Shown: piece after piece, positions 1 to 64,000 of the stretch | How positions within the stretch are numbered: the stretch's first letter is position 1 | Layout: each line of letters begins with the position of its first letter | Notes under the pieces: generated by a model | Told to the model about the DNA's origin: nothing | Databases searched by the model: none | The model's input: only the letters and a program-made list of their open reading frames with translations | Program-made: the position numbers and the translations under genes | Source: Alphaproteobacteria bacterium | Lineage (GTDB): Bacteria; Pseudomonadota; Alphaproteobacteria; Rhodospirillales; Rhodospirillaceae | Length of the DNA stretch: 64,000 nucleotides | Reading direction: 5' to 3' | NCBI GenBank assembly: GCA_003246625.1 | Contig: QJZR01000012.1 | Coordinates: 310,001-374,000, forward strand

Positions 1-399
1 GGCGACGCGGGTTGCCCGCGCGCCCACCTGCCGCGCCCAGGCGCTATTCAAGGCCTCGCGCGCGGCGCCGTCGAAGTCGCCGCGCCGCAGAGCCGCCAAC
101 ATGCCGTGAAAACCGCTCAACCGGGAAAGCCCCAGGTTGAAGCACATGTTGACCAGCGCCCGCTGCCGCGCGTCGGACAGATCGCGCCACCACGGCAACG
201 CCCGGTCGAGGCCGGCCATGGCACGGCCGATATCGTTTTCCAGCAAGGTGTCCGCCTCGGTTTCGCTGATGCCCACGTCGTCAAGGTTGCGTCCGACGCC
301 GATGGTCAGCTTCCCCACCGTGCAGCGATAAGGCTGGAGACGCAGCCCCTCGTCGCGGATCAGTTCGCGTTTCAGCAAGGCCATGTCCATCGGCATCAT
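1..399 (-). CDS. phage lysozyme (GH24), cut by the window edge
   Basis: The 133 visible residues contain the N-terminal active-site region of a T4/R21-type phage muramidase, which cleaves peptidoglycan for host lysis. The catalytic layout Glu17, eight residues, Cys26, five residues, Thr32 is present (DEGLRLQPY, then RCTVGKLTIGVG). Cys replaces the more common Asp at the second position, a known variant of this family. The frame runs off position 1 without a stop, so the C-terminus is missing. ATG at 399 overlaps the stop of the holin-like gene (ATGA) and sits close behind a purine-rich AGGAGGAAGG; ATG at 396 is an alternative start. No signal peptide is visible, so export would need the adjacent holin. 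Confidence 0.88.
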   Translation of the reverse strand, partial: MMPMDMALLKRELIRDEGLRLQPYRCTVGKLTIGVGRNLDDVGISETEADTLLENDIGRAMAGLDRALPWWRDLSDARQRALVNMCFNLGLSRLSGFHGMLAALRRGDFDGAAREALNSAWARQVGARATRVA

Positions 400-578
400 C
401 CTTCCTCCTCGGCGCCCTTTTTCGCCTGACGCAACGCCAGGCACAGGCGCACCAGAACCAACGCCGCGCCGCCGACGATCACCACCGCCTGCGCCCAGGC
501 TTCCAGGTGCTGTACCCACAGGGGCAGGCTGACCGCCGCGCCGCCCACCCCGAAATCGGTCAGGTTTTCCTTGCTCAC
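396..578 (-). CDS. small one-TM phage protein, candidate holin
   Basis: This 60-residue protein has one hydrophobic segment at about residues 28-48 (AWAQAVVIVGGAALVLVRLC) and a charged tail ending KKGAEEEG. It lies directly before the lysozyme, where holins or spanin parts usually sit, and overlaps it by 4 bases. The start is taken as GTG at 578, which overlaps the TGA of the tail-fibre gene (GTGA); an upstream ATG at 647 would lie inside the tail-fibre gene. No family is recognised from sequence, so the holin role rests on topology and position. A spanin or another membrane-anchored lysis accessory is also possible. Confidence 0.6.
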   Translation of the reverse strand: MSKENLTDFGVGGAAVSLPLWVQHLEAWAQAVVIVGGAALVLVRLCLALRQAKKGAEEEG

Positions 579-1906
579 GACAGCCTCACCACGGCAAGCC
601 GCGTCGTCGCGGCAACGGTGTTGTAGGCCGTGCCGATATACTGCCACGCCTGGGCGGTCACATAGTCACCCGCCGCCAGGGGCAATACTGCGGTCACCGA
701 AGACCCACCGTAGGCCGTGCCGTTGGAGTAGCCCCCGAACTGCGCGACGATCACCCCGTTCAAGAGCAGGCGGATGGCAATCTGCCCGTTGTTGCTCGTG
801 TCGATGGAAGAGCAGGCGGTGAGCAGATATACACCCGCGTCCGCGACGGTGATGCGCTCCGGGTTGGTGCTGGGGTCGTGCCAGCCGGGCGCGTCCGCCA
901 CCTCAGACCATCCGGTCAGCGTCGCCGACGCCCCATTCGGAATGGCTTGCGCCACGCTCTGCACCAGCGAACAGGACGGCAGGGCACCCGACGCGCTTTC
1001 CAGCGTCGCGATGCGCGTTTCGTGATCGGACACGTCGTCGGCAACCTCGGACAGGTCGGCGGCACCCGCCGCCCCGATGTTGCCCCGCGCCGTCGCGGCC
1101 GCGCTGGAAAGCTCGGACAGCGCGTTATCCGTGTCCAGATAGCCCTCGCCGGAGACGTAGGCCGCCACCCACGCCGACCCGGTATAGAGCCGCATCGCGC
1201 CGGTGGTACTGTTGAAGTACAGCGCCCCGCCAACCAACGGATCGCCGTCGTTGTCGGTCACCGGGTCGGCGGTCTTCGCCCCCAGATAACGGTCGTCGAA
1301 GCTGTCGAAGGCGGCCAGGGTGTTCGCCAGCGCCGCCTCGGTGGCCGCTTGCGCCGTCTGCGCGGCGGAGGCATGCCCGGCGGCGGCGGCAACGCTGGCA
1401 GCGCAGGCGGTCTGCGCGGCGTCGGGGTCGCCGTCGCTGTTGCTCAGCCCGTCGCCCGCCGCGTTCCACTTCAGCGCCCGCCCCGCCGCCGGGTCCGGCA
1501 AGGCCAGGGAAGCGGCGGAGGTCGAGGTCGCCGGGCGCAGCACGGAACGGGACAGATCGTCGCGCAATTGCTGCACCATGCAGACGACGCGGTCGAGTTC
1601 GGTGTTGATCACCACCGCGCGGAAGGCGCCGCCCTCCTGAAAGTCGGTGGTACGTTCCTCGGGAACCCGGCGGGTCAGGGTGACCACGGTCCCGTCGGGC
1701 GGCGCCGCCGCAAGCGTCGCCAGGCCGCCCGCCGTTTCTCCGGCGCCGGAAACCGTATAACCGGACGTCTGCAAAACGTCGTCCAGGTGGACCAGCAAGT
1801 CCGCCGCCTCGAAGATCGGGAACGGATAGATGAATGCCGTGGCGCCGCCGTCGGCGACGTACTGGATGCGCGGCGAAACGTCGCCGATCTGAATATGTTC
1901 GCTCAT
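575..1906 (-). CDS. tail fibre protein with T7-type N-terminal anchor
   Basis: This 443-residue protein probably binds the host surface. Residues 1 to about 130 match the T7 tail-fibre anchor pattern, with the motif RIQYVADGGATAFIYPFPIF near residue 13 and a second conserved stretch around RVPEERTTDFQEGGAF. The middle is rich in Ala and Asp, consistent with a fibrous shaft. The last 135 or so residues look like a C1q/TNF-type jelly-roll tip (LLTACSSIDTSNNGQ, then LNGVIVAQFGGY), a fold often used for receptor binding. The start at 1906 follows GGGGAGA; a 28-codon upstream extension is rejected. The gene heads the lysis cassette and overlaps the next ORF by 4 bases. Confidence 0.85.
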   Translation of the reverse strand: MSEHIQIGDVSPRIQYVADGGATAFIYPFPIFEAADLLVHLDDVLQTSGYTVSGAGETAGGLATLAAAPPDGTVVTLTRRVPEERTTDFQEGGAFRAVVINTELDRVVCMVQQLRDDLSRSVLRPATSTSAASLALPDPAAGRALKWNAAGDGLSNSDGDPDAAQTACAASVAAAAGHASAAQTAQAATEAALANTLAAFDSFDDRYLGAKTADPVTDNDGDPLVGGALYFNSTTGAMRLYTGSAWVAAYVSGEGYLDTDNALSELSSAAATARGNIGAAGAADLSEVADDVSDHETRIATLESASGALPSCSLVQSVAQAIPNGASATLTGWSEVADAPGWHDPSTNPERITVADAGVYLLTACSSIDTSNNGQIAIRLLLNGVIVAQFGGYSNGTAYGGSSVTAVLPLAAGDYVTAQAWQYIGTAYNTVAATTRLAVVRLS

Positions 1907-1919
1907 CGATGTCTCCCCT

Positions 1920-2468
1920 CTATTCGGCGGCTTGCGCCCAACCGTCTGAAAAACCGCTTTCCTCCGCCCCCGCCGCGCTTCCCCCGGCAAGGGCCAGCGC
2001 CCGCGTCACCGCCAGCGCGACGCATTCGCCAAGCGGCAGGGAAGCCCGCAGGATTCCCGCCAGACGCGCGTCCTCCACCTTGTCCGCCCGCAGCGCGGCG
2101 AAGGCTCTCGCCCCGGCGGCGGCATCGCCCAGCGCCTCGAACTGCAAGGCGGCGCATACCGCCAGCGCCTGACGCAGGCCGTCCCGCCCCTTCCGCAGGC
2201 GCCTTCGGCATTCGGCGAAGGCCGCCTCGATCAGCAGCAGACGCGCCGCCGCCAGATCGGCGCACGGGCGCAGACCGGTTCGCCGCTCCAGCTCCGCCAC
2301 GCCATACCCCAGCAGAGCCGCCAGCCTGGACGCAACGCCGGGAGGCACCGGATCCCCTTCCCGCGCGTCCAAAAGCATGTCCACGGCCACGTCCAGGTCT
2401 TCCACCCGGCACGCCGCTTCCAACCGGCAAAATGCCCAGACCGAAGGAATCGTTCCGGCCTCGCCCAT
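1920..2468 (-). CDS. phage protein of unknown function
   Basis: The product has 182 residues, is helical in appearance and rich in Ala, Leu and Arg, with no signal peptide, TM segment or recognised motif. The chosen start at 2468 follows an excellent ribosome site (GGGGGAGGGAA), which favours it over an in-frame start 36 codons upstream. It lies 13 bp before the tail fibre gene, so a tail or fibre-assembly role is possible but is only inferred from position. Cysteines near residues 14, 19 and 67 show no clear zinc pattern. Confidence 0.7.
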   Translation of the reverse strand: MGEAGTIPSVWAFCRLEAACRVEDLDVAVDMLLDAREGDPVPPGVASRLAALLGYGVAELERRTGLRPCADLAAARLLLIEAAFAECRRRLRKGRDGLRQALAVCAALQFEALGDAAAGARAFAALRADKVEDARLAGILRASLPLGECVALAVTRALALAGGSAAGAEESGFSDGWAQAAE

Positions 2469-2779
2469 CGTTCCCTCCCCCTCGCTCTTTCCGCCGAACG
2501 GCACGCCGCCCGAACACACCTTTTGCGCGCTTAATTCCAATTCATCTACCGGAAAGAGAATAACACGACGTGACAACCATTAATCAAATAAGTTCGCGTG
2601 AATACACCCATAATGGCATGATGCCGTCATGCTTCCTTTAATAATTGATAATTATATTTTTCAGGTAATCTTTGCGTGTGGCGCGAAAGACTGTAATTCC
2701 CCATTCATCGGCAAAGTTTCTCTTCCGCGTCACACGCCAGACCCCATGAACCCCAGAACTTCTCGAAGCGCCCCGCCCC
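2469..2779. other. AT-rich intergenic stretch inside the prophage late region
   Basis: No gene is recognised here. The centre, about 2570-2700, is clearly AT-rich compared with its flanks. It contains a perfect 6-bp hairpin GCATGA/TCATGC at 2616-2632, followed on the plus strand by a T-rich run. All neighbouring genes run on the minus strand, so a late promoter or processing site is possible, but no convincing -35/-10 pair could be assigned. Confidence 0.4.
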
Positions 2780-3199
2780 CTACTTCCAGTTCGAGGACAT
2801 CAACACCTTTCCCGCGGTCAAACCCAGATTGAGCAGGGAGTCCGTGTTCGACGCGCCGCTGTTTCCGGCGGCAAGGGAGCCACGCAGTTCCGCCAGGTTG
2901 GTTCCGGCATACAGCAGGGAAAGGTCGCGGTCGGTCTGCGCCTTCGCCGCGTTGGCGACGCTCAACGCCGAGCCCGAGGTGGAATCGACGCCGGTCGCGG
3001 CGTTGCGGACGCTCTGCCGGGCCAGGGCTTTTTGCAGAACGTCCTGGCTGCTCCGTTCCTGCGTCGCCAGTTGCAGGGTGTTCTGCATCTCCTGCGCCTT
3101 GGTCTGCTGTTTCACCGCCGAGGTCTGCCGCGACTGGCTGGCCATCGAGGCCGCCGTGCTGGCCGCCACCATCACGATCGGCAATGCCGCTGCACCCAT
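2780..3199 (-). CDS. putative internal virion (core) protein
   Basis: The 139-residue protein starts with a short hydrophobic Ala/Met-rich segment (AAALPIVMVAASTAASMAS) followed by a Gln/Ser/Ala-rich amphipathic helical region. This composition, together with its place just after the tail-tube genes, resembles the T7 gp14-like ejected core proteins of podoviruses. No catalytic motif is visible. The start at 3199 follows AGGAGA. The function is inferred from composition and gene order; a minor structural protein is the main alternative. Confidence 0.6.
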   Translation of the reverse strand: MGAAALPIVMVAASTAASMASQSRQTSAVKQQTKAQEMQNTLQLATQERSSQDVLQKALARQSVRNAATGVDSTSGSALSVANAAKAQTDRDLSLLYAGTNLAELRGSLAAGNSGASNTDSLLNLGLTAGKVLMSSNWK

Positions 3200-3218
3200 G
3201 ATCGTCTCCTCTTCGTTG

Positions 3219-4955
3219 CTATTGCGCGATTTCCGTGGAAACCGAAAGAATGGCCGCGGGCAGCCGCGAACTGCCGGTCACCCGCACCGTCGCCCCGCCG
3301 TCCTGAAAGCGTCCGCCCCGCCATCCGAGGAAACGCACCTTGCGCACGCCGGTGGTCAGGATCGACGCCGCGTCGAGAACCGCGTCGGCAAGACGCAGAT
3401 CGGGCAGGGCCCGGCCGTTGACGCTCAGCCCGGCGGAACGGTGGACACGAATGGCGGCGCAGGTCAGGCGGCAGCGCCCCCCGGCGGTGAAGCCGTCGCT
3501 GGCCTCCACCGGCATGGTTTCCACCGCCCAGTCGAAGGCGAAGCCGACTTCCAGGGCCGACACCGCGTAAGGCGTCTCCACCGTGCCGTCCGTCACCACC
3601 GCCTGGCCGAGCGGCGCGCCGTCGCCGATCAGATCCACCGTCGCGCCGCTCAGATAGGACAAACCGCTCCACGACGCCGTCGGCGCCGCCGAGGTCAGCA
3701 GGGTGGAACAATCCAGGCGGCGGTCCGGATCCAGCCTTTCGATGAAATGCCGGGTGACGCCCGCGACCTCCCGTTCCGTCAGGAAATACGGCACGCCGCC
3801 GACCACAGCGACGCGGCGCACCGCGCCGCCGGTGACGAGAAGCGTCCAGCCGGTCATCTTCTGGCTTTTGCGGCTGTTGAGAACCGCCACCGAGCCGTCG
3901 CCTCCGTTGACCACGTACAAATGGTTGGCGCTGTCGGATTCGTTGCCCAGGCGCGCCGCCATGTCCACCGGCCGCCGCATCAGATGGCCGGAAAGCAACG
4001 CCACGTCCTCGGCGCGATAGCTTTGCGTCTCGTAGTCGAAGACCACCTCGTAGACGGTGCCGTGGCCGTCGCCGGGGTTGCGGATGAACATCACCGAACC
4101 GTCCAGTTCCGCCGGACGCGCCGCCGCCGCCGGAACTTCGGAGGACCGCCGCAGAGTGAAGTCGCTGGGCGTGACCACCGCGTCGTCGGTGCGCGCGAAC
4201 AGGCCGCCGGTGGTGAAGGCGAAGAAATCGTTCAAGGCGTAGAGCTGCTGCACCGCGCAGACGCGATCGTTGTCGAAGGTCATTTCCACCGCCTCGTCGT
4301 CGAGCGCGTCGTCGGTGGTGGCGAAATCGAAGAAACTGTTGGCGGTGCTGCCCCAGATCGTCTGCGGTCGCGATTTCGAACCGCCGAAGTACAGCCGCCC
4401 CTGGTGCAGGAACACCGAACGCGGCCAGCCGCGGGCGGCCGACCACACGTCCTCGGCCGCGCCATCGCCGGAGCCGTCGAAGTCGTACTGCGGAACGTTC
4501 TCCAGGACGATGTCGGACAGCGCCCACGCGGTATGCGAACCGCAGCGCATCAGCTTGGCCGGGGAGTGATCGGGGTGCACCAGAATCAGGGTGTCCAGGC
4601 TTTGCACCCAGGCCATGTCGGCGATTTCGTCCGCCGCGTAGGTCGTCGCCACGGTGGCGCACAAGGTGCCGTCGGGCAGATAGACGTCCAGCGCCAACGG
4701 CCGCAACACCATCAGATAGACCTGCTCGGTGGAAAATTCGAAGCGCAGCAGACGCGCTTCGGCACCGCCCTCGGCCAGTTCGACGAAACGGACCAGGCCG
4801 CCGCGCACCGCCACGCCGCCGTGCGGCAGTCCCAGCACGTTGGTCAGGTCGGAACCGCCCTGCGCATAGGCCGAAACGTCGGACCGCGCCGCAAGGTGCG
4901 GGTCCAGCATCCCCGCCGAAAAATTGGTCTGAACGGTTACGCCGCGCGCCGTCAT
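3219..4955 (-). CDS. podovirus tail nozzle protein, gp12/tubular-B-like
   Basis: This 578-residue protein opens with the pattern NFSAGMLDPHLAARSDVSAY, followed by QGGSDLTNVLGLPHGGVAVR. That is the signature of a large virion protein in many short-tailed phages that occupies the tail-nozzle position. Repeated beta-rich segments follow, in keeping with a beta-propeller-like nozzle. The true start at 4955 overlaps the stop of the preceding gene (ATGA), although an open frame extends further upstream inside that gene. Together with the tubular-A-like protein it would form the short tail through which DNA leaves. The assignment to this structural class is by motif and order rather than a catalytic residue. 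Confidence 0.75.
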   Translation of the reverse strand: MTARGVTVQTNFSAGMLDPHLAARSDVSAYAQGGSDLTNVLGLPHGGVAVRGGLVRFVELAEGGAEARLLRFEFSTEQVYLMVLRPLALDVYLPDGTLCATVATTYAADEIADMAWVQSLDTLILVHPDHSPAKLMRCGSHTAWALSDIVLENVPQYDFDGSGDGAAEDVWSAARGWPRSVFLHQGRLYFGGSKSRPQTIWGSTANSFFDFATTDDALDDEAVEMTFDNDRVCAVQQLYALNDFFAFTTGGLFARTDDAVVTPSDFTLRRSSEVPAAAARPAELDGSVMFIRNPGDGHGTVYEVVFDYETQSYRAEDVALLSGHLMRRPVDMAARLGNESDSANHLYVVNGGDGSVAVLNSRKSQKMTGWTLLVTGGAVRRVAVVGGVPYFLTEREVAGVTRHFIERLDPDRRLDCSTLLTSAAPTASWSGLSYLSGATVDLIGDGAPLGQAVVTDGTVETPYAVSALEVGFAFDWAVETMPVEASDGFTAGGRCRLTCAAIRVHRSAGLSVNGRALPDLRLADAVLDAASILTTGVRKVRFLGWRGGRFQDGGATVRVTGSSRLPAAILSVSTEIAQ

Positions 4956-5521
4956 CGCCGCACCTCCAGAAGCGAGAAGTCCTCGAAGCGGTTGGGCGTC
5001 TGCTGTTGCGCGTCGATCGACTTGGCGCGCTGGAATTCCGCCGCCGCCAACTTTCCCTGCAATTCGCTGCGCGCCGTGTTCTCGGTCAGCGGCAGACAGA
5101 ATTCGGCGGACAGGCGGGAAATCAGCGCCTGGTCGAAGAACGGCGGGCAGGCCCGTTCGTCGGGGCGGAAGATATAGGTCAGCACCACCGCCGAGGCGTC
5201 GGTGTGGATGCGCCGTTCCCGAATGCGATAGGAAACGCCCCGCCCCGACCCCGACTGCCCCACCGACAGGGCCCGCAGGAAATCGTCGGGCAGTTGATAG
5301 GCGTGCGCATGGTCGGCCAGCGGCACGGCGGCGATTTCCGCCAACGCCCGCTGCGCGGTGGCGAAGCTCCACGGATAGGAGGAGAGCAGCGCGTCGCGCA
5401 CCCCGCCATAAAGCATGCCCGCGACGTCCGCCTCGGCGGAACCGTCCTCGAAACTGGTGATCGGCTCGCAGCCGATGGAAAGCAGCGCCCGCGCGCAGAC
5501 CTGGATCGCGGTCAAGGCCAT
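4952..5521 (-). CDS. tail tubular protein A-like (gp11-type adaptor)
   Basis: The 189-residue protein matches the adaptor that binds under the portal in T7-like and related short-tailed phages. The N-terminal block ALLSIGCEPITSFEDGSAEA is diagnostic, followed by the VRDALLSSYPWSFATAQR segment and the YQLPDDFLRAL motif. It overlaps the nozzle gene by 4 bases, which suggests coupled translation of two partners of the same tail. The length is normal for the family. Confidence 0.85.
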   Translation of the reverse strand: MALTAIQVCARALLSIGCEPITSFEDGSAEADVAGMLYGGVRDALLSSYPWSFATAQRALAEIAAVPLADHAHAYQLPDDFLRALSVGQSGSGRGVSYRIRERRIHTDASAVVLTYIFRPDERACPPFFDQALISRLSAEFCLPLTENTARSELQGKLAAAEFQRAKSIDAQQQTPNRFEDFSLLEVRR

Positions 5522-5591
5522 GATCGGTTTCCTCGTTCGGTTGGGGATGGCACCAGCGGAACGGGACGCCCCGTTCCGCCGTCCCGGGTCG

Positions 5592-5855
5592 TCAGCGGCT
5601 GTCGGCGGCCCCCACCGCCAACAGGTCGGTGGCGTCCACCACGCCCCCGGCGTTCGAGGCGACCACCGCGATGCCGCGTCCGTCGGCGGCGTTCACCAGG
5701 ATCCAGTCGCCCACCTTCAGCACCCGCGAAGCGGCGTCGAAATACCCCGCCGCGTCGATCGTCGCCTTGGCGTCGGCGGCGCTGGCATAGCCCCACAGCG
5801 ACAGCACCGCGCCGCCGCCCGCCAGAAGTTCCAGTTTGCTCGGTTCGAAAGCCAT
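5592..5855 (-). CDS. small capsid-linked phage protein
   Basis: The 87-residue protein has a pattern seen in small ORFs next to the capsid gene of many prophages: LWGYASAADAKATIDAAGYF, then LKVGDWILVNAADG. The compact beta-rich sequence, with no TM segment or signal, would suit a head decoration or head-closure protein, but the role is inferred. It lies 22 bp after the capsid gene and in the same direction. Confidence 0.65.
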   Translation of the reverse strand: MAFEPSKLELLAGGGAVLSLWGYASAADAKATIDAAGYFDAASRVLKVGDWILVNAADGRGIAVVASNAGGVVDATDLLAVGAADSR

Positions 5856-5877
5856 GTTGGGTTCCCTTCCTGCCGCG

Positions 5878-6708
5878 TCAGCCGATGGCCGCGTCGTCGT
5901 TGACCTTGATCTTCACCACGCCCGAGGCATCGATCAGGGTCGCCCCCTGGCTCATCATGTTGTTGACGAACCACGCGGCGCGGTCGCCGTGCCAGGTGAT
6001 GTCCGAGGTCACCTCGGCGCCGATGGCATGGCCGATCGCGGTCTTGTGCCAGAGGAAGCAGTCGCGCTGCGCCGCATCCAGCGGCAGGCCGGTGTGCATC
6101 AGCCAGACGATGCCCAGCCATTTGCGGCTTTCCGTGCCCTTGAGCCAGGGAAAGGCGTCGGAGGCGAAGTCCGAACTGGCGAACTCGTCGATGTTGAGGA
6201 GTTCGTTCCACTGGTGCGGGCCGACGATGCCGAACCGCTGGCCGTCGTCCGGCACGTCGGCGGCGTTCAGGGTCTCGAACGCCGACAGCAGCAGGTTCTT
6301 GGTCAACCCGGTGGAATAGTCGCCGACGCCGACACTGGCCGCCGCGGCGGCGGTGACGATCATCTCGTCGGTCTTGCGGCCGAGAGCATAGGCCCCGGCG
6401 TCGACCAGCACCTTGCGCTCGTCGACGTTGGTCTTGATCTCGTCCATCTTGTCCACCCAGTCGCCGGCGTAAAAGTCCTCCAGCGTGCATTCGACCTGGG
6501 AGTGTTCGACGTTCATCACCGGCACCATGCCGTGCCGGGTTTTGGTGGCGGCGACGCCGGTTCCCGTCTTCTGGAAAACGGTGGAAGCGCCGGTGGTGCT
6601 GGTCTTCACCCGCACCGTGTTGCGCAGTTTCGCGCCCATCCGCTGATAGGCGATATGGACGTCGGCCTCATACTGCCTGATGAAGGCCTGATTGATCGAA
6701 ACGCTCAT
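5878..6708 (-). CDS. phage major capsid protein
   Basis: The 276-residue protein begins MSVSINQAFIRQYEADVH and continues with KLRNTVRVK and a long conserved block around ECTLEDFYAGDWVDKMDEIK and RKTDEMIVTAA. This is typical of the capsid family common in alphaproteobacterial podovirus-like prophages. It forms the icosahedral shell on the scaffold. The start at 6708 follows GAGGG at good spacing; an upstream open extension is not used. In most relatives the gene directly follows the scaffold gene, but here two unrelated genes and two long intergenic gaps separate them. Confidence 0.85.
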   Translation of the reverse strand: MSVSINQAFIRQYEADVHIAYQRMGAKLRNTVRVKTSTTGASTVFQKTGTGVAATKTRHGMVPVMNVEHSQVECTLEDFYAGDWVDKMDEIKTNVDERKVLVDAGAYALGRKTDEMIVTAAAAASVGVGDYSTGLTKNLLLSAFETLNAADVPDDGQRFGIVGPHQWNELLNIDEFASSDFASDAFPWLKGTESRKWLGIVWLMHTGLPLDAAQRDCFLWHKTAIGHAIGAEVTSDITWHGDRAAWFVNNMMSQGATLIDASGVVKIKVNDDAAIG

Positions 6709-7079
6709 GAAAAGCCCTCGTATCCGTTGCCGAAAACCGAGGGCCGTCCACGACGCATCGCCCCCGGCGTCCCGTGGTCGAACGGGACGGTGAAGGCCGA
6801 TACATCCGGGTCTGTGCCAGTGATATGCCGGACGCCGCGCAAACGCGGGGAAGGATCCTTCCTGGCCGAGCGGCACGATCGCCGCGACGGCGGGGCAAGC
6901 CCCTTTCGGAAGATGCGGGCATTATCTCTCGCGAAGACGGAAAAGTCAATAAAAAGTTCTATATTTCAATAAGTTATACGTATTGCGTAAACCCCGCCCG
7001 GAAACTTCCGGGGGAAACCGTTGACAGTCGGGTGCGGGAATACCACCCTGCCTCTCTGACCGAAACCGGAGCTTCCGCA
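6709..7079. other. intergenic region between capsid gene and inserted gene, with hairpins
   Basis: No gene is recognised. The part nearest the capsid gene holds a 7-bp stem CGTCCCG/CGGGACG (6768-6789) and a 14-bp palindrome GGAAGGATCCTTCC (6849-6862), both in the predicted capsid leader. The part nearest the plus-strand gene is AT-rich and contains an imperfect palindrome TTATACGTATTGCGTAA (6974-6990), a hairpin CCCGGA/TCCGGG, and TTGACA at 7021 that could be a -35 box, though no good -10 follows. Confidence 0.45.
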
Positions 7080-7991
7080 ATGCCCCTGCCGCGCCGTGCC
7101 CACCCAAAGTTCGCCGCGTTCGCCCTGATGGCGGCGTTTGTCTCCGCCCCGGCGCTGGCGGCGGAGCCCGCCTGCCTGGCCGGCATCAAGGAACGGATGA
7201 ACCTGGCGATCGGCCTGACCCGCATCGAGGTCGCGGCCAGCCACATGGTCGGACAGACCATGGCCGCTGCCAACAATCCGGGGCGCCTGCAACAGCTGGA
7301 CAAGGCGCGCGACGGATTGAAGGAGCTGAAGATCCGCCTGCGCAGCCGCGCCGACGAATTGCTGGCCGACACCGACGCCAAGGGGCGCTGCTCCGGCGCC
7401 GACGCCGCCCTGCTGCCCCCCATTCACGCGGCGATCGTCGGATACTTCCAGACGGTGAACGCCCGCTGGGGCTTCATGGAACGCCGTCTAGAGGAAATCA
7501 AACGCCTGCCCGCCGGAGCCGCGCTTCCCGCCGCGCCCGAGGAAATCGAACTCTGGATGCGCGAACCGCTGACCCGCTACGAGGTCTGGCGCACCATCGC
7601 CCGCACCCTCAAGCCGCATGGCGAGATGGCCTCGGCCCTGTACGTGATCGGCATGCTGACCCGCTTCGAGTGGGACACCGCGACGGCCCTGCGCGACGCC
7701 CTGCGAGAAGGGCACGACCCCCGCGCGTCCCTGCGCGCGGCGGCCGAGGATGCGGCGACCTTGCGGCGGTCCTGGCCGCAGCCGGCGGGGAAGGTCAACC
7801 CGGCGCTGTGGTCAGCGCTAGCGGAAATCGGCAAGGCCCTGCCCGACCCTTCGGCGGTGCCGGTCCCCGACGTCACGCCGCAGGAAGGCTGGGTCGCCTG
7901 GACCGGCGGCTGGATCAAACCCTATGGCGAGGTCTTCACCCGCAACGTTTCCACCATGCTGAAGGCGCTGGAGGAAGTCGGCCTAGAATAG
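7080..7991 (+). CDS. secreted protein of unknown function inside the prophage
   Basis: The 303-residue protein has a clear signal peptide, cut near AFVSAPALAAEP at about residue 24, so it should act in the periplasm or outside. The mature part is mostly helical, with only two cysteines visible (in EPACLAG and KGRCSG), which could pair. No catalytic motif or family is recognised. It is the only plus-strand gene inside the minus-strand structural operon and converges on the next gene, the two stops overlapping by 9 bp. Its position between scaffold and capsid genes marks it as likely cargo rather than a virion gene. Confidence 0.7.
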   Translation: MPLPRRAHPKFAAFALMAAFVSAPALAAEPACLAGIKERMNLAIGLTRIEVAASHMVGQTMAAANNPGRLQQLDKARDGLKELKIRLRSRADELLADTDAKGRCSGADAALLPPIHAAIVGYFQTVNARWGFMERRLEEIKRLPAGAALPAAPEEIELWMREPLTRYEVWRTIARTLKPHGEMASALYVIGMLTRFEWDTATALRDALREGHDPRASLRAAAEDAATLRRSWPQPAGKVNPALWSALAEIGKALPDPSAVPVPDVTPQEGWVAWTGGWIKPYGEVFTRNVSTMLKALEEVGLE

Positions 7992-9224
7992 GCCGACGCT
8001 GGCCGCCCAGCCATAGACCATCAACAGAACGATCGCGGCCACCCAGTACCATTTGAAATCGCGCCCGGTCCATTGATTGCGGCCGAGAATCTGGCTCTCC
8101 GTCGGCTCGGCGTCCTGATCGACGGCGCGCACCGAGACCCCCTGGGGCGGCACCACCGACGGCCAGCTCCCCCCCGCCTCGAAATAGGCGGACAGGGCCG
8201 CCGGAGCGGTCCCGGCGCCGTCGCCCGCCAGGGTCATCCAGCGGCTTTCCGCCGCCATCACCAGCAGGATGAAGGCCGGGCAGACCGCCCGTCCATAGGC
8301 CAGGGCCATGTGGCATCGCCGCCGCAGCTCGGCGGCGGCTTCCGCTCCGGCCAGGGGCGCGACCCCCTCTTCCAGGCGTTCCCCCCAGAACTCCGACGCG
8401 GCGGACATCACCGCGCGCTGTTCCACCAGCTTCTTGCTGTCGGCCAGCGAAACGCCCATCCGTTCCAGGGCCCGGGCGGCGGAGTCCTCGTCGAACACCT
8501 TGGCGGCGGCGGAGAAGGCCCCCTTCACCCCGGTGTCGTTGTTGAAGCGCAACGCCAAGTCGTAGCAGGGGCTGCCCGCCCGCCCGCCGAGGCCGAGCGG
8601 ATCGATGTCGAAGGCATCGCGCAGCGCCTTGGCGCCCGCGCCGCGTTCGGTCAGAACCGTGCCGGGGTCCATGGCGCGGCTGAACACGTCGTCCGCCAGC
8701 TTGGCCAGGATGTCGCCGCCCACCGTCGAGGCACCGACGCAGAAATCGGCGGCGGTCAATTCCGCCGGTTTCGTCGGCGAGAGTTCGGCCACGTCGAAGG
8801 CGTCCAGAATCATCGCGCCCGCCCCATCGCGGGCAGCCAGCACCTCGCCATGCACCCAGGCGGTGCCCAGATGCAGACGAATCGCCACCAAGGCCAGGGC
8901 ATCGCGGAACACGCCCCGGGGATGGGAACGCATCGCCGCCCACAGCGCGGTTTCCAGGGATTCGGCCAACCCCATCTTGCGGACGGCGGTGGTGAAGTCC
9001 TCCTGCTGGCTACGGGTCACGGTCTCCAGCAGCGACAGCCAGTCGCGCCGTCCCGCCCCCCAGGCGAGGATGCGCGCCACGTCGGCGACCAAACAGAAAA
9101 AGCGTTCCCGCTCCTCGTCGGAATAGGCCTGAACGGCTTTGTGCACCGCCGCCAGCGCCTTGGTGAATACCGCGTGATTGATCGCCTCGCGCTTGCGCGC
9201 AAATGACGGAAACAGCTCTGCCAT
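7983..9224 (-). CDS. C-terminally membrane-anchored protein of unknown function inside the prophage
   Basis: The 413-residue protein has no signal peptide and ends in one hydrophobic segment at about residues 391-411 (YWVAAIVLLMVYGWAASVGL), with almost nothing after it, so it looks tail-anchored with a cytoplasmic body. The body is helical and Ala-rich, with no recognised catalytic motif. ATG at 9224 is used; the open frame continues 27 codons upstream. It converges with the secreted protein gene and overlaps its end by 9 bp. The two could form a functional pair across the membrane, but nothing in the sequence proves it. Confidence 0.65.
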   Translation of the reverse strand: MAELFPSFARKREAINHAVFTKALAAVHKAVQAYSDEERERFFCLVADVARILAWGAGRRDWLSLLETVTRSQQEDFTTAVRKMGLAESLETALWAAMRSHPRGVFRDALALVAIRLHLGTAWVHGEVLAARDGAGAMILDAFDVAELSPTKPAELTAADFCVGASTVGGDILAKLADDVFSRAMDPGTVLTERGAGAKALRDAFDIDPLGLGGRAGSPCYDLALRFNNDTGVKGAFSAAAKVFDEDSAARALERMGVSLADSKKLVEQRAVMSAASEFWGERLEEGVAPLAGAEAAAELRRRCHMALAYGRAVCPAFILLVMAAESRWMTLAGDGAGTAPAALSAYFEAGGSWPSVVPPQGVSVRAVDQDAEPTESQILGRNQWTGRDFKWYWVAAIVLLMVYGWAASVGLF

Positions 9225-9635
9225 GCCGACTCCCCGGGTTGTCGCGCGCCGCCAGAGACGCGCTGCAAGGACAGCGACTTTCACCTGTCCGCCCGGCGGA
9301 ATCAAGCCTTTCGCGCGGCGCGGGACAAGATGTCGGAAAGCTTTGGAGAGAAGGCGTCCGGCCGCGGACCCCGGGGCCGTGACCTAACACTGGGTTGGGA
9401 GCTCCGAGGTGGGGCTCCGCGGCCGGACCTTGTCGTCGGCTGCGGGGGACGGTAAGCGCCCACCGCACGCCTTCGGCAACTTGCGGAAACTTCGAACAGT
9501 TCAAGACGTCCATCTAGGCGCGGATTGTGGCAAGAGTTTGGCGAATAAAACCACAATATCGACAAGAACAGGACGGCATTCGGAAAGACAACCTGAAGTT
9601 CGCAGCCCCACCCCAGAAATAACCTGCGGGATGAC
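9225..9635. other. 411-bp intergenic region upstream of the inserted gene
   Basis: No coding region is supported. The stretch carries the long hairpin described separately (9356-9428) and an AT-richer segment at 9520-9600 next to the scaffold gene end. The segment from about 9425 to 9520 contains further short GC stems. It could hold a promoter for the inserted minus-strand gene, a structured leader or a small RNA; sequence alone does not decide. Confidence 0.4.
9356..9428. repeat. 13-bp perfect inverted repeat forming a long hairpin
   Basis: GTCCGGCCGCGGA at 9356-9368 is the exact reverse complement of TCCGCGGCCGGAC at 9416-9428. A further CCCC/GGGG pairing lies just inside. The 47-nt inner part contains GGGAGCTCC. 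It does not fit a tRNA: no anticodon or T-loop is visible. No T-run follows on either strand, so it is not a plain terminator. Confidence 0.6.
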
Positions 9636-10367
9636 TCAGCCCGCCGCGTCCGGATACAGACGCGCCCACCCCTCGGCCACCTTGCGGCGCACCGCCGGAT
9701 CGCCCGTCAGATAGGCGTCGGAAGCCTGCATCGCGCGCAGGGCCGACGCGTCCAACGCCTTGGCCCCGCCCTCGCGGAACGAGGGAACGCCAGGTTCGGC
9801 CAGGCGATCCTTGAACGCCTTGATCAGCTTCACCCCGTCGGCGGTGGCGGTCAGGCGGTGCAGCGCCCTTTCGGTTTCCGGATCGCGGGACAGGCTGTCG
9901 CCCAGCAGTCCCTGCACCCAGCGCCCCAATCCGGCGAGTTCGCTGTCCACCTTGGAACCGAACACCGACTTCAGCTTGCCGATCTCGGTGTCGCGGTCCA
10001 CCGTGTCCTCGGCCAGGCGTCCGTAATAGAGGGCGGCGAGTTCGGAGAACGCCTCCTGCCCCAGGCCGTGCTTGTGCGCCCAATCCATCGCCGACTTCGC
10101 CAGCGGATCCTCGGCGTCGGCCTGGACCCGCCCCGCCAGGTCCTGCGGCACCGCCAGTTCATAGGCCTCGGGGACCTCGGGCCGCTGCTCCGACAGCAGG
10201 CGGCGCAGATCGGCGTGCGACTTCACCAGGGCGCCGAGGTTGGGGGCGGCGGAAGCGGCGTCCCAGAACGCCTCGGGCACCGCCAGCTCCTCGCCCTTGT
10301 AGCGCACGCTGCGCGGCGGCAACGCGGTCTCGGCGGTCTTCTTCGACAGGATTTCGTCTTCGGTCAT
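9636..10367 (-). CDS. phage scaffolding (capsid assembly) protein
   Basis: The 243-residue protein is acidic at its N-terminus and highly helical. It has the typical layout of podovirus assembly scaffolds: an AFWDAAS block near residue 33, an EAYEL segment near 67 and a basic helical C-terminal half. It sits just after the portal and its small partner, where the scaffold is expected. It would guide capsid assembly and then leave the head. The start follows AGGAAGAGAG. The match is by composition and gene order more than by a fixed motif. Confidence 0.7.
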   Translation of the reverse strand: MTEDEILSKKTAETALPPRSVRYKGEELAVPEAFWDAASAAPNLGALVKSHADLRRLLSEQRPEVPEAYELAVPQDLAGRVQADAEDPLAKSAMDWAHKHGLGQEAFSELAALYYGRLAEDTVDRDTEIGKLKSVFGSKVDSELAGLGRWVQGLLGDSLSRDPETERALHRLTATADGVKLIKAFKDRLAEPGVPSFREGGAKALDASALRAMQASDAYLTGDPAVRRKVAEGWARLYPDAAG

Positions 10368-10401
10368 CTCTCTTCCTTTCCAAGTTCGGCGGGCGAAGAC
10401 G

Positions 10402-10623
10402 TCAGCCCTGCGCCGCGCCGCGTTCCACCAGTTTCAGGATGTGCCGGGCGAGATGGCGCTGGCCTTCCAGATGCCAGAGCTGTTCGCTGGTGACGTGCGC
10501 GCCCATCGCACGGTCCAGGGTCAACGCCCGCAGATAGGCCAGGGCACGCGCCCCCTCCGCCCCCGCGAACAGGCGGGCGAAGACGCGCGGCGCCTCGTCG
10601 GCGGCGAACGGCGCGGCGGTCAT
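10402..10623 (-). CDS. small phage protein after the portal gene
   Basis: The 73-residue protein has the pattern RLFAGAEGARALAYLRALT followed by HLEGQRHLARHILKLVERG. The second half resembles the Bbp19-type small protein found beside the portal in many short-tailed phages. It overlaps the portal stop by 4 bases (ATGA at 10620-10623) and lies 34 bp before the scaffold gene. Its molecular role is not known. Confidence 0.65.
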   Translation of the reverse strand: MTAAPFAADEAPRVFARLFAGAEGARALAYLRALTLDRAMGAHVTSEQLWHLEGQRHLARHILKLVERGAAQG

Positions 10624-12194
10624 TTCGCCGCCTCCCCGGCCTGCGCCGCGTCCCCCGCCGCCCCCAGCAGCCGGAACAGGGGGGCCATCCCCGCGTCGCC
10701 GTCCCCCGACGGCGCGGCGGCGGGGCGCAGGTGGGTCGCCTTGAAGCCATGCGCCTGCAGGAAGTCGCGGATATAGCGTTCGCGGTCGACCAGCGAGAGC
10801 GTGGTCTCCGCGTCCACCTGCATCGCCAGCAGCAGGGCCTGGTTGCGCGCCTGGGCGTCGGCCATGTCCTGATAACGGACCAGCGGCGACACCGGCACCG
10901 GATGCACCCGCCGCCCGCCGAGGTCGAAGGCGGAAATCGCGTAGGGGCTGCCCGCCATCGCGGGCGACATCAGGATCGCCAGGCACCGCATCACCAGCGG
11001 ATAGTCGAGTTCGGACAGCAGACGCAGGCTCATCGGCACGTCGATCGCCATCTGGTCGGACCGGCGTTCGCCGATTTCATAGGCGGTACGATTGCCCGCG
11101 CCCTCGGCGGGGGGCAGGCTGGGCCCCTTGATCGCGGCGTCGATTCCCTCCTGCAGGTCCTTGAGCAGCAGTTGCGAAACGTCGAACTTGCCCGGCGCTT
11201 CCAGGGGTTTCAGCCCCTCGGACCCCGGCGCCTTGGGGATGATCGCGCCGGGAACCAGCTTGATGTTGGCGGGGTTGAGCACGCCATCGTCCTCCGCCTG
11301 CCAGATGCCGGTGACGGCGATGGAGGCGTTCTTCAGGATCAGTTCCTTGGTCTTGTTGGCGGTGGCGATGTCGGCGCGGGCGTCCAGCACCGGACCGCGC
11401 CCCATCGTCTCGCCGGTCGCCTTGTCCATGCGGAAGACCACCCAGGGCGAGGTGCGATAGGTCCGCTTCAGCAGCTTGTGTTCGCCGTCGAGGATGAACA
11501 CCGCGTATTCGTAAAGGCGGCGGCGCGGTTCCCACACCGTCGCCTCGACGACGCGGAACTCGCCGTCCGGATCGTCGACGACGCGGCGTTCGACGTCGTC
11601 GGGCAGCTTGGCGTCCGGCCAACGTTCCGCGATGTCGCGTCCCGGCACCTCGAAGGCGCGGAACACGGTACGGATGGTGCCGTCCGGGCTTTCCTCGGGG
11701 ATCACCTGGGAAACCGGCACCGCCTCGAAGCGCAGGGGATCTTCCGGCGTGCCTTCCCGAATCAGCACCGCGCCGGTGGAAACCATCGCGTCGCCAAGCG
11801 CCAAGGGCACCTCCAGATGGAAGTTGGAACGGTCGATCGCGCGATGGAAGCGGCGTTCCGCGTCCTCGACGAAGACCGCCCAGGCCCGCCCGGCTTCCGG
11901 ATCCATGTCGTCGGCCTCGACGCCGTCGGGCAGGAAGCGGGTCCACGGACGGAACGGCGGAAACAGGTCGCCGTGCAGCTTGGCGCGGCGCCATTTCACC
12001 GCGCGGATCGCGGTGCCGTCGAAGATTTCGACGTCGCGCTTGCCGCCGCGCGGCATCAGGGCGGGGTCGTCCTGGTTGGGCAGGGCGAGCCGATAGGTGT
12101 CGTGCAGGATGCCATCCCACATCCGGCGTTTGGCCTCGGCGCGGGCGAAACGCGCCAGCACCGGGTCGGCATAGCGATGCGAGGGCGTGTTCAT
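10620..12194 (-). CDS. phage portal (head-tail connector) protein
   Basis: The 524-residue protein matches the T7 gp8-type connector family: WRRAKLHGDLFPPFRPWTRF near residue 70, the RTSPWVVFRMDKATGETMGRGP block near 230, and PPAEGAGNRTAYEIGERR near 365. Twelve copies would form the ring through which DNA is packed and released. It has normal length and overlaps the next small gene. The large terminase that usually precedes it is absent; the upstream neighbour is a small hypothetical protein instead. Confidence 0.88.
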   Translation of the reverse strand: MNTPSHRYADPVLARFARAEAKRRMWDGILHDTYRLALPNQDDPALMPRGGKRDVEIFDGTAIRAVKWRRAKLHGDLFPPFRPWTRFLPDGVEADDMDPEAGRAWAVFVEDAERRFHRAIDRSNFHLEVPLALGDAMVSTGAVLIREGTPEDPLRFEAVPVSQVIPEESPDGTIRTVFRAFEVPGRDIAERWPDAKLPDDVERRVVDDPDGEFRVVEATVWEPRRRLYEYAVFILDGEHKLLKRTYRTSPWVVFRMDKATGETMGRGPVLDARADIATANKTKELILKNASIAVTGIWQAEDDGVLNPANIKLVPGAIIPKAPGSEGLKPLEAPGKFDVSQLLLKDLQEGIDAAIKGPSLPPAEGAGNRTAYEIGERRSDQMAIDVPMSLRLLSELDYPLVMRCLAILMSPAMAGSPYAISAFDLGGRRVHPVPVSPLVRYQDMADAQARNQALLLAMQVDAETTLSLVDRERYIRDFLQAHGFKATHLRPAAAPSGDGDAGMAPLFRLLGAAGDAAQAGEAAK

Positions 12195-12195
12195 G

Positions 12196-12834
12196 TCAAC
12201 CGGCCCCCAACGTGGTCTTCACCCCCTGCTCGCCGGTTCCGGCGAAGGTCAGCAACGACCGTCCGTTGCTGCCGGCCCGCAGGGCGCGCAGCCGCGCGTC
12301 GTTCTTCGCCTTCAGTTCGTCGGCCTCGGCCTGAGCCTTGGCGGCGGACGCCTCGGCGGCCGAGGTATCGGCCTTCGGCGCGGAAAACATTCCACCCATG
12401 GCAAGTTCCTCCCGTTTCAGGTGTCGATAGAGGGAATAGGGCGTGGTCCACGGTCGGGTGGGCACGCCGATCACATGCGCCACCGAGGCGACGCAACTGA
12501 ACGCCCAGCGCGGCGACCAGGAACGCGGCTGCCGCGCGACGACGGCAACCGCCGCCCCGCGCCCCGCCGCCGCCTCGGCCAGCACCTGCGCGGCATAGGC
12601 GCCGTCCGGCAGCTCCAGGATATCGGTGCGGGCGCTGTGCGGATTGAACAGCAACCAGCCGCCGCCCCGCGCCGGACGCAGCGCATAGCAATGGCGGAAA
12701 CCCGGACGCAGCGCGCGCAGCCCCCAATGCAGCAGCCGGTCGCGCGGACGGGCGTCGGCGGCCAGGGGCTCGCTGTCGCAGAACGCGACCAGCCACGCCA
12801 TGCCGCCGGCAACGGTTTCGCGGTCGCCGCTCAT
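12196..12834 (-). CDS. phage protein upstream of the portal, two-part ORF with an internal start
   Basis: The 212-residue frame has two parts. Residues 1-145 include FRHCYALRP, WLLFNPHS and WAFSCVASVAHVIGV, then TPYSLYRHLKREE; a His followed later by a Cys would fit a circularly permuted papain-like (YiiX-type) fold, but this is inference. From residue 146, MGGMFSAPKADTS to LLTFAGTGEQGVKTTLG matches a separate 60-70-residue protein that stands alone upstream of the portal in other phages. ATG at 12399 has its own strong ribosome site (GGGAGGAA), so the 67-residue C-terminal protein may also be made alone. The start at 12834 overlaps the upstream stop (ATGA). Confidence 0.65.
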   Translation of the reverse strand: MSGDRETVAGGMAWLVAFCDSEPLAADARPRDRLLHWGLRALRPGFRHCYALRPARGGGWLLFNPHSARTDILELPDGAYAAQVLAEAAAGRGAAVAVVARQPRSWSPRWAFSCVASVAHVIGVPTRPWTTPYSLYRHLKREELAMGGMFSAPKADTSAAEASAAKAQAEADELKAKNDARLRALRAGSNGRSLLTFAGTGEQGVKTTLGAG

Positions 12835-13289
12835 CGGTCGCACTCCCGCAGCAGCATCGGGCCATCGCCGATTCCCCGGCTCACCGCCGCGTCGATCTCG
12901 GCCAACGCGGCGGGATGATCGGCGGGAACGCGGCACAACGCGTGGTGTTCGGCGCAATAGGGCGAACCCGCGCGGCGCGGCTTGCCGCAATAGCGCCACT
13001 CCCCCTTGGGGTCGCCGTGGATGAACCGGCACCCCTCCTCGGCGGGCATGTGGTCCCGCCGGGCATGCCGCTCCGCCTTTTCCAGTTCGGCGAGGATTTC
13101 CCGAATCTCGGGATTGCGCTGCCCTGGTTCGGAATTACGTATCTCGTAAATTCGCCAGCGCGGAATACTGCCCCGGGACTTCCAGCCCTGCACCGTACTG
13201 ACGTGCGCGTGCCCCAAGGCGCGGGCCATGCCGCTCAACCCGCCGAAACACTGCACCAGGCGATCCACGCCGTTCCGCATCGCTGTCAT
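12831..13289 (-). CDS. phage regulator: HTH domain fused to a GcrA-like zinc motif
   Basis: The 152-residue protein has an N-terminal Cro/YdaS-type helix-turn-helix (RLVQCFGGLSGMARAL, VSTVQGWKSRGSIPRW, residues 9-47). A C-terminal cysteine-rich block follows: CRFIHGDPKGEWRYCG, then GSPYCAEHHALCRVP at about residues 88-124. The C-terminal pattern resembles the zinc/sigma70-binding end of GcrA, the alphaproteobacterial cell-cycle regulator. It is divergent from the repressor gene and starts 35 bases after a strong predicted -10 box, so it is likely the early or Cro-like arm of the lysogeny switch. Start 13289 is chosen; an upstream frame would read through the promoter. Confidence 0.75.
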   Translation of the reverse strand: MTAMRNGVDRLVQCFGGLSGMARALGHAHVSTVQGWKSRGSIPRWRIYEIRNSEPGQRNPEIREILAELEKAERHARRDHMPAEEGCRFIHGDPKGEWRYCGKPRRAGSPYCAEHHALCRVPADHPAALAEIDAAVSRGIGDGPMLLRECDR

Positions 13290-13323
13290 GATCCTGCACG
13301 TCCCGTTCTCGATGATGGGATGT

Positions 13324-13352
13324 ATATTACGACTATCGTTACTCGTTGTCCA
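13324..13352 (-). promoter_or_regulatory. leftward early promoter with operator
   Basis: On the minus strand TGGACA (13347-13352) and TAATAT (13324-13329) are separated by exactly 17 bases, a near-ideal sigma70 promoter reading towards the HTH/GcrA-like regulator. The operator half ACGACTATCGT (13329-13339) lies between the two boxes, so a bound repressor would block RNA polymerase. Confidence 0.75.
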
Positions 13353-13373
13353 GGAAAAAATAACGATAATCGT
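13329..13373. promoter_or_regulatory. paired repressor operators
   Basis: ACGACTATCGTTA (13329-13341) and TAACGATAATCGT (13361-13373) are inverted copies matching at 12 of 13 positions, 19 bases apart. Each copy is itself a short palindrome of form ACGAnnnTCGT; the right copy ACGATAATCGT is perfect. They lie between two divergent regulator genes, the classic place for phage switch operators. Confidence 0.7.
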
Positions 13374-13397
13374 CTGTACGTGCCCGCGAACACCGGA

Positions 13398-13403
13398 TAT
13401 GAT
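13398..13403 (+). promoter_or_regulatory. candidate -10 box giving a leaderless repressor mRNA
   Basis: TATGAT lies 6 bases before the ATG of the repressor (13410). No ribosome site precedes that ATG. If transcription starts 7 bases after this box, the mRNA would begin at the start codon, as for lambda cI from its maintenance promoter. The -35 region is poor, which would fit activation by a bound repressor. Confidence 0.45.
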
Positions 13404-13409
13404 GGCGGC

Positions 13410-13760
13410 ATGGAACAGATCTGGATCGCCGAACGCCTTGCCGAGATCGGCAAAAAGAAGTCCGAACTGGCCCAGGCCCTGGGCCTGCCGCCGACCCGCA
13501 TTTCCGAAATTCTGCGGGGGCGTCGGGACATCCACGTCTCCGAAGTGCTACCCCTGGCCCGTTTCCTCGACATGGACCCGATGACCGTGCTGCTGCTCTG
13601 CGCGCCGCTGCCCGCTCACCTGATGCCGCAGGCGGCGCCCGCCGCCGACGCCCCCGCCTCCCTGAACGACGAGGAACGCGCCTGGCTGTCCGCCTTCCGC
13701 GCGATGACGGCTGGCGAACGGGGGCGCTGGCTGCGCGCCCTCAACGCTTTCGAGGATTGA
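13410..13760 (+). CDS. phage repressor, HTH (XRE/Cro) family
   Basis: The 116-residue protein has an XRE-type helix-turn-helix at residues 15-50 (KKSELAQALGLPPTRISEIL, then RGRRDIHVSEVLPLARFLDM). A linker and a short C-terminal helical segment follow (DEERAWLSAFRAMTAGERGRWL). It lacks the LexA-like self-cleavage domain, so it is not a classic SOS-inducible CI. It is divergent from the HTH/GcrA-like regulator, with two operators between them, and probably keeps the prophage silent. The start has no ribosome site, which suggests leaderless translation. Confidence 0.78.
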   Translation: MEQIWIAERLAEIGKKKSELAQALGLPPTRISEILRGRRDIHVSEVLPLARFLDMDPMTVLLLCAPLPAHLMPQAAPAADAPASLNDEERAWLSAFRAMTAGERGRWLRALNAFED

Positions 13761-13769
13761 TCCGGAAAA

Positions 13770-14162
13770 TCAGGCCGCCGCGCCGCCGCTGCCGGTCTGC
13801 ACCACCAGGGGCCGCGCCCCCGGCGGGTTGACGATGGCGCGCCCGGATTCGCCGACGCGCACGAACCAGCCGCGCGCCCGCGCCGCCGCCACCAGGGCGC
13901 CGGGGGAAATCGCCTGGAACCCTTTCAGATGCTCGGCATAGCTGCCGCCTTCCGACCAGAAGCTGAGTTCGATGCGGAGCTCGATGTCGTTCAGGGCATT
14001 CGCCGCGCGGCTGTGCCATTCCTCCAGCAGGGACTGCATCCCCGCCGCGCCCAGACGGTCGACCAAGCCCTCGTCCTCCAACGCCCGGCGCAGTTCGTGC
14101 CATGTCGGAGATGCCATCAGCAGATGCAAGGCCCGCGCACGGGCCGACCCAGGATCAGACAT
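13770..14162 (-). CDS. hypothetical protein at the prophage right end
   Basis: The 130-residue protein shows helical patterns (MASPTWHELRRALEDEGLVD, then WHSRAANALNDIELRIELSF) and no recognised domain. It converges on the repressor gene, 9 bp from its end. The start at 14162 is chosen because TGGAGG at 14169-14174 is best spaced for it; in-frame ATG 14165 and GTG 14168 also exist. It may belong to the prophage early region. Confidence 0.55.
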   Translation of the reverse strand: MSDPGSARARALHLLMASPTWHELRRALEDEGLVDRLGAAGMQSLLEEWHSRAANALNDIELRIELSFWSEGGSYAEHLKGFQAISPGALVAAARARGWFVRVGESGRAIVNPPGARPLVVQTGSGGAAA

Positions 14163-14540
14163 CATCACCCTCCACCACTCAACCCAGGATAATTCTTCGC
14201 CGAGGTTTGTCTACCCCTTGATGATTCCATGTGAGGATCGACACGCCGGATTCAAGGATTTCCGCCATTTCTTCGCTCGACGCCTCATGCGGCGCATGGA
14301 CAAGGGCACGCGGCAAAAAGTACAGGCGAACAGATCCATTAAAAACACGTTATTCGCGCGCACCCCAACGGCACACAGAAAGAACAATGACACATTTATG
14401 AGGATTTATTTCTCATTAAATGAACGGTTGTTGAAATATTCATGACCGGGTTGACGGGCAAAGACCGGATACTTTTCATAAGGTCTTCGCCCATTACAAC
14501 TTGGCCGGTAATTGTGACAAAGACCTTCACACCGACTTTG
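14163..14540. other. AT-richer intergenic region at the prophage right border
   Basis: No gene is supported across 378 bp. The GC content drops, especially at 14320-14440, which suits a junction region, and the chemoreceptor promoter must lie here or close by. TTGACG at 14451-14456 could be a -35 box, with only weak -10 candidates around 14470-14480. A phage attachment site is expected near here, but the partner site lies outside the window, so it cannot be marked. Confidence 0.45.
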
Positions 14541-16586
14541 ATGCCCGGAGAGACGCTGACGCCGGATGCCCTGGACGCGCTGGAGCGGGAAAGCCGCGTC
14601 GCCCCCGCCCGGCAACACGGTCCGGTCAGCCGGTTCCTCTCCCATTTCCGTATCGGGCGCCGAATCTATGCCCTGGTCTGGCTCAGCCTGGCGATGCTGG
14701 GCAGCGCCGCGGCGATCCAGACGCTGGGCGAACGCGCCTTGCGCGCCAACGAGGCCGACGCCGAGGCGGCGCGCATCGTCACCGACGAGATGAAAAGCCT
14801 GGAGCTGATGCTGGCGCGCATGGAAATCGCCGAAATCGGCATCGCCCGCGCCCCCAAGGCCGCGGCGGATTCCTTCGCCGCGGCGCGCACCGAGGCCCTG
14901 CGCCACGCGGCGGCGGCGCGCGGCGCCTCCGCCGCCCTGACCGAGGCCACCGCCAAACTGGCGACGGGCATCGACCGCATCGCCCAGGCCTTCGACGCCG
15001 CCCGCGCCGCCCGCGCCGAGATCGGCTTCTCCAACGCCGACGGGCTGCGCGGCCGACTGAAGACCGCCAGTCAGGAAATCGAGACGGAGCTGGCCCTTTG
15101 GCCCAATGTCGCTGCGATTTCGGCGAAGATGACCGAACTGCGCCGCTTCGAGCAGGCGTTCCTGGCCACCGCCAGCGCCGAGGACGGCGGCCGCCTGCGC
15201 AAGACGGTCAACGAACTCGACTTCGCCATCTATGCCGGTCCCTTCGGCGCGGAGACCCGCAAGCGCCTGTCCGCCTCGGTTTCCGCCTACGGCAAGGCTG
15301 CGGCGGCCTACGTGCAGGCGGTCGACCGCCGCGCCACCGCCGACGCCGAAATGGCCGAGGCCTTCGCCGCCGCCCGCATCCAGGCGCGGGAACTGATCGC
15401 CGCGGCGACCCGCAACCATGCCGAGGCGCAGGAACGCGCCCGCGTCCAACGCGGCCGCACCCTTGGCGTACTGCTCGGCATCGGCGGCGTCGGCATCGCG
15501 GCGTTCGGCTTCCTCGCCATCGCCATCGCGCGCTCCATCCACGCCCCGATCGCCGACATCCGCGCGGCGATGAACGCCCTGGCGGCGGGCGACCGTTCGG
15601 TGCGCATCCCCGGCCTGGCGCGGCGCGACGAAATCGGCGCGATGGCGCGCTCGATCGCGGTGTTCAAGCAGACCGCGCACGAAATCGAACGCATCCGCGC
15701 CCAGGAACAGGCCGCCAAGGAAACCGCCGAACGCGACCGGCGCGAAACCCTGAAACGGATGGCCGACGCCTTCGAGAACACGGTGCGCAAGGTGGCCCTG
15801 GCGGTGCACGGCAGCGCCGAACGCATCGCCGCCGACGCGCAGGGACTGTCGCGCGACAGCGCCAGCACCCGCGACCAGGGGGAAACCATGGCGCGCACCA
15901 TCGCCCATGCCTCCGACAGCATGGGACGGGTGGTGCGTTCCAGCGACGACCTGCGGCAGAGCGTCGAAAGCGTCGACCGCCGCCTGAGCGAATCCGGGGC
16001 ATCGATCCGCCGCGCCATCGCCGGAGCCGACGCCGTCACCGGTCAGGTACAGGCGCTGTCCAACGCCGCGCGGGACATCGGCAAGGTGGTGGAACTGATC
16101 GCCGAGATCGCCGACAAGACCAACCTTCTCGCCCTCAACGCCACCATCGAGGCGGCGCGCGCGGGCGACGCGGGCAAGGGGTTCGCCGTGGTCGCCGACG
16201 AGGTGAAGCAACTGGCGCAACAGACCCGCCAGGCCACCGCCGAAATCGACGGCCGGGTCCGCGCCATCCAGGACGACGTGCAGCAGGCGGTGGCGGCGAT
16301 TTCCGAAATCTGCGCCGACATCGGCAGCATCCAGGCCCTGGCGGGCAACCTGTCCGACGCGGTTTCGCAACAGACCACGGTCAGCGCCGACATCCGCAAC
16401 CATGTCGAGGCGGCGGCGGACGGCGCCGGCGCGGTATCCGACAGCCTGGACGACATGAGCCGGGCGATCGCCGCCTCCGCCGCCTCAGCCGAGGGCATGG
16501 TGACGGCGGTCGCCGACCTCACCGCCCAGTCGCGGCGGTTGGAAAGCGAACTCGACGCCTTCATCGGCGGCATCCATGCGCTGTAG
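14541..16586 (+). CDS. methyl-accepting chemotaxis protein
   Basis: The 681-residue chemoreceptor has TM1 at about 43-62, a long helical periplasmic sensor of about 245 residues, TM2 at about 308-331, a HAMP domain to about 385 and a cytoplasmic signalling domain. The hairpin tip is clear ([20 protein letters not shown], then [18 protein letters not shown]). The all-helical sensor of this size fits the HBM (helical bimodular) class, an inference from length and pattern. There is no C-terminal CheR-binding pentapeptide. The ligand is unknown. ATG 14541 is chosen over an in-frame ATG at 14442, which would add 33 poorly patterned residues; neither has a strong ribosome site. Confidence 0.9.
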
Positions 16587-16649
16587 CCGTTAACCTTTCC
16601 CTCATCGGCGGCGGGGTATCCTGCCGGAAGCGCATGAAAGGAGCCGCCG

Positions 16650-16919
16650 ATGAACCGCGCCCGTTACCTTGCCCTCGGCCTTGCCGCCCTCCTCTGCCTG
16701 GGTTCCGCCGCCGCCTCTGCGGGACAGCCGGGGGCGCCGCTGCAAAGCTTCAGCTCCGCCAAGGCGAAATCCTCGGTTCCGGTCACCCCGAAGCAGAAGA
16801 TCTCGTCGAAGAACCGCAAGGCGGGGATCGTCTTCAACGACAAGGGCACGCTGAAGACCCGTTCCCTGACCAACGGCTCGCTTTCCAAGACCAAGACCTC
16901 AGGCAAGACCGCGCAATAG
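16650..16919 (+). CDS. small secreted basic protein, unknown function
   Basis: The 89-residue protein has a signal peptide (LALGLAALLCLGSAAASAGQ, cut near residue 24). The mature part is Lys- and Ser-rich and strongly basic, with no cysteine. No family is recognised. AAAGGAG lies 7 bases before the ATG. Its last 21 bp overlap the end of the convergent argO gene. Confidence 0.7.
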   Translation: MNRARYLALGLAALLCLGSAAASAGQPGAPLQSFSSAKAKSSVPVTPKQKISSKNRKAGIVFNDKGTLKTRSLTNGSLSKTKTSGKTAQ

Positions 16920-17513
16920 GCGCAGAGCCAGCCCCGTCATCACCAGGGCGGTGACGGCGTCGATCGCCCGCCAGACGGCGGGACGCGCCAAGGCGCGCGA
17001 CAAGGCCGCCGCCCCCAACCCCAGGGAAAAGAACCACAGCACGCTGGCGCTGACCGCGCCCAGGGCGAAGGCCAAACGGTCCGCCGCCGGCATCTGCGCC
17101 GCGACGCCGCCGATCAACAGCATCGCGTCGAGATAGGCGTGCGGGTTGAGCAGGCTGACCGCCAGCGCCCCGCCGATCACCGAAAGGCGATCCTGGCGCG
17201 CCGACCCCGCCGCCGCCGCGTCGCCGCCGCGCACCGCCCGCCGCGCCGCCAAGGCGGCATAGGCCAGCATGAAGGCGGCCCCCGCCAGAATCAGCAGACG
17301 CGCCACCGCCGGATGCGCCGCCGCCGCGACGCCGACGCCGAGCACTCCGCCCGAGATCAGCAACGCGTCGCAGGCGGAGCACACCGCCGCGGTGGTCGCG
17401 GGAAAGCTGCGGCGCACGCCCTGGCCGAGAACGAAGGCGTTCTGCGCGCCGATCGCCACGATCAGGCTGCCTCCCAGGGCCAACCCCACGAAATACGCCG
17501 AGAACCCGAACAT
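16899..17513 (-). CDS. argO: LysE/ArgO-family basic amino acid exporter
   Basis: The 204-residue inner-membrane protein has about six TM helices and the LysE-superfamily N-terminal motif AIGAQNAFVLGQG. LLNPHAYLDAMLLIGG in the middle is typical of ArgO/LysE. It exports arginine or lysine when their internal level is high. It is divergent from an ArgP-type LysR regulator, the normal arrangement for this exporter. ATG 17513 is chosen; a GTG at 17522 lies too close to the GGAG ribosome site. Confidence 0.85.
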   Translation of the reverse strand: MFGFSAYFVGLALGGSLIVAIGAQNAFVLGQGVRRSFPATTAAVCSACDALLISGGVLGVGVAAAAHPAVARLLILAGAAFMLAYAALAARRAVRGGDAAAAGSARQDRLSVIGGALAVSLLNPHAYLDAMLLIGGVAAQMPAADRLAFALGAVSASVLWFFSLGLGAAALSRALARPAVWRAIDAVTALVMTGLALRLLRGLA

Positions 17514-17579
17514 CGTCTTCACTCCGTCGCCGTCCGGCGGGAAGCACCGCCATGCCCGGCATCATGGACTCCCGGAAAT

Positions 17580-17615
17580 CATGAATTCAGCGCATAATGC
17601 TTATTCATGATGAAT
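17580..17615. promoter_or_regulatory. candidate ArgP operator between argO and argP
   Basis: A perfect 13-bp palindrome ATTCATGATGAAT lies at 17603-17615. The half CATGAAT also occurs at 17580-17586, inverted relative to ATTCATG at 17603-17609. The region is AT-rich and sits just before argP, as expected for a LysR-type control site that also acts on the divergent argO. Confidence 0.6.
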
Positions 17616-17632
17616 TTTACTTATGGTGTAGA

Positions 17633-18559
17633 ATGCTCGATTCCCGCTGCCTGGAGGCCCTTGCCGCGATCATCCGGCAGGGCAGTTTCGAACGCGCCGC
17701 GGAAGACCTGGGGATCACCCAGTCGGCGGTGTCGCAGCGCATCAAGCGCCTCGAATCGCAATTCGGCGAACCGCTTCTGGTGCGCAGCAAGCCGGTGACC
17801 GCCACCGCGGCGGGCGACCGCGTCTTCCAGTACGTGCTCAACGCCCGGCTGATGGAGCGCGACCTGCGCGCCGACGGCGGCGACGCGCGGGGACAGCCCT
17901 TCGAACGCCTGCGCATCGCCTTGAACGCCGACAGCCTGGCCACTTGGTTCGCCGAGGTCCCCGCCCTGCTGTTCCACCGCCACGGGCTGCTCTCCGACCT
18001 CGCCGTCGACGACGAAACCCGTACCCTCGACATCCTCAAGGCCGGGCACGCCCTGCTCAGCATCGGCACCCGCGCCGACGCGGTTCAGGGGCTGCGGATG
18101 ATCCGCCTGGGCACCCTGGAATACTTCCCCGTGGCGGCGCCCGGGTTCGTCGCCCGCTTCTTCCCCAAGGGCCTGACCGCCGAGGCGCTGCGTCAGGCCC
18201 CGGCGGTGATCTTCGGCCGCCACGACGAGCTGCACCACCTCTACCTGGAACGCCGTTTCCGCATCGGCCCCGGCGATTTCCCCCGCCATGTCCTGCCCTC
18301 GTCCGAGGGGTTCGTCACCGCGGCGCGGCAGGGCATCGCCTATGCCCTGTGCGCCGAGCCGCAGGTACGCGAGGCGATCGCCCAGGGCGAACTGATCCGC
18401 CTGGACGCGCACGGCGTGTCGCGACGGCTGGTTCTGCACGTACGCGGCAACGCCCCCCGCGGCGTCGAGGCGGCGGTCGCCGACATCCGGGCGGTCGCGC
18501 AACGCGCCCTGACCGCGCCCTTCCGGCCCGGCCACGAAAAGTCCACAATCCGCCCGTGA
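17633..18559 (+). CDS. argP: LysR-family regulator ArgP (IciA)
   Basis: The 308-residue regulator has an N-terminal winged helix (residues 1-60: LAAIIRQGSFERAAEDLGIT, SAVSQRIKRLES) and a two-lobed effector domain. The length and the divergent ArgO-type exporter match ArgP, which senses lysine and arginine. The start MLDSRCLEALAAI at 17633 aligns with the family; a GTG-frame extension upstream is not used. The effector is inferred from the family. Confidence 0.85.
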   Translation: MLDSRCLEALAAIIRQGSFERAAEDLGITQSAVSQRIKRLESQFGEPLLVRSKPVTATAAGDRVFQYVLNARLMERDLRADGGDARGQPFERLRIALNADSLATWFAEVPALLFHRHGLLSDLAVDDETRTLDILKAGHALLSIGTRADAVQGLRMIRLGTLEYFPVAAPGFVARFFPKGLTAEALRQAPAVIFGRHDELHHLYLERRFRIGPGDFPRHVLPSSEGFVTAARQGIAYALCAEPQVREAIAQGELIRLDAHGVSRRLVLHVRGNAPRGVEAAVADIRAVAQRALTAPFRPGHEKSTIRP

Positions 18560-18750
18560 AATCCGATCCGGGAGAAAGGATTCCTCTTGTGAGCCCCCTA
18601 GGAACGTGTCACACAATTGGTAAGTGCTTCCGTTGCATCGGGGTTAAGGGACGTTTGCGCCCTTCGGTGTGGCGGGGGTAAATATCCACGGAAGGTGGGC
18701 TTGCGCGCGCAAATCATGCCCGCGCCCACGCGATAGAAGGTACTACGACG

Positions 18751-18963
18751 ATGGCGACTGGAACCGTGAAATGGTTCAACACCACCAAGGGCTACGGCTT
18801 CATCCAGCCGGATGATGGCGGCAAGGATGCGTTTGTTCACATCTCGGCGGTCGAGCGCGCCGGGCTGCGCAGCCTGAACGACGGACAGCGGCTCTCCTAC
18901 GAGCTGGTGGCCGGTCGCGGTGGACGCGAAGCGGCGGAGAACCTCGTCCTCTCGGACGAGTGA
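18751..18963 (+). CDS. cold-shock protein, CspA family
   Basis: The 70-residue protein is one cold-shock domain with RNP1 (KGYGFIQPDD, residues 13-22) and RNP2 (DAFVHISAV, residues 26-34). It binds single-stranded RNA or DNA and acts as an RNA chaperone. The 190-bp upstream region has no gene and probably holds the long structured leader usual for csp genes. A strong terminator follows directly. Confidence 0.95.
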   Translation: MATGTVKWFNTTKGYGFIQPDDGGKDAFVHISAVERAGLRSLNDGQRLSYELVAGRGGREAAENLVLSDE

Positions 18964-18994
18964 ACCATCCATCACGCGCCGGTCGACCACCGGC

Positions 18995-19027
18995 AAAAAA
19001 ACGGGAAGCTTGCTTCCCGTTTTTTTA
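18995..19027 (+). terminator. terminator after the cold-shock gene
   Basis: A run of A, then ACGGGAAGC/GCTTCCCGT around a tight loop, then seven T residues form a textbook intrinsic terminator that could work in both directions. Confidence 0.9.
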
Positions 19028-19387
19028 TTGTCCGGCGCCCCGCCAAATATGGCCCAAGACTCCGCCATGATGCTCAAATAATCTACATGTTGTGTTCATT
19101 GCCGTTTTATGTCGCATTATTTTGATGCGACGGACCGGCAAGTCGTGTACGGTCGTGATCAGGGTTGATGGTTGGAAAGGGTCCGCCGATGCGGTTTTCC
19201 CATCTTGCCACGGTCGCGGCGGCACGCCGACCCGCAGATGCGGGATCGGCACACGGCCGACGCGACGTCCCTCCCGCACCGTCAGCCCGTGTTCGTCGTT
19301 CCCGGAAGCTCCGCCGCCTCCCGCCTCCTCAGCGGGAGGTTTTTGCTTTTCCGGGTTTGGTACCCCCCGCGCAAAGGACCGTAGCCC
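19028..19387 (+). other. noncoding region with its own terminator, small RNA candidate
   Basis: No coding frame is convincing in this 360-bp stretch. It starts AT-rich (19070-19130) and becomes GC-rich with several stems, among them CCCGC-AGAT-GCGGG. It ends with a terminator, CCTCCCGC (19317-19324) and GCGGGAGG (19332-19339) followed by five T residues. A terminator here, with no ORF between it and the previous terminator, suggests a separate short transcript or a terminated leader of the phoH-like gene. Confidence 0.5.
19317..19344 (+). terminator. intrinsic terminator upstream of the PhoH-like gene
   Basis: An 8-bp GC-rich perfect stem with a 7-base loop is followed by TTTTT. It precedes the ribosome site of the downstream gene by about 30 bp, so it may attenuate that gene or end a small RNA. 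Confidence 0.75.
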
Positions 19388-20131
19388 ATGGGTAAACCGC
19401 AACGCAGCCGCAAGATCAGCCCGACCGCGATGCACGGCTTCGACAACGTGCAGCCCCTGACCCCGCCGGATTCCTGCTGGAGCCCGCTCGACGACGGCCG
19501 CGACCAAAGCTTCCGCCGCCACGTCCGCCCCTACAACGAGAACCAGCGGATCCTGATGGAGGCGATGGACACCAGCCCGATCACCCTGGCCCTCGGCCCG
19601 GCGGGGACCGGCAAGACCTATCTGGCCATCGCCTCGGCGTGCGAGGCGTTCGAGGAAGGGCGCATCGCCCGCATCCTGCTCTCCCGCCCGGCGGTGGAGG
19701 CGGGCGAGAACCTGGGCTATTTGCCCGGCGCGCTGGAGGACAAGCTGCAACCCTATCTGCGCCCCCTCTACGACGCGCTCAACGACCGCCTGGGGGCGCG
19801 CAAGCTGAAGGCCCTGATGGGCGACGGCTCGATCGAAATCGCGCCGGTCGCCTTCATGCGCGGGCGCACCCTGAACAATGCCTTCATCGTCATCGACGAA
19901 GCGCAGAACTGCACCTACAGCCAGATCAAGATGCTGCTCACCCGCCTGGGCTGGCATTCCACCATGGTGATCACCGGCGACCCCGACCAGTCCGACCTGC
20001 TGCCCGGCATGTCGGGGCTGACCGAAATCGCCCACCGCCTGGAACCGGTGGAGGGCATCGCCCAGGTCAAGCTGACCGAGGCCGACGTGGTGCGGCACCC
20101 CCTGGTCGCCAGCATGATCCCCTATCTATAA
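19388..20131 (+). CDS. PhoH-family ATPase
   Basis: The 247-residue protein has the PhoH P-loop domain with Walker A GPAGTGKT (70-77), Walker B FIVIDEAQN (166-174) and the TGDPDQSDL motif near 206. PhoH proteins are cytosolic ATPases linked to RNA metabolism and phosphate starvation; the precise reaction is not settled. The N-terminal 50 residues lack the KH-type extension of longer PhoH forms. AAAGGA lies 15 bases before the ATG. Confidence 0.88.
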   Translation: MGKPQRSRKISPTAMHGFDNVQPLTPPDSCWSPLDDGRDQSFRRHVRPYNENQRILMEAMDTSPITLALGPAGTGKTYLAIASACEAFEEGRIARILLSRPAVEAGENLGYLPGALEDKLQPYLRPLYDALNDRLGARKLKALMGDGSIEIAPVAFMRGRTLNNAFIVIDEAQNCTYSQIKMLLTRLGWHSTMVITGDPDQSDLLPGMSGLTEIAHRLEPVEGIAQVKLTEADVVRHPLVASMIPYL

Positions 20132-20148
20132 TAGCCGCCGGACACACC

Positions 20149-20170
20149 GGAGCCCCCGCGCGGGGGCTCC
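20149..20170. repeat. 22-bp perfect palindrome between phoH-like gene and yjbQ
   Basis: GGAGCCCCCGCGCGGGGGCTCC is fully self-complementary and would form a very stable hairpin. No T-run follows, so it is more likely an mRNA stability or pausing element than a terminator. Confidence 0.6.
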
Positions 20171-20186
20171 GCCGCCGGAGGCCGCG

Positions 20187-20618
20187 ATGACCGAAACACC
20201 CCGCCACGCCCAGACCACCCTGACCATCGAAACCCGGGGAACCGGTCTTTACCCCTTCTCCGGCAGCGTCGACCGCTGGCTGCGCGAAATCGGCGCGCGC
20301 ATGGGGGTGGCGACGATCTTCTGCCGCCATACCTCCGCCTCCCTCACCATCCAGGAAAACGCCGACCCGGCGGTGTTGCACGACCTGTCCGAGTTCTTCG
20401 ACCGCATCGCGCCCGAGAACACCCCCTGGTTCCGTCACATGCAGGAAGGGCCGGACGACATGCCCGCCCACATCCGCTCGGCGTTGACCGACGTCTCCCT
20501 CACCGTGCCGGTTTCCGGCGGCGGCCTGGCCCTGGGCACCTGGCAGGAAATCTATCTGTTCGAACACCGCCGCATCCCCCACGCCCGCGTCGTGGTGCTG
20601 CACTTCGCGGGGTACTGA
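20187..20618 (+). CDS. YjbQ/UPF0047 family protein
   Basis: The 143-residue protein matches the YjbQ fold, with CRHTSASLTIQENADP at residues 46-61 and the C-terminal LGTWQEIYLFEHR motif. Conserved His and other residues line a putative metal pocket. Family members have been linked to thiamine phosphate synthase activity in some bacteria, but the function is uncertain. GGAGG lies just upstream of the ATG. The gene converges on epmA with 6 bp between them. Confidence 0.88.
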   Translation: MTETPRHAQTTLTIETRGTGLYPFSGSVDRWLREIGARMGVATIFCRHTSASLTIQENADPAVLHDLSEFFDRIAPENTPWFRHMQEGPDDMPAHIRSALTDVSLTVPVSGGGLALGTWQEIYLFEHRRIPHARVVVLHFAGY

Positions 20619-20624
20619 GGGGGA

Positions 20625-21671
20625 TCACGCCACCGGCGCCCAAAGAACGCTTTCGATGTCCTCCGCCCCGGCGGCCAGCATCGCCAGACGGTCCACCCCC
20701 AGCGCGATGCCCGCGCTTTCCGGCATGCCGAAGGCCAACGCGTCCAGGAAGTCCCGGTCGACCGGCACCCCGGTGCCGTACAGACGCCGTTTCAGCGCCG
20801 CGTCGGCCAGGAAGCGTTTCTCCTGCTCCGCCGCGTCGGTGAGTTCGGAAAAGCCGTTGGCCAGTTCCACCCCGGCGACGTACAGCTCGAAGCGCTCCGC
20901 CAGACGCGGCTCGCCCGGCTTGCGGCGGGACAGCGCCGCCTGGCAGACCGGATAGTCGCACAGCACGGTGGGCACGCCCTCCCCCAGCTTCGGCTCCACC
21001 CGGTCCAGCATCACCTTGAAGAAGACGTCCTCCCACCGGTCGGAGGGCGAAACCGAGATGCCGACGCGGCGCGCCTCGGCGGCCAACGGCGCGGGGTCCG
21101 GTTCCGCCGCGTCCTGGTCGGCCAGCACCGCCATCAGGTCGATCCCGGCGAAGCGCGCGAAGGCCTCGGGTACGCTCAGGCGCTCCACCGGCGCGGTCAG
21201 GCGGCATGCCATGCCGCGAAAGCGCACCTCGTCGCGCCGCGCGGTGGCCGCCGCGCGGACCAGCAGGGCGGCGCAGTCGTCCATCAACGCCGTGTAGTCC
21301 GCCCCGGCGCGATACCATTCCAGCATGGTGAATTCCGGGTGATGGGTGGGCGAGGTCTCGCCGTTGCGGAACACCCGCGCGAACTGGAAGATGCGCGGCA
21401 TCCCGGCGACCAGCAGCTTCTTCATCGCGAATTCGGGCGAGGTGTGCAGATAACGGGTGGCGCGGCTTTGCCCGAAGGCGTCCTCCAACTCGGTGGAAAA
21501 CACCCGCAGATGCGGCTCCATCCCCGGACAAACCTGCAAAATCGGGGTTTCCACCTCGGCGAAGCCTTGCTCCGCGAACCAGCCGCGCAGCGCCGCGACG
21601 ACCTCGCCGCGCAAGGCCAGGGCGGACAACCGCGCCGCCAAACGCTCGGGATGCCACCAGGGTTGAGTCAT
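20625..21671 (-). CDS. epmA: EF-P lysine ligase EpmA (GenX/PoxA)
   Basis: The 348-residue protein is a stand-alone class II lysyl-tRNA-synthetase-like enzyme without the anticodon domain. It attaches beta-lysine to elongation factor P. Motif 2 (ARVFRNGETSPTHHPEFTML) and motif 3 (GIALGVDRLAML) are present, together with the ELANGFSEL region. efp and epmB lie close by, so the substrate, donor enzyme and ligase are all present. Confidence 0.95.
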   Translation of the reverse strand: MTQPWWHPERLAARLSALALRGEVVAALRGWFAEQGFAEVETPILQVCPGMEPHLRVFSTELEDAFGQSRATRYLHTSPEFAMKKLLVAGMPRIFQFARVFRNGETSPTHHPEFTMLEWYRAGADYTALMDDCAALLVRAAATARRDEVRFRGMACRLTAPVERLSVPEAFARFAGIDLMAVLADQDAAEPDPAPLAAEARRVGISVSPSDRWEDVFFKVMLDRVEPKLGEGVPTVLCDYPVCQAALSRRKPGEPRLAERFELYVAGVELANGFSELTDAAEQEKRFLADAALKRRLYGTGVPVDRDFLDALAFGMPESAGIALGVDRLAMLAAGAEDIESVLWAPVA

Positions 21672-21694
21672 CTGCGCCCCCAGAACCGAAGGTC

Positions 21695-21852
21695 AAAACT
21701 TTGCGAGGGGACTAGCCCCCTCGCGCTCCCCATTCCTTTTTTCGCCGCGAAGCGGCCATCGGCCACCACGCCGCGTGAAGATTCGATCGCGCTTCGCGCA
21801 AGAACCAAAACTCATGGGGTGCGCGAGGGGGCTAGTCCCCTCGCAAAGTTTT
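21695..21852. repeat. 32-bp perfect inverted repeat in the epmA/epmB gap
   Basis: The 32 bases at 21695-21726 are the exact reverse complement of 21821-21852, with 94 bases between. Each arm itself folds (GCGAGGGG-ACTAG-CCCC-C-TCGC). Both arms carry a homopolymer at the outer end, so each could act as a terminator-like hairpin for transcription coming out of the element. It may be a MITE-like or REP-like unit or a two-way attenuator. No gene lies inside. Confidence 0.85.
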
Positions 21853-21913
21853 TGTTTTGCGGCGCACCATGCTCTATGTATCGCGGACGCACCGCCTTGT
21901 CATGAAGGAAGCC

Positions 21914-22858
21914 ATGTCCGCCGCGCCGGAAAAGTTGACGCCCCATCTGCGTGCCCTTGCCGCGCGCTCCCCCGCCGTGGCGCGGCAGTTCCTTGCGTCG
22001 GCGGAGGAAGAGGCCCCCGCCGACCCGCACGACGGCACCGACCCCATCGGCGACGCCGCGCACAGTCCGTTGCCCGGCCTGGTTCACCGTTATCCCGACC
22101 GCGTGCTGCTGCTGCCGACCATGGCCTGCGCCGCGCACTGCCGCTTCTGCTTCCGCCGCGACCGCGTCGGCGCGGGCCGGATGGGCGAGGCGGAGATCGC
22201 GGCGGCGCTGGCCTATGTCGCGGCGCGGCCGCAGATCCGCGAGGTCATTCTCTCCGGCGGCGACCCGATGACCCTGCCCGCCGCCGCGCTGGCCGACCTG
22301 ATCCGCCGCATCGACGCGCTTCCCTCGGTCGACGTCATCCGCATCCACAGCCGCCTGCCCGTCGCCGCGCCCGAGGCGGCGGCGAAGGCCGCGTCCGTGC
22401 TGAACGCCGAAACCCGCGCCGCGCGCTGGCTGGCGCTGCACGTCAACCACCCCGACGAACTGACGGCGGAAACCCGCGCCGCGATCCGCGCCCTGCACCG
22501 CGCCGGATTCGCCCTGGTGTCGCAGACGGTGTTGCTGGCCGGGGTGAACGACGACGCGCCGACCCTGGCCGAGCTGTTCCGCACCCTCACCGGCCTGGGG
22601 GTGAAGCCCTATTATCTGCACCACCTGGACCGCACCGTCGGCACCGCGCACTTCCGCGTGCCGCTGGACGCCGGGCGCGCCCTGGCGGAGGCCCTGCGCG
22701 GCAGCCTGTCGGGGCTGGCGCAGCCGACCTATGTGCTGGACATTCCGGGCGGCTTCGGCAAGGTCTGGGCCACCGCCGCCTTCGTCGAACCCGACGCGGA
22801 CGGCGCGGGGTGGACGGCGCGCGACGCGAACGGCGGCGCCCACGCCTATCCCGGCTGA
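21914..22858 (+). CDS. epmB: EF-P (R)-beta-lysine aminomutase EpmB (KamA-type radical SAM)
   Basis: The 314-residue enzyme is a radical SAM protein with the CxxxCxxC cluster motif at Cys72, Cys76 and Cys79 (CAAHCRFC). It is a lysine 2,3-aminomutase relative needing PLP; the VILSGGDPMTL stretch is typical. It makes beta-lysine for EpmA. ATG 21914 has GAAGGA just upstream; an in-frame ATG at 21902 is possible. It is divergent from epmA across the inverted repeat and precedes efp by about 100 bp. Confidence 0.92.
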   Translation: MSAAPEKLTPHLRALAARSPAVARQFLASAEEEAPADPHDGTDPIGDAAHSPLPGLVHRYPDRVLLLPTMACAAHCRFCFRRDRVGAGRMGEAEIAAALAYVAARPQIREVILSGGDPMTLPAAALADLIRRIDALPSVDVIRIHSRLPVAAPEAAAKAASVLNAETRAARWLALHVNHPDELTAETRAAIRALHRAGFALVSQTVLLAGVNDDAPTLAELFRTLTGLGVKPYYLHHLDRTVGTAHFRVPLDAGRALAEALRGSLSGLAQPTYVLDIPGGFGKVWATAAFVEPDADGAGWTARDANGGAHAYPG

Positions 22859-22957
22859 ATCCGTGAACTGTTGCCCCGCGCGCGGCAAAGTGTTAGGGTC
22901 CGCGCCGCCGCGGGGTCGAAGCCCCCGCCCAGACATGCAAACCGGTAGCGAACGCAC

Positions 22958-23524
22958 ATGAAAATCCAAGCCAATACCATCCGTCCCGGCATGGTCATCG
23001 AGCACAACAACCGCAAGTGGTCGGTTCTCAAGATCCAGCTGATCCAGCCCGGCAAGGGCGGCGCCTTCATCCAGGTGGAAATGCGCGACCTGGACACCGG
23101 TAACAAGACCAACGAACGTTGGCGTACCGCGGACACCGTGGAAAAGCTGATGGTCGAGGAACGCGACTGCCAGTACCTGTTCGCCGACGGCGACATGCTG
23201 ACCTTCATGGACAAGGAAACCTTCGACCAGTTCACCATGCCGCGCGACGCGGTGGGCGATTCCGCCGCTTTCCTGCAGGACGGCATGGAAGTCCAGGTCG
23301 AAACCATCGAGGGCAAGCCGGTGTCCTGCACCCTGCCGCTCACCGTGATCATGGAAGTCACCGAGTGCGAGCCGGTGATGAAGGGGCAGACCGCCGCTTC
23401 GTCGTACAAGCCGGGCTTGCTTGCCAACGGATTGCGGGTGATGATTCCGCCGTTCGTCGCGGCTGGCGACAGGATCGTCGTCAACACCACGGACTGCTCT
23501 TATGTGGAGCGTGCGAAGGGCTAA
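22958..23524 (+). CDS. efp: elongation factor P
   Basis: The 188-residue factor relieves ribosome stalling at polyproline stretches. The N-terminal KOW-like domain carries the modified lysine in the loop IQPGKGGAF (Lys33 counting Met, equivalent to Lys34 of E. coli). Two OB domains follow, ending in RIVVNTTDCSYVERAKG. The presence of epmA and epmB in the same cluster predicts beta-lysyl modification. No hydroxylase gene (epmC) is seen nearby. Confidence 0.97.
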   Translation: MKIQANTIRPGMVIEHNNRKWSVLKIQLIQPGKGGAFIQVEMRDLDTGNKTNERWRTADTVEKLMVEERDCQYLFADGDMLTFMDKETFDQFTMPRDAVGDSAAFLQDGMEVQVETIEGKPVSCTLPLTVIMEVTECEPVMKGQTAASSYKPGLLANGLRVMIPPFVAAGDRIVVNTTDCSYVERAKG

Positions 23525-23585
23525 GGCCCTTCCACTCTTCCTCGTTCGCGTTTAACGCTTCGCTCCCGGAAAGGACAGCGGGCCT

Positions 23586-24389
23586 ATGGCTGCTTTGTCT
23601 CCTCTTCTCAACGTGATGATCGCCGCCTCGCGCAAGGCCGCGCGGGCGCTTGCCCGCGATTTCGGCGAGGTCGAAAACCTCCAGGTCTCGGTGAAGGGGC
23701 CGTCCGATTTCGTCTCCACCGCCGACCGCAAGGCGGAAGCCATCCTGCAACAGGAACTGGCGAAGGCGCGTCCGCGTTTCGGCTTCCTGTTGGAGGAAAG
23801 CGGCGAAATCCCGGGCGAGGATACCTCGCACCGCTGGATCATCGACCCCCTGGACGGCACCACCAACTTTCTGCACGGCATTCCGCACTTCGCGATTTCC
23901 ATCGCGCTTGAGCGCGACGGACAGATCGTCGCCGGCGTGGTGCACAACCCGGTCAGCGACGAGCTCTATTACGCCGAAAAGGGCACGGGCGCCTTCCTGA
24001 TCAGCCCCGCCGCCGAACGCCGTCTGCGGGTTTCCGCCCGTTCCCAGTTGGACAACGCAGTGGTCGGCACCGGCATTCCGCACCGTGGGCGCGGCGATAC
24101 CGAACGCTTCTCGGCGCAGTTGTCGCGGATCATGCCCCAGGTCGCGGGCGTGCGGCGGATGGGCGCGGCCTCCCTCGACCTCGCCTATGTCGCGGCGGGC
24201 AAGCTGGACGCCTATTGGGAAGACGGCCTGAAGCCCTGGGACATCGCCGCGGGCGTGCTGCTGGTGCAGGAAGCGGGCGGCGTGGTGATCGCCGCCGACG
24301 GCGCGGCGGATCCCTTGGCCAAATGTAACCCGCTGGCGTCCAACCGCAAGCTGCAAGGCCCGATGCTGCGCCTGCTGCGCGGTTCCTGA
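23586..24389 (+). CDS. suhB: inositol monophosphatase family protein, SuhB-like
   Basis: The 267-residue protein has the metal-binding motifs of the family: EESGE near residue 70, IDPLDGTTNFLHG at 86-98 (Asp87, Asp90) and the C-terminal KPWDIAAGVLLVQEAGG. It hydrolyses inositol phosphates; in gamma-proteobacteria SuhB also works in rRNA antitermination. It lies about 60 bp downstream of efp. Confidence 0.92.
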   Translation: MAALSPLLNVMIAASRKAARALARDFGEVENLQVSVKGPSDFVSTADRKAEAILQQELAKARPRFGFLLEESGEIPGEDTSHRWIIDPLDGTTNFLHGIPHFAISIALERDGQIVAGVVHNPVSDELYYAEKGTGAFLISPAAERRLRVSARSQLDNAVVGTGIPHRGRGDTERFSAQLSRIMPQVAGVRRMGAASLDLAYVAAGKLDAYWEDGLKPWDIAAGVLLVQEAGGVVIAADGAADPLAKCNPLASNRKLQGPMLRLLRGS

Positions 24390-24543
24390 GCCTCGGCAAG
24401 TCTCGATTCCGTAACGGTTTCGCCCCGCATCTCGGGCTTTACGACAAGCCCGCGTATTGGGTATGGTAGGGCGTTCATGCCTGGCGGAAACGCGGGCACG
24501 GCTTTTACCGTGCGCGTACCGCCCATTCCGGGGGAGAGGCAAG

Positions 24544-25833
24544 GTGGCGGGATTTACGAAACGGCCCTGGTTCTGGTTCGCCGGGATGGCGCTGATGTTG
24601 GCGTTACCCCATGCCGCTTCCGCCGAAGTGGTAGTCGGCGACGGATCGGGTGTCTTCCTCGACACCTCGGCGATCGACGCAGCCCCGGTGTCGCGCGGCT
24701 TTTCCGCCTTCAGCCGTCCGGCGCTGCTGATGCCGGGCGAAGCGCCCACGGAAAGCATCGTCCTCACCCCGCCCGGCGGGCGTAAAGGCTTCGGCGCACG
24801 GCCTCTGCTGACGCCGCCGCGCGGCGGCGCCGCCGCCAGCCGCCTGCTGGTGCCGGAAAACCGGCGCATCGTGCTGACCCCGCCCGCCGGGGCGCCGGTG
24901 CGGCTGACGCCGCCGTCCTCCGACAAGGTGCGTCTGACCGCGCCGGGCACCCGGCGTCTGAGCGCCCTCTCCACCGCCAAGACCGCCCGCCCCGCCAAGC
25001 CGAAACCGGCGGCGAAACCGGCGAGGGAAAAACCGCTGGAACAGGCGATGCCGGAACCGCCGGTGACGAAGCCCGCGCCGCCCGCCGCCGAACCCGTCGC
25101 GCCGGTGATGGCGCAACCGACGCCCACTCCCGCGCCCGCCGCCCCGGCGGCCGCGCAGGCCCCGGCCGCGCCCGAGCCCCCCGCCGCCAAACCGGTGGCC
25201 GCCCCGGCGCAGCGTTCCGCGCTGCCCGCGCCGCCGCCCGCCAAGCCTGCGGAAACCCCGGCCCCCGCCCTGCCCGCGACGGCTGAGCCGATGCCCTTGA
25301 TCCCGCCCGCCGCCGACACGGCGAAGGCGCCCGCCCCGGCCCCGGCGGCGGAACCGCCCGCGCCCGCCGCGCCGATGGTCGAGGCCCCGTCCACGCCGAT
25401 CGCCGACATCCCCGCCGCCCCCGCGCCCGCCGCGCCGCTGGAACCGATGACCACCATCGCCGTCGCCACGCCGAAGGCGATTCCCGCGCCGCCCGCCGGG
25501 GCCGACAGCCGTGCCGCCGCGACGCCGAAGGCTTCGGTGATCCTCAATTTCGATGCTTCCGACGCGCGCCTGAACGAAACCCACCGCGCCCTTCTGAAGG
25601 ACATCGCCGTCCGCCTCAACGAGGATGCCGACGCCAGCGTGCAGTTGCTCGCCTATGCCCAGGCGGAAAATCGCAGCAAGGCCCGGCGCCTGTCGCTGTC
25701 CCGCGCGCTTGCGGTGCGCTCCTACCTGCTCAGCCAGGACGTGCGCAACACCCGCATCGAGGTGCGCGCCCTCGGCGACCAGGTGCCCGCGGGCAAGCCG
25801 GACCGCGTCGACGTCATCCTGCAACGCCCCTGA
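24544..25833 (+). CDS. secreted OmpA-like envelope protein with a long Pro/Ala linker
   Basis: The 429-residue protein has a signal peptide (FAGMALMLALPHAASAEV) and a region with repeated LTPP-type motifs (VLTPPGG, LLTPPRG, VLTPPAG, RLTPPSS). A roughly 180-residue linker of Pro and Ala follows. It ends in an OmpA-like domain (residues 330-429) that would bind peptidoglycan, though the usual NxxLSxxRA signature is changed to KARRLSLSRALAVRSYL. It could span the periplasm between wall and outer membrane. GTG 24544 follows GGGGGAGAGG. Its efp/suhB cluster mates precede the MotA/MotB-like pair, suggesting a joint envelope role. Confidence 0.75.
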   Translation: MAGFTKRPWFWFAGMALMLALPHAASAEVVVGDGSGVFLDTSAIDAAPVSRGFSAFSRPALLMPGEAPTESIVLTPPGGRKGFGARPLLTPPRGGAAASRLLVPENRRIVLTPPAGAPVRLTPPSSDKVRLTAPGTRRLSALSTAKTARPAKPKPAAKPAREKPLEQAMPEPPVTKPAPPAAEPVAPVMAQPTPTPAPAAPAAAQAPAAPEPPAAKPVAAPAQRSALPAPPPAKPAETPAPALPATAEPMPLIPPAADTAKAPAPAPAAEPPAPAAPMVEAPSTPIADIPAAPAPAAPLEPMTTIAVATPKAIPAPPAGADSRAAATPKASVILNFDASDARLNETHRALLKDIAVRLNEDADASVQLLAYAQAENRSKARRLSLSRALAVRSYLLSQDVRNTRIEVRALGDQVPAGKPDRVDVILQRP

Positions 25834-25894
25834 TCCCCGGGGCCAGAGGCCGCGGCCAGGGGCTTTTTGCGGCCTGGGTTAAGGAATCTCCGTG

Positions 25895-27061
25895 ATGCAG
25901 TCGCCTCGCCGCTATCTCCGCCGCATGGTCCTCTTCCTCGCCGCGGTCGCCGCCGCCGCGGCGCTGCTGTTCCCCGTGCTCAGCCACGCCTTCATGGCCA
26001 ATCCGGCCCTCAACGGCCTGATCTGCGGCACCGTCCTGGTCGGCATCCTGTTCGCCTTCCGCCAAGTCGTGGCTCTGGGCCCGGAGCTCACCTGGGCGAA
26101 TTCCTTCCAGGACCAAAAATCCGAGCCGTCGGGCAAGACCGAACCGCACCTTCTGGCACCGGCGGCGCGCATGCTGACCGACCGCCAGGAACGCGGCGGG
26201 CGCTTCACCCTGTCGGCGCAGGCAACGCGCGCGGTTCTCGACAGCCTTTCCGACCGGCTGGAGGAAAGCCGCGACATTTCCCGCTATTTCATCGGTCTGG
26301 CGATTTTTCTCGGTCTTCTCGGCACCTTTTGGGGGCTGCTCGACACGGTGCGGGCGATCGGCGGCGTGATCGCCGACCTCTCGGTCACCGGCGCCGACCT
26401 CACCCAGGTCTTCGCCGACCTGAAGAAAGGCTTGCAAGCGCCGCTGTCCGGCATGGGCACGGCGTTTTCCTCGTCGCTCTTGGGCTTGTCCGGTTCGCTG
26501 GTGATCGGCTTTCTCGACCTGCAACTGGGTCAGGCGCAGAACGCCTTCTTCAATCAGGTGGAGGACTGGCTGGCCGGTCTGACCCGCCTGTCCTCGGGCG
26601 CCGGGCCGACGGGCGACGGCGACGGGTCGGTGCCCGCCTATATCGGCGCACTTCTGGAACAGACCGCGGAAAGCCTGACCGAGCTGCAACGCCTGACCAG
26701 CCGCGGCGACGAGAGCACGCTGACCACCATGCGGGAAATCCGCGAACTGGCGCAGCGCCTGGACCTTTTGACCGAACACATGCACACCCAGCAGCAGGTG
26801 ATGCTGAAACTGGCCGAAAACCAGTCGGCGCTGCTGTCCGGCGTGCACGCCCTGGCCAAGGCCGAGGGCGGCCTGGACGCCGAGACCCGCAGCGCGCTCA
26901 AGGCCCTGCCCCGCGCCATCGAAAACGGCCTCGCCGCGGTGCTGGACGAAATGACCCGCGGCCGTTCCGAGCTGTCGCGTGACGTGCGCTCCGAAATCAA
27001 GGTCCTGGCCCGCACCATCGCCGCCGTCGCCGAGGACGGCGCCCCGGGCCGCGAGACATGA
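25895..27061 (+). CDS. MotA/TolQ/ExbB-type proton channel protein
   Basis: The 388-residue membrane protein has four predicted TM helices (about 12-30, 40-60, 128-150, 185-210). The core LGLLGTFWGLLDTVRAIGGV followed by GMGTAFSSSLLGLSGSLVIG matches the MotA/TolQ/ExbB channel. A helical cytoplasmic tail of about 170 residues follows. The next gene, overlapping by 4 bases, codes for the matching MotB/OmpA-like stator partner. The pair probably uses proton flow to drive a movement or force at the cell wall. A GTG 3 bases upstream (25892) is an alternative start. Confidence 0.85.
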   Translation: MQSPRRYLRRMVLFLAAVAAAAALLFPVLSHAFMANPALNGLICGTVLVGILFAFRQVVALGPELTWANSFQDQKSEPSGKTEPHLLAPAARMLTDRQERGGRFTLSAQATRAVLDSLSDRLEESRDISRYFIGLAIFLGLLGTFWGLLDTVRAIGGVIADLSVTGADLTQVFADLKKGLQAPLSGMGTAFSSSLLGLSGSLVIGFLDLQLGQAQNAFFNQVEDWLAGLTRLSSGAGPTGDGDGSVPAYIGALLEQTAESLTELQRLTSRGDESTLTTMREIRELAQRLDLLTEHMHTQQQVMLKLAENQSALLSGVHALAKAEGGLDAETRSALKALPRAIENGLAAVLDEMTRGRSELSRDVRSEIKVLARTIAAVAEDGAPGRET

Positions 27062-28131
27062 GCCAGCGGCGCGGGCGGCGGGCGGCCCCCGACATCTGGC
27101 CGGGGTTCGTCGATGTCATATCCTCGCTGCTGATCCTCATCCTCTTCCTGCTGATGATCTTCGTCCTGGCGCAGTTCTTCATGGGACAGGCGCTGTCGGG
27201 ACGCGAGGCCGCCCTCGAACGGCTGGGCCGCCAGGTCGACGAACTGGCGCAGCTTCTTTCCATCGAACGCAAGGCCAACGCGGATCTGCGCCTCAACCTG
27301 TCGCAGATGTCCACCGAGCTCGCCAACGCCAACGTCAAGGCCGAGAAGTACCAGGGGATGAGCGAGGAGGCCGAGCGCCTGACCGCCGACATCGCCGCCT
27401 TGCAGGCCCTGAAGCAGGAACTGGAAGCGAAGATCAAGCGGATGGACGCGGCGCTGGGGGAAAAGGACTCCGCGCTGGCCGCCGAACGCCGCCTCAGCGA
27501 GGAAGCCCGTGCCCAGGCCGCCCTGCTCAACCAGCAACTGGCCGCCCTGCGCGCCGAGATGGCCCGCCTCAACGCCGCGCTGGAGTCCTCGGAAAAGCTG
27601 GCCGAGGAACAGAAGATCCAGATCGCCAACCTGGGCCAGCGCCTGAACCAGGCCCTCGCCAGCAAGGTTGCCGAACTGGCCCGCTATCGTTCCGAATTCT
27701 TCGGCCGCCTGCGCGCCATCCTCGGCAACCGCGCCGACATCCGCATCCAGGGCGACCGTTTCGTCTTCCAGTCCGAGGTGCTGTTCGAACAGGCCTCCGC
27801 CGAACTGGGAGAGCCCGGGCGCCGCCAGTTGGACCGCCTGGCCAAGACCCTGATCGAAATTTCCGGCGAGATTCCGAAGGACATCGACTGGGTGCTGCGG
27901 GTCGACGGCCACACCGACAAGCTGCCGATCGCCAACCAGCAATTCCGCTCGAACTGGGAACTGTCGGCGGCGCGCGCGATTTCGGTGGTGCGCTTCCTGA
28001 TCGATGCCGGAGTCCCCGCCAACCGCCTGGTCGCCGCGGGTTTCGGCGAGTATCAGCCGCTCGACCCCGGCAAGGGCGCCGAGGCTCTGCGCCGCAACCG
28101 GCGCATCGAATTCAAGCTGACGGAGCGATAG
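27058..28131 (+). CDS. MotB/OmpA-like peptidoglycan-anchored partner
   Basis: The 357-residue protein has one N-terminal TM helix (FVDVISSLLILILFLLMIFV) with Asp19 at its start, the position of the proton-carrying Asp in MotB-type stators. A long coiled coil (about 45-215) follows. The C-terminal OmpA/MotB domain shows LRVDGHTDKLPI and SNWELSAARAISVVRFL, which bind peptidoglycan. It overlaps the channel gene (ATGA). The architecture resembles the Zorya ZorB and flagellar MotB, but with a much longer coiled coil. Confidence 0.88.
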   Translation: MSQRRGRRAAPDIWPGFVDVISSLLILILFLLMIFVLAQFFMGQALSGREAALERLGRQVDELAQLLSIERKANADLRLNLSQMSTELANANVKAEKYQGMSEEAERLTADIAALQALKQELEAKIKRMDAALGEKDSALAAERRLSEEARAQAALLNQQLAALRAEMARLNAALESSEKLAEEQKIQIANLGQRLNQALASKVAELARYRSEFFGRLRAILGNRADIRIQGDRFVFQSEVLFEQASAELGEPGRRQLDRLAKTLIEISGEIPKDIDWVLRVDGHTDKLPIANQQFRSNWELSAARAISVVRFLIDAGVPANRLVAAGFGEYQPLDPGKGAEALRRNRRIEFKLTER

Positions 28132-28192
28132 GGTCTGGACAGCCCCTTCGCTTTCTGATACGGACTACGCCCTCATTCGGGAGCTGAAGACG

Positions 28193-28417
28193 ATGAAAAA
28201 AGATATTCACCCGGCCTATCAGGAACTGAAGGTCATCATGACGGACGGAACCGAGTTCGTGACCCGCTCCACCAAGGGCGGCCCGGACGCGGTGATGCGC
28301 CTGGACATCGACCCCAAGTCCCACCCCGCGTGGACCGGCGTTCATCGCCTGAACGAATCCGGCGGGCAGTTGGCCAAATTCAACAAGCGCTTCGCGGGTT
28401 TCGGCCTGAAGGCCTGA
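28193..28417 (+). CDS. rpmE: 50S ribosomal protein L31
   Basis: The 74-residue protein starts KKDIHPAYQELKVIMTDGTE and ends AKFNKRFAGFGLKA, typical of bacterial L31. It lacks the CxxC zinc-binding cysteines, so it is the zinc-independent form. GGGAG lies upstream of the ATG and a perfect terminator follows. Confidence 0.95.
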   Translation: MKKDIHPAYQELKVIMTDGTEFVTRSTKGGPDAVMRLDIDPKSHPAWTGVHRLNESGGQLAKFNKRFAGFGLKA

Positions 28418-28441
28418 GCTTCGACGCGTTACCGCGCGATG

Positions 28442-28479
28442 AAAAGCGATGCCGCCCAATCCGGCGGCATCGCTTTTTC
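28442..28479 (+). terminator. rpmE terminator
   Basis: A 15-bp stem (AAAAGCGATGCCGCC with its complement) around a 6-base loop is followed by a T-run, forming a very strong intrinsic terminator. Confidence 0.95.
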
Positions 28480-28587
28480 TTGTCCTGGAAAAACCGGGCG
28501 TGCAAAACTACTTATTAATTCGGCGATTCCTCGGGAAGCGGAACGCCGTCGTCGTTCACCAGACAGGAAACAAGGACACGGCGGACC

Positions 28588-30438
28588 ATGGGCGGGCTGG
28601 CCAAAGTCGTTTCCTATGAGCTTTACACCCTGGAGCCTTCCGGCTGGGTTCTGCATGGCCGCTATCCCTCGGCGGAACGCGACGACGCGATAGCCGAGGC
28701 CAAGGCGATCGAGAAACACCAGGAACGCGCCACCCGTCTGGTCCGCGAAACCTATTATCCGGAAAACGGCCAGGCCGACGAGGCGGTGGTGCGCATCAGC
28801 CCCAACCTCTCGGACTACAAGCGCAAGCTGGCGCGCCCCGTTTCGGGCGGCGGCATCCGCCGTGGCGGCGGCGGCGACATTCCGGATTTCGGCCTTTCCT
28901 GGGACAATGGCAAGCCGGGCGACCGCCTGCCCACCGGGCAACTGGTGTCGCGCATCCTGATGATGGTGCTGAGCGCCCTGATCATCGCGGGCGGCGTCAC
29001 CGTCGTGGTCTCCCTGCTGTTGCGTTCGTCCTTCCTGATCGCCCACGTTTCCGCCTCGACCCGGCCGCAGATTCTGTTCGGCACCTTCCTGGTGGTGTTC
29101 CTGCTCTCCGCCCTGCCCCTGGTCAACCGCTACATCCCCACCTGGAACCGGCCGGAACAGGAACCCGGGGCCGCGTCGGACACGTCGTTCCTCGACATGT
29201 CGGGCCGCGCCGTCACGGAGCCGCAAGCCACGCCGCAAACGAACGACAAACCCGCCCTGTTCCAGAACGACGCGGGCCTGATCGTACAACCGCAGTCGCC
29301 CGAGCCAGAGCCCCAGGAACCGGCCAAGCCGGAAGCGAAAAAGGCCCCCGAAAAGAAACCGGAGCCGGAGGCCAAGAAGGAACCGGAAGCGAAAACGGCC
29401 CCCGAACCGGAGCCCGAGGAAACCGAGGAAGAGCCGATCCCCGCCGAAATCGCCGCCCTGGAACGCCACCGCATGACGATGATGCGTTTCCTGACCGGCA
29501 CCCTCACCGTCCTCAAGGATTCCTGCCCCCACCTCGACGCCTACAACAAATTCGGCCTCAACCTGATCATGGCGGGCGTCTGCGCCGCCCTCGGTCGTCG
29601 CGAGGCCCTTTCCGAGGCGCAGGTAACGACGATCACCTGCGAGGCGATCTCGATGCTCGGCAGCAAGCCCGCGCTGGCCGAATCCTTCTGCCGCAACCTC
29701 GAAACCCACGTCATGGACCCCCGCTACGGGGCGATGTTCCAGCAGGGCGGCCAATCCCTGGAGGAATACCTGGACGGCACGGGCGCGCCGTTCGAGGCGA
29801 TCAACGCCGCGATGAGCGCGTGGAACCGCCCCGCCGACCGCATTTCCGGCAGCAACATCGTCACCATCATGTTCACCGACATGGTGGGCTCCACCCAATT
29901 GACGCAGCGGCGCGGCGACACCGCGGCCCAGGACTACGTGCGCGCCCACAACGCCATCGTGCGCGCCGCCCTGGCGCAGCATCAGGGGGTGGAGATCAAG
30001 CACACCGGCGACGGCATCATGGCCTCGTTCGGCGCGCCCTCCTTCGCCGTCGACGCCGCCATCGCCATCCAGAAGGCGACCCGCCGCCACAACGCCGGAA
30101 ACCCGCAGCAGGAATTCCACCTGCGGGTCGGCATCAACGCGGGCGAACCGATCATCGAGGACGACGACATGTTCGGCGTCGCGGTGCAGATGGCGGCGCG
30201 CGTCTGTTCCGAGGCCGCCCCCGACCACATCCTGATCGCCAACGTGGTGCGCGAACTGCTGGCGGGGAAACCCTATCCGGTGCGCACGCTGGAACCCCGC
30301 CATCTGCGCGGCATCAAGGAAGCGCAGACCCTGCACGACGTGCTGTGGACCGAGATTGCCGACGCGGCGCCCGCCCCGGCGACGGAAGCCGCCGCCCCCG
30401 CCGCGCCGCCGCCCGCCGCCCCCGCGTCCGGGGCTTGA
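28588..30438 (+). CDS. membrane class III nucleotide cyclase
   Basis: The 616-residue protein has an N-terminal soluble region (1-75), two TM helices (122-146, 162-179), a Pro/Glu/Lys-rich linker (about 200-285), a helical region, and a C-terminal class III cyclase domain (420-600). The metal Asp residues are visible at Asp431 (IMFTDMVGST) and Asp475 (KHTGDGIMASF). It should make cAMP or cGMP; substrate residues cannot be judged safely. The family's usual NxxAR is QMAAR here. The Pro/Ala tail is low complexity. There is no HAMP or PAS domain. Confidence 0.88.
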   Translation: MGGLAKVVSYELYTLEPSGWVLHGRYPSAERDDAIAEAKAIEKHQERATRLVRETYYPENGQADEAVVRISPNLSDYKRKLARPVSGGGIRRGGGGDIPDFGLSWDNGKPGDRLPTGQLVSRILMMVLSALIIAGGVTVVVSLLLRSSFLIAHVSASTRPQILFGTFLVVFLLSALPLVNRYIPTWNRPEQEPGAASDTSFLDMSGRAVTEPQATPQTNDKPALFQNDAGLIVQPQSPEPEPQEPAKPEAKKAPEKKPEPEAKKEPEAKTAPEPEPEETEEEPIPAEIAALERHRMTMMRFLTGTLTVLKDSCPHLDAYNKFGLNLIMAGVCAALGRREALSEAQVTTITCEAISMLGSKPALAESFCRNLETHVMDPRYGAMFQQGGQSLEEYLDGTGAPFEAINAAMSAWNRPADRISGSNIVTIMFTDMVGSTQLTQRRGDTAAQDYVRAHNAIVRAALAQHQGVEIKHTGDGIMASFGAPSFAVDAAIAIQKATRRHNAGNPQQEFHLRVGINAGEPIIEDDDMFGVAVQMAARVCSEAAPDHILIANVVRELLAGKPYPVRTLEPRHLRGIKEAQTLHDVLWTEIADAAPAPATEAAAPAAPPPAAPASGA

Positions 30439-30530
30439 CAGGCGGCGCACCCCAAACCCATATCCCATTCGCCGGTCGCCCCATGCGGGGCCGGCACCTT
30501 CCGCGGGTGGCCAAGCGCGCCCGCAATGGT

Positions 30531-30562
30531 TTGGAATCGCTCATTCATGGAGGATTGCCATG
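30531..30562 (+). promoter_or_regulatory. ROSE-like RNA thermometer candidate before the Hsp20 gene
   Basis: The stem AATC/GATT (30535-30538 with 30553-30556) and CTC/GAG (30540-30542 with 30550-30552) traps the GGAGGA ribosome site. G30539 is bulged opposite it, the hallmark of ROSE elements. Pairing can extend to GG/CC and reach the start codon. Heat would open it and allow translation. No signal is claimed for the rest of the 120-base leader. Confidence 0.6.
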
Positions 30563-31024
30563 CGCACCTACGACCTGTCTCCCCTGCATCGTTTTACCGT
30601 TGGCTTCGATAACGTCAGCCGCCTGATCGACGCGGTCGGCCGTCTGGACGAGAACTCGGTCTCCTATCCGCCGTACAACATCGAACGCTTCGGCGACGAC
30701 CGTTACCGCATCTCGATGGCGGTCGCCGGTTTCACCGAGAACGACCTCGACATCGAGATCAAGGACAACACCCTGACGATTGCCGGCCGCAAGGAAGAGG
30801 AAGGCGACGCCGCCACCTTCCTGCATCGCGGTATCGCCGCGCGCGCCTTCGAACGGCGCTTCGAACTGGCCGCTCACATCAAGGTGAAGGGCGCCAACCT
30901 GGAAAACGGCCTCTTGCACATCGATCTCGAACGCGAGGTCCCCGAGGAGCTGAAGCCGCGCAAGATCGCGATTTCCGCCGCCGACGACAAGAAGTCGATC
31001 CCTGGCCCGCAAAAGGCCGCCTGA
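30560..31024 (+). CDS. small heat-shock protein, Hsp20/IbpA family
   Basis: The 154-residue chaperone has an alpha-crystallin domain at about 35-130, with YNIERFGDDRYRISMAVAGF, the ERRFELAAHIKVKGANLENG block and a C-terminal DLEREVPEELKPRKI containing an I/V-x-I/V-like tail. It holds unfolding proteins. GGAGGA precedes the ATG and is predicted to be masked by a thermometer stem. Confidence 0.92.
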   Translation: MRTYDLSPLHRFTVGFDNVSRLIDAVGRLDENSVSYPPYNIERFGDDRYRISMAVAGFTENDLDIEIKDNTLTIAGRKEEEGDAATFLHRGIAARAFERRFELAAHIKVKGANLENGLLHIDLEREVPEELKPRKIAISAADDKKSIPGPQKAA

Positions 31025-31041
31025 TCGTGGCAACAAGAAAA

Positions 31042-31067
31042 ACGGGCGCGGTTTCCGCGCCCGTTTC
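31042..31067. terminator. terminator between Hsp20 and thioesterase genes
   Basis: ACGGGCGCGG and CCGCGCCCGT form a 10-bp stem around TTT, with A-rich and T-rich flanks that let it serve both converging genes. Confidence 0.85.
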
Positions 31068-31096
31068 GTATCGACCGGCGCCGCTGCCGCCGGAGA

Positions 31097-31639
31097 TCAC
31101 GACCCGCCCGGCGCGGTCCAGGCCCCGGGCAGCAGATACTTCTCGAACACCGCGCGCGACTGCTCGGGCATTGGCACCGGCCGCATCGTCCGACGGTCGA
31201 TGAAGACATGCACCCAATAACCGACGGCGGCGGGGGCTTCCTCTTCCTTGCGGAACAGCGCGAAGCCGAAACGCACGCTCGACTTGCTCAGCCGCTCCAC
31301 CCGCATGCCGCAGTCCACCGCGGCCAGGGGATAGTTGAGGGGGCGCAGGAAACGGCACATGTTCTCGGCGGCGAAGGCGGTCACCGTGCTGGCCGGGGGG
31401 AAGACGTCGTGACCGCGAAAGAAATCCACCACCGCGCATTCGAAGAAACGCATGAACTGCACGTTGTTGACGTGCCCCATCATGTCGAAATCCGACCAGC
31501 GCAACGGCACCGAGGTCTGGAAACCATAGGCGGCGCGGCGCTCCATCGCCGCAGGGGGATGCGGCGGCGGTTCCGGCTCCGCGACGACCGCCGAGCCGGT
31601 CACCAAGGGCATCGCCCTTTCCTTCGGCAGATCGTCCAT
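31097..31639 (-). CDS. acyl-CoA thioesterase, 4HBT family
   Basis: The 180-residue protein has the hot-dog fold signature: VPLRWSDFDMMGHVNNVQFMRFFE (Asp in the RWSDFD motif is the usual acid). It hydrolyses acyl-CoA or related thioesters. The N-terminal 35 residues are Pro/Glu-rich and unusual. It overlaps the DUF1192 gene by one base (TGATG), so the two are likely co-translated. Confidence 0.85.
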   Translation of the reverse strand: MDDLPKERAMPLVTGSAVVAEPEPPPHPPAAMERRAAYGFQTSVPLRWSDFDMMGHVNNVQFMRFFECAVVDFFRGHDVFPPASTVTAFAAENMCRFLRPLNYPLAAVDCGMRVERLSKSSVRFGFALFRKEEEAPAAVGYWVHVFIDRRTMRPVPMPEQSRAVFEKYLLPGAWTAPGGS

Positions 31640-31845
31640 CAGATGCCATCCTCCGGCTTGCCGAACGAAAACAGGGCGTCCGCGCCCGAACGCACGTTCC
31701 GTTTCGCGGCGATGGCGGCGCGGGCGCGCTCGGCCTCGCCTTCCAGGCGGGCAATCGCCTCGGTCAGTTCCTCGATCGACAAGGAAGAAAGATCCAGGGG
31801 CAGGATCGATACCGGCGCCCGGGGCTTGTCATCATCGTCGTCCAT
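31639..31845 (-). CDS. DUF1192 family small protein
   Basis: The 68-residue protein matches DUF1192: an acidic start, then LSSLSIEELTEAIARLEGEAERA, a coiled-coil helix, then KRNVRSGADALFSFGK. The family is common in alphaproteobacteria; its function is unknown. It lies upstream of the thioesterase in the same operon. Confidence 0.85.
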   Translation of the reverse strand: MDDDDDKPRAPVSILPLDLSSLSIEELTEAIARLEGEAERARAAIAAKRNVRSGADALFSFGKPEDGI

Positions 31846-31962
31846 ATCGTATTCCCTATCTCACGATGATTTTTCTTCGGCATCGTACCAGAGGGGACTT
31901 CCGCCGCGCCAGTTCCGCGCCATCTTTTTGACGACGCATCCGATCACAACAGGAGAGAGACC

Positions 31963-32964
31963 ATGTCCGACACTTTACCCGAGGTCATGACCTGCATCGA
32001 GATCAAGGGCTTCGGCGGCCCCGAGGTCCTTGTCCCGACCGAACGGCCGATGCCGGTTCCCGGCGCGGGCGAAGTGCTGATCAAGGTCGAGGCGGCGGGG
32101 GTCAACCGTCCCGATATCGTGCAGCGCCAGGGCAACTACGCGCCGCCGCCCGGCGCCACCGACATTCCCGGCCTGGAGGTCGCGGGCGTCGTGGTGCGCA
32201 CCGGCGAGGGCGTCGCCGAGCCCAAGGTCGGCGACCGCGTCTGCGCGCTGCTGTCCGGCGGCGGCTATGCCGACCATTGCCTGGCCAAGGCGGCCTTGTG
32301 CCTGCCCTTCCCCAAAGGCTACGACGCGGTCAGCGCGGCGGGCATTCCGGAAACCTTCTTCACCGTCTGGCACAACGTCTTCGAACGCGGCGACCTGCAG
32401 CCCGGCGAGAGCTTCCTGATCCACGGCGGCACCGGCGGCATCGGTTCCACCGCCATCCAGATGGCCAAGGCGATGGGCGCGCGGGTGTTCGCCACCGCGG
32501 GCAGCGCGGAAAAGGTTAAGGCCTGCCAGGACCTGGGCGCCGAACGCGGCATCAACTATCGCGAGGAAGACTATGTCGAAGTGGTGCGCGAGCTGACCGG
32601 CGGCAAGGGCGTCAACGTCATCCTCGACGTGGTCGGCGGCGACTACCTCAACCGCGACGTCAAGGCGATGGCGCCCAGCGGGCGGCATGTCTCCATCGCC
32701 TTCCAGAAGGGCGCCAAGGTGGAATTCAATTTCATGCCGATGATGTTGAAACGCCTGACCTTCACCGGCTCGGTGCTGCGTTCGCAGCCCACCGATGAAA
32801 AGGCCCGCATCGCCGGAAACCTGCGCAAGACGATCTGGCCGATGCTCGATTCCGGCGCGATGAAACCGTTGATTTTCAAGACCTTCCCCCTCGCCGAGGC
32901 GTCGAAGGCACATCAACTGATGGAATCTTCGCAGCATATCGGTAAAATCATGCTGCTCCCGTAG
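31963..32964 (+). CDS. NAD(P)H:quinone oxidoreductase, zeta-crystallin type
   Basis: The 333-residue protein is a zinc-free medium-chain reductase. Its markers are the N-terminal EAAGVNRPDIVQRQG block, FLIHGGTGGIGSTAIQMAKA (Rossmann nucleotide site) and AGSAEKVKACQDLGA. It reduces quinones or enones with NADPH. AGGAGAGAGACC lies before the ATG. Confidence 0.9.
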   Translation: MSDTLPEVMTCIEIKGFGGPEVLVPTERPMPVPGAGEVLIKVEAAGVNRPDIVQRQGNYAPPPGATDIPGLEVAGVVVRTGEGVAEPKVGDRVCALLSGGGYADHCLAKAALCLPFPKGYDAVSAAGIPETFFTVWHNVFERGDLQPGESFLIHGGTGGIGSTAIQMAKAMGARVFATAGSAEKVKACQDLGAERGINYREEDYVEVVRELTGGKGVNVILDVVGGDYLNRDVKAMAPSGRHVSIAFQKGAKVEFNFMPMMLKRLTFTGSVLRSQPTDEKARIAGNLRKTIWPMLDSGAMKPLIFKTFPLAEASKAHQLMESSQHIGKIMLLP

Positions 32965-33061
32965 GGGAGATGCCGCGACATTCTACGTTCCGGCCCCCGC
33001 CGCCTCGCGGCGGGGAACGGCCGGGATTTCGACCGACACGGACAAAAACAAGAGGAACGCC

Positions 33062-33625
33062 ATGGCTCTGCCACTGATGCCGAAAGCCACCGCCGTCTGG
33101 CTGGTCGATAACACCGCCCTGACCTTCCGGCAAATCGCCGAATTTTGCGGCATGCACGCACTCGAAGTCCAGGCGATCGCCGACGGCAACGTGCAAAGCA
33201 CCATCGTCGGACAGGATCCGATGGTCGCCGGACAACTGACGCGCGAGGAACTCAGCCGCTGCGAGGCCGACCCCAACGCCCGCCTGCAGGCCCGCGAAAC
33301 CGACATCCCGACGCCGCAGTCCCGCTCCAAGGGCGCGCGCTATACCCCGGTGTCGAAGCGCCAGGACCGGCCGGACGCCATCTCCTGGCTGCTCAAGCAC
33401 CACCCGGAACTCACCGACCCGCAGATCGTCTCGCTGATCGGCACCACCAAATCGACCATCGTGGCGGTGCGCGACAAAACCCACTGGAACGCCACCAACA
33501 TCAAGGCGCGCAATCCGGTGACCCTGGGCCTGTGTTCCGAAGCCGACCTGGAAAAAGCGGTGGTCCTGGCGCAAGGCCGTTCCCCCATCCTGCCCCCCGT
33601 GGCGCCGCCAGAAGACGAGGAATGA
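33062..33625 (+). CDS. trcR: TrcR (DUF1013) cell-cycle transcription regulator
   Basis: The 187-residue protein shows DUF1013 motifs: PKATAVWLVDNTALTFRQIA, GMHALEVQAIADG and RPDAISWLLKHHPELTDPQI, with a helix-turn-helix-like IVSLIGTTKSTIVAVRDKTH. TrcR is a conserved alphaproteobacterial regulator that works with RNA polymerase. It overlaps the next gene by 4 bases. Confidence 0.88.
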   Translation: MALPLMPKATAVWLVDNTALTFRQIAEFCGMHALEVQAIADGNVQSTIVGQDPMVAGQLTREELSRCEADPNARLQARETDIPTPQSRSKGARYTPVSKRQDRPDAISWLLKHHPELTDPQIVSLIGTTKSTIVAVRDKTHWNATNIKARNPVTLGLCSEADLEKAVVLAQGRSPILPPVAPPEDEE

Positions 33626-34257
33626 ACGACGGACTTTCCATCGTCTTCCTGATCTACGACGGGCTGACCCCCCTCGACTTCGTCGGGCCGTTCGAGGTTC
33701 TCTCCCGCCTGCCCGGCGCGCGCACCACCGTCGCCGCGCCGCGCCGGGGCGAGGTTTCCGTCGCCGGCGGCAAGCTCACGCTTGTCGCCGACGCCGCCAT
33801 CTCCAACATCAACGCCGCCGACGTCCTGGTGGTGCCGGGCGGCCCCGGCGCCCGGACCCTGATGCACGACGCGGCCGTCACCGCCTGGACGCGCGACATC
33901 GCCGCGAAGGCCCGCTTCGTCGCCTCGATCTGTACCGGCAGCCTGATTCTGGGCGGCGCCGGGCTGCTGAAGGGTGAAGACGCCACCACCCACTGGGCGG
34001 CGAAACCCCTACTCGAACAGTGGGGGGCCAAGCCGGTGGACGCACGCATCGTCGAACGCGGCAACGTGTTCACCGCCGCCGGGGTTTCCGCGGGCATCGA
34101 CATGGCTCTGCTGCTGGCCGCCCGTATCGCCGGGGACGACGTCGCCAAGGCGATTCAATTGCGCATCGAATACGACCCGCAGCCCCCTTTCGACTGCGGC
34201 TCTCCGGCCAAGGCGGGAACAGAGATCATGCGCCTTGCCCGCGACCTGACCGGCTGA
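33622..34257 (+). CDS. DJ-1/PfpI family protein
   Basis: The 211-residue protein has the DJ-1 superfamily fold: Glu25 in VGPFEVLS and the nucleophile Cys104 in VASICTGSLILGGAGLLKG. The pattern is close to isonitrile hydratases and glyoxalase-type members; the exact substrate is not known. It is translationally coupled to trcR (ATGA). Confidence 0.85.
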   Translation: MNDGLSIVFLIYDGLTPLDFVGPFEVLSRLPGARTTVAAPRRGEVSVAGGKLTLVADAAISNINAADVLVVPGGPGARTLMHDAAVTAWTRDIAAKARFVASICTGSLILGGAGLLKGEDATTHWAAKPLLEQWGAKPVDARIVERGNVFTAAGVSAGIDMALLLAARIAGDDVAKAIQLRIEYDPQPPFDCGSPAKAGTEIMRLARDLTG

Positions 34258-34340
34258 CAATCAAACGGCGCGCCCCGGGCAGGGCGCGCCGAAAGATTCA
34301 AAGACTGGGCAAAGAAGAACTTGCCAAATTCGCTGCGGCA

Positions 34341-34508
34341 CTATACCCGAACCGCGCGTTCCAGTTCATCCTTCACCAAAAGTTTCTGTTTTTTCAGATT
34401 CGTGATCGCATCATCGTCAGGACAAGGCCGAATTTCTTCTTCGTGAATTGCGGCGTCAAGCGCGCTATGCTTCTGTTTCAACGCTTCGAGATGCGCATCA
34501 ATGCTCAT
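34341..34508 (-). CDS. YdcH/DUF465 family small protein
   Basis: The 55-residue helical protein (HLEALKQKHSALDAAIHEEE, NLKKQKLLVKDELERAV) matches DUF465, also called YdcH. ATG 34508 follows GGAGGTTGCCC. A second member of the family lies at 36477-36680. Confidence 0.82.
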   Translation of the reverse strand: MSIDAHLEALKQKHSALDAAIHEEEIRPCPDDDAITNLKKQKLLVKDELERAVRV

Positions 34509-34649
34509 GGGCAACCTCCGTATACGCACTTCCATTGACCTTATTTTAGTGTAAGACTTCCCAACCGGTTTCTCCAGATGGGATGCGGCAAAAACCGAAA
34601 ATTCCGGCCTTGACAGCCGCAGAAATCCGCCATTTCAGAGGGTCAGCGC

Positions 34650-35231
34650 ATGTCTTCCGCGATCATCGTCGGCATTTCCGGCGCCTCCGGCACCATCTAC
34701 GGCATCCGCCTGCTGGAAGCGTTGCGCGACCTCGGCGTCGAACGGCATCTGGTGATGACCGAGGCCGCCGAGATCACCCTGGCGCACGAAACCGACCTCA
34801 AGGTGCGCGACGTGCACGCCCTGGCCTCCGCCGTTTATCGTCCGGCGGACATCGCCGCGCCGATCTCCAGCGGCTCCTTCCCCACCCTGGGGATGATCGT
34901 CGCGCCGTGTTCGGTGGGAACCCTGTCGGAAATCGCCATGGGCGGGGCGCGCGGCCTGCTGACCCGCGCCGCCGACGTAACCCTTAAGGAACGCCGCCGC
35001 CTGGTCCTGATGGTGCGGGAAACCCCCTTGCACCTGGGCCACATCCGCGCGATGGCGGCGGCCACCGAAATCGGCGCCATCGTCGCGCCGCCGATGCCGG
35101 CGTTCTACACCCGCCCGCAAAGCCTGGACGAGATGATCGACCACGGCGTCGGCCGGGTGCTCGACCTGTTCGGCCTGGATACCGGAAGAATCCGGCGCTG
35201 GGGCCGCGACGTCGGCCCCAACGCCGGATAA
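34650..35231 (+). CDS. ubiX: flavin prenyltransferase UbiX
   Basis: The 193-residue enzyme has the UbiX motifs GISGASGTIYGIRLLEAL at residues 8-25 and GMIVAPCSVGTLSEIAMG near 88. It makes prenylated FMN for UbiD-type decarboxylases in ubiquinone synthesis. It ends 4 bp from the convergent pfkA. Confidence 0.93.
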   Translation: MSSAIIVGISGASGTIYGIRLLEALRDLGVERHLVMTEAAEITLAHETDLKVRDVHALASAVYRPADIAAPISSGSFPTLGMIVAPCSVGTLSEIAMGGARGLLTRAADVTLKERRRLVLMVRETPLHLGHIRAMAAATEIGAIVAPPMPAFYTRPQSLDEMIDHGVGRVLDLFGLDTGRIRRWGRDVGPNAG

Positions 35232-35235
35232 CGCC

Positions 35236-36336
35236 TTAAAGTTCGCCGACGTAGGTGCCCAGGCCGCGCGCGGTGTGCACCAGGGGATCGCGCGGGTCCA
35301 ACTGCCGCGCACCGACGGCGACGATGTCGTCGATGTTGACGTCCATCACGCCACGGTCACGCCACGCCACCATGCGACCGAAGCGGCCACGCGCCGCCAG
35401 GTCCACCGCATGCACGCCGAAGGCCGAGGCCAGCACCCGGTCGGAGGCCGAAGGGGTGCCGCCGCGCTGCACGTGGCCAAGCACGGTGACGCGGGTTTCC
35501 GCCTCCATCAGAGACGACAGGGCCTCGCTCAAATAGTGGCCGATGCCGCCATAACGGCGCTGGCCGTCGGCCATCTTCATGGTGGCGGAGTTGCCGTCCT
35601 CCATGGCGACGCCCTCGGCCACCACGACCAGGGCGTGACGGCGGCCCTCTTCCTCGTGCACCTGCTTCAGCTTGGCGGCCACCGCGTCGAGGGTATAGGG
35701 GATCTCGGGAATCAGGATGACGTCGGCACCGCCCGCGATGCCCGAATGCAGCGCGATGTGACCGGCGTCGCGGCCCATCATCTCGCAGATCATCACCCGG
35801 TGGTGGCTGGCGGCGGTGGGCTGCAGGTGGTCCAGCGCGTCGACGCAGACCCGCACCGCGCTGTTGAAGCCGACCGCCGATTCGGTGAACGGCACGTCGT
35901 TGTCGATGGTTTTCGGAATCGCGATCATCGGGATGTCGCCCTGACGGCACAGCCGCCGCAGGATGCCCAGGCTGCCGTCGCCGCCGATCACCAGCAGGGC
36001 GTCGAGGTTCAACTCCTTGACCCCGTCGATGAAGTCCTGGGAACGGTCCTTCGAGGTGCCGTCCGGCATCGGATAGGCGAAGGGGTCGCCCTTATTGGTG
36101 GTTCCCAGCATGGTGCCGCCCATGCGCAAAACCGTCCCCGAACAGGCGTTGAGATCCAGCTTCTGATATTGCAGCGGGCGGCACATCAGGCCCAGGCTGC
36201 CGTCGGTGATGCCGAACACTTCCATGCCATAGGCCCTGACCGCCCGCGCGACGACGGCGCGGATCACCGCGTTCAGACCGGCGCAATCGCCACCGCTGGT
36301 CATGACTCCGATACGCTTCACGACTGATTTCGGCAT
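35236..36336 (-). CDS. pfkA: 6-phosphofructokinase, PPi-family-like with an ATP-type residue
   Basis: The 366-residue enzyme phosphorylates fructose 6-phosphate. The N-terminal VMTSGGDCAGLNAVIRA and PKTIDND (141-147, catalytic Asp145/Asp147) are clear. GGDG at 118-121 has the Gly that favours ATP, whereas PKTIDND has the Lys of the PPi-linked clade. That combination marks the group III-type enzymes, so the phosphate donor cannot be named for certain. ATG 36336 follows GAGAGGAAAGC. The HHRVMICEMMGRDAGHIAL motif further supports the clade. Confidence 0.9.
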   Translation of the reverse strand: MPKSVVKRIGVMTSGGDCAGLNAVIRAVVARAVRAYGMEVFGITDGSLGLMCRPLQYQKLDLNACSGTVLRMGGTMLGTTNKGDPFAYPMPDGTSKDRSQDFIDGVKELNLDALLVIGGDGSLGILRRLCRQGDIPMIAIPKTIDNDVPFTESAVGFNSAVRVCVDALDHLQPTAASHHRVMICEMMGRDAGHIALHSGIAGGADVILIPEIPYTLDAVAAKLKQVHEEEGRRHALVVVAEGVAMEDGNSATMKMADGQRRYGGIGHYLSEALSSLMEAETRVTVLGHVQRGGTPSASDRVLASAFGVHAVDLAARGRFGRMVAWRDRGVMDVNIDDIVAVGARQLDPRDPLVHTARGLGTYVGEL

Positions 36337-36476
36337 CTGCTTTCCTCTCGGCTCAAAAAATGGCTGTGGCCCGCGGGGTTCCGGGGATTTCACGCAATGC
36401 CCGCGCGGCGGCGTACCCCCCGGCCGAAAAATCTGTTACGCTGTGCATCTTAGATCATTTTGCCGATTTGGGGACG

Positions 36477-36680
36477 ATGAACCTTTCGGATGACGATATC
36501 CACCGCCGCCTGGAAGCGTTGCGCCTGGAGCACCGCGACCTGGACGACGTAATCGTGCGCATCGATGCCGAAACCGTGGCCAACCAGTTGCAGGTCCAGC
36601 GCCTGAAAAAGCGCAAGCTGGTCCTCAAGGACGAAATCGTCCGGCTGGAAGCCCAGTTGTACCCGGACATCATCGCGTAG
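36477..36680 (+). CDS. YdcH/DUF465 family small protein
   Basis: The 67-residue protein has the same layout as the gene at 34341-34508: RRLEALRLEHRDLDDVIVRI, then LKKRKLVLKDEIVRLEAQL. GGGGAC lies upstream of ATG 36477. The role is not known. It lies between pfkA and purE. Confidence 0.82.
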   Translation: MNLSDDDIHRRLEALRLEHRDLDDVIVRIDAETVANQLQVQRLKKRKLVLKDEIVRLEAQLYPDIIA

Positions 36681-36845
36681 ATTTCGCCGAAGCGGCCCAG
36701 ATGACCCGTGCGGGGGCGCGGCGGGGCGCCGTCCGTGCTGGTGCGCGTTGCCCGCGGCAACAGGACTGTTCCGCCGGAAACCGATATGCACTACACTCCG
36801 CCCTCCCGCCGCGAGCGGACACCACAGACGCAGGAAAACGAACCC

Positions 36846-37343
36846 ATGTCCTCCCCTCTGGTCGGCATCATCATGGGCAGCCAGTCCGATTGGGACACCA
36901 TGCGCCACGCGGCCGAGACCCTGGGCGCGCTGTCGATCCCCTTCGAGACCCGCATCGTCTCCGCCCACCGCACCCCGGACCGCATGGCCGACTATGCGAA
37001 GACCGCGCGCGAACGCGGCCTCAAGGTGATCATCGCCGGAGCGGGCGGCGCCGCCCACCTGCCGGGAATGACCGCCGCGATGACCTCGCTGCCGGTTCTC
37101 GGCGTGCCGGTGCAAAGCCACGCCCTGTCCGGCATGGACAGCCTGCTGTCGATCGTGCAGATGCCGGGCGGCATCCCGGTCGGCACCCTGGCCATCGGCA
37201 AGGCGGGGGCGATCAACGCCGCCCTGCTGGCCGCCTCCATCATCGGCCTGTCCGATCCGGCAACGACCAAGGCGCTGGACGCCTGGCGCGCCCGCCAGAC
37301 CGAGGCGGTGGCGCCCGCGCCGGTCGACCCGATCTCCTGCTGA
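36846..37343 (+). CDS. purE: N5-carboxyaminoimidazole ribonucleotide mutase PurE
   Basis: The 165-residue enzyme has [20 protein letters not shown] at the N-terminus and SAHRTPDRM near residue 40 (active-site His). The GGAAHLPGM and [15 protein letters not shown] motifs follow. It is class I and works with PurK in purine synthesis; purK follows 13 bp downstream. Confidence 0.95.
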
Positions 37344-37356
37344 AGCGTACGGCATC

Positions 37357-38460
37357 ATGAGCAAGCCTTTCTCCCCGGCCATCGCGCCGGGTTCGACCAT
37401 CGGCATCCTGGGCGGCGGCCAATTGGGCCGGATGACCGCCATCGCCGCGGCGCGACTGGGCTATCGCTGCCACATTTTCTGCCCCGAGCCCGACGCCCCC
37501 GCCTTCGAGGTCGCGGCGGCGCACACCTGCGCCGCCTACGACGACGCGGCGGCGCTGGACGCCTTCGCCAAGTCGGTCGACGCGATCACCTTCGAGTTCG
37601 AGAACATCCCGGCGGCAAGCGCCGCGAAGCTGGCCGAACAGGCGATCGTCCGCCCCTCCTGGTCGGTGCTGGAGACCGCGCAGGACCGGGTGCTGGAAAA
37701 GACCTTCTTCAACCGCATCGGCGCCGCCACCGCCCCCTGGCGCGCAGTGGACAGCCTCGACTCCCTGACTTCGGCGCTCAAGGAACTCGGCACCCCGGCG
37801 ATCCTCAAGACCCGGCGCATGGGCTACGACGGCAAGGGACAGGCGCGCATCGCCTCCCCCGCCGACGCCGCCAAGGCTTGGGACGCGATCGGCCGAGCCC
37901 CCGCCATCCTGGAAGGGTTCGTCAGCTTCTCGCGCGAGGTTTCGGTGATCGTCGCCCGTTCGCCGCGCGGCGAGGTCAACACCTTCGACGTGGTCGAGAA
38001 CGTTCACGTCAACCACATCCTGGACACCACCCGCGCCCCCGCGCAGATTTCGGCGGAACAGGCGGAACGCGCCACCGCCATCGCGCATCACGCGGCGGTC
38101 GCCCTCGACCTGGAGGGGCTGCTGGCGATCGAGATGTTCGTCGACCACGAGGGACGCATCCTGGTCAACGAAATGGCCCCCCGCCCCCACAATTCCGGGC
38201 ACTGGACGATCGACGCCTGCATCACCGACCAGTTCGAACAGTTCGTCCGCGCGGTATGCAACCTGCGCCTGGGCTCGACCGAGCGCCACTGCGACGCCGA
38301 GATGAAGAACCTGCTGGGGCACGACATCGACGGCTGGGCGGACATCCTGTCCGAGCCCAAGGCGAAGCTGCATCTCTACGGAAAAACCGAGGCCCGCGAC
38401 GGGCGGAAAATGGGTCACGTCACCCGCCTTTTTCCGCGCTGGAAAAAGGGCACGAAATAA
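37357..38460 (+). CDS. purK: 5-(carboxyamino)imidazole ribonucleotide synthase PurK
   Basis: The 367-residue ATP-grasp enzyme has the N-terminal GILGGGQLGRMTAIAAARLG, the TRRMGYDGKGQ nucleotide-binding loop and LVNEMAPRPHNSGHWTIDAC. It makes the carbamate that PurE rearranges. It forms an operon with purE. Confidence 0.95.
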   Translation: MSKPFSPAIAPGSTIGILGGGQLGRMTAIAAARLGYRCHIFCPEPDAPAFEVAAAHTCAAYDDAAALDAFAKSVDAITFEFENIPAASAAKLAEQAIVRPSWSVLETAQDRVLEKTFFNRIGAATAPWRAVDSLDSLTSALKELGTPAILKTRRMGYDGKGQARIASPADAAKAWDAIGRAPAILEGFVSFSREVSVIVARSPRGEVNTFDVVENVHVNHILDTTRAPAQISAEQAERATAIAHHAAVALDLEGLLAIEMFVDHEGRILVNEMAPRPHNSGHWTIDACITDQFEQFVRAVCNLRLGSTERHCDAEMKNLLGHDIDGWADILSEPKAKLHLYGKTEARDGRKMGHVTRLFPRWKKGTK

Positions 38461-38540
38461 GGCTATAACTGCCGAGTTCTCAAACCGTCCGAGCCTCCAC
38501 CCGAAAGAGTGGGCCGGATGGCCCAGCCAGGCCGAGGTCA

Positions 38541-39209
38541 GTGGATTTCCTTTTAAACTCCCTGAACATGTCGTTGGAGGAGCTTCTCCAGTCCTGGGGA
38601 TACGTGGCGATCCTCATCGGCACGTTCCTGGAAGGCGAAACCATCGTCATCTTCGCGGGGGTCTTCGCCTCGCAGGGGATGATGTCCCTGCCCCTGGTGT
38701 TCTGCACCGCCTTGTTCGGCACCTTCTTCGGCGACCAAGTGTACTTCACCATCGGCAAGCGCTGGGGCGCGAAGCTGCTCTATTCCCACCCGGCGATGAA
38801 GCGCAAGACGCGGTCGGTGTTCCGCCTGCTCAAAAGGTACGAAACCGGCTTCATCCTGTCCTTCCGCTTCATCTATGGCCTGCGCAACGTCAGCCCCTTC
38901 GTCATCGGCATGAACGGCATCGGCCACCCGCGTTTCGCCGCCTTGAACTTCATCGCCGCCTTCGCCTGGGCGACGATCTTCGCGGGCGGCGGATACCTGC
39001 TGGGGAAGACGCTGGAAAGCTTCATCGGCAAGCTGCACGGGGTGATCCTGCTGGTCATCCTGGGGATCGTAGTCTTCTTCAGCGTGCTCAGCATCGTCAT
39101 CAACCGCCTGCGCGGCAACCGCGATCCCCGTATCCAGCGGCTGAAGCGGATGCAGGCCTTCCGCAAGGAAGCCCGCGAACGCACCGCCGCGCAGACCATG
39201 GAAAAATAA
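38541..39209 (+). CDS. DedA-family membrane protein
   Basis: The 222-residue protein has about five hydrophobic segments and the DedA motifs ILIGTFLEGETIVIFAGVFA, GDQVYFTIGKRWG and the FRFIYGLRNVSPFVIGMNGI loop. DedA proteins move lipids across the membrane and need the proton motive force. GTG 38541 has GAGG upstream; an in-frame ATG at 38568 lacks a ribosome site. Confidence 0.85.
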   Translation: MDFLLNSLNMSLEELLQSWGYVAILIGTFLEGETIVIFAGVFASQGMMSLPLVFCTALFGTFFGDQVYFTIGKRWGAKLLYSHPAMKRKTRSVFRLLKRYETGFILSFRFIYGLRNVSPFVIGMNGIGHPRFAALNFIAAFAWATIFAGGGYLLGKTLESFIGKLHGVILLVILGIVVFFSVLSIVINRLRGNRDPRIQRLKRMQAFRKEARERTAAQTMEK

Positions 39210-39387
39210 GCCGCGCGCGGGCTTTTCCCCGCCGATTAGGCTTCACAACCTCTACCCGATATGATACCAAGTGCGCCCGAACGCCACAGAAGCCCAACCT
39301 AACCGGCGGCTTCGGCGGGAAAGGTTGCATTGGTGAAAACCGGCAGGCAGCGAGCATATCGCGCCGCCCCCAACGGAGGATCGTCAG

Positions 39388-39594
39388 ATAGTTCACGTTC
39401 TCGTTCGCGACAATAACGTCGACCAGGCCCTGAAGGCGCTCAAGAAGAAGATGCAGCGCGAGGGTGTTTTCCGTGAGATGAAGCTGCGCCGGAACTTCGA
39501 AAAGCCGTCCGAGCGCAAGGCCCGCGAGACCGCCGAAGCGGTGCGTCGCGCCCGCAAGCTGGAACGCAAGCGCCTGGAACGCGAAGGCTTCTAG
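39388..39594 (+). CDS. rpsU: 30S ribosomal protein S21 with an ATA start codon
   Basis: Translation gives a complete 68-residue S21 ([20 protein letters not shown], then [17 protein letters not shown], ending KRLEREGF). In frame there is no ATG, GTG or TTG before the conserved core; an in-frame TGA lies upstream. The codon that fits is ATA at 39388, with GGAGGA 7 bases upstream; GTT at 39391 is the only other candidate at the family N-terminus. S21 sits near the 3' end of 16S rRNA and helps initiation. If real, the weak start would place S21 under IF3-type control. Confidence 0.88.
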
Positions 39595-39617
39595 AGCCCG
39601 ACCTTCACCAATGCAAC

Positions 39618-39681
39618 GGCCCGACCGCCTTGGTCGGGCCCGTATTGTTTTGCCGAAAGGCCGCCCTCGGGCGGCTTTTTT
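39618..39681 (+). terminator. tandem terminators after rpsU
   Basis: A 9-bp stem GGCCCGACC/GGTCGGGCC (39618-39640) is followed by GCCGCC/GGCGGC (39660-39675) and six T residues. Two hairpins in series give efficient termination of a strong transcript. Confidence 0.88.
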
Positions 39682-39715
39682 CGTACCCGCCTTCCGCCAC
39701 CACGAAGCGGCCATG

Positions 39716-39747
39716 AAAAAGGGCGGCCCACCGGGGGCCGCCCTTTT
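39716..39747 (-). terminator. terminator of the pnt operon
   Basis: The 9-bp stem GGGCGGCCC/GGGCCGCCC with a short loop lies just beyond the pntB stop. Read on the minus strand it ends in five T residues (AAAAA on the plus strand at 39716-39720). It can also serve the plus strand. Confidence 0.85.
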
Positions 39748-39769
39748 CGGCGCGGAAAAGCGTCCGGCC

Positions 39770-41167
39770 TCAGCCGAGGGCCTGGACGATCTCTTCCGTC
39801 ATCTTCTTGGCGTCGCCGAACAGCATCATGGTGTTGTCGGCGAAGAACAGCGGGTTCTCGACGCCCGCGTAGCCCGACGCCATCGACCGCTTGACGAACA
39901 ACACCGTCTTAGCCTTGTCGACCTCAAGGATCGGCATGCCGAAGATCGGGCTGGAGGAATCGGTCTTCGCCGCCGGGTTGGTGACGTCGTTGGCGCCGAT
40001 CACGTAGACCACGTCGGCGGTGGAGAATTCGTGGTTGATCTCCTCCAACTCGAAGACCTCGTCGTAGGGGACGTTGGCCTCGGCCAGCAGCACGTTCATA
40101 TGGCCGGGCATGCGGCCCGCCACCGGATGAATGGCATAGCTGACGGTCACCCCTTCCTTCTTCAAGGTGTCGGCCATCTCGCGCAGGGCGTGCTGCGCCT
40201 GCGCCACCGCCATGCCGTAGCCGGGAACGATGATCACCTTCGAGGCGTTCTTCATGATGAAGGCGGCATCGTCGGCGGAGCCAGCCTTCACCGAACGGTC
40301 GCCCGCGACGGCACCGCCGCCGGCGGCGGCGTCATCGGCGCCGAAGCCGCCCAGGATGACGTTGAAGAACGAGCGGTTCATCCCCTTGCACATGATGTAG
40401 GAGAGAATCGCGCCCGACGCGCCGACCAGCGCGCCGGTAATGATCAACAGGCTGTTCGCCAGGGTGAAGCCGATGCCGCAGGCCGCCCAACCCGAGTACG
40501 AGTTGAGCATCGAGATCACCACCGGCATGTCGGCGCCGCCGATCGGGATGATCAAGAGGAAGCCGAGGGCGAAGGACAGCGCCATCAGCAGGAAGAACAG
40601 CGGCGCGCTTTCGCTAAGGGCGAAGGCGGCGATCAACAGCACCAGCAGGATGCCCAGGGCCAGGTTCAGCAGGTGCTGCCCGGGGAAGGAGACCGGCTTG
40701 CCGGAGATCAGGCCCTGCAACTTGGCGAAGGCGATCACCGAACCGGAGAAGGTAATCGCGCCGACCGCGGTGCCGAGCGACATTTCCACCAGGGACCCGG
40801 TGTGGATGTGTCCGGCGGCACCGATGCCATAGGATTCCGGCGCCAGGAAGGCGGCGGTGGCGACGAACACCGCGGCCAGGCCGACCAGGCTGTGGAAGGC
40901 CGCCACCAACTGCGGCAGGGCGGTCATCTGGATCTTCTTCGCGATCACCGCGCCCGCGGCGCCGCCGATGGCGATGCCGAGGACGATCCAGATGTAGTTG
41001 ACCACCACCGGCGAGGCCAGGGTGGTGAGAATGGCGATCGCCATGCCGGCGATGGCGAAGATGTTGCCCGTGCGCGCCGATTCCGGCGAGGACAGCCCCT
41101 TCAGCGCCATGATGAAACAGATGCCCGCGACGATGTAGGCGAGCATGGTCAGGCTTTCAGCATGCAT
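39770..41167 (-). CDS. pntB: NAD(P) transhydrogenase beta subunit PntB
   Basis: The 465-residue subunit has about nine TM helices, then the NADP-binding domain III ([48 protein letters not shown]). It is part of the proton-pumping transhydrogenase that makes NADPH from NADH. It ends the three-gene operon and is followed by a terminator. Confidence 0.95.
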
Positions 41168-41179
41168 GATCGTGCTCCC

Positions 41180-41590
41180 TTACTTCGTCTTTTTCTTGAA
41201 CATCGCCAGCATCCTCTGGGTGACGATGAAGCCGCCGAAGATGTTGACCGAGGCGAGGATCACCGCGAAGAAACCCATCAGCTGCGAGGCCGAGAATTTC
41301 GACGGCCCGGCGGCGATGAGGGCGCCGACGATGATCACCGAGGAAATCGCGTTGGTCACCGCCATCAGCGGCGAATGCAGGGCGGGGGTCACCCGCCAGA
41401 CGACGAAATAGCCGACGAAGATCGCCAGCACGAAAACCGTGAACAGGTACCAGAACGGCCCCACGCCCTCGGCCGCCGGAGCGGCCCCCGAGGTCGCCGC
41501 CTGTTCCGCCAGAAGGCGCGCGCCCGCGGCCATCTGGTTGGCGAGATCGGCCAGGCGTCCGGCCTGTTCCGCAACGATATCCGCAGCCAT
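41180..41590 (-). CDS. pntAB: NAD(P) transhydrogenase subunit alpha-2 (PntAB)
   Basis: The 136-residue protein is the small membrane part of the alpha chain, as found in Rhodospirillum-type enzymes. It has three or four TM segments, with the [20 protein letters not shown] motif. The start at 41590 overlaps the last base of pntAA (TGATG). The N-terminal extension rich in Ala is typical. Confidence 0.93.
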
Positions 41591-42747
41591 CACTTCCCTC
41601 CTTCCGCGGCGAGAACCGGGTGCACCAGCTTGCCGTCGCGGCAAACCAGGGTGCCCTGGACCAGTTCGTCCGTCAGGTTCGGCTTCAAGGTCTTGGTATC
41701 CTTGTCGACCATCGTCGACACGAAATTCCAGATGTTCTTGGCATAGAGCATCGAGGCGTCGGAGGCGATGCGCCCCGGCACGTTGGCGTGCCCCATCAGG
41801 GTGACGCCGTGTTTCGTCACCACCTTGCCGTATTCCGACAGCGGGCAGTTGCCGCCCATCTCGACCGCCAGGTCGACGATCACCGAACCCGGCTTCATCG
41901 ACTTCACCATCTCCTCGGTGACCAGAACCGGGGCGGGGCGGCCGGGGATCAGGGCGGTACAGATGATGATGTCGGCCTTGGCCGCCTGCTCGGCGGTGGC
42001 CTGGGCCTGCTTCTTCTTGTATTCGTCGCCCATTTCCTTGGCGTAACCGCCGGAGGTTTCGGCGTTCTTCATCGCCTCCTCGTCGACGACGACGAACTTG
42101 CCGCCGAGGGATTCCACCTGCTCCTTGGCGGCGGCGCGCACGTCGAAGGCATAGACCACGGCGCCCAGGCGCTTCGCGGTGGCGATCGCCTGCAAGCCGG
42201 CGACGCCGGCGCCCATCACCAGGACGCGGGCGGGAGGCACGGTGCCCGCGGCGGTCATCATCATCGGCAGCGCCCGGTTGAACTCGGCCGCCGCGTCGAT
42301 CACCGCCTTATAGCCCGCCAGATTGGATTGCGAGGACAGCACGTCCATGCTTTGCGCGCGGGAAATTCGCGGCATCAGCTCCATGGCGAAGGCGTCGACC
42401 CCCGCCGCCGCCAGCTTCTCCACGTACGGCTTGCTGGTCAGCGCCTGGATGATCGAGAACAGGACGGTGCCCTTTTTCATCTGGGCGATTTCGTCGGTGC
42501 CGTCCTCGGCGGACATCGGCCGCTGCACCTTGAACACCAGGTCGGCGTCCTTGTAGAGCGCCGCCGGGGTCTTGGCGATGGTGGCGCCCGCCGCGACATA
42601 GGCCTCGTCGGTGAAGCTGGACGCCAGACCGGCATCCTTTTCGATCACCACCTCGCACCCCAGGCCGACGAATTTCTTCACCGTGTCCGGCGAAGCCGCG
42701 ACGCGGGTTTCGAAGTCCCGCCGCTCCTTCGGTATTGCAATCTTCAT
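41590..42747 (-). CDS. pntAA: NAD(P) transhydrogenase subunit alpha-1 (PntAA)
   Basis: The 385-residue soluble subunit binds NAD(H). It begins [20 protein letters not shown] and shows [20 protein letters not shown], then a dinucleotide site [21 protein letters not shown] and [15 protein letters not shown]. It has no membrane segment, which confirms the split alpha subunit. It is the first gene of the operon. Confidence 0.95.
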
Positions 42748-42943
42748 CAGGCATGCCTCCCTAGGCGATTATTCTCACGCTGACGCGAACCGCGCAAAGC
42801 CAGTGCCACGGCGGCCCGACTCGGCCAACGAATTGGAGCCCATTCTTCCTACCAACGCCGCCCCGGCAAGGCAAGGTCCGAAGCGAGAAATACCCAACGG
42901 AACCAACGGTTCCCCCGGCACGGGAGCCCCCGCGCGAGGGTCT

Positions 42944-44737
42944 TCAAACTTCCAGCGCCTCCAGCTCGTCGATCAGGCCGGACACCACGTCGAGGCCGAT
43001 CGTCCAGAAGCCGGGATCGGCGGCATTCAGGCCGAAGGGGGCCAGCAGTTCGCGATGCGTCTTCGTCCCACCGGCGCGCAGCATGTCCAGATACTTGTCG
43101 GCGAAGCCGGGATGGCCGGTTTGATAGACGCCGTAAAGCGCGTTCACCAGGCAATCGCCGAAGGCATAGGCGTAGACGTAGAACGGCACGTGGATGAAGT
43201 GCGGAATATAGGACCAGTAGACGCGGTAATCGTCGTCGAAGTCGAACACCGGACCCAGGCTCTCGCGCTGCACGTCGATCCAGATCTCGCCCAGGCGCTC
43301 GGCGGGCAGTTCGCCCGAGCGGCGCTCGGCATGGACGCGGGTTTCGAACTCGTGAAAGGCGATCTGCCGCACCACGGTATTGATCATGTCCTCGATCTTG
43401 CCGGACAACAGGATGCGGCGCGCCTTCGGTTCGACGGTGGCGTCGAGCACGGAACGGAAGGTCAGCATTTCGCCGAACACCGAGGCGGTTTCCGCCAGGG
43501 TCAGCGGCGTGTCGGACAGCAGCGTCCCTTGCGCCGCGGCAAGACGCTGATGCACGCCGTGGCCCAGTTCGTGGGCCAGCGTCATCACGTCGCGGGTGCG
43601 GCCAAGATAGTTGAGCATCAGATAAGGATGCGCCGAGGGCACGGTGGGATGGGCGAAGGCGCCCGAGGCCTTGCCCGGGCGCACCGGCACGTCGATCCAG
43701 GAATTCTCGAAGAAGGGCTTGGCCACCTCGGCCATCGCGGGGCTGAACGCGCCATAGGCGTCCATCACCGTGTCCACCGCCTGCCCCCAAGCGAAGCGGC
43801 GCCCGTCGTCGCCGGGCAGCGGCGCGTTGCGGTCGGTGTGCGCCAGCTTCTCCAGCCCCAGCCACTTCGCCTTCAAGGCGTAATAGCGGTGGGAGATGCG
43901 GGGAAAGGCCGCCTTGACCGCAGCGGCCAGGGCGTCCACCACCTCGTCCTCCACCTGGTTGGCGAGGTTGCGGCTGGACACCGGCCGGGCATAGCCGCGA
44001 CGGTCGTCGTCGAGCTGCTTTTCCTTGGCCAGGACGTTGGTGACCAGGGACAGAACGCGGGAATTGTCGCGCAGCACCTGGGCGATGACGCCGCCCGCAT
44101 GGCTCCGCACCGCGCGGGCGGGGTCGGACAGCTTGTCGAAGGCCTCGGTCATCGTCAGCTCGTCGCCGCCGAAGGGAAAGCGCATCGCCGCCAGGGTCTC
44201 GTCGAACAGACGGTTCCAGGAGGAACGGCCCACCACCTCGCGCTCGTGCAACAGATTTTCCGCCTCGTCGGAAAGCTGATAATCGCGGAAGGCGCGCACC
44301 TGACGAATCCAGGGCTCGTACCGCGCCGCCGCCGGATCGGTCAGCCACTGGGCGATGCGTGCGTCGGGCACGCGGTTGATCTCCAGGGTGAAGAACAGGG
44401 TCTTCTGGCTGATCGTGGTGGCGCGTTCGCTGACGTTCTGCTGGAAGCGGGCGACCTCGGGATCGGTAACGGTGATGGCGTGGCGCAACTGCGCATAGCT
44501 CAGAATACGGCCCAGGATGTCGGCGATGCCTTCGTAATCGGCGATGGCCTTGGCGAAGCCCGGCCCGTCCAGGGCGTCGACCTTCCCGGCGAAGGCGGCG
44601 GCGAAGGCGGCGGCGGCGGCCTCGACACGGTCGAAATCGCGCAGAAACTCGGGGCTGTCGGGCGCGGGATACAGATCGCGCAGGTCCCAGCCCGGCAGAT
44701 CGGACGGGGCGGACGGATTGGACTTCTCGACGGACAT
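42944..44737 (-). CDS. pepF: M3 family oligoendopeptidase F
   Basis: The 597-residue zinc peptidase has the HEXXH motif (LAHELGHGVHQRL) at about residue 388 and the third ligand Glu within the following TASVFGEMLTF. It degrades short peptides in the cytosol. It starts at ATG 44737 behind CGGGAG. It is divergent from the acyl-CoA ligase. Confidence 0.92.
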   Translation of the reverse strand: MSVEKSNPSAPSDLPGWDLRDLYPAPDSPEFLRDFDRVEAAAAAFAAAFAGKVDALDGPGFAKAIADYEGIADILGRILSYAQLRHAITVTDPEVARFQQNVSERATTISQKTLFFTLEINRVPDARIAQWLTDPAAARYEPWIRQVRAFRDYQLSDEAENLLHEREVVGRSSWNRLFDETLAAMRFPFGGDELTMTEAFDKLSDPARAVRSHAGGVIAQVLRDNSRVLSLVTNVLAKEKQLDDDRRGYARPVSSRNLANQVEDEVVDALAAAVKAAFPRISHRYYALKAKWLGLEKLAHTDRNAPLPGDDGRRFAWGQAVDTVMDAYGAFSPAMAEVAKPFFENSWIDVPVRPGKASGAFAHPTVPSAHPYLMLNYLGRTRDVMTLAHELGHGVHQRLAAAQGTLLSDTPLTLAETASVFGEMLTFRSVLDATVEPKARRILLSGKIEDMINTVVRQIAFHEFETRVHAERRSGELPAERLGEIWIDVQRESLGPVFDFDDDYRVYWSYIPHFIHVPFYVYAYAFGDCLVNALYGVYQTGHPGFADKYLDMLRAGGTKTHRELLAPFGLNAADPGFWTIGLDVVSGLIDELEALEV

Positions 44738-44901
44738 CAACGAACTCCCGGAACGCGGCGGGGGCTTTCTCCGCCACAGATAGTGAACGCCATATAGAAC
44801 AAAGGGATTATGCTTCCTCGCCTTCCCTCATGCCGGTATATATGAAGCACTTGCCGTTTCGCCGATACCCTCTTCTGCCTTTTCCACCGGATTTCACGAC
44901 C

Positions 44902-46698
44902 ATGACCCAGATTTTCGAGCCGCCCTACCGCGAGCTTGCGACCCTGCCGGAATTCCTTGCCCTGCACGCCAAACGCACGCCGGACGCCCCGTTCCTCTGG
45001 GCGAAGGCGGACGGCGAGTACCGCCCCCTCAGCTGGCGCGAAACCCTGGCAAAGATCCGCGCCTGCGCCGCCGGGCTGGCCGCGCTCGGCATCGGCGAGG
45101 GCGACCGGGTGATGCTGGTGTCGGAAAACCGGCCGGAATGGCTGATCGCCGACTTCGGCATCATGCTGGCGGGCGCGGTAACCGTGCCCACCTACGTCAC
45201 CAATACCGTGCCCGACCACCAGCACATCCTGTCCGACGCCATGCCCAAGGCGGCGATCGTCTCCAGCCGCACGCTGGCCACCCGCGTCGCCGAGGCGATC
45301 ACCCGCGAAGGCCTGCCGATCCCGCTGATCACCATCGAGACCTTCGAAACCGCGCAGCTTTCGGTGGCCGACGTCCGTTCCTGGGACTCCCTGCTGGCCA
45401 CGGGCAAGCGCCCGCCCAAGGTGACGCGCGGCCGCGACGACGTCGCCTGCATGATCTACACCTCGGGAACCGGCGGCACGCCGAAGGGGGTGATGCTCAC
45501 CCACGACAACATCATCTGCAATTGCGAGGGCGCCTGGCATCACTGGCGGAACCTGCTGCCCGCCTATGGCGGCGCGCGGTTCCTGACCTTCCTGCCGCTG
45601 TCGCACTCCTACGAGCACACCTGCGGCCAGTGCTTCCCGGTGACCACCGGCGCCGAGATCTATTACGCCGAGGGGGTGGACAAGCTGACCCAGAACATGG
45701 TCTCGGCACGGCCCACCATCATGACCGCGGTGCCCCGCCTGTACGACATGATGCGGGTGAAGATTCTCTCCGCCATCGCGAAATGGCCGGCCTGGCGGCG
45801 GGCGCAGTTCGCCCTGGCCCTGCGCCTGGGCGGCAAGCGGCTGCTCGACCCCGCCGGATTGACGCCCGAGGAAGACCGCCGCGACCGCATGCTGGACGGC
45901 CAGGTGCGGCGCGAGGTGCGCGAACGCTTCGGCGGCGAATTACAGGCGATGATCGCGGGCGGCGCGCCGCTGAACCCGGAAATCGGCCGCTTCTTCACCG
46001 CGCTCGGCGTGCAGATCCTGCAAGGCTACGGCCAGACCGAAAGCTCGCCGGTGATCGCCGCCAACCGCCTGCCCGGGGCGAAGATGCACACCGTCGGCCC
46101 GATCTTTTCCGGGGTGACGGTCCGCATCGGCGACGACGGCGAAGTCCTGGTCAAGGGCCGCACGGTGATGAAGGGCTATTGGAACAAGCCCGAGGAAACC
46201 GCCACGGCGGTCGACGCCGACGGTTGGCTGCACACCGGCGATATCGGCGCGATCGACGAGGACGGCCACCTGATCATCACCGACCGCAAGAAGGACATCA
46301 TCGTCAACTCGGGCGGCGACAACATCTCGCCGCAGCGGGTGGAGGGCCTGTTGACCCTGGCGCCGGAAATCGGCCAGACGATGGTCTATGGCGACCGCCG
46401 CCCGCATCTGGTGGCGCTGATCGTGCCCGCCGCGCCCTTCGTCGCCGAATTCGCGGCGAAAACCGGCAAGCCCGCCGACCCCGCGCTTCTGATCGAGGAC
46501 GCGGACTTCGTCAAGGCGATGCGCGCGGCGGTGACCCGGGTCAACGGCACCCTGTCGGCGATCGAACAGATCCGCAAGTTCACGATGACGGCGGAAGCCT
46601 TCACCGTCGACAACGACATGATGACGCCGACGATGAAGATTCGCCGCCATGCCATCCGCAAACGCTACGGCGCGGCATTGGAAGCCCTGTACGCGTAG
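44902..46698 (+). CDS. AMP-forming acyl-CoA synthetase (FadD-type)
   Basis: The 598-residue protein has the P-loop YTSGTGGTPKGVMLTH near residue 187, the A5 motif QGYGQTESSPVI and GWLHTGDIGAID, and the hinge DRKKDIIVNSGGDNISP. The C-terminal lysine region (MKIRRHAIRKRYG) is present. It likely activates long-chain fatty acids. ATG 44902 is chosen; an in-frame ATG lies 24 codons upstream, with no clear ribosome site at either. Confidence 0.92.
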   Translation: MTQIFEPPYRELATLPEFLALHAKRTPDAPFLWAKADGEYRPLSWRETLAKIRACAAGLAALGIGEGDRVMLVSENRPEWLIADFGIMLAGAVTVPTYVTNTVPDHQHILSDAMPKAAIVSSRTLATRVAEAITREGLPIPLITIETFETAQLSVADVRSWDSLLATGKRPPKVTRGRDDVACMIYTSGTGGTPKGVMLTHDNIICNCEGAWHHWRNLLPAYGGARFLTFLPLSHSYEHTCGQCFPVTTGAEIYYAEGVDKLTQNMVSARPTIMTAVPRLYDMMRVKILSAIAKWPAWRRAQFALALRLGGKRLLDPAGLTPEEDRRDRMLDGQVRREVRERFGGELQAMIAGGAPLNPEIGRFFTALGVQILQGYGQTESSPVIAANRLPGAKMHTVGPIFSGVTVRIGDDGEVLVKGRTVMKGYWNKPEETATAVDADGWLHTGDIGAIDEDGHLIITDRKKDIIVNSGGDNISPQRVEGLLTLAPEIGQTMVYGDRRPHLVALIVPAAPFVAEFAAKTGKPADPALLIEDADFVKAMRAAVTRVNGTLSAIEQIRKFTMTAEAFTVDNDMMTPTMKIRRHAIRKRYGAALEALYA

Positions 46699-46709
46699 AA
46701 AGCGGCGCA

Positions 46710-46869
46710 GGCCCGTAGCGGGACCACGGGCAAGGCCGCCGACGCACCCGGCGGGCGAAAGAACGGGACGGCCCGGCGAAGGGATTTCGTTCGTCCGGGC
46801 AGGAGACGGCCGCGGCCCGTAGCGGGACTACGGGCAAGGCCGCCGACGCACCCGGCGGGCGAAAGAACG
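46710..46869. repeat. two 56-bp direct repeats with a hairpin between
   Basis: 46710-46765 and 46814-46869 are identical apart from one base (C/T at 46724/46828). Between them a stem of type CCCGG-GAA/TTC-CCGGG can form. The second copy alone makes a perfect CCGTAG-CGGGA-CTACGG hairpin. The block fills the gap between the ligase and gapR stops. Confidence 0.85.
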
Positions 46870-46877
46870 AGCCGGAA

Positions 46878-47129
46878 TCAGGACTGCATGCCAAGCGCAC
46901 GCTTGTACAGGTCCAGGATCTCTTCCTGTTCCTTGTAGTCGTGCTCTTCCATTTTGCGCAGGCGGATCAGCTGGCGCATGATCTTGACGTCGAAGCCCTG
47001 TCCCTTCGCTTCGGCATAAACCTCGCGAATATCGGAAAGGACGTTCGCCTTGTCCTCTTCCAGGCGCTCGACGCGCATGATCAGGGATTGCAACTGCTCG
47101 GCCGCGATACCGCCAACATCGGTGCTCAT
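46878..47129 (-). CDS. gapR: GapR (DUF2312) nucleoid-associated protein
   Basis: The 83-residue protein matches GapR: AEQLQSLIMRVERLEEDKAN, VLSDIREVYAEAKGQGFDVK, IMRQLIRLRKMEEHDYKEQE. GapR binds overtwisted AT-rich DNA ahead of replication and transcription forks in alphaproteobacteria. Confidence 0.95.
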   Translation of the reverse strand: MSTDVGGIAAEQLQSLIMRVERLEEDKANVLSDIREVYAEAKGQGFDVKIMRQLIRLRKMEEHDYKEQEEILDLYKRALGMQS

Positions 47130-47297
47130 GCGAATTCCGTCCTAAAGTGTCGTTCCGGTGGTTGCCGCTCTGCGCGGCGGAGGGAGGGGAGATTAGCCGC
47201 CCCTTAGACTCTTCTCAACCCGCAAACCGTAACCTATAGTGAATCCACGCCGAAACGCGGGGTCGGCAGGGGGATTCCCGCCAACGCAAGGTATGAC

Positions 47298-48374
47298 GTG
47301 AGCGCAATCAGTCTTGAACGTCTGTCCGTACTCCTGGTCGAAGACAACCTCTATATCCGAGACATTCTGGAGAACGTCCTGAAGCAGATCGGCTTCGGCT
47401 GGGTGGCGACGGCTCGTAACGGGCAGGAAGGCATCGAATTCCTGCAACTCGCCGGCAAGGCGCAGGGCCAGGCGGCGGGGTTGATGAACGTCGACATGAT
47501 CCTGTGCGACCTTTTGATGTCGCCGATCAACGGCCTGTTGCTGCTGCGCTGGGTGCGCATGCAAAAGGACAGCGTCAACCGCTTCATGCCGTTCATCATG
47601 ATTTCGGGCGCCGCCGACCGCGAATACGTCGAGGCGGCGCGCGATCTCGGCGTCACCGAATTCGTCGCCAAGCCTTTCTCGGCGCAGTCGATTTCCGAAC
47701 GGGTGATGAAGGTGATCGACACCCCGCGCCAGTTCGTCACCTGCACCACCTATTTCGGCCCGGACCGCCGCCGCCGCCGCATGCCGCCGCCGGGCGGCGT
47801 CGAGGACCGCCGCCGTCCCGACGATTCCCACGCGACCATCGTCTATTCCGCCGAAAAGGTGGTGAAGCCGAAGAACGCCTCGGACGTCTGGCTGTTCCGC
47901 CTGCCCAACACCCTGCGCGAGAAGGTCGGCGGCGCGGGCATCAAGGGGCCGTTGGAGCTGCCCAAGGCCCTGCTGGAAGAAGCGGAAAACACCCTGCAAC
48001 GCCAGGCCCTCGATTTCGCCGACTGGGCGAAGAACTATCTGACCAAGCTGTCCAAGGTGACGGAAGCGGCGATGATGAGCCCGAACAACCGCCGCAACCA
48101 CTTCCAGGAAATGAACCTGGTGGCGCACGAATTGCGCGGTCAGGGCGGCACCTTCGGCTACCCCCTGATCACGGTGTTCGCAAAGTCCCTCTACGACGCC
48201 ACCCTGCCCGGCTGCCCGGAAGACGACAGCGCGCTTTCGGTGGTAAAGGCGCATACCGACGCGATGCGCGCGGTGATCCGCGACCGGATTTCCGGCGACG
48301 GCGGCGAGATTGGGCGCGAGCTTCTGAAATCGCTGAAATTCGCCATCGAACGCGCCAGCAACCGGCTTATCTGA
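47298..48374 (+). CDS. receiver domain fused to an Hpt-like C-terminus
   Basis: The 358-residue protein begins at GTG 47298. Residues 10-130 form a CheY-like receiver (Asp71 in MILCDLLM, Lys125 in VAKPF). A basic motif YFGPDRRRRR (about 152-161) follows. The C-terminal region ends in an Hpt-like helix with His277 in MNLVAHELRGQGGTFGYPL, so it may relay phosphate. It may act as an intermediate in a multistep phosphorelay; partners are not identified. Confidence 0.8.
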   Translation: MSAISLERLSVLLVEDNLYIRDILENVLKQIGFGWVATARNGQEGIEFLQLAGKAQGQAAGLMNVDMILCDLLMSPINGLLLLRWVRMQKDSVNRFMPFIMISGAADREYVEAARDLGVTEFVAKPFSAQSISERVMKVIDTPRQFVTCTTYFGPDRRRRRMPPPGGVEDRRRPDDSHATIVYSAEKVVKPKNASDVWLFRLPNTLREKVGGAGIKGPLELPKALLEEAENTLQRQALDFADWAKNYLTKLSKVTEAAMMSPNNRRNHFQEMNLVAHELRGQGGTFGYPLITVFAKSLYDATLPGCPEDDSALSVVKAHTDAMRAVIRDRISGDGGEIGRELLKSLKFAIERASNRLI

Positions 48375-48429
48375 GCCTGTCACACAGTTTTCTCTTTAAA
48401 CCCTCGAACCGCCTTCCTAGGTTTGTGCC

Positions 48430-49851
48430 ATGAGACGATTCCGCAACGCCAAGATCATCGCCACCCTGGGACCCGCCTCCTCCTCCGAGGAGCTGATCGA
48501 GTCCCTTTTCTGTGCCGGCGCCGACGTGTTCCGGCTTAACTTCAGCCACGGCAGCCACGACGACCACCGCGCCCGCCTGGAAACCATCCGCGGGCTGGCC
48601 AAGCGCCTGAAGCGGCCGATCGGCATCCTCGCCGACCTGCAGGGACCGAAGCTTCGCATCGGCACCTTCGCCGGAGGCAAGGTGACGCTGTCGGCGGGGC
48701 AGACCTTCCGCCTGGACCTGCTGGACACCCCCGGCGGCCCGGAACGGGTGCACCTGCCGCATCCCGAAATCTTCGCCGCCCTGGTCCCCGGCACCGACCT
48801 TCTGCTCGACGACGGCAAGATCCGCCTGTCGGTCACCGAGGTTTCCCCCGAGTACGCCGAGACCGAGGTGGTAACCGGCGGCACCCTCTCCGACCGCAAG
48901 GGGGTCAACGTCCCCGGCGTGGCCTTGAACATCTCGCCCCTGACCAAGAAGGACCGCGCCGACCTGGCCTTCGCCCTCGACCTCGGCGTCGACTGGGTGG
49001 CCCTGTCGTTCGTGCAGCGCCCCGAGGACGTCTCGGAAATCCGCAAGCTGGTGGACGGCGCGGCGGGGATCGTCGCCAAGCTGGAAAAACCGGCGGCCCT
49101 GGAACATCTGGACGCGATCGTCGAACTGACCGACGCGGTGATGGTGGCGCGCGGCGACCTGGGCGTGGAAATCCCGCCCGAGCGCGTGCCGATCGCGCAG
49201 AAACGCATCGTCGCCGCCTGCCGCGCGGCGGGCAAGCCGGTGATCGTCGCCACCCAGATGCTGGAAAGCATGATCACCGCCCCGGCGCCGACCCGGGCCG
49301 AGGCCTCGGACGTCGCCACCGCCATCTACGACGGCGCCGACGCGGTGATGCTGTCGGCGGAAACCGCGGCGGGCGCCTATCCGGTGCACGCGGTGGAAAT
49401 GATGGACCGCATCATCTCCTCGGTGGAGGCCGACCCCCTGCACACCGGGCTGATGGAGGCCTCGAACCGCCCGCCGGAAGCGACCTCCGCCGACGCGATC
49501 AGCGCCGCCGCCCGCCAAGTGGCCCACACCCTGAAGGCGCAGGCCATCGCCACCTTCACCTTCTCCGGCTCGACCACCCTGCGCGCCGCGCGCGAGCGAC
49601 CGGACGTGCCGATTCTCTGCCTCACCCCGAACGTGCAGGTAGCCCGCCGCATGACCCTGGCCTGGGGGGTGCATTCGGTGATCGACGCCGGCATCACCAG
49701 CTTCACCGAGGCGGTGCAACGCGCCTCGCACGTGGCGATTCGCGACGGCTTCGCCCACCCCGGCGAACGCCTGGTGGTCACCGCCGGAGTGCCCTTCGGC
49801 CGTCCCGGCACCACCAATTCGCTGCGCATCGCCTTCGTCGAGGACGTCTGA
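48430..49851 (+). CDS. pyk: pyruvate kinase
   Basis: The 473-residue enzyme has the N-terminal KIIATLGPASSSEELIESL, the substrate-binding GIVAKLEKPAALEHLDAIVE and MVARGDLGVEIPPERVPIAQ, and TNSLRIAFVED at the C-terminus. It converts phosphoenolpyruvate and ADP to pyruvate and ATP. A strong terminator follows. Confidence 0.96.
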   Translation: MRRFRNAKIIATLGPASSSEELIESLFCAGADVFRLNFSHGSHDDHRARLETIRGLAKRLKRPIGILADLQGPKLRIGTFAGGKVTLSAGQTFRLDLLDTPGGPERVHLPHPEIFAALVPGTDLLLDDGKIRLSVTEVSPEYAETEVVTGGTLSDRKGVNVPGVALNISPLTKKDRADLAFALDLGVDWVALSFVQRPEDVSEIRKLVDGAAGIVAKLEKPAALEHLDAIVELTDAVMVARGDLGVEIPPERVPIAQKRIVAACRAAGKPVIVATQMLESMITAPAPTRAEASDVATAIYDGADAVMLSAETAAGAYPVHAVEMMDRIISSVEADPLHTGLMEASNRPPEATSADAISAAARQVAHTLKAQAIATFTFSGSTTLRAARERPDVPILCLTPNVQVARRMTLAWGVHSVIDAGITSFTEAVQRASHVAIRDGFAHPGERLVVTAGVPFGRPGTTNSLRIAFVEDV

Positions 49852-49877
49852 GCGGCATCGCCGTTCCCGAAAACACA

Positions 49878-49903
49878 AAAGGCGGCCGAAAGGCCGCCTT
49901 TTT
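49878..49903. terminator. terminator shared by pyk and rpmJ
   Basis: The stem AAAGGCGGCC/GGCCGCCTTT around a 4-base loop is followed by TT on the plus strand and flanked by A on the other, so it works for both converging genes. Confidence 0.92.
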
Positions 49904-49934
49904 GCTCCGCCCGGGGGAAACCCCGGCCCCAGGA

Positions 49935-50060
49935 TCAGCCCTGGCGCGCCTTGAAGCGCGGATTGGTCTTGTTGATCACGTAGATACGCCCCTTGCGACG
50001 CACCACGCGGCAGTTCTTGTCCCGCGCTTTCGCGGATTTCAACGAGTTGCGGACCTTCAT
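49935..50060 (-). CDS. rpmJ: 50S ribosomal protein L36
   Basis: The 41-residue protein reads [20 protein letters not shown] and ends [11 protein letters not shown]. It is the 41-residue L36 form, without the full four-residue zinc site (one Cys is visible in DKNCRVV). It is short but complete, with a start 38 bases after a terminator. Confidence 0.95.
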
Positions 50061-50126
50061 GATTCAGACTTCCAACGTTACGGCGTCCCAATGAGGGGCG
50101 CACCATACGCAGCCACCGGCAACCTG

Positions 50127-51068
50127 TCAATACTTCCAATCGCTCAAAGTGGCGACGCTGCCCTTTTTCTTTTCCGACGAATTGGTTGCGTGAAAACGAT
50201 AGACCCGCAGCGCACCGGCATCCAGCGCCGCCATGCGCGCCGTCCAGCGTTCGCATTCGTCCAGGATGATCGCCCGCGCCAAGTCCGAAACCGCCCCCGG
50301 CTTCAGGGCGTCGCGGTATTGCGTCCAGCCGGACAGAACGGCGGCGGCATAGTCGTCGGTGATGTCCTTGGCGACGTGAATCAGGAAATGCCGCTTCTTC
50401 AGTTCGGTGGCGACCTGCTGCGCCCGCATCGGCTGCATCCGCGGGAAGTCCCTGTCCCACAGGGTTTTCAGCATCGCCTCGTGCCCCTTGGCATCGCCCA
50501 GGACGAAGTCGATCAGTTCCAGGTGGGCGGATGCCTTCAGCCCCTCGGCGAACTGGGCGAACAGGTTGTCCGTGTTCGCCACCGTCGACAGCATGTGACG
50601 GCAAAGGATGGCGTCGTACCCGGCAGGCTTGAGGCTCAGGTTCTCGGGATCGCAGGAAAAGAAAACCGCCTTCTTTTCCATCTTCTGCGAGGCGGAACGG
50701 CGGTTGGCCTCGGAAATCAGGCTTTCCTCGCGGTCCAGGCCGACCAGCCAGACGCCGAACTTCTTGACCAGGGCCCGCGACACGCCGCCCAGGCCGCAAC
50801 CGATCTCCACCATCGTCTTCGCCGAGGACAGGGTGCAGGCGCCCATGATCGCGCCGACATCCTCGTGGCTGCCGGGGATCAGGTTGCCGCGTCCCCACAG
50901 CTGTTCAAGCACGTCCAGACGCTCGACCGGCCAGGTTCCGGGTTCATAATGCGCCGCCTCGGGCGGCGGCGCGATGTCGAGACCGGCCAGCGGATCGAAC
51001 GGCTTCGCCGCCACGGCCTTGGCCTTGGCGGCTTTCTTCTTCCCCGACAGCAGGTTCTTCAGTACCAC
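50127..51068 (-). CDS. SAM-dependent methyltransferase
   Basis: The 313-residue protein has the class I site MVEIGCGLGGVSRALVKKF near residue 87 and the motif VGLDREESLISEAN after it. The N-terminal 30 residues are Lys/Ala-rich. The start is GTG 51068. The substrate is unknown. Confidence 0.82.
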   Translation of the reverse strand: MVLKNLLSGKKKAAKAKAVAAKPFDPLAGLDIAPPPEAAHYEPGTWPVERLDVLEQLWGRGNLIPGSHEDVGAIMGACTLSSAKTMVEIGCGLGGVSRALVKKFGVWLVGLDREESLISEANRRSASQKMEKKAVFFSCDPENLSLKPAGYDAILCRHMLSTVANTDNLFAQFAEGLKASAHLELIDFVLGDAKGHEAMLKTLWDRDFPRMQPMRAQQVATELKKRHFLIHVAKDITDDYAAAVLSGWTQYRDALKPGAVSDLARAIILDECERWTARMAALDAGALRVYRFHATNSSEKKKGSVATLSDWKY

Positions 51069-51154
51069 ACCGGCCCCCCACAGACCTCAGGATGGAAAAT
51101 CCTTACACGGAAATGTCGCGGTCGTCACATCAAACCGCAACGCTTTTTTTCCAC

Positions 51155-51808
51155 TCACCCCTGTAGAAGCACCTCGACACACGCGCCGCCTGCGGGCCGC
51201 GACGCCAGTTTCCAGCCGCCGCCCCATCCCGCCACCAACAGGCGGGCCAGGAACAAACCGCCACCCAGGACCTCCGCGCCGTCACCCGCCAGCGCGGCGA
51301 CCAGCGCATCCCGCGCCGCCGCGTCCAGGCCGTCGCCGTCGTCGGCGACGACGATGCGGCGTCCGCCGGCGCGCGCGCCGACGACAATGCGGCGGGCATG
51401 GGCGTTGCCCGCGTTCTCGACCAAGGCATTCAGCACCAGCGCCGCCTCGTGCGGCGGCACCGGCAGCACGCATCCGCCATTGCGGCAACGGACCCGGCCA
51501 TCCCACAGGTCGGGCCGGTCCGCCCGCGCGATGTCGACGATCTCGGCCAGATGCGGCTGCCCCGACGGTTCCGCCTCGCCGTCGAGACGGCGGGCCAGGC
51601 GCTGCAACAAGGTCAGCCGCCGTTCCATTTCCGCCAGCGCCCGCGCCAGCTTGCCCGGCAGGCCGCGCCCGTCGTCGGCGACGACGCCGGGCAACTCCAG
51701 CATCATCCGCAACGCCTGGAACGGCTGCGCCAGATCGTGCGCGGCGCGCCGCACCGCCGCCGGAAAATCCCGGCGGGATGTGTCGGACGCCTTATCGCGG
51801 TCGGCCAT
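51155..51808 (-). CDS. sensorless histidine kinase-like protein
   Basis: The 217-residue protein has a DHp-like helix with His24 (HDLAQPFQALRMMLEL) and the ATP-binding boxes N (NALVENAGNA), G1 (DDGDGLD) and G2 (LGGGLFLARLL). It has no TM or sensor part, so it should be controlled by a partner. It lies 6 bp from the phosphatase gene. Confidence 0.75.
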   Translation of the reverse strand: MADRDKASDTSRRDFPAAVRRAAHDLAQPFQALRMMLELPGVVADDGRGLPGKLARALAEMERRLTLLQRLARRLDGEAEPSGQPHLAEIVDIARADRPDLWDGRVRCRNGGCVLPVPPHEAALVLNALVENAGNAHARRIVVGARAGGRRIVVADDGDGLDAAARDALVAALAGDGAEVLGGGLFLARLLVAGWGGGWKLASRPAGGACVEVLLQG

Positions 51809-51814
51809 GCTGCG

Positions 51815-52654
51815 TCACTTCCAGGGCGCCAACGCCCGCTGCTTCTCGGCGCGGCGGCCGTTTTCGTCCAGCTTGATGTTGTATTCGAAGGCGGCGCTTT
51901 CCCAGTTTCCGTAGGCCGGGTTGGGCAACATGATCCAGCGGCTGCCCCAATAGCTTTCCTGGTTGCGCACCACCTGGGCGCGATGCGCGACGGTGACGCC
52001 ATAGTCGTCGACGAAGTCGCCCAGGTTGTCGCCGACGATTTGCAGAATACGGTACTTTTCGGCGACCACGGCGCGGCGGCTGCCCTTCTGCACGCCCCAA
52101 TCGCGGCGTTCGCGCTTCAGCAGGATCGCCGCGTCGCCCGGCGCGGGCAGGATGCCCAGCTCGGCCAAGGCCTCGCGCGACGGGACCTTAAGGCTGGCGG
52201 CACGGTTGGAAACATAGAACGGGGTCACCCCGCGCGACATCGCATAGCGGATGTAATCGACCGCGCCGGGGACCGGCGGGGACAGCTTTTCCTCGATGAA
52301 CTCCGCCCAGGACTGGGCGTTGTAGGTGCCGCCGGTCTTCACCAGCCAAGCCATGTAGGCCGAGTTGTCGAACACCGTCTCGTCGAGGTCGAGGACGATC
52401 GCGGGCGGCTTGTCCCGATAGCCGTCCGTCTGCTCCAGGGCGGCGGTCCAGGCGGGATCGGCCAGCGCCCGGTCCAGGGCGGCGCGCGCCGCGGCATAGG
52501 CGGACAACGCCGCCGCCTTGTATTCGGCCGAGCCCTGCATCCAAAGAACGGCGTTCAGGTTGTCGCGTTCCGGCACCTGCGGTTCGGCGGCGGCGGCGGG
52601 AAGCGCGGCCAAGCCGACGACGGCGCCCAGCACAAGACAACGGATCATCCGCAT
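51815..52654 (-). CDS. secreted HAD acid phosphatase, e(P4)-like
   Basis: The 279-residue protein has a signal peptide (LVLGAVVGLAALPAAAAEPQ). Residues 89-98 (DLDETVFDNS) carry the two catalytic Asp residues of class C acid phosphatases. The YVSNRAASL and VGDNLGDFVDDY motifs complete the HAD site. It lacks a lipobox cysteine, so it is periplasmic rather than a lipoprotein. Confidence 0.88.
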   Translation of the reverse strand: MRMIRCLVLGAVVGLAALPAAAAEPQVPERDNLNAVLWMQGSAEYKAAALSAYAAARAALDRALADPAWTAALEQTDGYRDKPPAIVLDLDETVFDNSAYMAWLVKTGGTYNAQSWAEFIEEKLSPPVPGAVDYIRYAMSRGVTPFYVSNRAASLKVPSREALAELGILPAPGDAAILLKRERRDWGVQKGSRRAVVAEKYRILQIVGDNLGDFVDDYGVTVAHRAQVVRNQESYWGSRWIMLPNPAYGNWESAAFEYNIKLDENGRRAEKQRALAPWK

Positions 52655-52670
52655 CGCGTATCCTCCCCGG

Positions 52671-53048
52671 TCATGGCGCGGGCGGCGGCGGCAGGGGGAT
52701 GCGGCAGTCCGCCCCTTCCTCCCCGCCGGTTTCGGCTTGCAGGGTCATCGTGGCGAAGGCCTCCATCGAGGTGTCGATCATCCAGCGCACCCGCCGTTCC
52801 GCCGCCGCGTCGCCCGCCGCCACCGCCTCGGGCAGGATGTGGCGTTGCAGCACGCCCGCCACCCCGGCCAACGCGCGCGCGGCGGCGCGCAGCCGCGCGG
52901 ACGGCACGACGATGCCCTCCCCCGCCGCGACGCCGTCGGCGATACGCGTCAAATCCTGCATCATCGCCGCGACGTCCGGCGTCTCGGCCTCGGTCCGCCG
53001 CGCCATGAAGCGCAGACAGGCGGCATAGAAGCCGTAATCCTCCGTCAT
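52671..53048 (-). CDS. hypothetical protein beside the phosphatase
   Basis: The 125-residue helical protein has no recognised domain. The helices AACLRFMARRTEAETPD and RRVRWMIDTSMEAFATM are visible, and the C-terminus is a Pro-rich tail (PLPPPPAP). It overlaps the hydrolase gene by 4 bases (ATGA). Confidence 0.55.
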   Translation of the reverse strand: MTEDYGFYAACLRFMARRTEAETPDVAAMMQDLTRIADGVAAGEGIVVPSARLRAAARALAGVAGVLQRHILPEAVAAGDAAAERRVRWMIDTSMEAFATMTLQAETGGEEGADCRIPLPPPPAP

Positions 53049-53911
53049 CGACCGTCCCCCTCAAGCTTCTCCGCCAGCCAAGCCATGACGCGGGCGATGG
53101 ATTTCTCCCGCGCCTGCGGCTCCTGGCCGACGTGCACCCGCTTCTCGCCGGTCTTGTAGACCGAATTCCGCACCAGCACCTCGTGCACCCCCGGCTTCGG
53201 CTGGTCGAAGCCATGATGGGCGCCCGCGTAAAGATCGACCTCGACCGTCGGCCCGGGCCGCTGCCGCGCCGCCTCCGCCAGTTTGAGGCAGGGCGCGGCG
53301 GGTGTCCACTCGTCCGCCGCCCCCAGTTGCCACAACATCGGCGCCACGCCCGCGTAATCCGGCATCTCCCGCCCGATCTTCGCGCAGCCGGGATAGAAGG
53401 CCACCGCACCGACGAAATCCCGCGCCAGGGCGGCGGGACGGCCGGGGCTTTTCTGCGCCATCGTCCACAGCGCGGTCATCGCGCCGTGCGACCAGCCGAG
53501 CAGGGCGACGCGGTCGGCGCGGACCTCCCGCCGGCCTTGCAGCCATTGCAGGGCGTCATAGGCGTCGCGCACCCTCTCCCGCTCCGGCAGGACCGGGCGT
53601 TCGGTCAGGGAACAGACGGATTTCACGCCGCGCGGATTGAAACTGTCGGGGAACAGAACCGCGTACCCGGCGGCGGTCAGGCGGTCGGCCCAATCCTTCT
53701 CCCGCGCCTTCAGGCGGCCGCTCGCGGTCAGAAGACCGCTGCACCCGTGCAGGGCGACGACGCCGGGGAACGGCCCCGTCCCCTCGGGCAGAAACAGCAG
53801 GCCGGACAGCGGGGTGCCGTCGCGCGACGGAAAGCGGACCTCGTCCGCCACGGCGGCGGCGGAAAACAGCAGGCACGCGATCAGCGCCGCAAGGCGCGGA
53901 TGCCAGGGCAT
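53045..53911 (-). CDS. secreted dienelactone-hydrolase-like alpha/beta hydrolase
   Basis: The 288-residue protein has a signal peptide (LAALIACLLFSAAAVADEV) and the alpha/beta fold with VALHGCSG and the nucleophile elbow GWSHG. An Asp in GAADEWTP and a His in GAHHGFDQP complete the triad. DLH enzymes usually use Cys as nucleophile; here Ser stands in the elbow. Confidence 0.83.
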   Translation of the reverse strand: MPWHPRLAALIACLLFSAAAVADEVRFPSRDGTPLSGLLFLPEGTGPFPGVVALHGCSGLLTASGRLKAREKDWADRLTAAGYAVLFPDSFNPRGVKSVCSLTERPVLPERERVRDAYDALQWLQGRREVRADRVALLGWSHGAMTALWTMAQKSPGRPAALARDFVGAVAFYPGCAKIGREMPDYAGVAPMLWQLGAADEWTPAAPCLKLAEAARQRPGPTVEVDLYAGAHHGFDQPKPGVHEVLVRNSVYKTGEKRVHVGQEPQAREKSIARVMAWLAEKLEGDGR

Positions 53912-53917
53912 GGCCGC

Positions 53918-55330
53918 CTATCCCCCCCAGAGAGACAACAGCAACACCCAGGCCGAACCGACCAGACACCCCAACAGCAGGAACATGCCGTTCCAACGCA
54001 AGCCGACGGTGGTCGCCGAAACCCGCCCGAACAGGGCGACCAGCAGCACCGTGGCGGTGAACGGCGAGGTCGCGCCGGAGAACGCCCAACCGACGGTCAT
54101 CGCCACCAGGACGATGTCGGGGGACAACCCCAACGCGTCGGGGGCGGGCAGCAGCGGGCCGATCATCGAGACGGCGAGGATCGGATGCATGCCGATCTGC
54201 CCCAGCAGCGGCAGGCCGCAGACCAGGCCGACCAGAACCGCCCATCCCGGCACGGCAGAGAGATCCAACAGGTGGGTGGTGACCAGGGGGGCGGCCAGGG
54301 CGCCGCCCAGCTTGCCGATGAAGCCCGCCATGTAAAGGAGAACCATCTCGGACTTGTAGGTGTCGAGTTCCTCGCCAAGATAGGCCAGGCAGCGGCGGCC
54401 GACCTCGGCGGCGGCGGAGGGCACCCGCGCCTCCGGCGTTGCAGGAAAGGCGTTCTGCACCGCCACCCAGGCGATGCTGACCAGCGGCACCACCGCCATC
54501 ACCACCATGGTGATGCGCAGCCCGGTCAGCAGAATCCCCACCGCGACGCAAACCATGATCGACAGCAGCAGGGTCAGCAGCGGGATCACCGAGCGGATCG
54601 TCCCTTCCTGCGGCGGCGGCGGCGCGTTCGCCGGGCGCGGCGGCTTGAACACGGCGTCGACGAACCAGCCGACGGCGCTCACCACCACCGAGGTGACCAG
54701 GCCATAACCGACCGCGCCGCCCCAGCTGCTGCCCGCGATCACCGTGGTGCCCACCGCCATCGAGAAGGCCAGCGGCGACCAGCACAGGGTGGAGACGAAG
54801 CCGCGCTGAATCGCCATCAGCATGCGGCGCATCCGCGCCGGATTGCGGATGCGTCCGTCGGCGTCGGTTTCCGCCTGCTCGACCAGGGCGCCGAGAAGCG
54901 AGATCGAACCGTAGTTGAGGACCAGCGAGAACAGATGACCGCCCATCGCCAGGGCGAGGTAACGCTTGGCCGGGGTCCGCGTCGCGAGATAGAGGCCGCA
55001 ACGCCGGATCGAGGGGGAGGACCCGGCGGCGGAACGCAAGGTCGACAGCGCGATGAAAAAGCCGATGACGAAGGCGCCCGCCGCCAGGGCATCGGCCACC
55101 AGATGCCAGCCGTCGGGACGCGCCGCCAGGGCGAAGGCCGCCATGACCAGGCCGACGATGATGAAGGCGCGGCGCGACCAGCGCACGTCCTTCGCCACGC
55201 AGAACAGGTACCCCATGCCCAGCAGACCCGCCCAGACCTTCAGAACCGGCGCGCCGACGGCCTCGGCGGCGATCAGAAGGACGGTCAGGGCGATCAGCAA
55301 CGCCCCCTTGGCAAGAACACAAGCACGCAT
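53918..55330 (-). CDS. polytopic membrane protein, unknown family
   Basis: The 470-residue protein has roughly ten to twelve hydrophobic segments. Conserved-looking stretches are FVSTLCWSPLAFSMAVGTT and VGWAFSGATSPFTATVLLVA, with repeated SPxx(F/L) in hydrophobic surroundings. This resembles ion-transporter half-repeats but no family is named. ATG 55330 follows GGGAAG; longer upstream frames exist. Confidence 0.6.
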   Translation of the reverse strand: MRACVLAKGALLIALTVLLIAAEAVGAPVLKVWAGLLGMGYLFCVAKDVRWSRRAFIIVGLVMAAFALAARPDGWHLVADALAAGAFVIGFFIALSTLRSAAGSSPSIRRCGLYLATRTPAKRYLALAMGGHLFSLVLNYGSISLLGALVEQAETDADGRIRNPARMRRMLMAIQRGFVSTLCWSPLAFSMAVGTTVIAGSSWGGAVGYGLVTSVVVSAVGWFVDAVFKPPRPANAPPPPQEGTIRSVIPLLTLLLSIMVCVAVGILLTGLRITMVVMAVVPLVSIAWVAVQNAFPATPEARVPSAAAEVGRRCLAYLGEELDTYKSEMVLLYMAGFIGKLGGALAAPLVTTHLLDLSAVPGWAVLVGLVCGLPLLGQIGMHPILAVSMIGPLLPAPDALGLSPDIVLVAMTVGWAFSGATSPFTATVLLVALFGRVSATTVGLRWNGMFLLLGCLVGSAWVLLLSLWGG

Positions 55331-55399
55331 CGACGATAAACTTCCCGGCTGCTGCGGTATCATTGTGCCTGGTGACGGGGAAAACACAATGGCAAGAAA

Positions 55400-55421
55400 A
55401 ACCCCGCGTCACCGCGGGGTT
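55400..55421 (-). terminator. ilvD terminator
   Basis: AACCCCGCG/CGCGGGGTT with a 4-base loop is followed on the minus strand by TTTTT, just beyond the ilvD stop. Confidence 0.9.
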
Positions 55422-55439
55422 CTTCACACTCCGCCCGGA

Positions 55440-57290
55440 TCAGCGGCGGATTTTCCCGACGTCGCGCACCGCGCCCTTCGCCGCGTTGGTCACCATCGCG
55501 GCATAGGCGCGCAAGGCCTGCGAAATCGGCCGGTCCCGTCCGGCGGGCTGCCAGGCGGCATCGCCCTTCGCCTCCTCGGCGGCACGACGCGCGGCCTGTT
55601 CGGTTTCGGCGACGCGCAACGAAAGGACGCGGTTGGGGATGTCGATGTCGACGATGTCGCCGTCCCGCATCAGGCCGATCAGGCCGCCTTCCGCCGCTTC
55701 GGGCGAAACGTGGCCGATCGACAGCCCCGAGGTGCCGCCGGAGAAGCGGCCATCGGTGATCAGGGCGCAGGCCTTGCCCAGACCGCGGCTCTTCAGGTAG
55801 CTGGTGGGATAGAGCATCTCCTGCATGCCGGGGCCGCCCTTCGGGCCTTCGTAGCGGACCACCACCACGTCGCCCGCCTTGACCACGCCCTTCAGGATCT
55901 TGTCGACCGCCTCTTCCTGGCTGTCGCAGACCACGGCGGGGCCGGAGAACTTGAGGATCGATTCGTCGACGCCCGCGGTCTTCACGATGCCGCCGTCGGC
56001 CGCCATGTTGCCGAACAGCACCGCCAGGCCGCCGTCCTTCGAGAAGGCATGCGCGGCGTCGCGCACCGCCCCCTTGACGCGGTCGGTATCCAGGGCTTCC
56101 CAACGCTTCGCCTGACCGAAGGCCTCGGTGGTGCGCACCCCGCCCGGCGCGGCGCGATAGAACTCCGCCACCTTGGGGTCGTTGCTGCGCTGCACGTCCC
56201 ACTTCGCCAGGGCGTCGCCGAGGGTCGGGGCATGCACCGTCTTGCAGTCGGCATGGATCAGGCCCGCGCGCTCCAGTTCGCCCAGGATGCCCATGATGCC
56301 GCCAGCGCGGTGCACGTCCTCGACATGCACGTCGGAAACGCTGGGCGCCACCTTGCACAGGCAGGGCACCTTGCGCGACAGGCGGTCGATGTCGGCCATG
56401 GTGAAGTCCACCCCCGCCTCCTGCGCCGCCGCCAGCAGATGCAGCACGGTGTTGGTGGAACCGCCCATGGCGATATCCAGGGTCATCGCGTTCTCGAAGG
56501 CCTCGAAGCTGGCGATGGAGCGCGGCAGCACCGAGGCGTCGTCCTTCTCGTACCAGCGGCGGCAAAGCTCGACGATCAGCCGTCCGGCGGAGAGGAATAT
56601 CTCGCGCCGGTCGGCATGGGTGGCGACCATGGTGCCGTTGCCGGGCAGCGACAGGCCCAGGGCCTCGGTCAGGCAGTTCATCGAGTTGGCGGTGAACATG
56701 CCGGAACACGACCCGCAGGTCGGGCAGCTGTGGCGTTCGTACTCGGCGACCTCGTCGTCGGTCATCGAATCGTCGGCGGCCTTGATCATCGCGTCGATCA
56801 GGTCCACCGCGACGGTCTTGCCGCGGATCGTCACCTTGCCCGCCTCCATCGGCCCGCCGGAGACGAACACCGTGGGGATGTTGAGGCGAAGCGACGCCAT
56901 CATCATGCCGGGGGTGATCTTGTCGCAGTTGGAAATGCAAACCAGGGCGTCGGCGGTGTGCGCGTTGCACATGTATTCCACCGAATCCGCGATCAGATCG
57001 CGCGACGGCAGGGAATAGAGCATCCCCGAATGCCCCATGGCGATGCCGTCGTCGATGGCGATGGTGTTGAATTCCTTGGCGACGCCGCCCGCCTTCTCGA
57101 TCTCGCGGGCGACCATCTGCCCCATGTCCTTCAGGTGCACGTGCCCCGGCACGAACTGGGTGAAGGAATTGGCGATGGCGATGATCGGCTTGCCGAAATC
57201 GCCGTCCTTCATTCCGGTGGCGCGCCAAAGGCCGCGCGCGCCCGCCATGTTGCGTCCGTGGGTGGAAGTCCGTGAACGGTAAACCGGCAT
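55440..57290 (-). CDS. ilvD: dihydroxy-acid dehydratase
   Basis: The 616-residue enzyme of valine and isoleucine synthesis shows [18 protein letters not shown] (Cys ligand) and [20 protein letters not shown], with the remaining iron-sulfur ligands, and [15 protein letters not shown]. The length is normal. ATG 57290 is chosen over a longer upstream frame. Confidence 0.95.
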
Positions 57291-57404
57291 CTCATCGATC
57301 CTCGTGCAGACGAAAAACGGCGGTTCCCCCGCCGGGGGAACCGTTCCTTCGGTTGATACGCCCGATGTCGTACGCGCGTCAACGACGCGCAACCCTTCGC
57401 GCGG

Positions 57405-58703
57405 CTACATGTGGTCCGGCAGATAGGTGACGATCCCCGGGAACACCGTGATCAACATGACCGCCAACACCAGGATCAGGAAGAACGGCACCGCCGATTT
57501 CGCGATGAACAGGATGTCGCGGTTGGACAGCCCCTGGATGACGAACAGGTTGAAGCCGACCGGCGGGGTGATCTGCGCCATCTCGACGACGAGGACGATG
57601 AAAACGCCGAACCATACCGGATCGATGCCCGCCGCCACGATCATCGGCTGGATCACCGCGGTGGTCAGCACCACCACGGAAATGCCGTCGAGGAAGCAAC
57701 CCATGATGATGAAGAACACCGTCAGCGCGGCCAACAGGGCATAGGGCGACAGGTTGAACGAGGCGATCCACCGCGCCAACCCCGCCGGAATGCCGGTGAA
57801 GCCCATCGCCATGGTCAGGAACGCCGCCCCCGCCAGGATGAAGGCGATCATGCACGAGGTGCGGGTGGCGCTCATCAGCCCGTCGACGAAGGTGGCCCGG
57901 GTCAAGTCGCCGGACATCCAGGACAGGACGAGGGACAGGAACACCCCCACCGCCGCCGCGTCGGTGGGCGAGGCGATACCGCTGTAGATCGAACCGATCA
58001 CCCCGGCGATCAGCAGGATCACCGGCCCCAGCCGCCGCAAGCTTTGCAGGCGGTGCCGCCAGGTATAGACCTCGGTCAGCGGCGGAATGTCCTGCGGCCG
58101 CAGCAGGGCGCGGACGATCACGTAGCCCATGAACAGACAGACCAGCAGGATACCGGGCAGAACCCCCGCGACGAACAGACGGGCGATCGACTGGTCGGTG
58201 GCGATGCCATAGACGATCAGGATGATCGACGGCGGGATCAACAGGCCCAGGGTCGCCGATCCGGCCAGGGAACCCAAAATCGCCTTCTCCGCGTAGCCGC
58301 GGCGCTTGAGTTCGGGGATCGACATCTTGCCGATGGTCGCCGCGGTCGCCGCCGACGATCCCGACACCGCGGCGAAAATGCCGCAGCCGATGATGTTGAC
58401 GTGCAACAGGCGCCCGGGCAGGCGGGTCATCCAGGGCACCAGGCCCTCGAACATGTCGTCGGAAAGGCGGGATCGGAACAGGATGTCGCCCATCCAGATG
58501 AACATCGGCAGCGAGGCGAGCGACCACAGGTTCGACGACCCCCAGATCGCGGTGGCCAGCAAGGGACCGGCGGGCGAGGTGGTGAAAACCAGCATGCCGA
58601 AAAGGCCGACGCCGAGAAGCGCCAACGCCACCCACACGCCGCCGGCGAGCAGGAAGAACATGAAGCCCAGAAGGCAAAGGCCGGGAATAACGCTGTCTTC
58701 CAT
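57405..58703 (-). CDS. dctM: TRAP transporter large permease DctM
   Basis: The 432-residue protein has about twelve TM helices and the DctM motifs GSSAATAATIGKMSIPELKR and GLLIPPSIILIVYGIATDQS, plus VVEMAQITPPVGFNLFVIQG. It uses a sodium gradient to import the ligand passed on by DctP. It overlaps dctQ (TAATG). Confidence 0.93.
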   Translation of the reverse strand: MEDSVIPGLCLLGFMFFLLAGGVWVALALLGVGLFGMLVFTTSPAGPLLATAIWGSSNLWSLASLPMFIWMGDILFRSRLSDDMFEGLVPWMTRLPGRLLHVNIIGCGIFAAVSGSSAATAATIGKMSIPELKRRGYAEKAILGSLAGSATLGLLIPPSIILIVYGIATDQSIARLFVAGVLPGILLVCLFMGYVIVRALLRPQDIPPLTEVYTWRHRLQSLRRLGPVILLIAGVIGSIYSGIASPTDAAAVGVFLSLVLSWMSGDLTRATFVDGLMSATRTSCMIAFILAGAAFLTMAMGFTGIPAGLARWIASFNLSPYALLAALTVFFIIMGCFLDGISVVVLTTAVIQPMIVAAGIDPVWFGVFIVLVVEMAQITPPVGFNLFVIQGLSNRDILFIAKSAVPFFLILVLAVMLITVFPGIVTYLPDHM

Positions 58704-59245
58704 TATTCGCTCCCCGCGCCGAGATCGCAGGCGGAGTCGTGTCCGTCCTGAATGAAGCGCACCGCGCTGTCCACCATCGCCACCGCCAGCACCGAGGCGC
58801 CGAAGGCGATCGGAATCTGCGGAATCCACAACGGCACCGGCACCAGGCCCGGCGACAAATCGCCGAATTCATAACTGTCGAGAACCAGCGCCCAGGCATA
58901 CCAGGCAAGGTAGGCGCTGACCGCGCCGCCGACCAGGCAGACAAGAACGGCGCACGCCCCCTGCGCGGCACGCGGCAGATGGGACAGCACCAGGGTGACG
59001 CGGATATGCGCCCCCTTGCGCAAGGCATAGGGCAGCGCCAAAAACGAGGCCGCGGCCAGGAAGAACCCGGCGATTTCGGCATAGGACGGCACCACCAGGC
59101 CGACCGGCAGGCCGGTACACAGACCGACCACGAAATCGAGGGCGTTGGCGCCGACCTGCAACAGCACGATGGCGAAGATCGCCACCAGGAATGCCGCCGC
59201 CGCGACGCCGCAGGCGACGTACAGGGCGTCCAGAATTTTTCTCAT
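58703..59245 (-). CDS. dctQ: TRAP transporter small permease DctQ
   Basis: The 180-residue protein has four TM helices and the ALRKGAHIRVTLVLSHLP motif typical of DctQ. GGAAGG precedes ATG 59245; a GTG start 5 codons upstream is less likely. Confidence 0.88.
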   Translation of the reverse strand: MRKILDALYVACGVAAAAFLVAIFAIVLLQVGANALDFVVGLCTGLPVGLVVPSYAEIAGFFLAAASFLALPYALRKGAHIRVTLVLSHLPRAAQGACAVLVCLVGGAVSAYLAWYAWALVLDSYEFGDLSPGLVPVPLWIPQIPIAFGASVLAVAMVDSAVRFIQDGHDSACDLGAGSE

Positions 59246-59316
59246 CAAGAGCCTTCCCACACTCCGGCCTCATCCCGTGGGGCCGGATCCCCTTATTTTT
59301 CTTCGAGCGAAAAGAA

Positions 59317-59345
59317 GAAGGAGCCGACGGACCGTCGGCTCCTTC
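59317..59345 (-). promoter_or_regulatory. strong hairpin between dctP and dctQ
   Basis: A perfect 12-bp stem (GAAGGAGCCGAC and its complement, loop GGACC) lies just after dctP. No T-run follows directly, so it would slow or partly block the transcript. This keeps DctP more abundant than the permease. Confidence 0.75.
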
Positions 59346-59353
59346 CCGGTATC

Positions 59354-60331
59354 TTACTTCTTGTTGTAGGCGGCCAGGATCGCCTTGGCGTCGGCGCCGC
59401 CCTGCTTTTCCCAATCGGCGACGATCACCTTGCCCGCGGCGGCGAAGGCGGCCTTCAGCTCGGGCGACGGCGGCTGCACGACCATGCCGTTATCCTTGAG
59501 GATCTTGGTCTTGGCGGCGGTTTCCGCCTTGCTCATCTCCCAGCCGCGCTTCTCGGCGGCGGCGGCGGCCTTCAGCACCGCCTCCTGCACCTTGGGCGAC
59601 AGGGCGTTGAACGCCTTGACGTTGACCGCGATCACGTTCTTCGGCAGCCAGGCCTGAACGTCGTAATAGTACTTCACGAAGTCCCAGGACTTCGAGCTGA
59701 CGCCGGTGGAGGGCGAGGTCATCATCGCCGCGACCTGGCCGGTGGCGAAGGCCTGCGGAATGTCCGGCACTTCCACCTGGGTCGGCACCATGCCCAGCTC
59801 GCGCGCCAGCTTCTGCTGCAACGCGTTATAGGCGCGCATCTTCAGGCCCTTGATGTCGCCGGGGGTGGCGGCCTCGAACTTGGAATAGAAGCCCTGCGGC
59901 GGCCAGGCGACGGAATAAAGGATCTTGATCCGCTGCTTCGCCAGCAGCTTCTCGATCACCGGACGGGACGCCTGCCACAGCTTTTCCGCCTGATCGTAGT
60001 TGGTCGCCAGGCCCGGCAGGGAATCGACGCCGAACACCGGATTCTCGTTGGTCAGAAGCGACAGGAAGAATTCGCCGACCGGCACCTGGCCGTTACGGAT
60101 CGCATTCTTGATTTCCGGATGCTTGACCAGAGAACCGGCGCTGTGCACGACGATCTTGAGTTCGCCGCCGGTAGCGGCCTCCACGTCCTTGGCGAACTGG
60201 CGAACGTTGATGGTGTGGAAGTCGGCCTCGGAATACGGGGTCGGCATGTTCCAGGTCTCGGCCCGCGCCGAGACAGCCCCCAGAAGCGAGGCGGCAAACG
60301 CCGTCAGCGCGATGGTACGAAGCGAACGCAT
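59354..60331 (-). CDS. dctP: TRAP transporter solute-binding protein DctP
   Basis: The 325-residue periplasmic protein has a signal peptide (LTAFAASLLGAVSARAETW) and the DctP-type motifs DVEAATGGELKIVVHSAGSL, GDIKGLKMRAYNA and AMMTSPSTGVSS. It binds an organic anion. The ligand is not predictable from the sequence. Confidence 0.92.
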   Translation of the reverse strand: MRSLRTIALTAFAASLLGAVSARAETWNMPTPYSEADFHTINVRQFAKDVEAATGGELKIVVHSAGSLVKHPEIKNAIRNGQVPVGEFFLSLLTNENPVFGVDSLPGLATNYDQAEKLWQASRPVIEKLLAKQRIKILYSVAWPPQGFYSKFEAATPGDIKGLKMRAYNALQQKLARELGMVPTQVEVPDIPQAFATGQVAAMMTSPSTGVSSKSWDFVKYYYDVQAWLPKNVIAVNVKAFNALSPKVQEAVLKAAAAAEKRGWEMSKAETAAKTKILKDNGMVVQPPSPELKAAFAAAGKVIVADWEKQGGADAKAILAAYNKK

Positions 60332-60672
60332 GCTGTGGTCTCCCTGTTATGTTTTATGCAGTTGGCGACGAAAGCGAGGGTACATTTTAGTCAGCCGCAG
60401 GAAAACCGCCAGAGCCTGATGAAGAAACAGGCACAAGCCGTGGAAAAGTCACCAAGAATCCCCGCTTTGCGCCAGAAACTTGTCCCCTGACAAAAAGGCG
60501 ATGACGGGAAAAGCTACCCCCGAAGCGGAAAAGTTTCCACGACTCGTTATCCGGGACGTGGCAAAATCATACGCAATACTTATCGATGTTTATAATTTTA
60601 CGTAATCCATAGGCGCGCCGTCGCCACATAACCCCGGACAAACGCGGCGAAGGCTGGTATACCCCATACACC
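60332..60672. other. intergenic region upstream of dctP
   Basis: No gene is supported in 341 bp. The end near the exporter gene is AT-rich (60560-60605). It must hold divergent promoters for dctP and the RhtB gene. A sigma54-like TGGC...GC pair was seen but has the wrong spacing. Confidence 0.4.
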
Positions 60673-61305
60673 ATGTTCACCTACGACCTTGCCCATTGGA
60701 CAACCTTCGCCGCAGCGGCCCTGGCCCTGACCCTCGCGCCGGGGCCGGACCTTGCCCTGATCGTCGCCCATACCGTCAAGGGAGGCCGCCGCAACGGCTT
60801 CGCCGCCATGGTGGGAATCTGGACCGGCGCCCTGGGACACGTGGCGTTGGCCGCGCTGGGCCTGTCCGCCGTGCTGGCCGCCTCGGCGACCCTGTTCGCG
60901 GCGGTGAAGTGGCTGGGCGCCGCCTATCTGATCTGGATCGGCCTGCAATCCTTGCGCGGCGGCGAGTCCGCCATGCGGCCCGCGACGGGTGGCGGCAGCG
61001 CCTGGCGGATCTTCCGCCAAGGCATGCTGACCGACCTGCTCAACCCCAAGGTGGCGATCTTTTTCCTCGCCTTCCTGCCGCAATTCGTCGTCGAGGGCGC
61101 GGGACCGGTGTGGGCGCAACTGGCGCTGCACGGCGTCCTGGTGGTGGCTTCGGCGGTCTTCGTCGAACCGCCGCTCATTCTCCTCGGCGACCGCTTGGCC
61201 GAACGCCTGCGCGGCGACGGGCGCGCCACCCGCTGGCTGGAACGCACCCTGGGCGGGGTTCTGGTGGGGCTGGGCGTCAAGCTCGCCCTGATCGAAAAGC
61301 CTTAA
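60673..61305 (+). CDS. RhtB/LysE-family amino acid exporter
   Basis: The 210-residue membrane protein has the signature ALTLAPGPDLALIVAHTVKG and GLQSLRGGESAMR. The LLNPKVAIFFLAFLPQFV region is typical of RhtB homologues. It likely exports a neutral amino acid such as homoserine or threonine, or a related compound. It differs from argO, which is in the LysE branch. Confidence 0.87.
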   Translation: MFTYDLAHWTTFAAAALALTLAPGPDLALIVAHTVKGGRRNGFAAMVGIWTGALGHVALAALGLSAVLAASATLFAAVKWLGAAYLIWIGLQSLRGGESAMRPATGGGSAWRIFRQGMLTDLLNPKVAIFFLAFLPQFVVEGAGPVWAQLALHGVLVVASAVFVEPPLILLGDRLAERLRGDGRATRWLERTLGGVLVGLGVKLALIEKP

Positions 61306-61416
61306 GTCTTCACCCTCCGTGGTTGCTCGTTCATTTAGAATATTGTATGTCTTAAAAAGAGTACGCCGTGAAAATTAGAATCTAGAGATAGATTTCCCCC
61401 GCCTCCGGAACCCACC

Positions 61417-62553
61417 ATGCCTCGCGCAAATAAATTCCGTCACTGGGCAATCCGGCGAATTTCTCGCCTGATCATGGCGAAGGTCGTCTTCCACGAAGGC
61501 GAAGAATACAAGAAGATTCAGTTTCAGTTCCTCATCTCCTTGCTGATGATGGGTGGCATCCTCTCGTTCATTTTCATATTTCTTGAAGTCATCGGCCTCA
61601 ACGCGCTGGGGTCGACCCAATTCAACAGCACCCTCGCCCTGTTCGCCTGCTCGATCGGACTGCTGGCCCTGATCCGCGAAGACCGGCGGCGGTATCGCCC
61701 GATCGCCTGGACGTTCGAGGCCGCCTGTTTCCTCACCTTCATCAGCGCCTTCATCTTCGTGCCGCAGGACGAACTGCGGGTCGTCTGGTTCTACGTCAAC
61801 ATTCCCGCCGCCTACATCCTGCTGGGGCGCTTCGCCGGCGCGGCGATCACCCTGGCCACCCTGCTGACGTTGCCGACGGTCAACCATTTCATGGACACGC
61901 CCCTGTCCCGCAACGCACTGACCACCTTCTCCCTCAGCCTGATCGCCGTCAGCATCGTCTTCTACGCCTTCACCGACCGCACCATCTGGTTCTTCAAGCG
62001 GATGGTGGCTTCCAACCGGCGCTTGCGCGACTTGGCGATGCGCGACCCGCTGACCGGCTTGCTCAACGCCCGCGCCTTCTATGCGGTCGGCGACATGCTG
62101 ATCAAACTGGCGCGACGCAACAACGCGCCGTTTTCCATGCTGTTCGTCGACCTCGACCACTTCAAATCGATCAACGACCGCTATGGCCACGCGGTGGGCG
62201 ACGTGGTCTTGCGCGACTTCGCCGCCAGCCTGGCCCGGCACGTTCGGAAAAGCGACGTCGTCGGCCGCGTCGGCGGCGAGGAATTCGCCCTGCTGCTGCC
62301 CGACACCGATCAAACCGGGGCGGTTGCCCTGGCCGAGCTTCTGCGCCGCACCACCGAGGCCATGATCATTCGGGTCGGGGAAAACACGCTGTCGATTACC
62401 GCCAGCATCGGCGTGGCGACGAACGCCGCCCACCACCGCAACATCGCCGACATCCAGAAGGAAGCGGACCTCGCCGCCTATGCGGCGAAACGGCTCGGCC
62501 GCAACCGCGTCGCCAGCTTCGACGGCGATTGCGCCATGCCGCTCAACGCCTGA
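61417..62553 (+). CDS. membrane diguanylate cyclase (GGDEF)
   Basis: The 378-residue protein has about five to six TM helices in its first 190 residues. The cyclase domain follows, with DPLTGLLNARAF and the active-site GGEEF (287-291). RKSD five residues before it is an inhibitory RxxD site. It should make cyclic di-GMP and limit its own activity. The sensor part is not a named domain. Confidence 0.92.
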   Translation: MPRANKFRHWAIRRISRLIMAKVVFHEGEEYKKIQFQFLISLLMMGGILSFIFIFLEVIGLNALGSTQFNSTLALFACSIGLLALIREDRRRYRPIAWTFEAACFLTFISAFIFVPQDELRVVWFYVNIPAAYILLGRFAGAAITLATLLTLPTVNHFMDTPLSRNALTTFSLSLIAVSIVFYAFTDRTIWFFKRMVASNRRLRDLAMRDPLTGLLNARAFYAVGDMLIKLARRNNAPFSMLFVDLDHFKSINDRYGHAVGDVVLRDFAASLARHVRKSDVVGRVGGEEFALLLPDTDQTGAVALAELLRRTTEAMIIRVGENTLSITASIGVATNAAHHRNIADIQKEADLAAYAAKRLGRNRVASFDGDCAMPLNA

Positions 62554-62562
62554 AACCGCCCC

Positions 62563-63153
62563 TCACCCCTTGCGGGCATAGGCGGACGGCAATGCCAGAA
62601 GCAAGGCCCCCAGCACCGACTTCAACAACGCGCCGACCAGGAAGGGCTCGACCCCTTTCCCCCAGGCCGCCGCCAGGCCGACCGTGTACCCCAGCCACGC
62701 CCCGCCGAACGACAAGCAAACCGCGTGCGCCAGTAACATAAGAGCGAAAATCCGAACCAGCCGCCCCCGGTCCCATCCGCGCTCCACCAGCCAGCCGACA
62801 AGCACGGCAGCCAGGGGAAAAGCGAACAGATACCCGGCGGTCGGACCGGTGAACTTCGCCAATCCGGCGCTGGCGTCGGACAGAACCGGCGCCCCCGCCG
62901 CCCCCACCAGCAGCCAGATCGCGACGCAAAGCCCGCCCAGACGCCAGCCGTAAACCGCCCCGGCCAGGATCACGACAAGGGTCTGCATGGTCACCGGAAC
63001 CGGCCCCACGGGAACGGACACGCGCGAGGACAGGGTCAGAAGAACCACCCCCAAGGCCAACAATCCCGCCTGCTGCGGCAACGGCCTGCCGCGCACCCAA
63101 GCGGGCAAGGAAACCGGCTCGGAAACGACGGCTGGCTCGCTGGATTGGTTCAT
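62563..63153 (-). CDS. bioY: biotin transporter BioY
   Basis: The 196-residue membrane protein is the substrate-binding S component of biotin uptake: VSVPVGPVPVTMQTLVVIL, GGLCVAIWLLVGAAGAPVLS and TGPTAGYLFAFPLAA. No energy-coupling genes are adjacent. ATG 63153 is chosen; no ribosome site is strong. Confidence 0.9.
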   Translation of the reverse strand: MNQSSEPAVVSEPVSLPAWVRGRPLPQQAGLLALGVVLLTLSSRVSVPVGPVPVTMQTLVVILAGAVYGWRLGGLCVAIWLLVGAAGAPVLSDASAGLAKFTGPTAGYLFAFPLAAVLVGWLVERGWDRGRLVRIFALMLLAHAVCLSFGGAWLGYTVGLAAAWGKGVEPFLVGALLKSVLGALLLALPSAYARKG

Positions 63154-63284
63154 GGCATCACCCGCTGACGAAGGCCCGCAGCCGCGCGGCAAGGGAACAT
63201 CTTTCAAGGCAAAGCAACCGGGGATTAAGAATACCAGCCCCGAACGGCCAAGGCGAGATGGAAACGAAAACAAAACGTAACGAA

Positions 63285-63313
63285 AAAGCCCGCCGGACGA
63301 ACCGACGGGCTTT
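63285..63313 (-). terminator. terminator of the right-hand phage operon
   Basis: An 11-bp stem with one mismatch (AAAGCCCGCCGG/CCGACGGGCTTT) is followed on the minus strand by a T-run. It lies just past the holin gene and marks the end of the phage-like transcript. Confidence 0.85.
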
Positions 63314-63319
63314 CTGAAT

Positions 63320-63339
63320 GGTAGCGGAGGAGCGCTACC
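63320..63339. repeat. 7-bp hairpin at the phage border
   Basis: GGTAGCG-GAGGAG-CGCTACC is a perfect 7-bp stem with a 6-base loop, located between the terminator and the holin gene. It may be part of the 3' end of the phage transcript or of an attachment region. Confidence 0.5.
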
Positions 63340-63383
63340 GGCGCAATCAACCTTCGGCGATGTTCGTCATCGCGTGTTGACCG

Positions 63384-63776
63384 CTACTTCCGCGCCACGC
63401 CCTTGATCTTTTCGAACGTCCGCAGGCCGCCCATGCCGAGCATGCCGAACATCAGTTCCCACAGCATGTCATCCAAGGCGGGCGGAGCCTGGATCGGGTG
63501 ACCGGCCACGTCGAACGCCCACACGGCCAACGGACCGACGACGAACTGTACCGCCAGAGCCAACCCGCAGACCCAGCCGATCCACGGACGCCAGCCAGCA
63601 ACGAACCAATTGCCGTTTTGCGCTTCCGCTGTGTTCGTCTCCGTTTGCCCTTTATCCCATGTCTGGAGGCTGGAGCGGAGTTCCGCCTCCGCCTGCTGCT
63701 TCGCCTCCGGGTCAGGGATGAACTTGTCCACCACCTTCAGGGCGGCGGCGATCGCGTCGTCGATACCGAAGGCCAT
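63384..63776 (-). CDS. 3TM-family phage holin
   Basis: The 130-residue protein has three hydrophobic segments, around residues 62-80, 81-97 and 103-118. The pattern NWFVAGWRPWIGWVCGLALA is typical of the 3TM holins of alphaproteobacterial phages and gene transfer agents. It ends the minus-strand phage segment. The start at 63776 is one base apart from the stop of the upstream ORF. Confidence 0.85.
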   Translation of the reverse strand: MAFGIDDAIAAALKVVDKFIPDPEAKQQAEAELRSSLQTWDKGQTETNTAEAQNGNWFVAGWRPWIGWVCGLALAVQFVVGPLAVWAFDVAGHPIQAPPALDDMLWELMFGMLGMGGLRTFEKIKGVARK

Positions 63777-63777
63777 G

Positions 63778-63980
63778 TCACTCCTCCACGGGCAGGCCAT
63801 CCGCGACCGCCTTGACATATTTCCACAGGTCGCACCCACGCCCGAACGCCCCCACTTGCCGCACCCGGGGTGCGCGCAAACGTGTAGGAAATGGCCGTCC
63901 GAGAAAGACACAAGGGAAGCGTTCGAACGCTTCGCGTCAGACGCTTCGTGACGCGGTGACGCATGGGGGGCCGCCACCAC
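63778..63980 (-). pseudogene. frameshifted small cysteine-rich phage ORF, cut by the edge
   Basis: Two frames join at a five-G run (plus strand C at 63849-63853). The first reads HFLHVCAHPGCGKWG, the second continues AFGRGCDLWKYVKAVADGLP and VEE, ending in a TGA at 63778. An extra G would fuse them into one small cysteine-rich phage protein. The cause could be a real mutation, a sequencing error, or a programmed -1 shift. The start lies near or beyond the edge. Confidence 0.45.
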
Positions 63981-64000
63981 CGTAGCGGACCAAACCGCCT

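Follow-up and report, generated by a model that had tools for sequence, protein, structure and literature searches.

Background

Experimentally characterised non-canonical start codons are very few (PMC5472188). They are already known from infC, the gene of initiation factor IF3, which starts with ATT in Escherichia coli and with ATC in Streptomyces (PMC5472188), and for which an AUA start was detected by ribosome profiling in Staphylococcus aureus, where AUA and AUU reporters yield ~10-30% of AUG (PMC13009471). The non-canonical starts of infC and of Streptomyces sigR, the latter a GTC, are repressed by IF3 (PMC5472188), and in S. aureus the genes ccpN (AUA), cvfC1 (AUU) and citZ (AUA) combine such starts with a good Shine-Dalgarno (SD) sequence, those of ccpN and cvfC1 being reported as conserved among relatives (PMC13009471). 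A different kind of control at translation initiation has been described for rpsU, the gene of ribosomal protein bS21, in Flavobacterium johnsoniae, where it depends on an SD of exceptional strength together with occlusion of the anti-SD (PMC9976891).

Here, we compare these systems with the rpsU gene in the window, i.e. the whole stretch of 64,000 nucleotides that was analysed, which very probably starts with ATA. Judged by comparison among relatives, this gene has the sequence features of the infC class, namely a start other than AUG, GUG or UUG, conserved and preceded by an SD at start-like spacing, and it is like infC in having a start of the IF3-rejected class and a good SD at 6-8 nt. The infC product is IF3 itself, which closes the loop, whereas the product of rpsU is a ribosomal protein and any control would act in trans; further, the rpsU codon turns over between genera (CTG, TTG, ATA, ATC), unlike in the infC system. 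With sigR the gene shares being a non-infC gene with a non-canonical start, but control of sigR by IF3 is experimental and concerns another product in another phylum (PMC5472188), whereas for rpsU we infer it. The S. aureus starts, also with good SDs, were mapped by ribosome profiling and reporters, and none of the three genes named above encodes a ribosomal protein (PMC13009471); the rpsU start was identified by comparison. In contrast to the same gene in F. johnsoniae (PMC9976891), rpsU of the window has an ordinary-to-strong SD and an odd start codon.

A literature search, for which subscription papers were mostly outside reach, gave no report of a non-canonical rpsU start by title or start of abstract among the matches listed. 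Start codons rejected by IF3 are thus known as a kind, and what we did not find in print, and regard as new, is the retention of such a codon by a gene for a ribosomal protein, rpsU, which shares it with infC.

The rpsU gene and its initiation site

An earlier note on this DNA had proposed a 68-residue S21 frame that has no canonical start codon upstream, is closed off by an in-frame TGA and carries GGAGGA 7 bases before ATA. Frame reading and the protein family matches bear this out for the window, in which the following features were recognised.

39388-39594, plus strand: rpsU coding sequence (bS21), 68 codons plus stop; frame reading, PF01165, TIGR00030
39388-39390, plus strand: putative ATA initiation codon, kept in 8/8 congeners; other relatives have CTG, TTG, ATC or ATG in this column
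39334-39336, plus strand: TGA closing the rpsU frame upstream, in frame, 17 codons before ATA
39375-39380, plus strand: Shine-Dalgarno GGAGGA, computed pairing -9.5 kcal/mol, strong, not exceptional
39260-39265, plus strand: possible -10 element TATGAT (TATGCT or TATGAT in congeners), tentative

The product matches PF01165 over positions 1-55 of 55 (E 2e-18, whole genome searched) and scores 67.8 bits in the TIGR00030 equivalog model (cut-off 28.95), so that the curated cut-off for bS21 is exceeded across the full domain; this is the only PF01165 match in the source genome, and the gene is the single rpsU of the window. The frame ends with TAG at 39592-39594. Between the upstream TGA and ATA there is no in-frame ATG, GTG or TTG in the window, and the first canonical codon inside the gene is an ATG at codon 22 (39451), within the conserved core. 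The distance from the final G of GGAGG to ATA is 8 nt. The pairing energies given here were computed with an anti-SD sequence that we presume to apply.

The gene is solitary, with neighbours at 38541-39209 and 39770-42747, which we take to be a DedA-type membrane protein gene and a convergent pntB-pntA transhydrogenase cluster, respectively. A promoter scan returned no site, and no -35 for the candidate -10 element, and within 38500-40500 no known Rfam leader reached its gathering score (best 23 bits against 45).

The start within the genus

The genus is represented by eight genomes, including the window's own, all of which read ATA GTT CAC GTT CTC GTT CGC GAC at the rpsU start. In each of them ATA GTT CAC is preceded by GGAGGAT[AC]GTCAG, with GGAGG-to-ATA spacing of 8; the sequence before ATA is GGAGGATAGTCAG in the genus and GGAGGATCGTCAG in the window, and further upstream of the conserved SD stretch the leader has mostly diverged. 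Codons 1-8 (39388-39411) are the same in all eight even at synonymous sites, while later codons vary.

This alignment, which the earlier note had named as a check, argues strongly for ATA as the start, together with the codons that relatives carry at the same column. A sequencing or assembly error of ATG or GTG, for which we found nothing in favour, can be ruled out and has a practically negligible probability, and ATA is likewise no product of chance, because all eight genus genomes carry it there. The absence of an upstream canonical codon applies to 5 of the 8 genus species, the window's own included, but does not extend to the other three: an in-frame ATG lies 18 codons upstream in G003 and G006, and TTG/GTG lie at -20/-19 in G005, and these codons are unconserved.

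Start codons of rpsU in relatives

Searching 73 genomes of the family identified S21 in 65, of which 64 were readable; G031 and one of two G086 copies were left out at contig ends. The rpsU starts are CTG in 38, TTG in 10, ATA in 8 and GTG in 8 genomes, and the GTG starts (8/64) sit one codon later than the column shared by CTG, TTG and ATA. In all 56 genomes with CTG, TTG or ATA, the start precedes a valine codon (GTT 53, GTC 2, GTA 1, GTG 0), whereas in the GTG-start genomes the valine codon itself is the start and is preceded by CAA (3), GTA (2), TCC (2) or CCG (1).

These patterns bear on a further reading, which places the start elsewhere: either at GTT, the codon after ATA, or at a canonical or near-cognate codon further upstream, with the protein then extended at its N-terminus. 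The SD-to-GTT distance of 11 in the window lies within the SD-to-GTG range (7-11 in 77 of the 87 GTG-start leaders), and 3 of the 8 congeners have the in-frame ATG or TTG/GTG mentioned above. Yet with GTT as the start the preceding codon would be unconstrained, whereas in 56/56 family genomes with a non-GTG valine codon it differs from ATG by a single base; the upstream canonical codons of G003, G005 and G006 are unconserved and either precede the hairpin described below and the SD or sit at its edge. The codon pattern and the lack of conservation thus disfavour both positions, and we consider this reading very unlikely.

Of 122 genomes with an S21 match that belong to the order but not to the family, 66 were read and gave GTG in 59, ATC in 6 and TTG in 1; ATC GTA CAG is found in 6/6 genomes read of one separate genus, g39 (L002, L227, L228, L237, L240, L245). 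A set of 149 distinct leaders, drawn from the sources up to that count and excluding later order-wide draws, comprises GTG 87, CTG 38, TTG 12, ATA 8, ATC 1 and ATG 3. GTG, CTG or TTG account for 137 of the 149, so that in the relatives sampled a weak rpsU start is no peculiarity of this one gene and ATG is seldom used. The three ATG leaders are from two metagenome assemblies (L044, L050) and from G095, where contig C38, a short one, carries a second, divergent rpsU (L200) that is possibly foreign or a contaminant. The CTG form also occurs in named organisms, namely Rhodospira trueperi (L032) and Pararhodospirillum oryzae (L033), within a set of named loci that consists of the best 80 of 539 and leans to close relatives. 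Over the stretch compared, L033 and G020, a member of the window's family, have identical leaders, and so do L032 and G070, which suggests that the window belongs to, or stands close to, the Rhodospirillaceae.

Control genes and history of the codon

As controls, we inspected the rpsL-rplQ region by eye in congeners G001 and G007, because no rplB match was obtained from the genome to which the window belongs, although it is rated 100% complete (2.69 Mb versus 2.2-4.0 Mb in congeners); this points to a gap or an absent stretch. In all 31 genes the expected start position holds a canonical codon, which is ATG except in rpsS (GTG) and rpsM (TTG), and rpoA can be read with ATG or a later GTG. The rpsM TTG and rpsS GTG were located in the two congeners at 17560 and 8788 of L223, and at 17615 of L224 (reverse complement).

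In an IF3 protein tree of 49 family genomes, those with an ATA rpsU form one branch (support 100/98), and the four rpsU start states require 5 changes against 19.6 with shuffled labels; the tree is one of convenience, IF3 itself being party to the hypothesis. The ATA start would accordingly have a single origin on this tree, and its retention in the eight genus species amounts to a single event. The GTG starts found outside the family point to GTG as the ancestral state, and we infer a probable order of change from GTG to CTG three bases upstream and then to ATA or TTG.

Start codons of infC and a possible link to IF3

The infC gene of the window's own genome (L177, G000 contig C13 near 217958) also has an ATA start, in frame behind GGGAGGCGATTC, and so do 7/7 congeners (L172, L176, L203-L207). 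Within the family, 50 of 70 infC matches were fetched and 48 genomes were readable (G069 and G010 being out at contig ends), with ATA in 43 and ATC in 5; elsewhere in the order, 11 genomes gave ATA in 9 and ATC in 2, and in g39 the start is ATA in 4/4 looked at (L274, L275, L277, L278). Codon 6 of infC is ATG in the window's genome; in congener G007 (L176) there is no ATG at codon 6, and ATA is therefore likely the infC start there. Computed SD pairing in the window's genome is -17.7 kcal/mol for infC versus -9.5 for rpsU.

The link to IF3 supply that the earlier note had drawn is strengthened in that infC of the same genome shares the ATA start. It is weakened in that infC is ATA also in 8/8 family genomes with a GTG-start rpsU; the start codon of rpsU does not follow that of infC, and the two traits merely coexist. 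The move of rpsU to ATA goes with no change in infC, which has ATA or ATC in 11/11 other genomes of the order as well. Because GTG, which IF3 tolerates, starts rpsU in 59/66 genomes outside the family, the shared constraint on rpsU may be weak initiation as such.

We therefore weighed two overlapping readings. The one we prefer, and hold to be rather likely, is that rpsU is throttled at a weak AUA start that is sensitive to IF3; that the IF3 level is the physiological regulator of rpsU is a narrower claim, which our analysis places at somewhat less than an even chance. The main rival is that AUA does no more than hold S21 synthesis at a constant low rate suited to ribosome assembly, with IF3 varying too little to regulate, and this is a serious possibility although clearly the less probable of the two. 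A fixed rate agrees with GTG, a weak but canonical codon, being the commonest start among the distinct leaders, and with infC being ATA alike in genomes with GTG, CTG and ATA starts of rpsU; moreover, a terminator-like hairpin lies directly 3' of rpsU in the genus, so translation may set the dosage. Against it, GTG would do for such a purpose, yet two genera adopted the IF3-rejected class (ATA and ATC), and CTG is used in 38/64 family genomes.

In the preferred reading, the AUA at a good distance behind GGAGG would be a genuine initiation codon at which initiation is slow and discriminated against by IF3, as at infC and sigR elsewhere. Synthesis of S21 would then be kept low and would fall at high levels of free IF3, and rise where IF3 is scarce in relation to 30S subunits. 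As infC has the same kind of start codon, IF3 and S21 could be adjusted by one signal.

Comparison with Flavobacterium-type autoregulation

Autoregulation in the style of Flavobacterium would mean that 30S subunits without bS21 prefer rpsU mRNA, which is compatible with the other readings. Such regulation by S21-free ribosomes was shown for rpsU in F. johnsoniae (PMC9976891), and S21 is described as late to join the 30S subunit and loosely bound (PMC10931766). The very strong SD of that system (below -13 kcal/mol) is absent here, the window's SD pairing being weaker at -9.5 kcal/mol. Moreover, among the congener genes compared, rplQ, rpsH, rpsN, rplB and rpsE have stronger SDs than rpsU. Occlusion of the anti-SD is not known from Alphaproteobacteria. 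We regard autoregulation of this style as improbable.

A Flavobacterium-type extended SD was also looked for across the genus and rejected, the eight congeners having -9.3 to -9.8 kcal/mol. In congener G001, SD pairing is stronger than -9.5 kcal/mol in 5 of the 20 genes tested, out of the 31 control genes.

Predicted RNA structure of the rpsU mRNA

Folding the aligned rpsU regions of the eight congeners with RNAalifold recovered, de novo, a hairpin upstream of the SD and a long helix between the 5' and 3' UTRs.

39342-39368, plus strand: hairpin just upstream of the SD (GGC.GGC.GCGA / UCGC GCC GCC); RNAalifold, 8 congeners
39324-39337, plus strand: 5' UTR arm of the long-range helix, 14/14 complementary to the 3' arm; 8-species alignment and single fold
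39604-39617, plus strand: 3' UTR arm of the long-range helix, adjoining the terminator-like hairpin
39618-39640, plus strand: intrinsic terminator-like hairpin GGCCCGACC..GGTCGGGCC; alignment fold and terminator scan, with 1.4 such sites expected by chance in the stretch

The hairpin has 10 pairs, of which 6 are invariant, 1 shows a two-sided change and 3 each lack pairing in a single row of the alignment; 96.3% of cells are paired. In the long helix, 8 of 12 consensus pairs are invariant, 1 has a one-sided and 3 have two-sided changes, and 97.9% of cells pair. For the structure as a whole, shuffles reached the covariation score in 1/500, the paired cells in 1/500, the two-sided pairs in 2/500 and the further pair types in 289/500 cases, figures that are to be read bearing in mind that the eight species are closely related and that the structure was derived from their own alignment. 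The best local 5'-3' UTR helix spans 11-15 bp and has the same position in 8/8 congeners, in each of which 0/40 mononucleotide shuffles were as good; measured as total duplex energy against dinucleotide shuffles, p 0.05 was reached in only 3/8. The window transcript itself folds into the helix (z -2.35). We conclude that a conserved 5'-3' UTR helix against the terminator is a supported structure that, as modelled, can form in the genus, with limited covariation.

Across the order, the duplex-energy test on 172 distinct leaders gave no support for such pairing, with p 0.05 in 3/8 ATA, 5/37 CTG, 2/12 TTG, 0/6 ATC, 0/3 ATG and 6/106 GTG rows, and we therefore claim the helix for this genus only. 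In genus g7, where rpsU starts with CTG, another 5'-3' UTR complementarity was seen by eye in four species (L014, L015, L146, L147), CACACACTCTG / AGAGTGTGTG, which differs slightly between species; its 3' arm directly precedes a terminator-like hairpin and its 5' arm directly precedes the SD.

A comparable arrangement is that of S. aureus icaR, whose 5' and 3' UTRs are likewise complementary, but there the pairing covers the SD region (PMC3868564), whereas in rpsU 37 nt separate the 5' arm from the SD downstream of it and the helix adjoins the terminator. Masking of the SD by the 5'-3' helix was accordingly not found in the window (5' arm 39324-39337, SD 39375-39380). A local hairpin hiding both the rpsU SD and the start is predicted, but it is no stabler than shuffles, with z of +0.66 and +1.40 for two short stretches and -1.49, +0.18 and +0.29 for three longer ones, and was rejected.

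An extended reading joins these elements into a two-gene circuit, in which IF3 would sense its own abundance via the AUA/AUC starts of rpsU and infC and keep S21 and IF3 in step, with the rpsU mRNA held in a closed loop by the 5'-3' UTR pairing against the terminator. Such a loop could return ribosomes to the weak start or shield the short transcript. We regard the circuit as a whole as doubtful.

Implications

The best reading of the comparative data is that rpsU is held on a weak start codon, which in this genus is of the class that IF3 rejects elsewhere. The genus-wide ATA, the CTG of most family genomes that were read and the ATC of a second genus together suggest that weak rpsU initiation is selected. 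If so, IF3 may act on ribosome composition besides acting on itself. Further, the annotation of rpsU starts in Rhodospirillaceae-like bacteria may err where only ATG, GTG and TTG are allowed.
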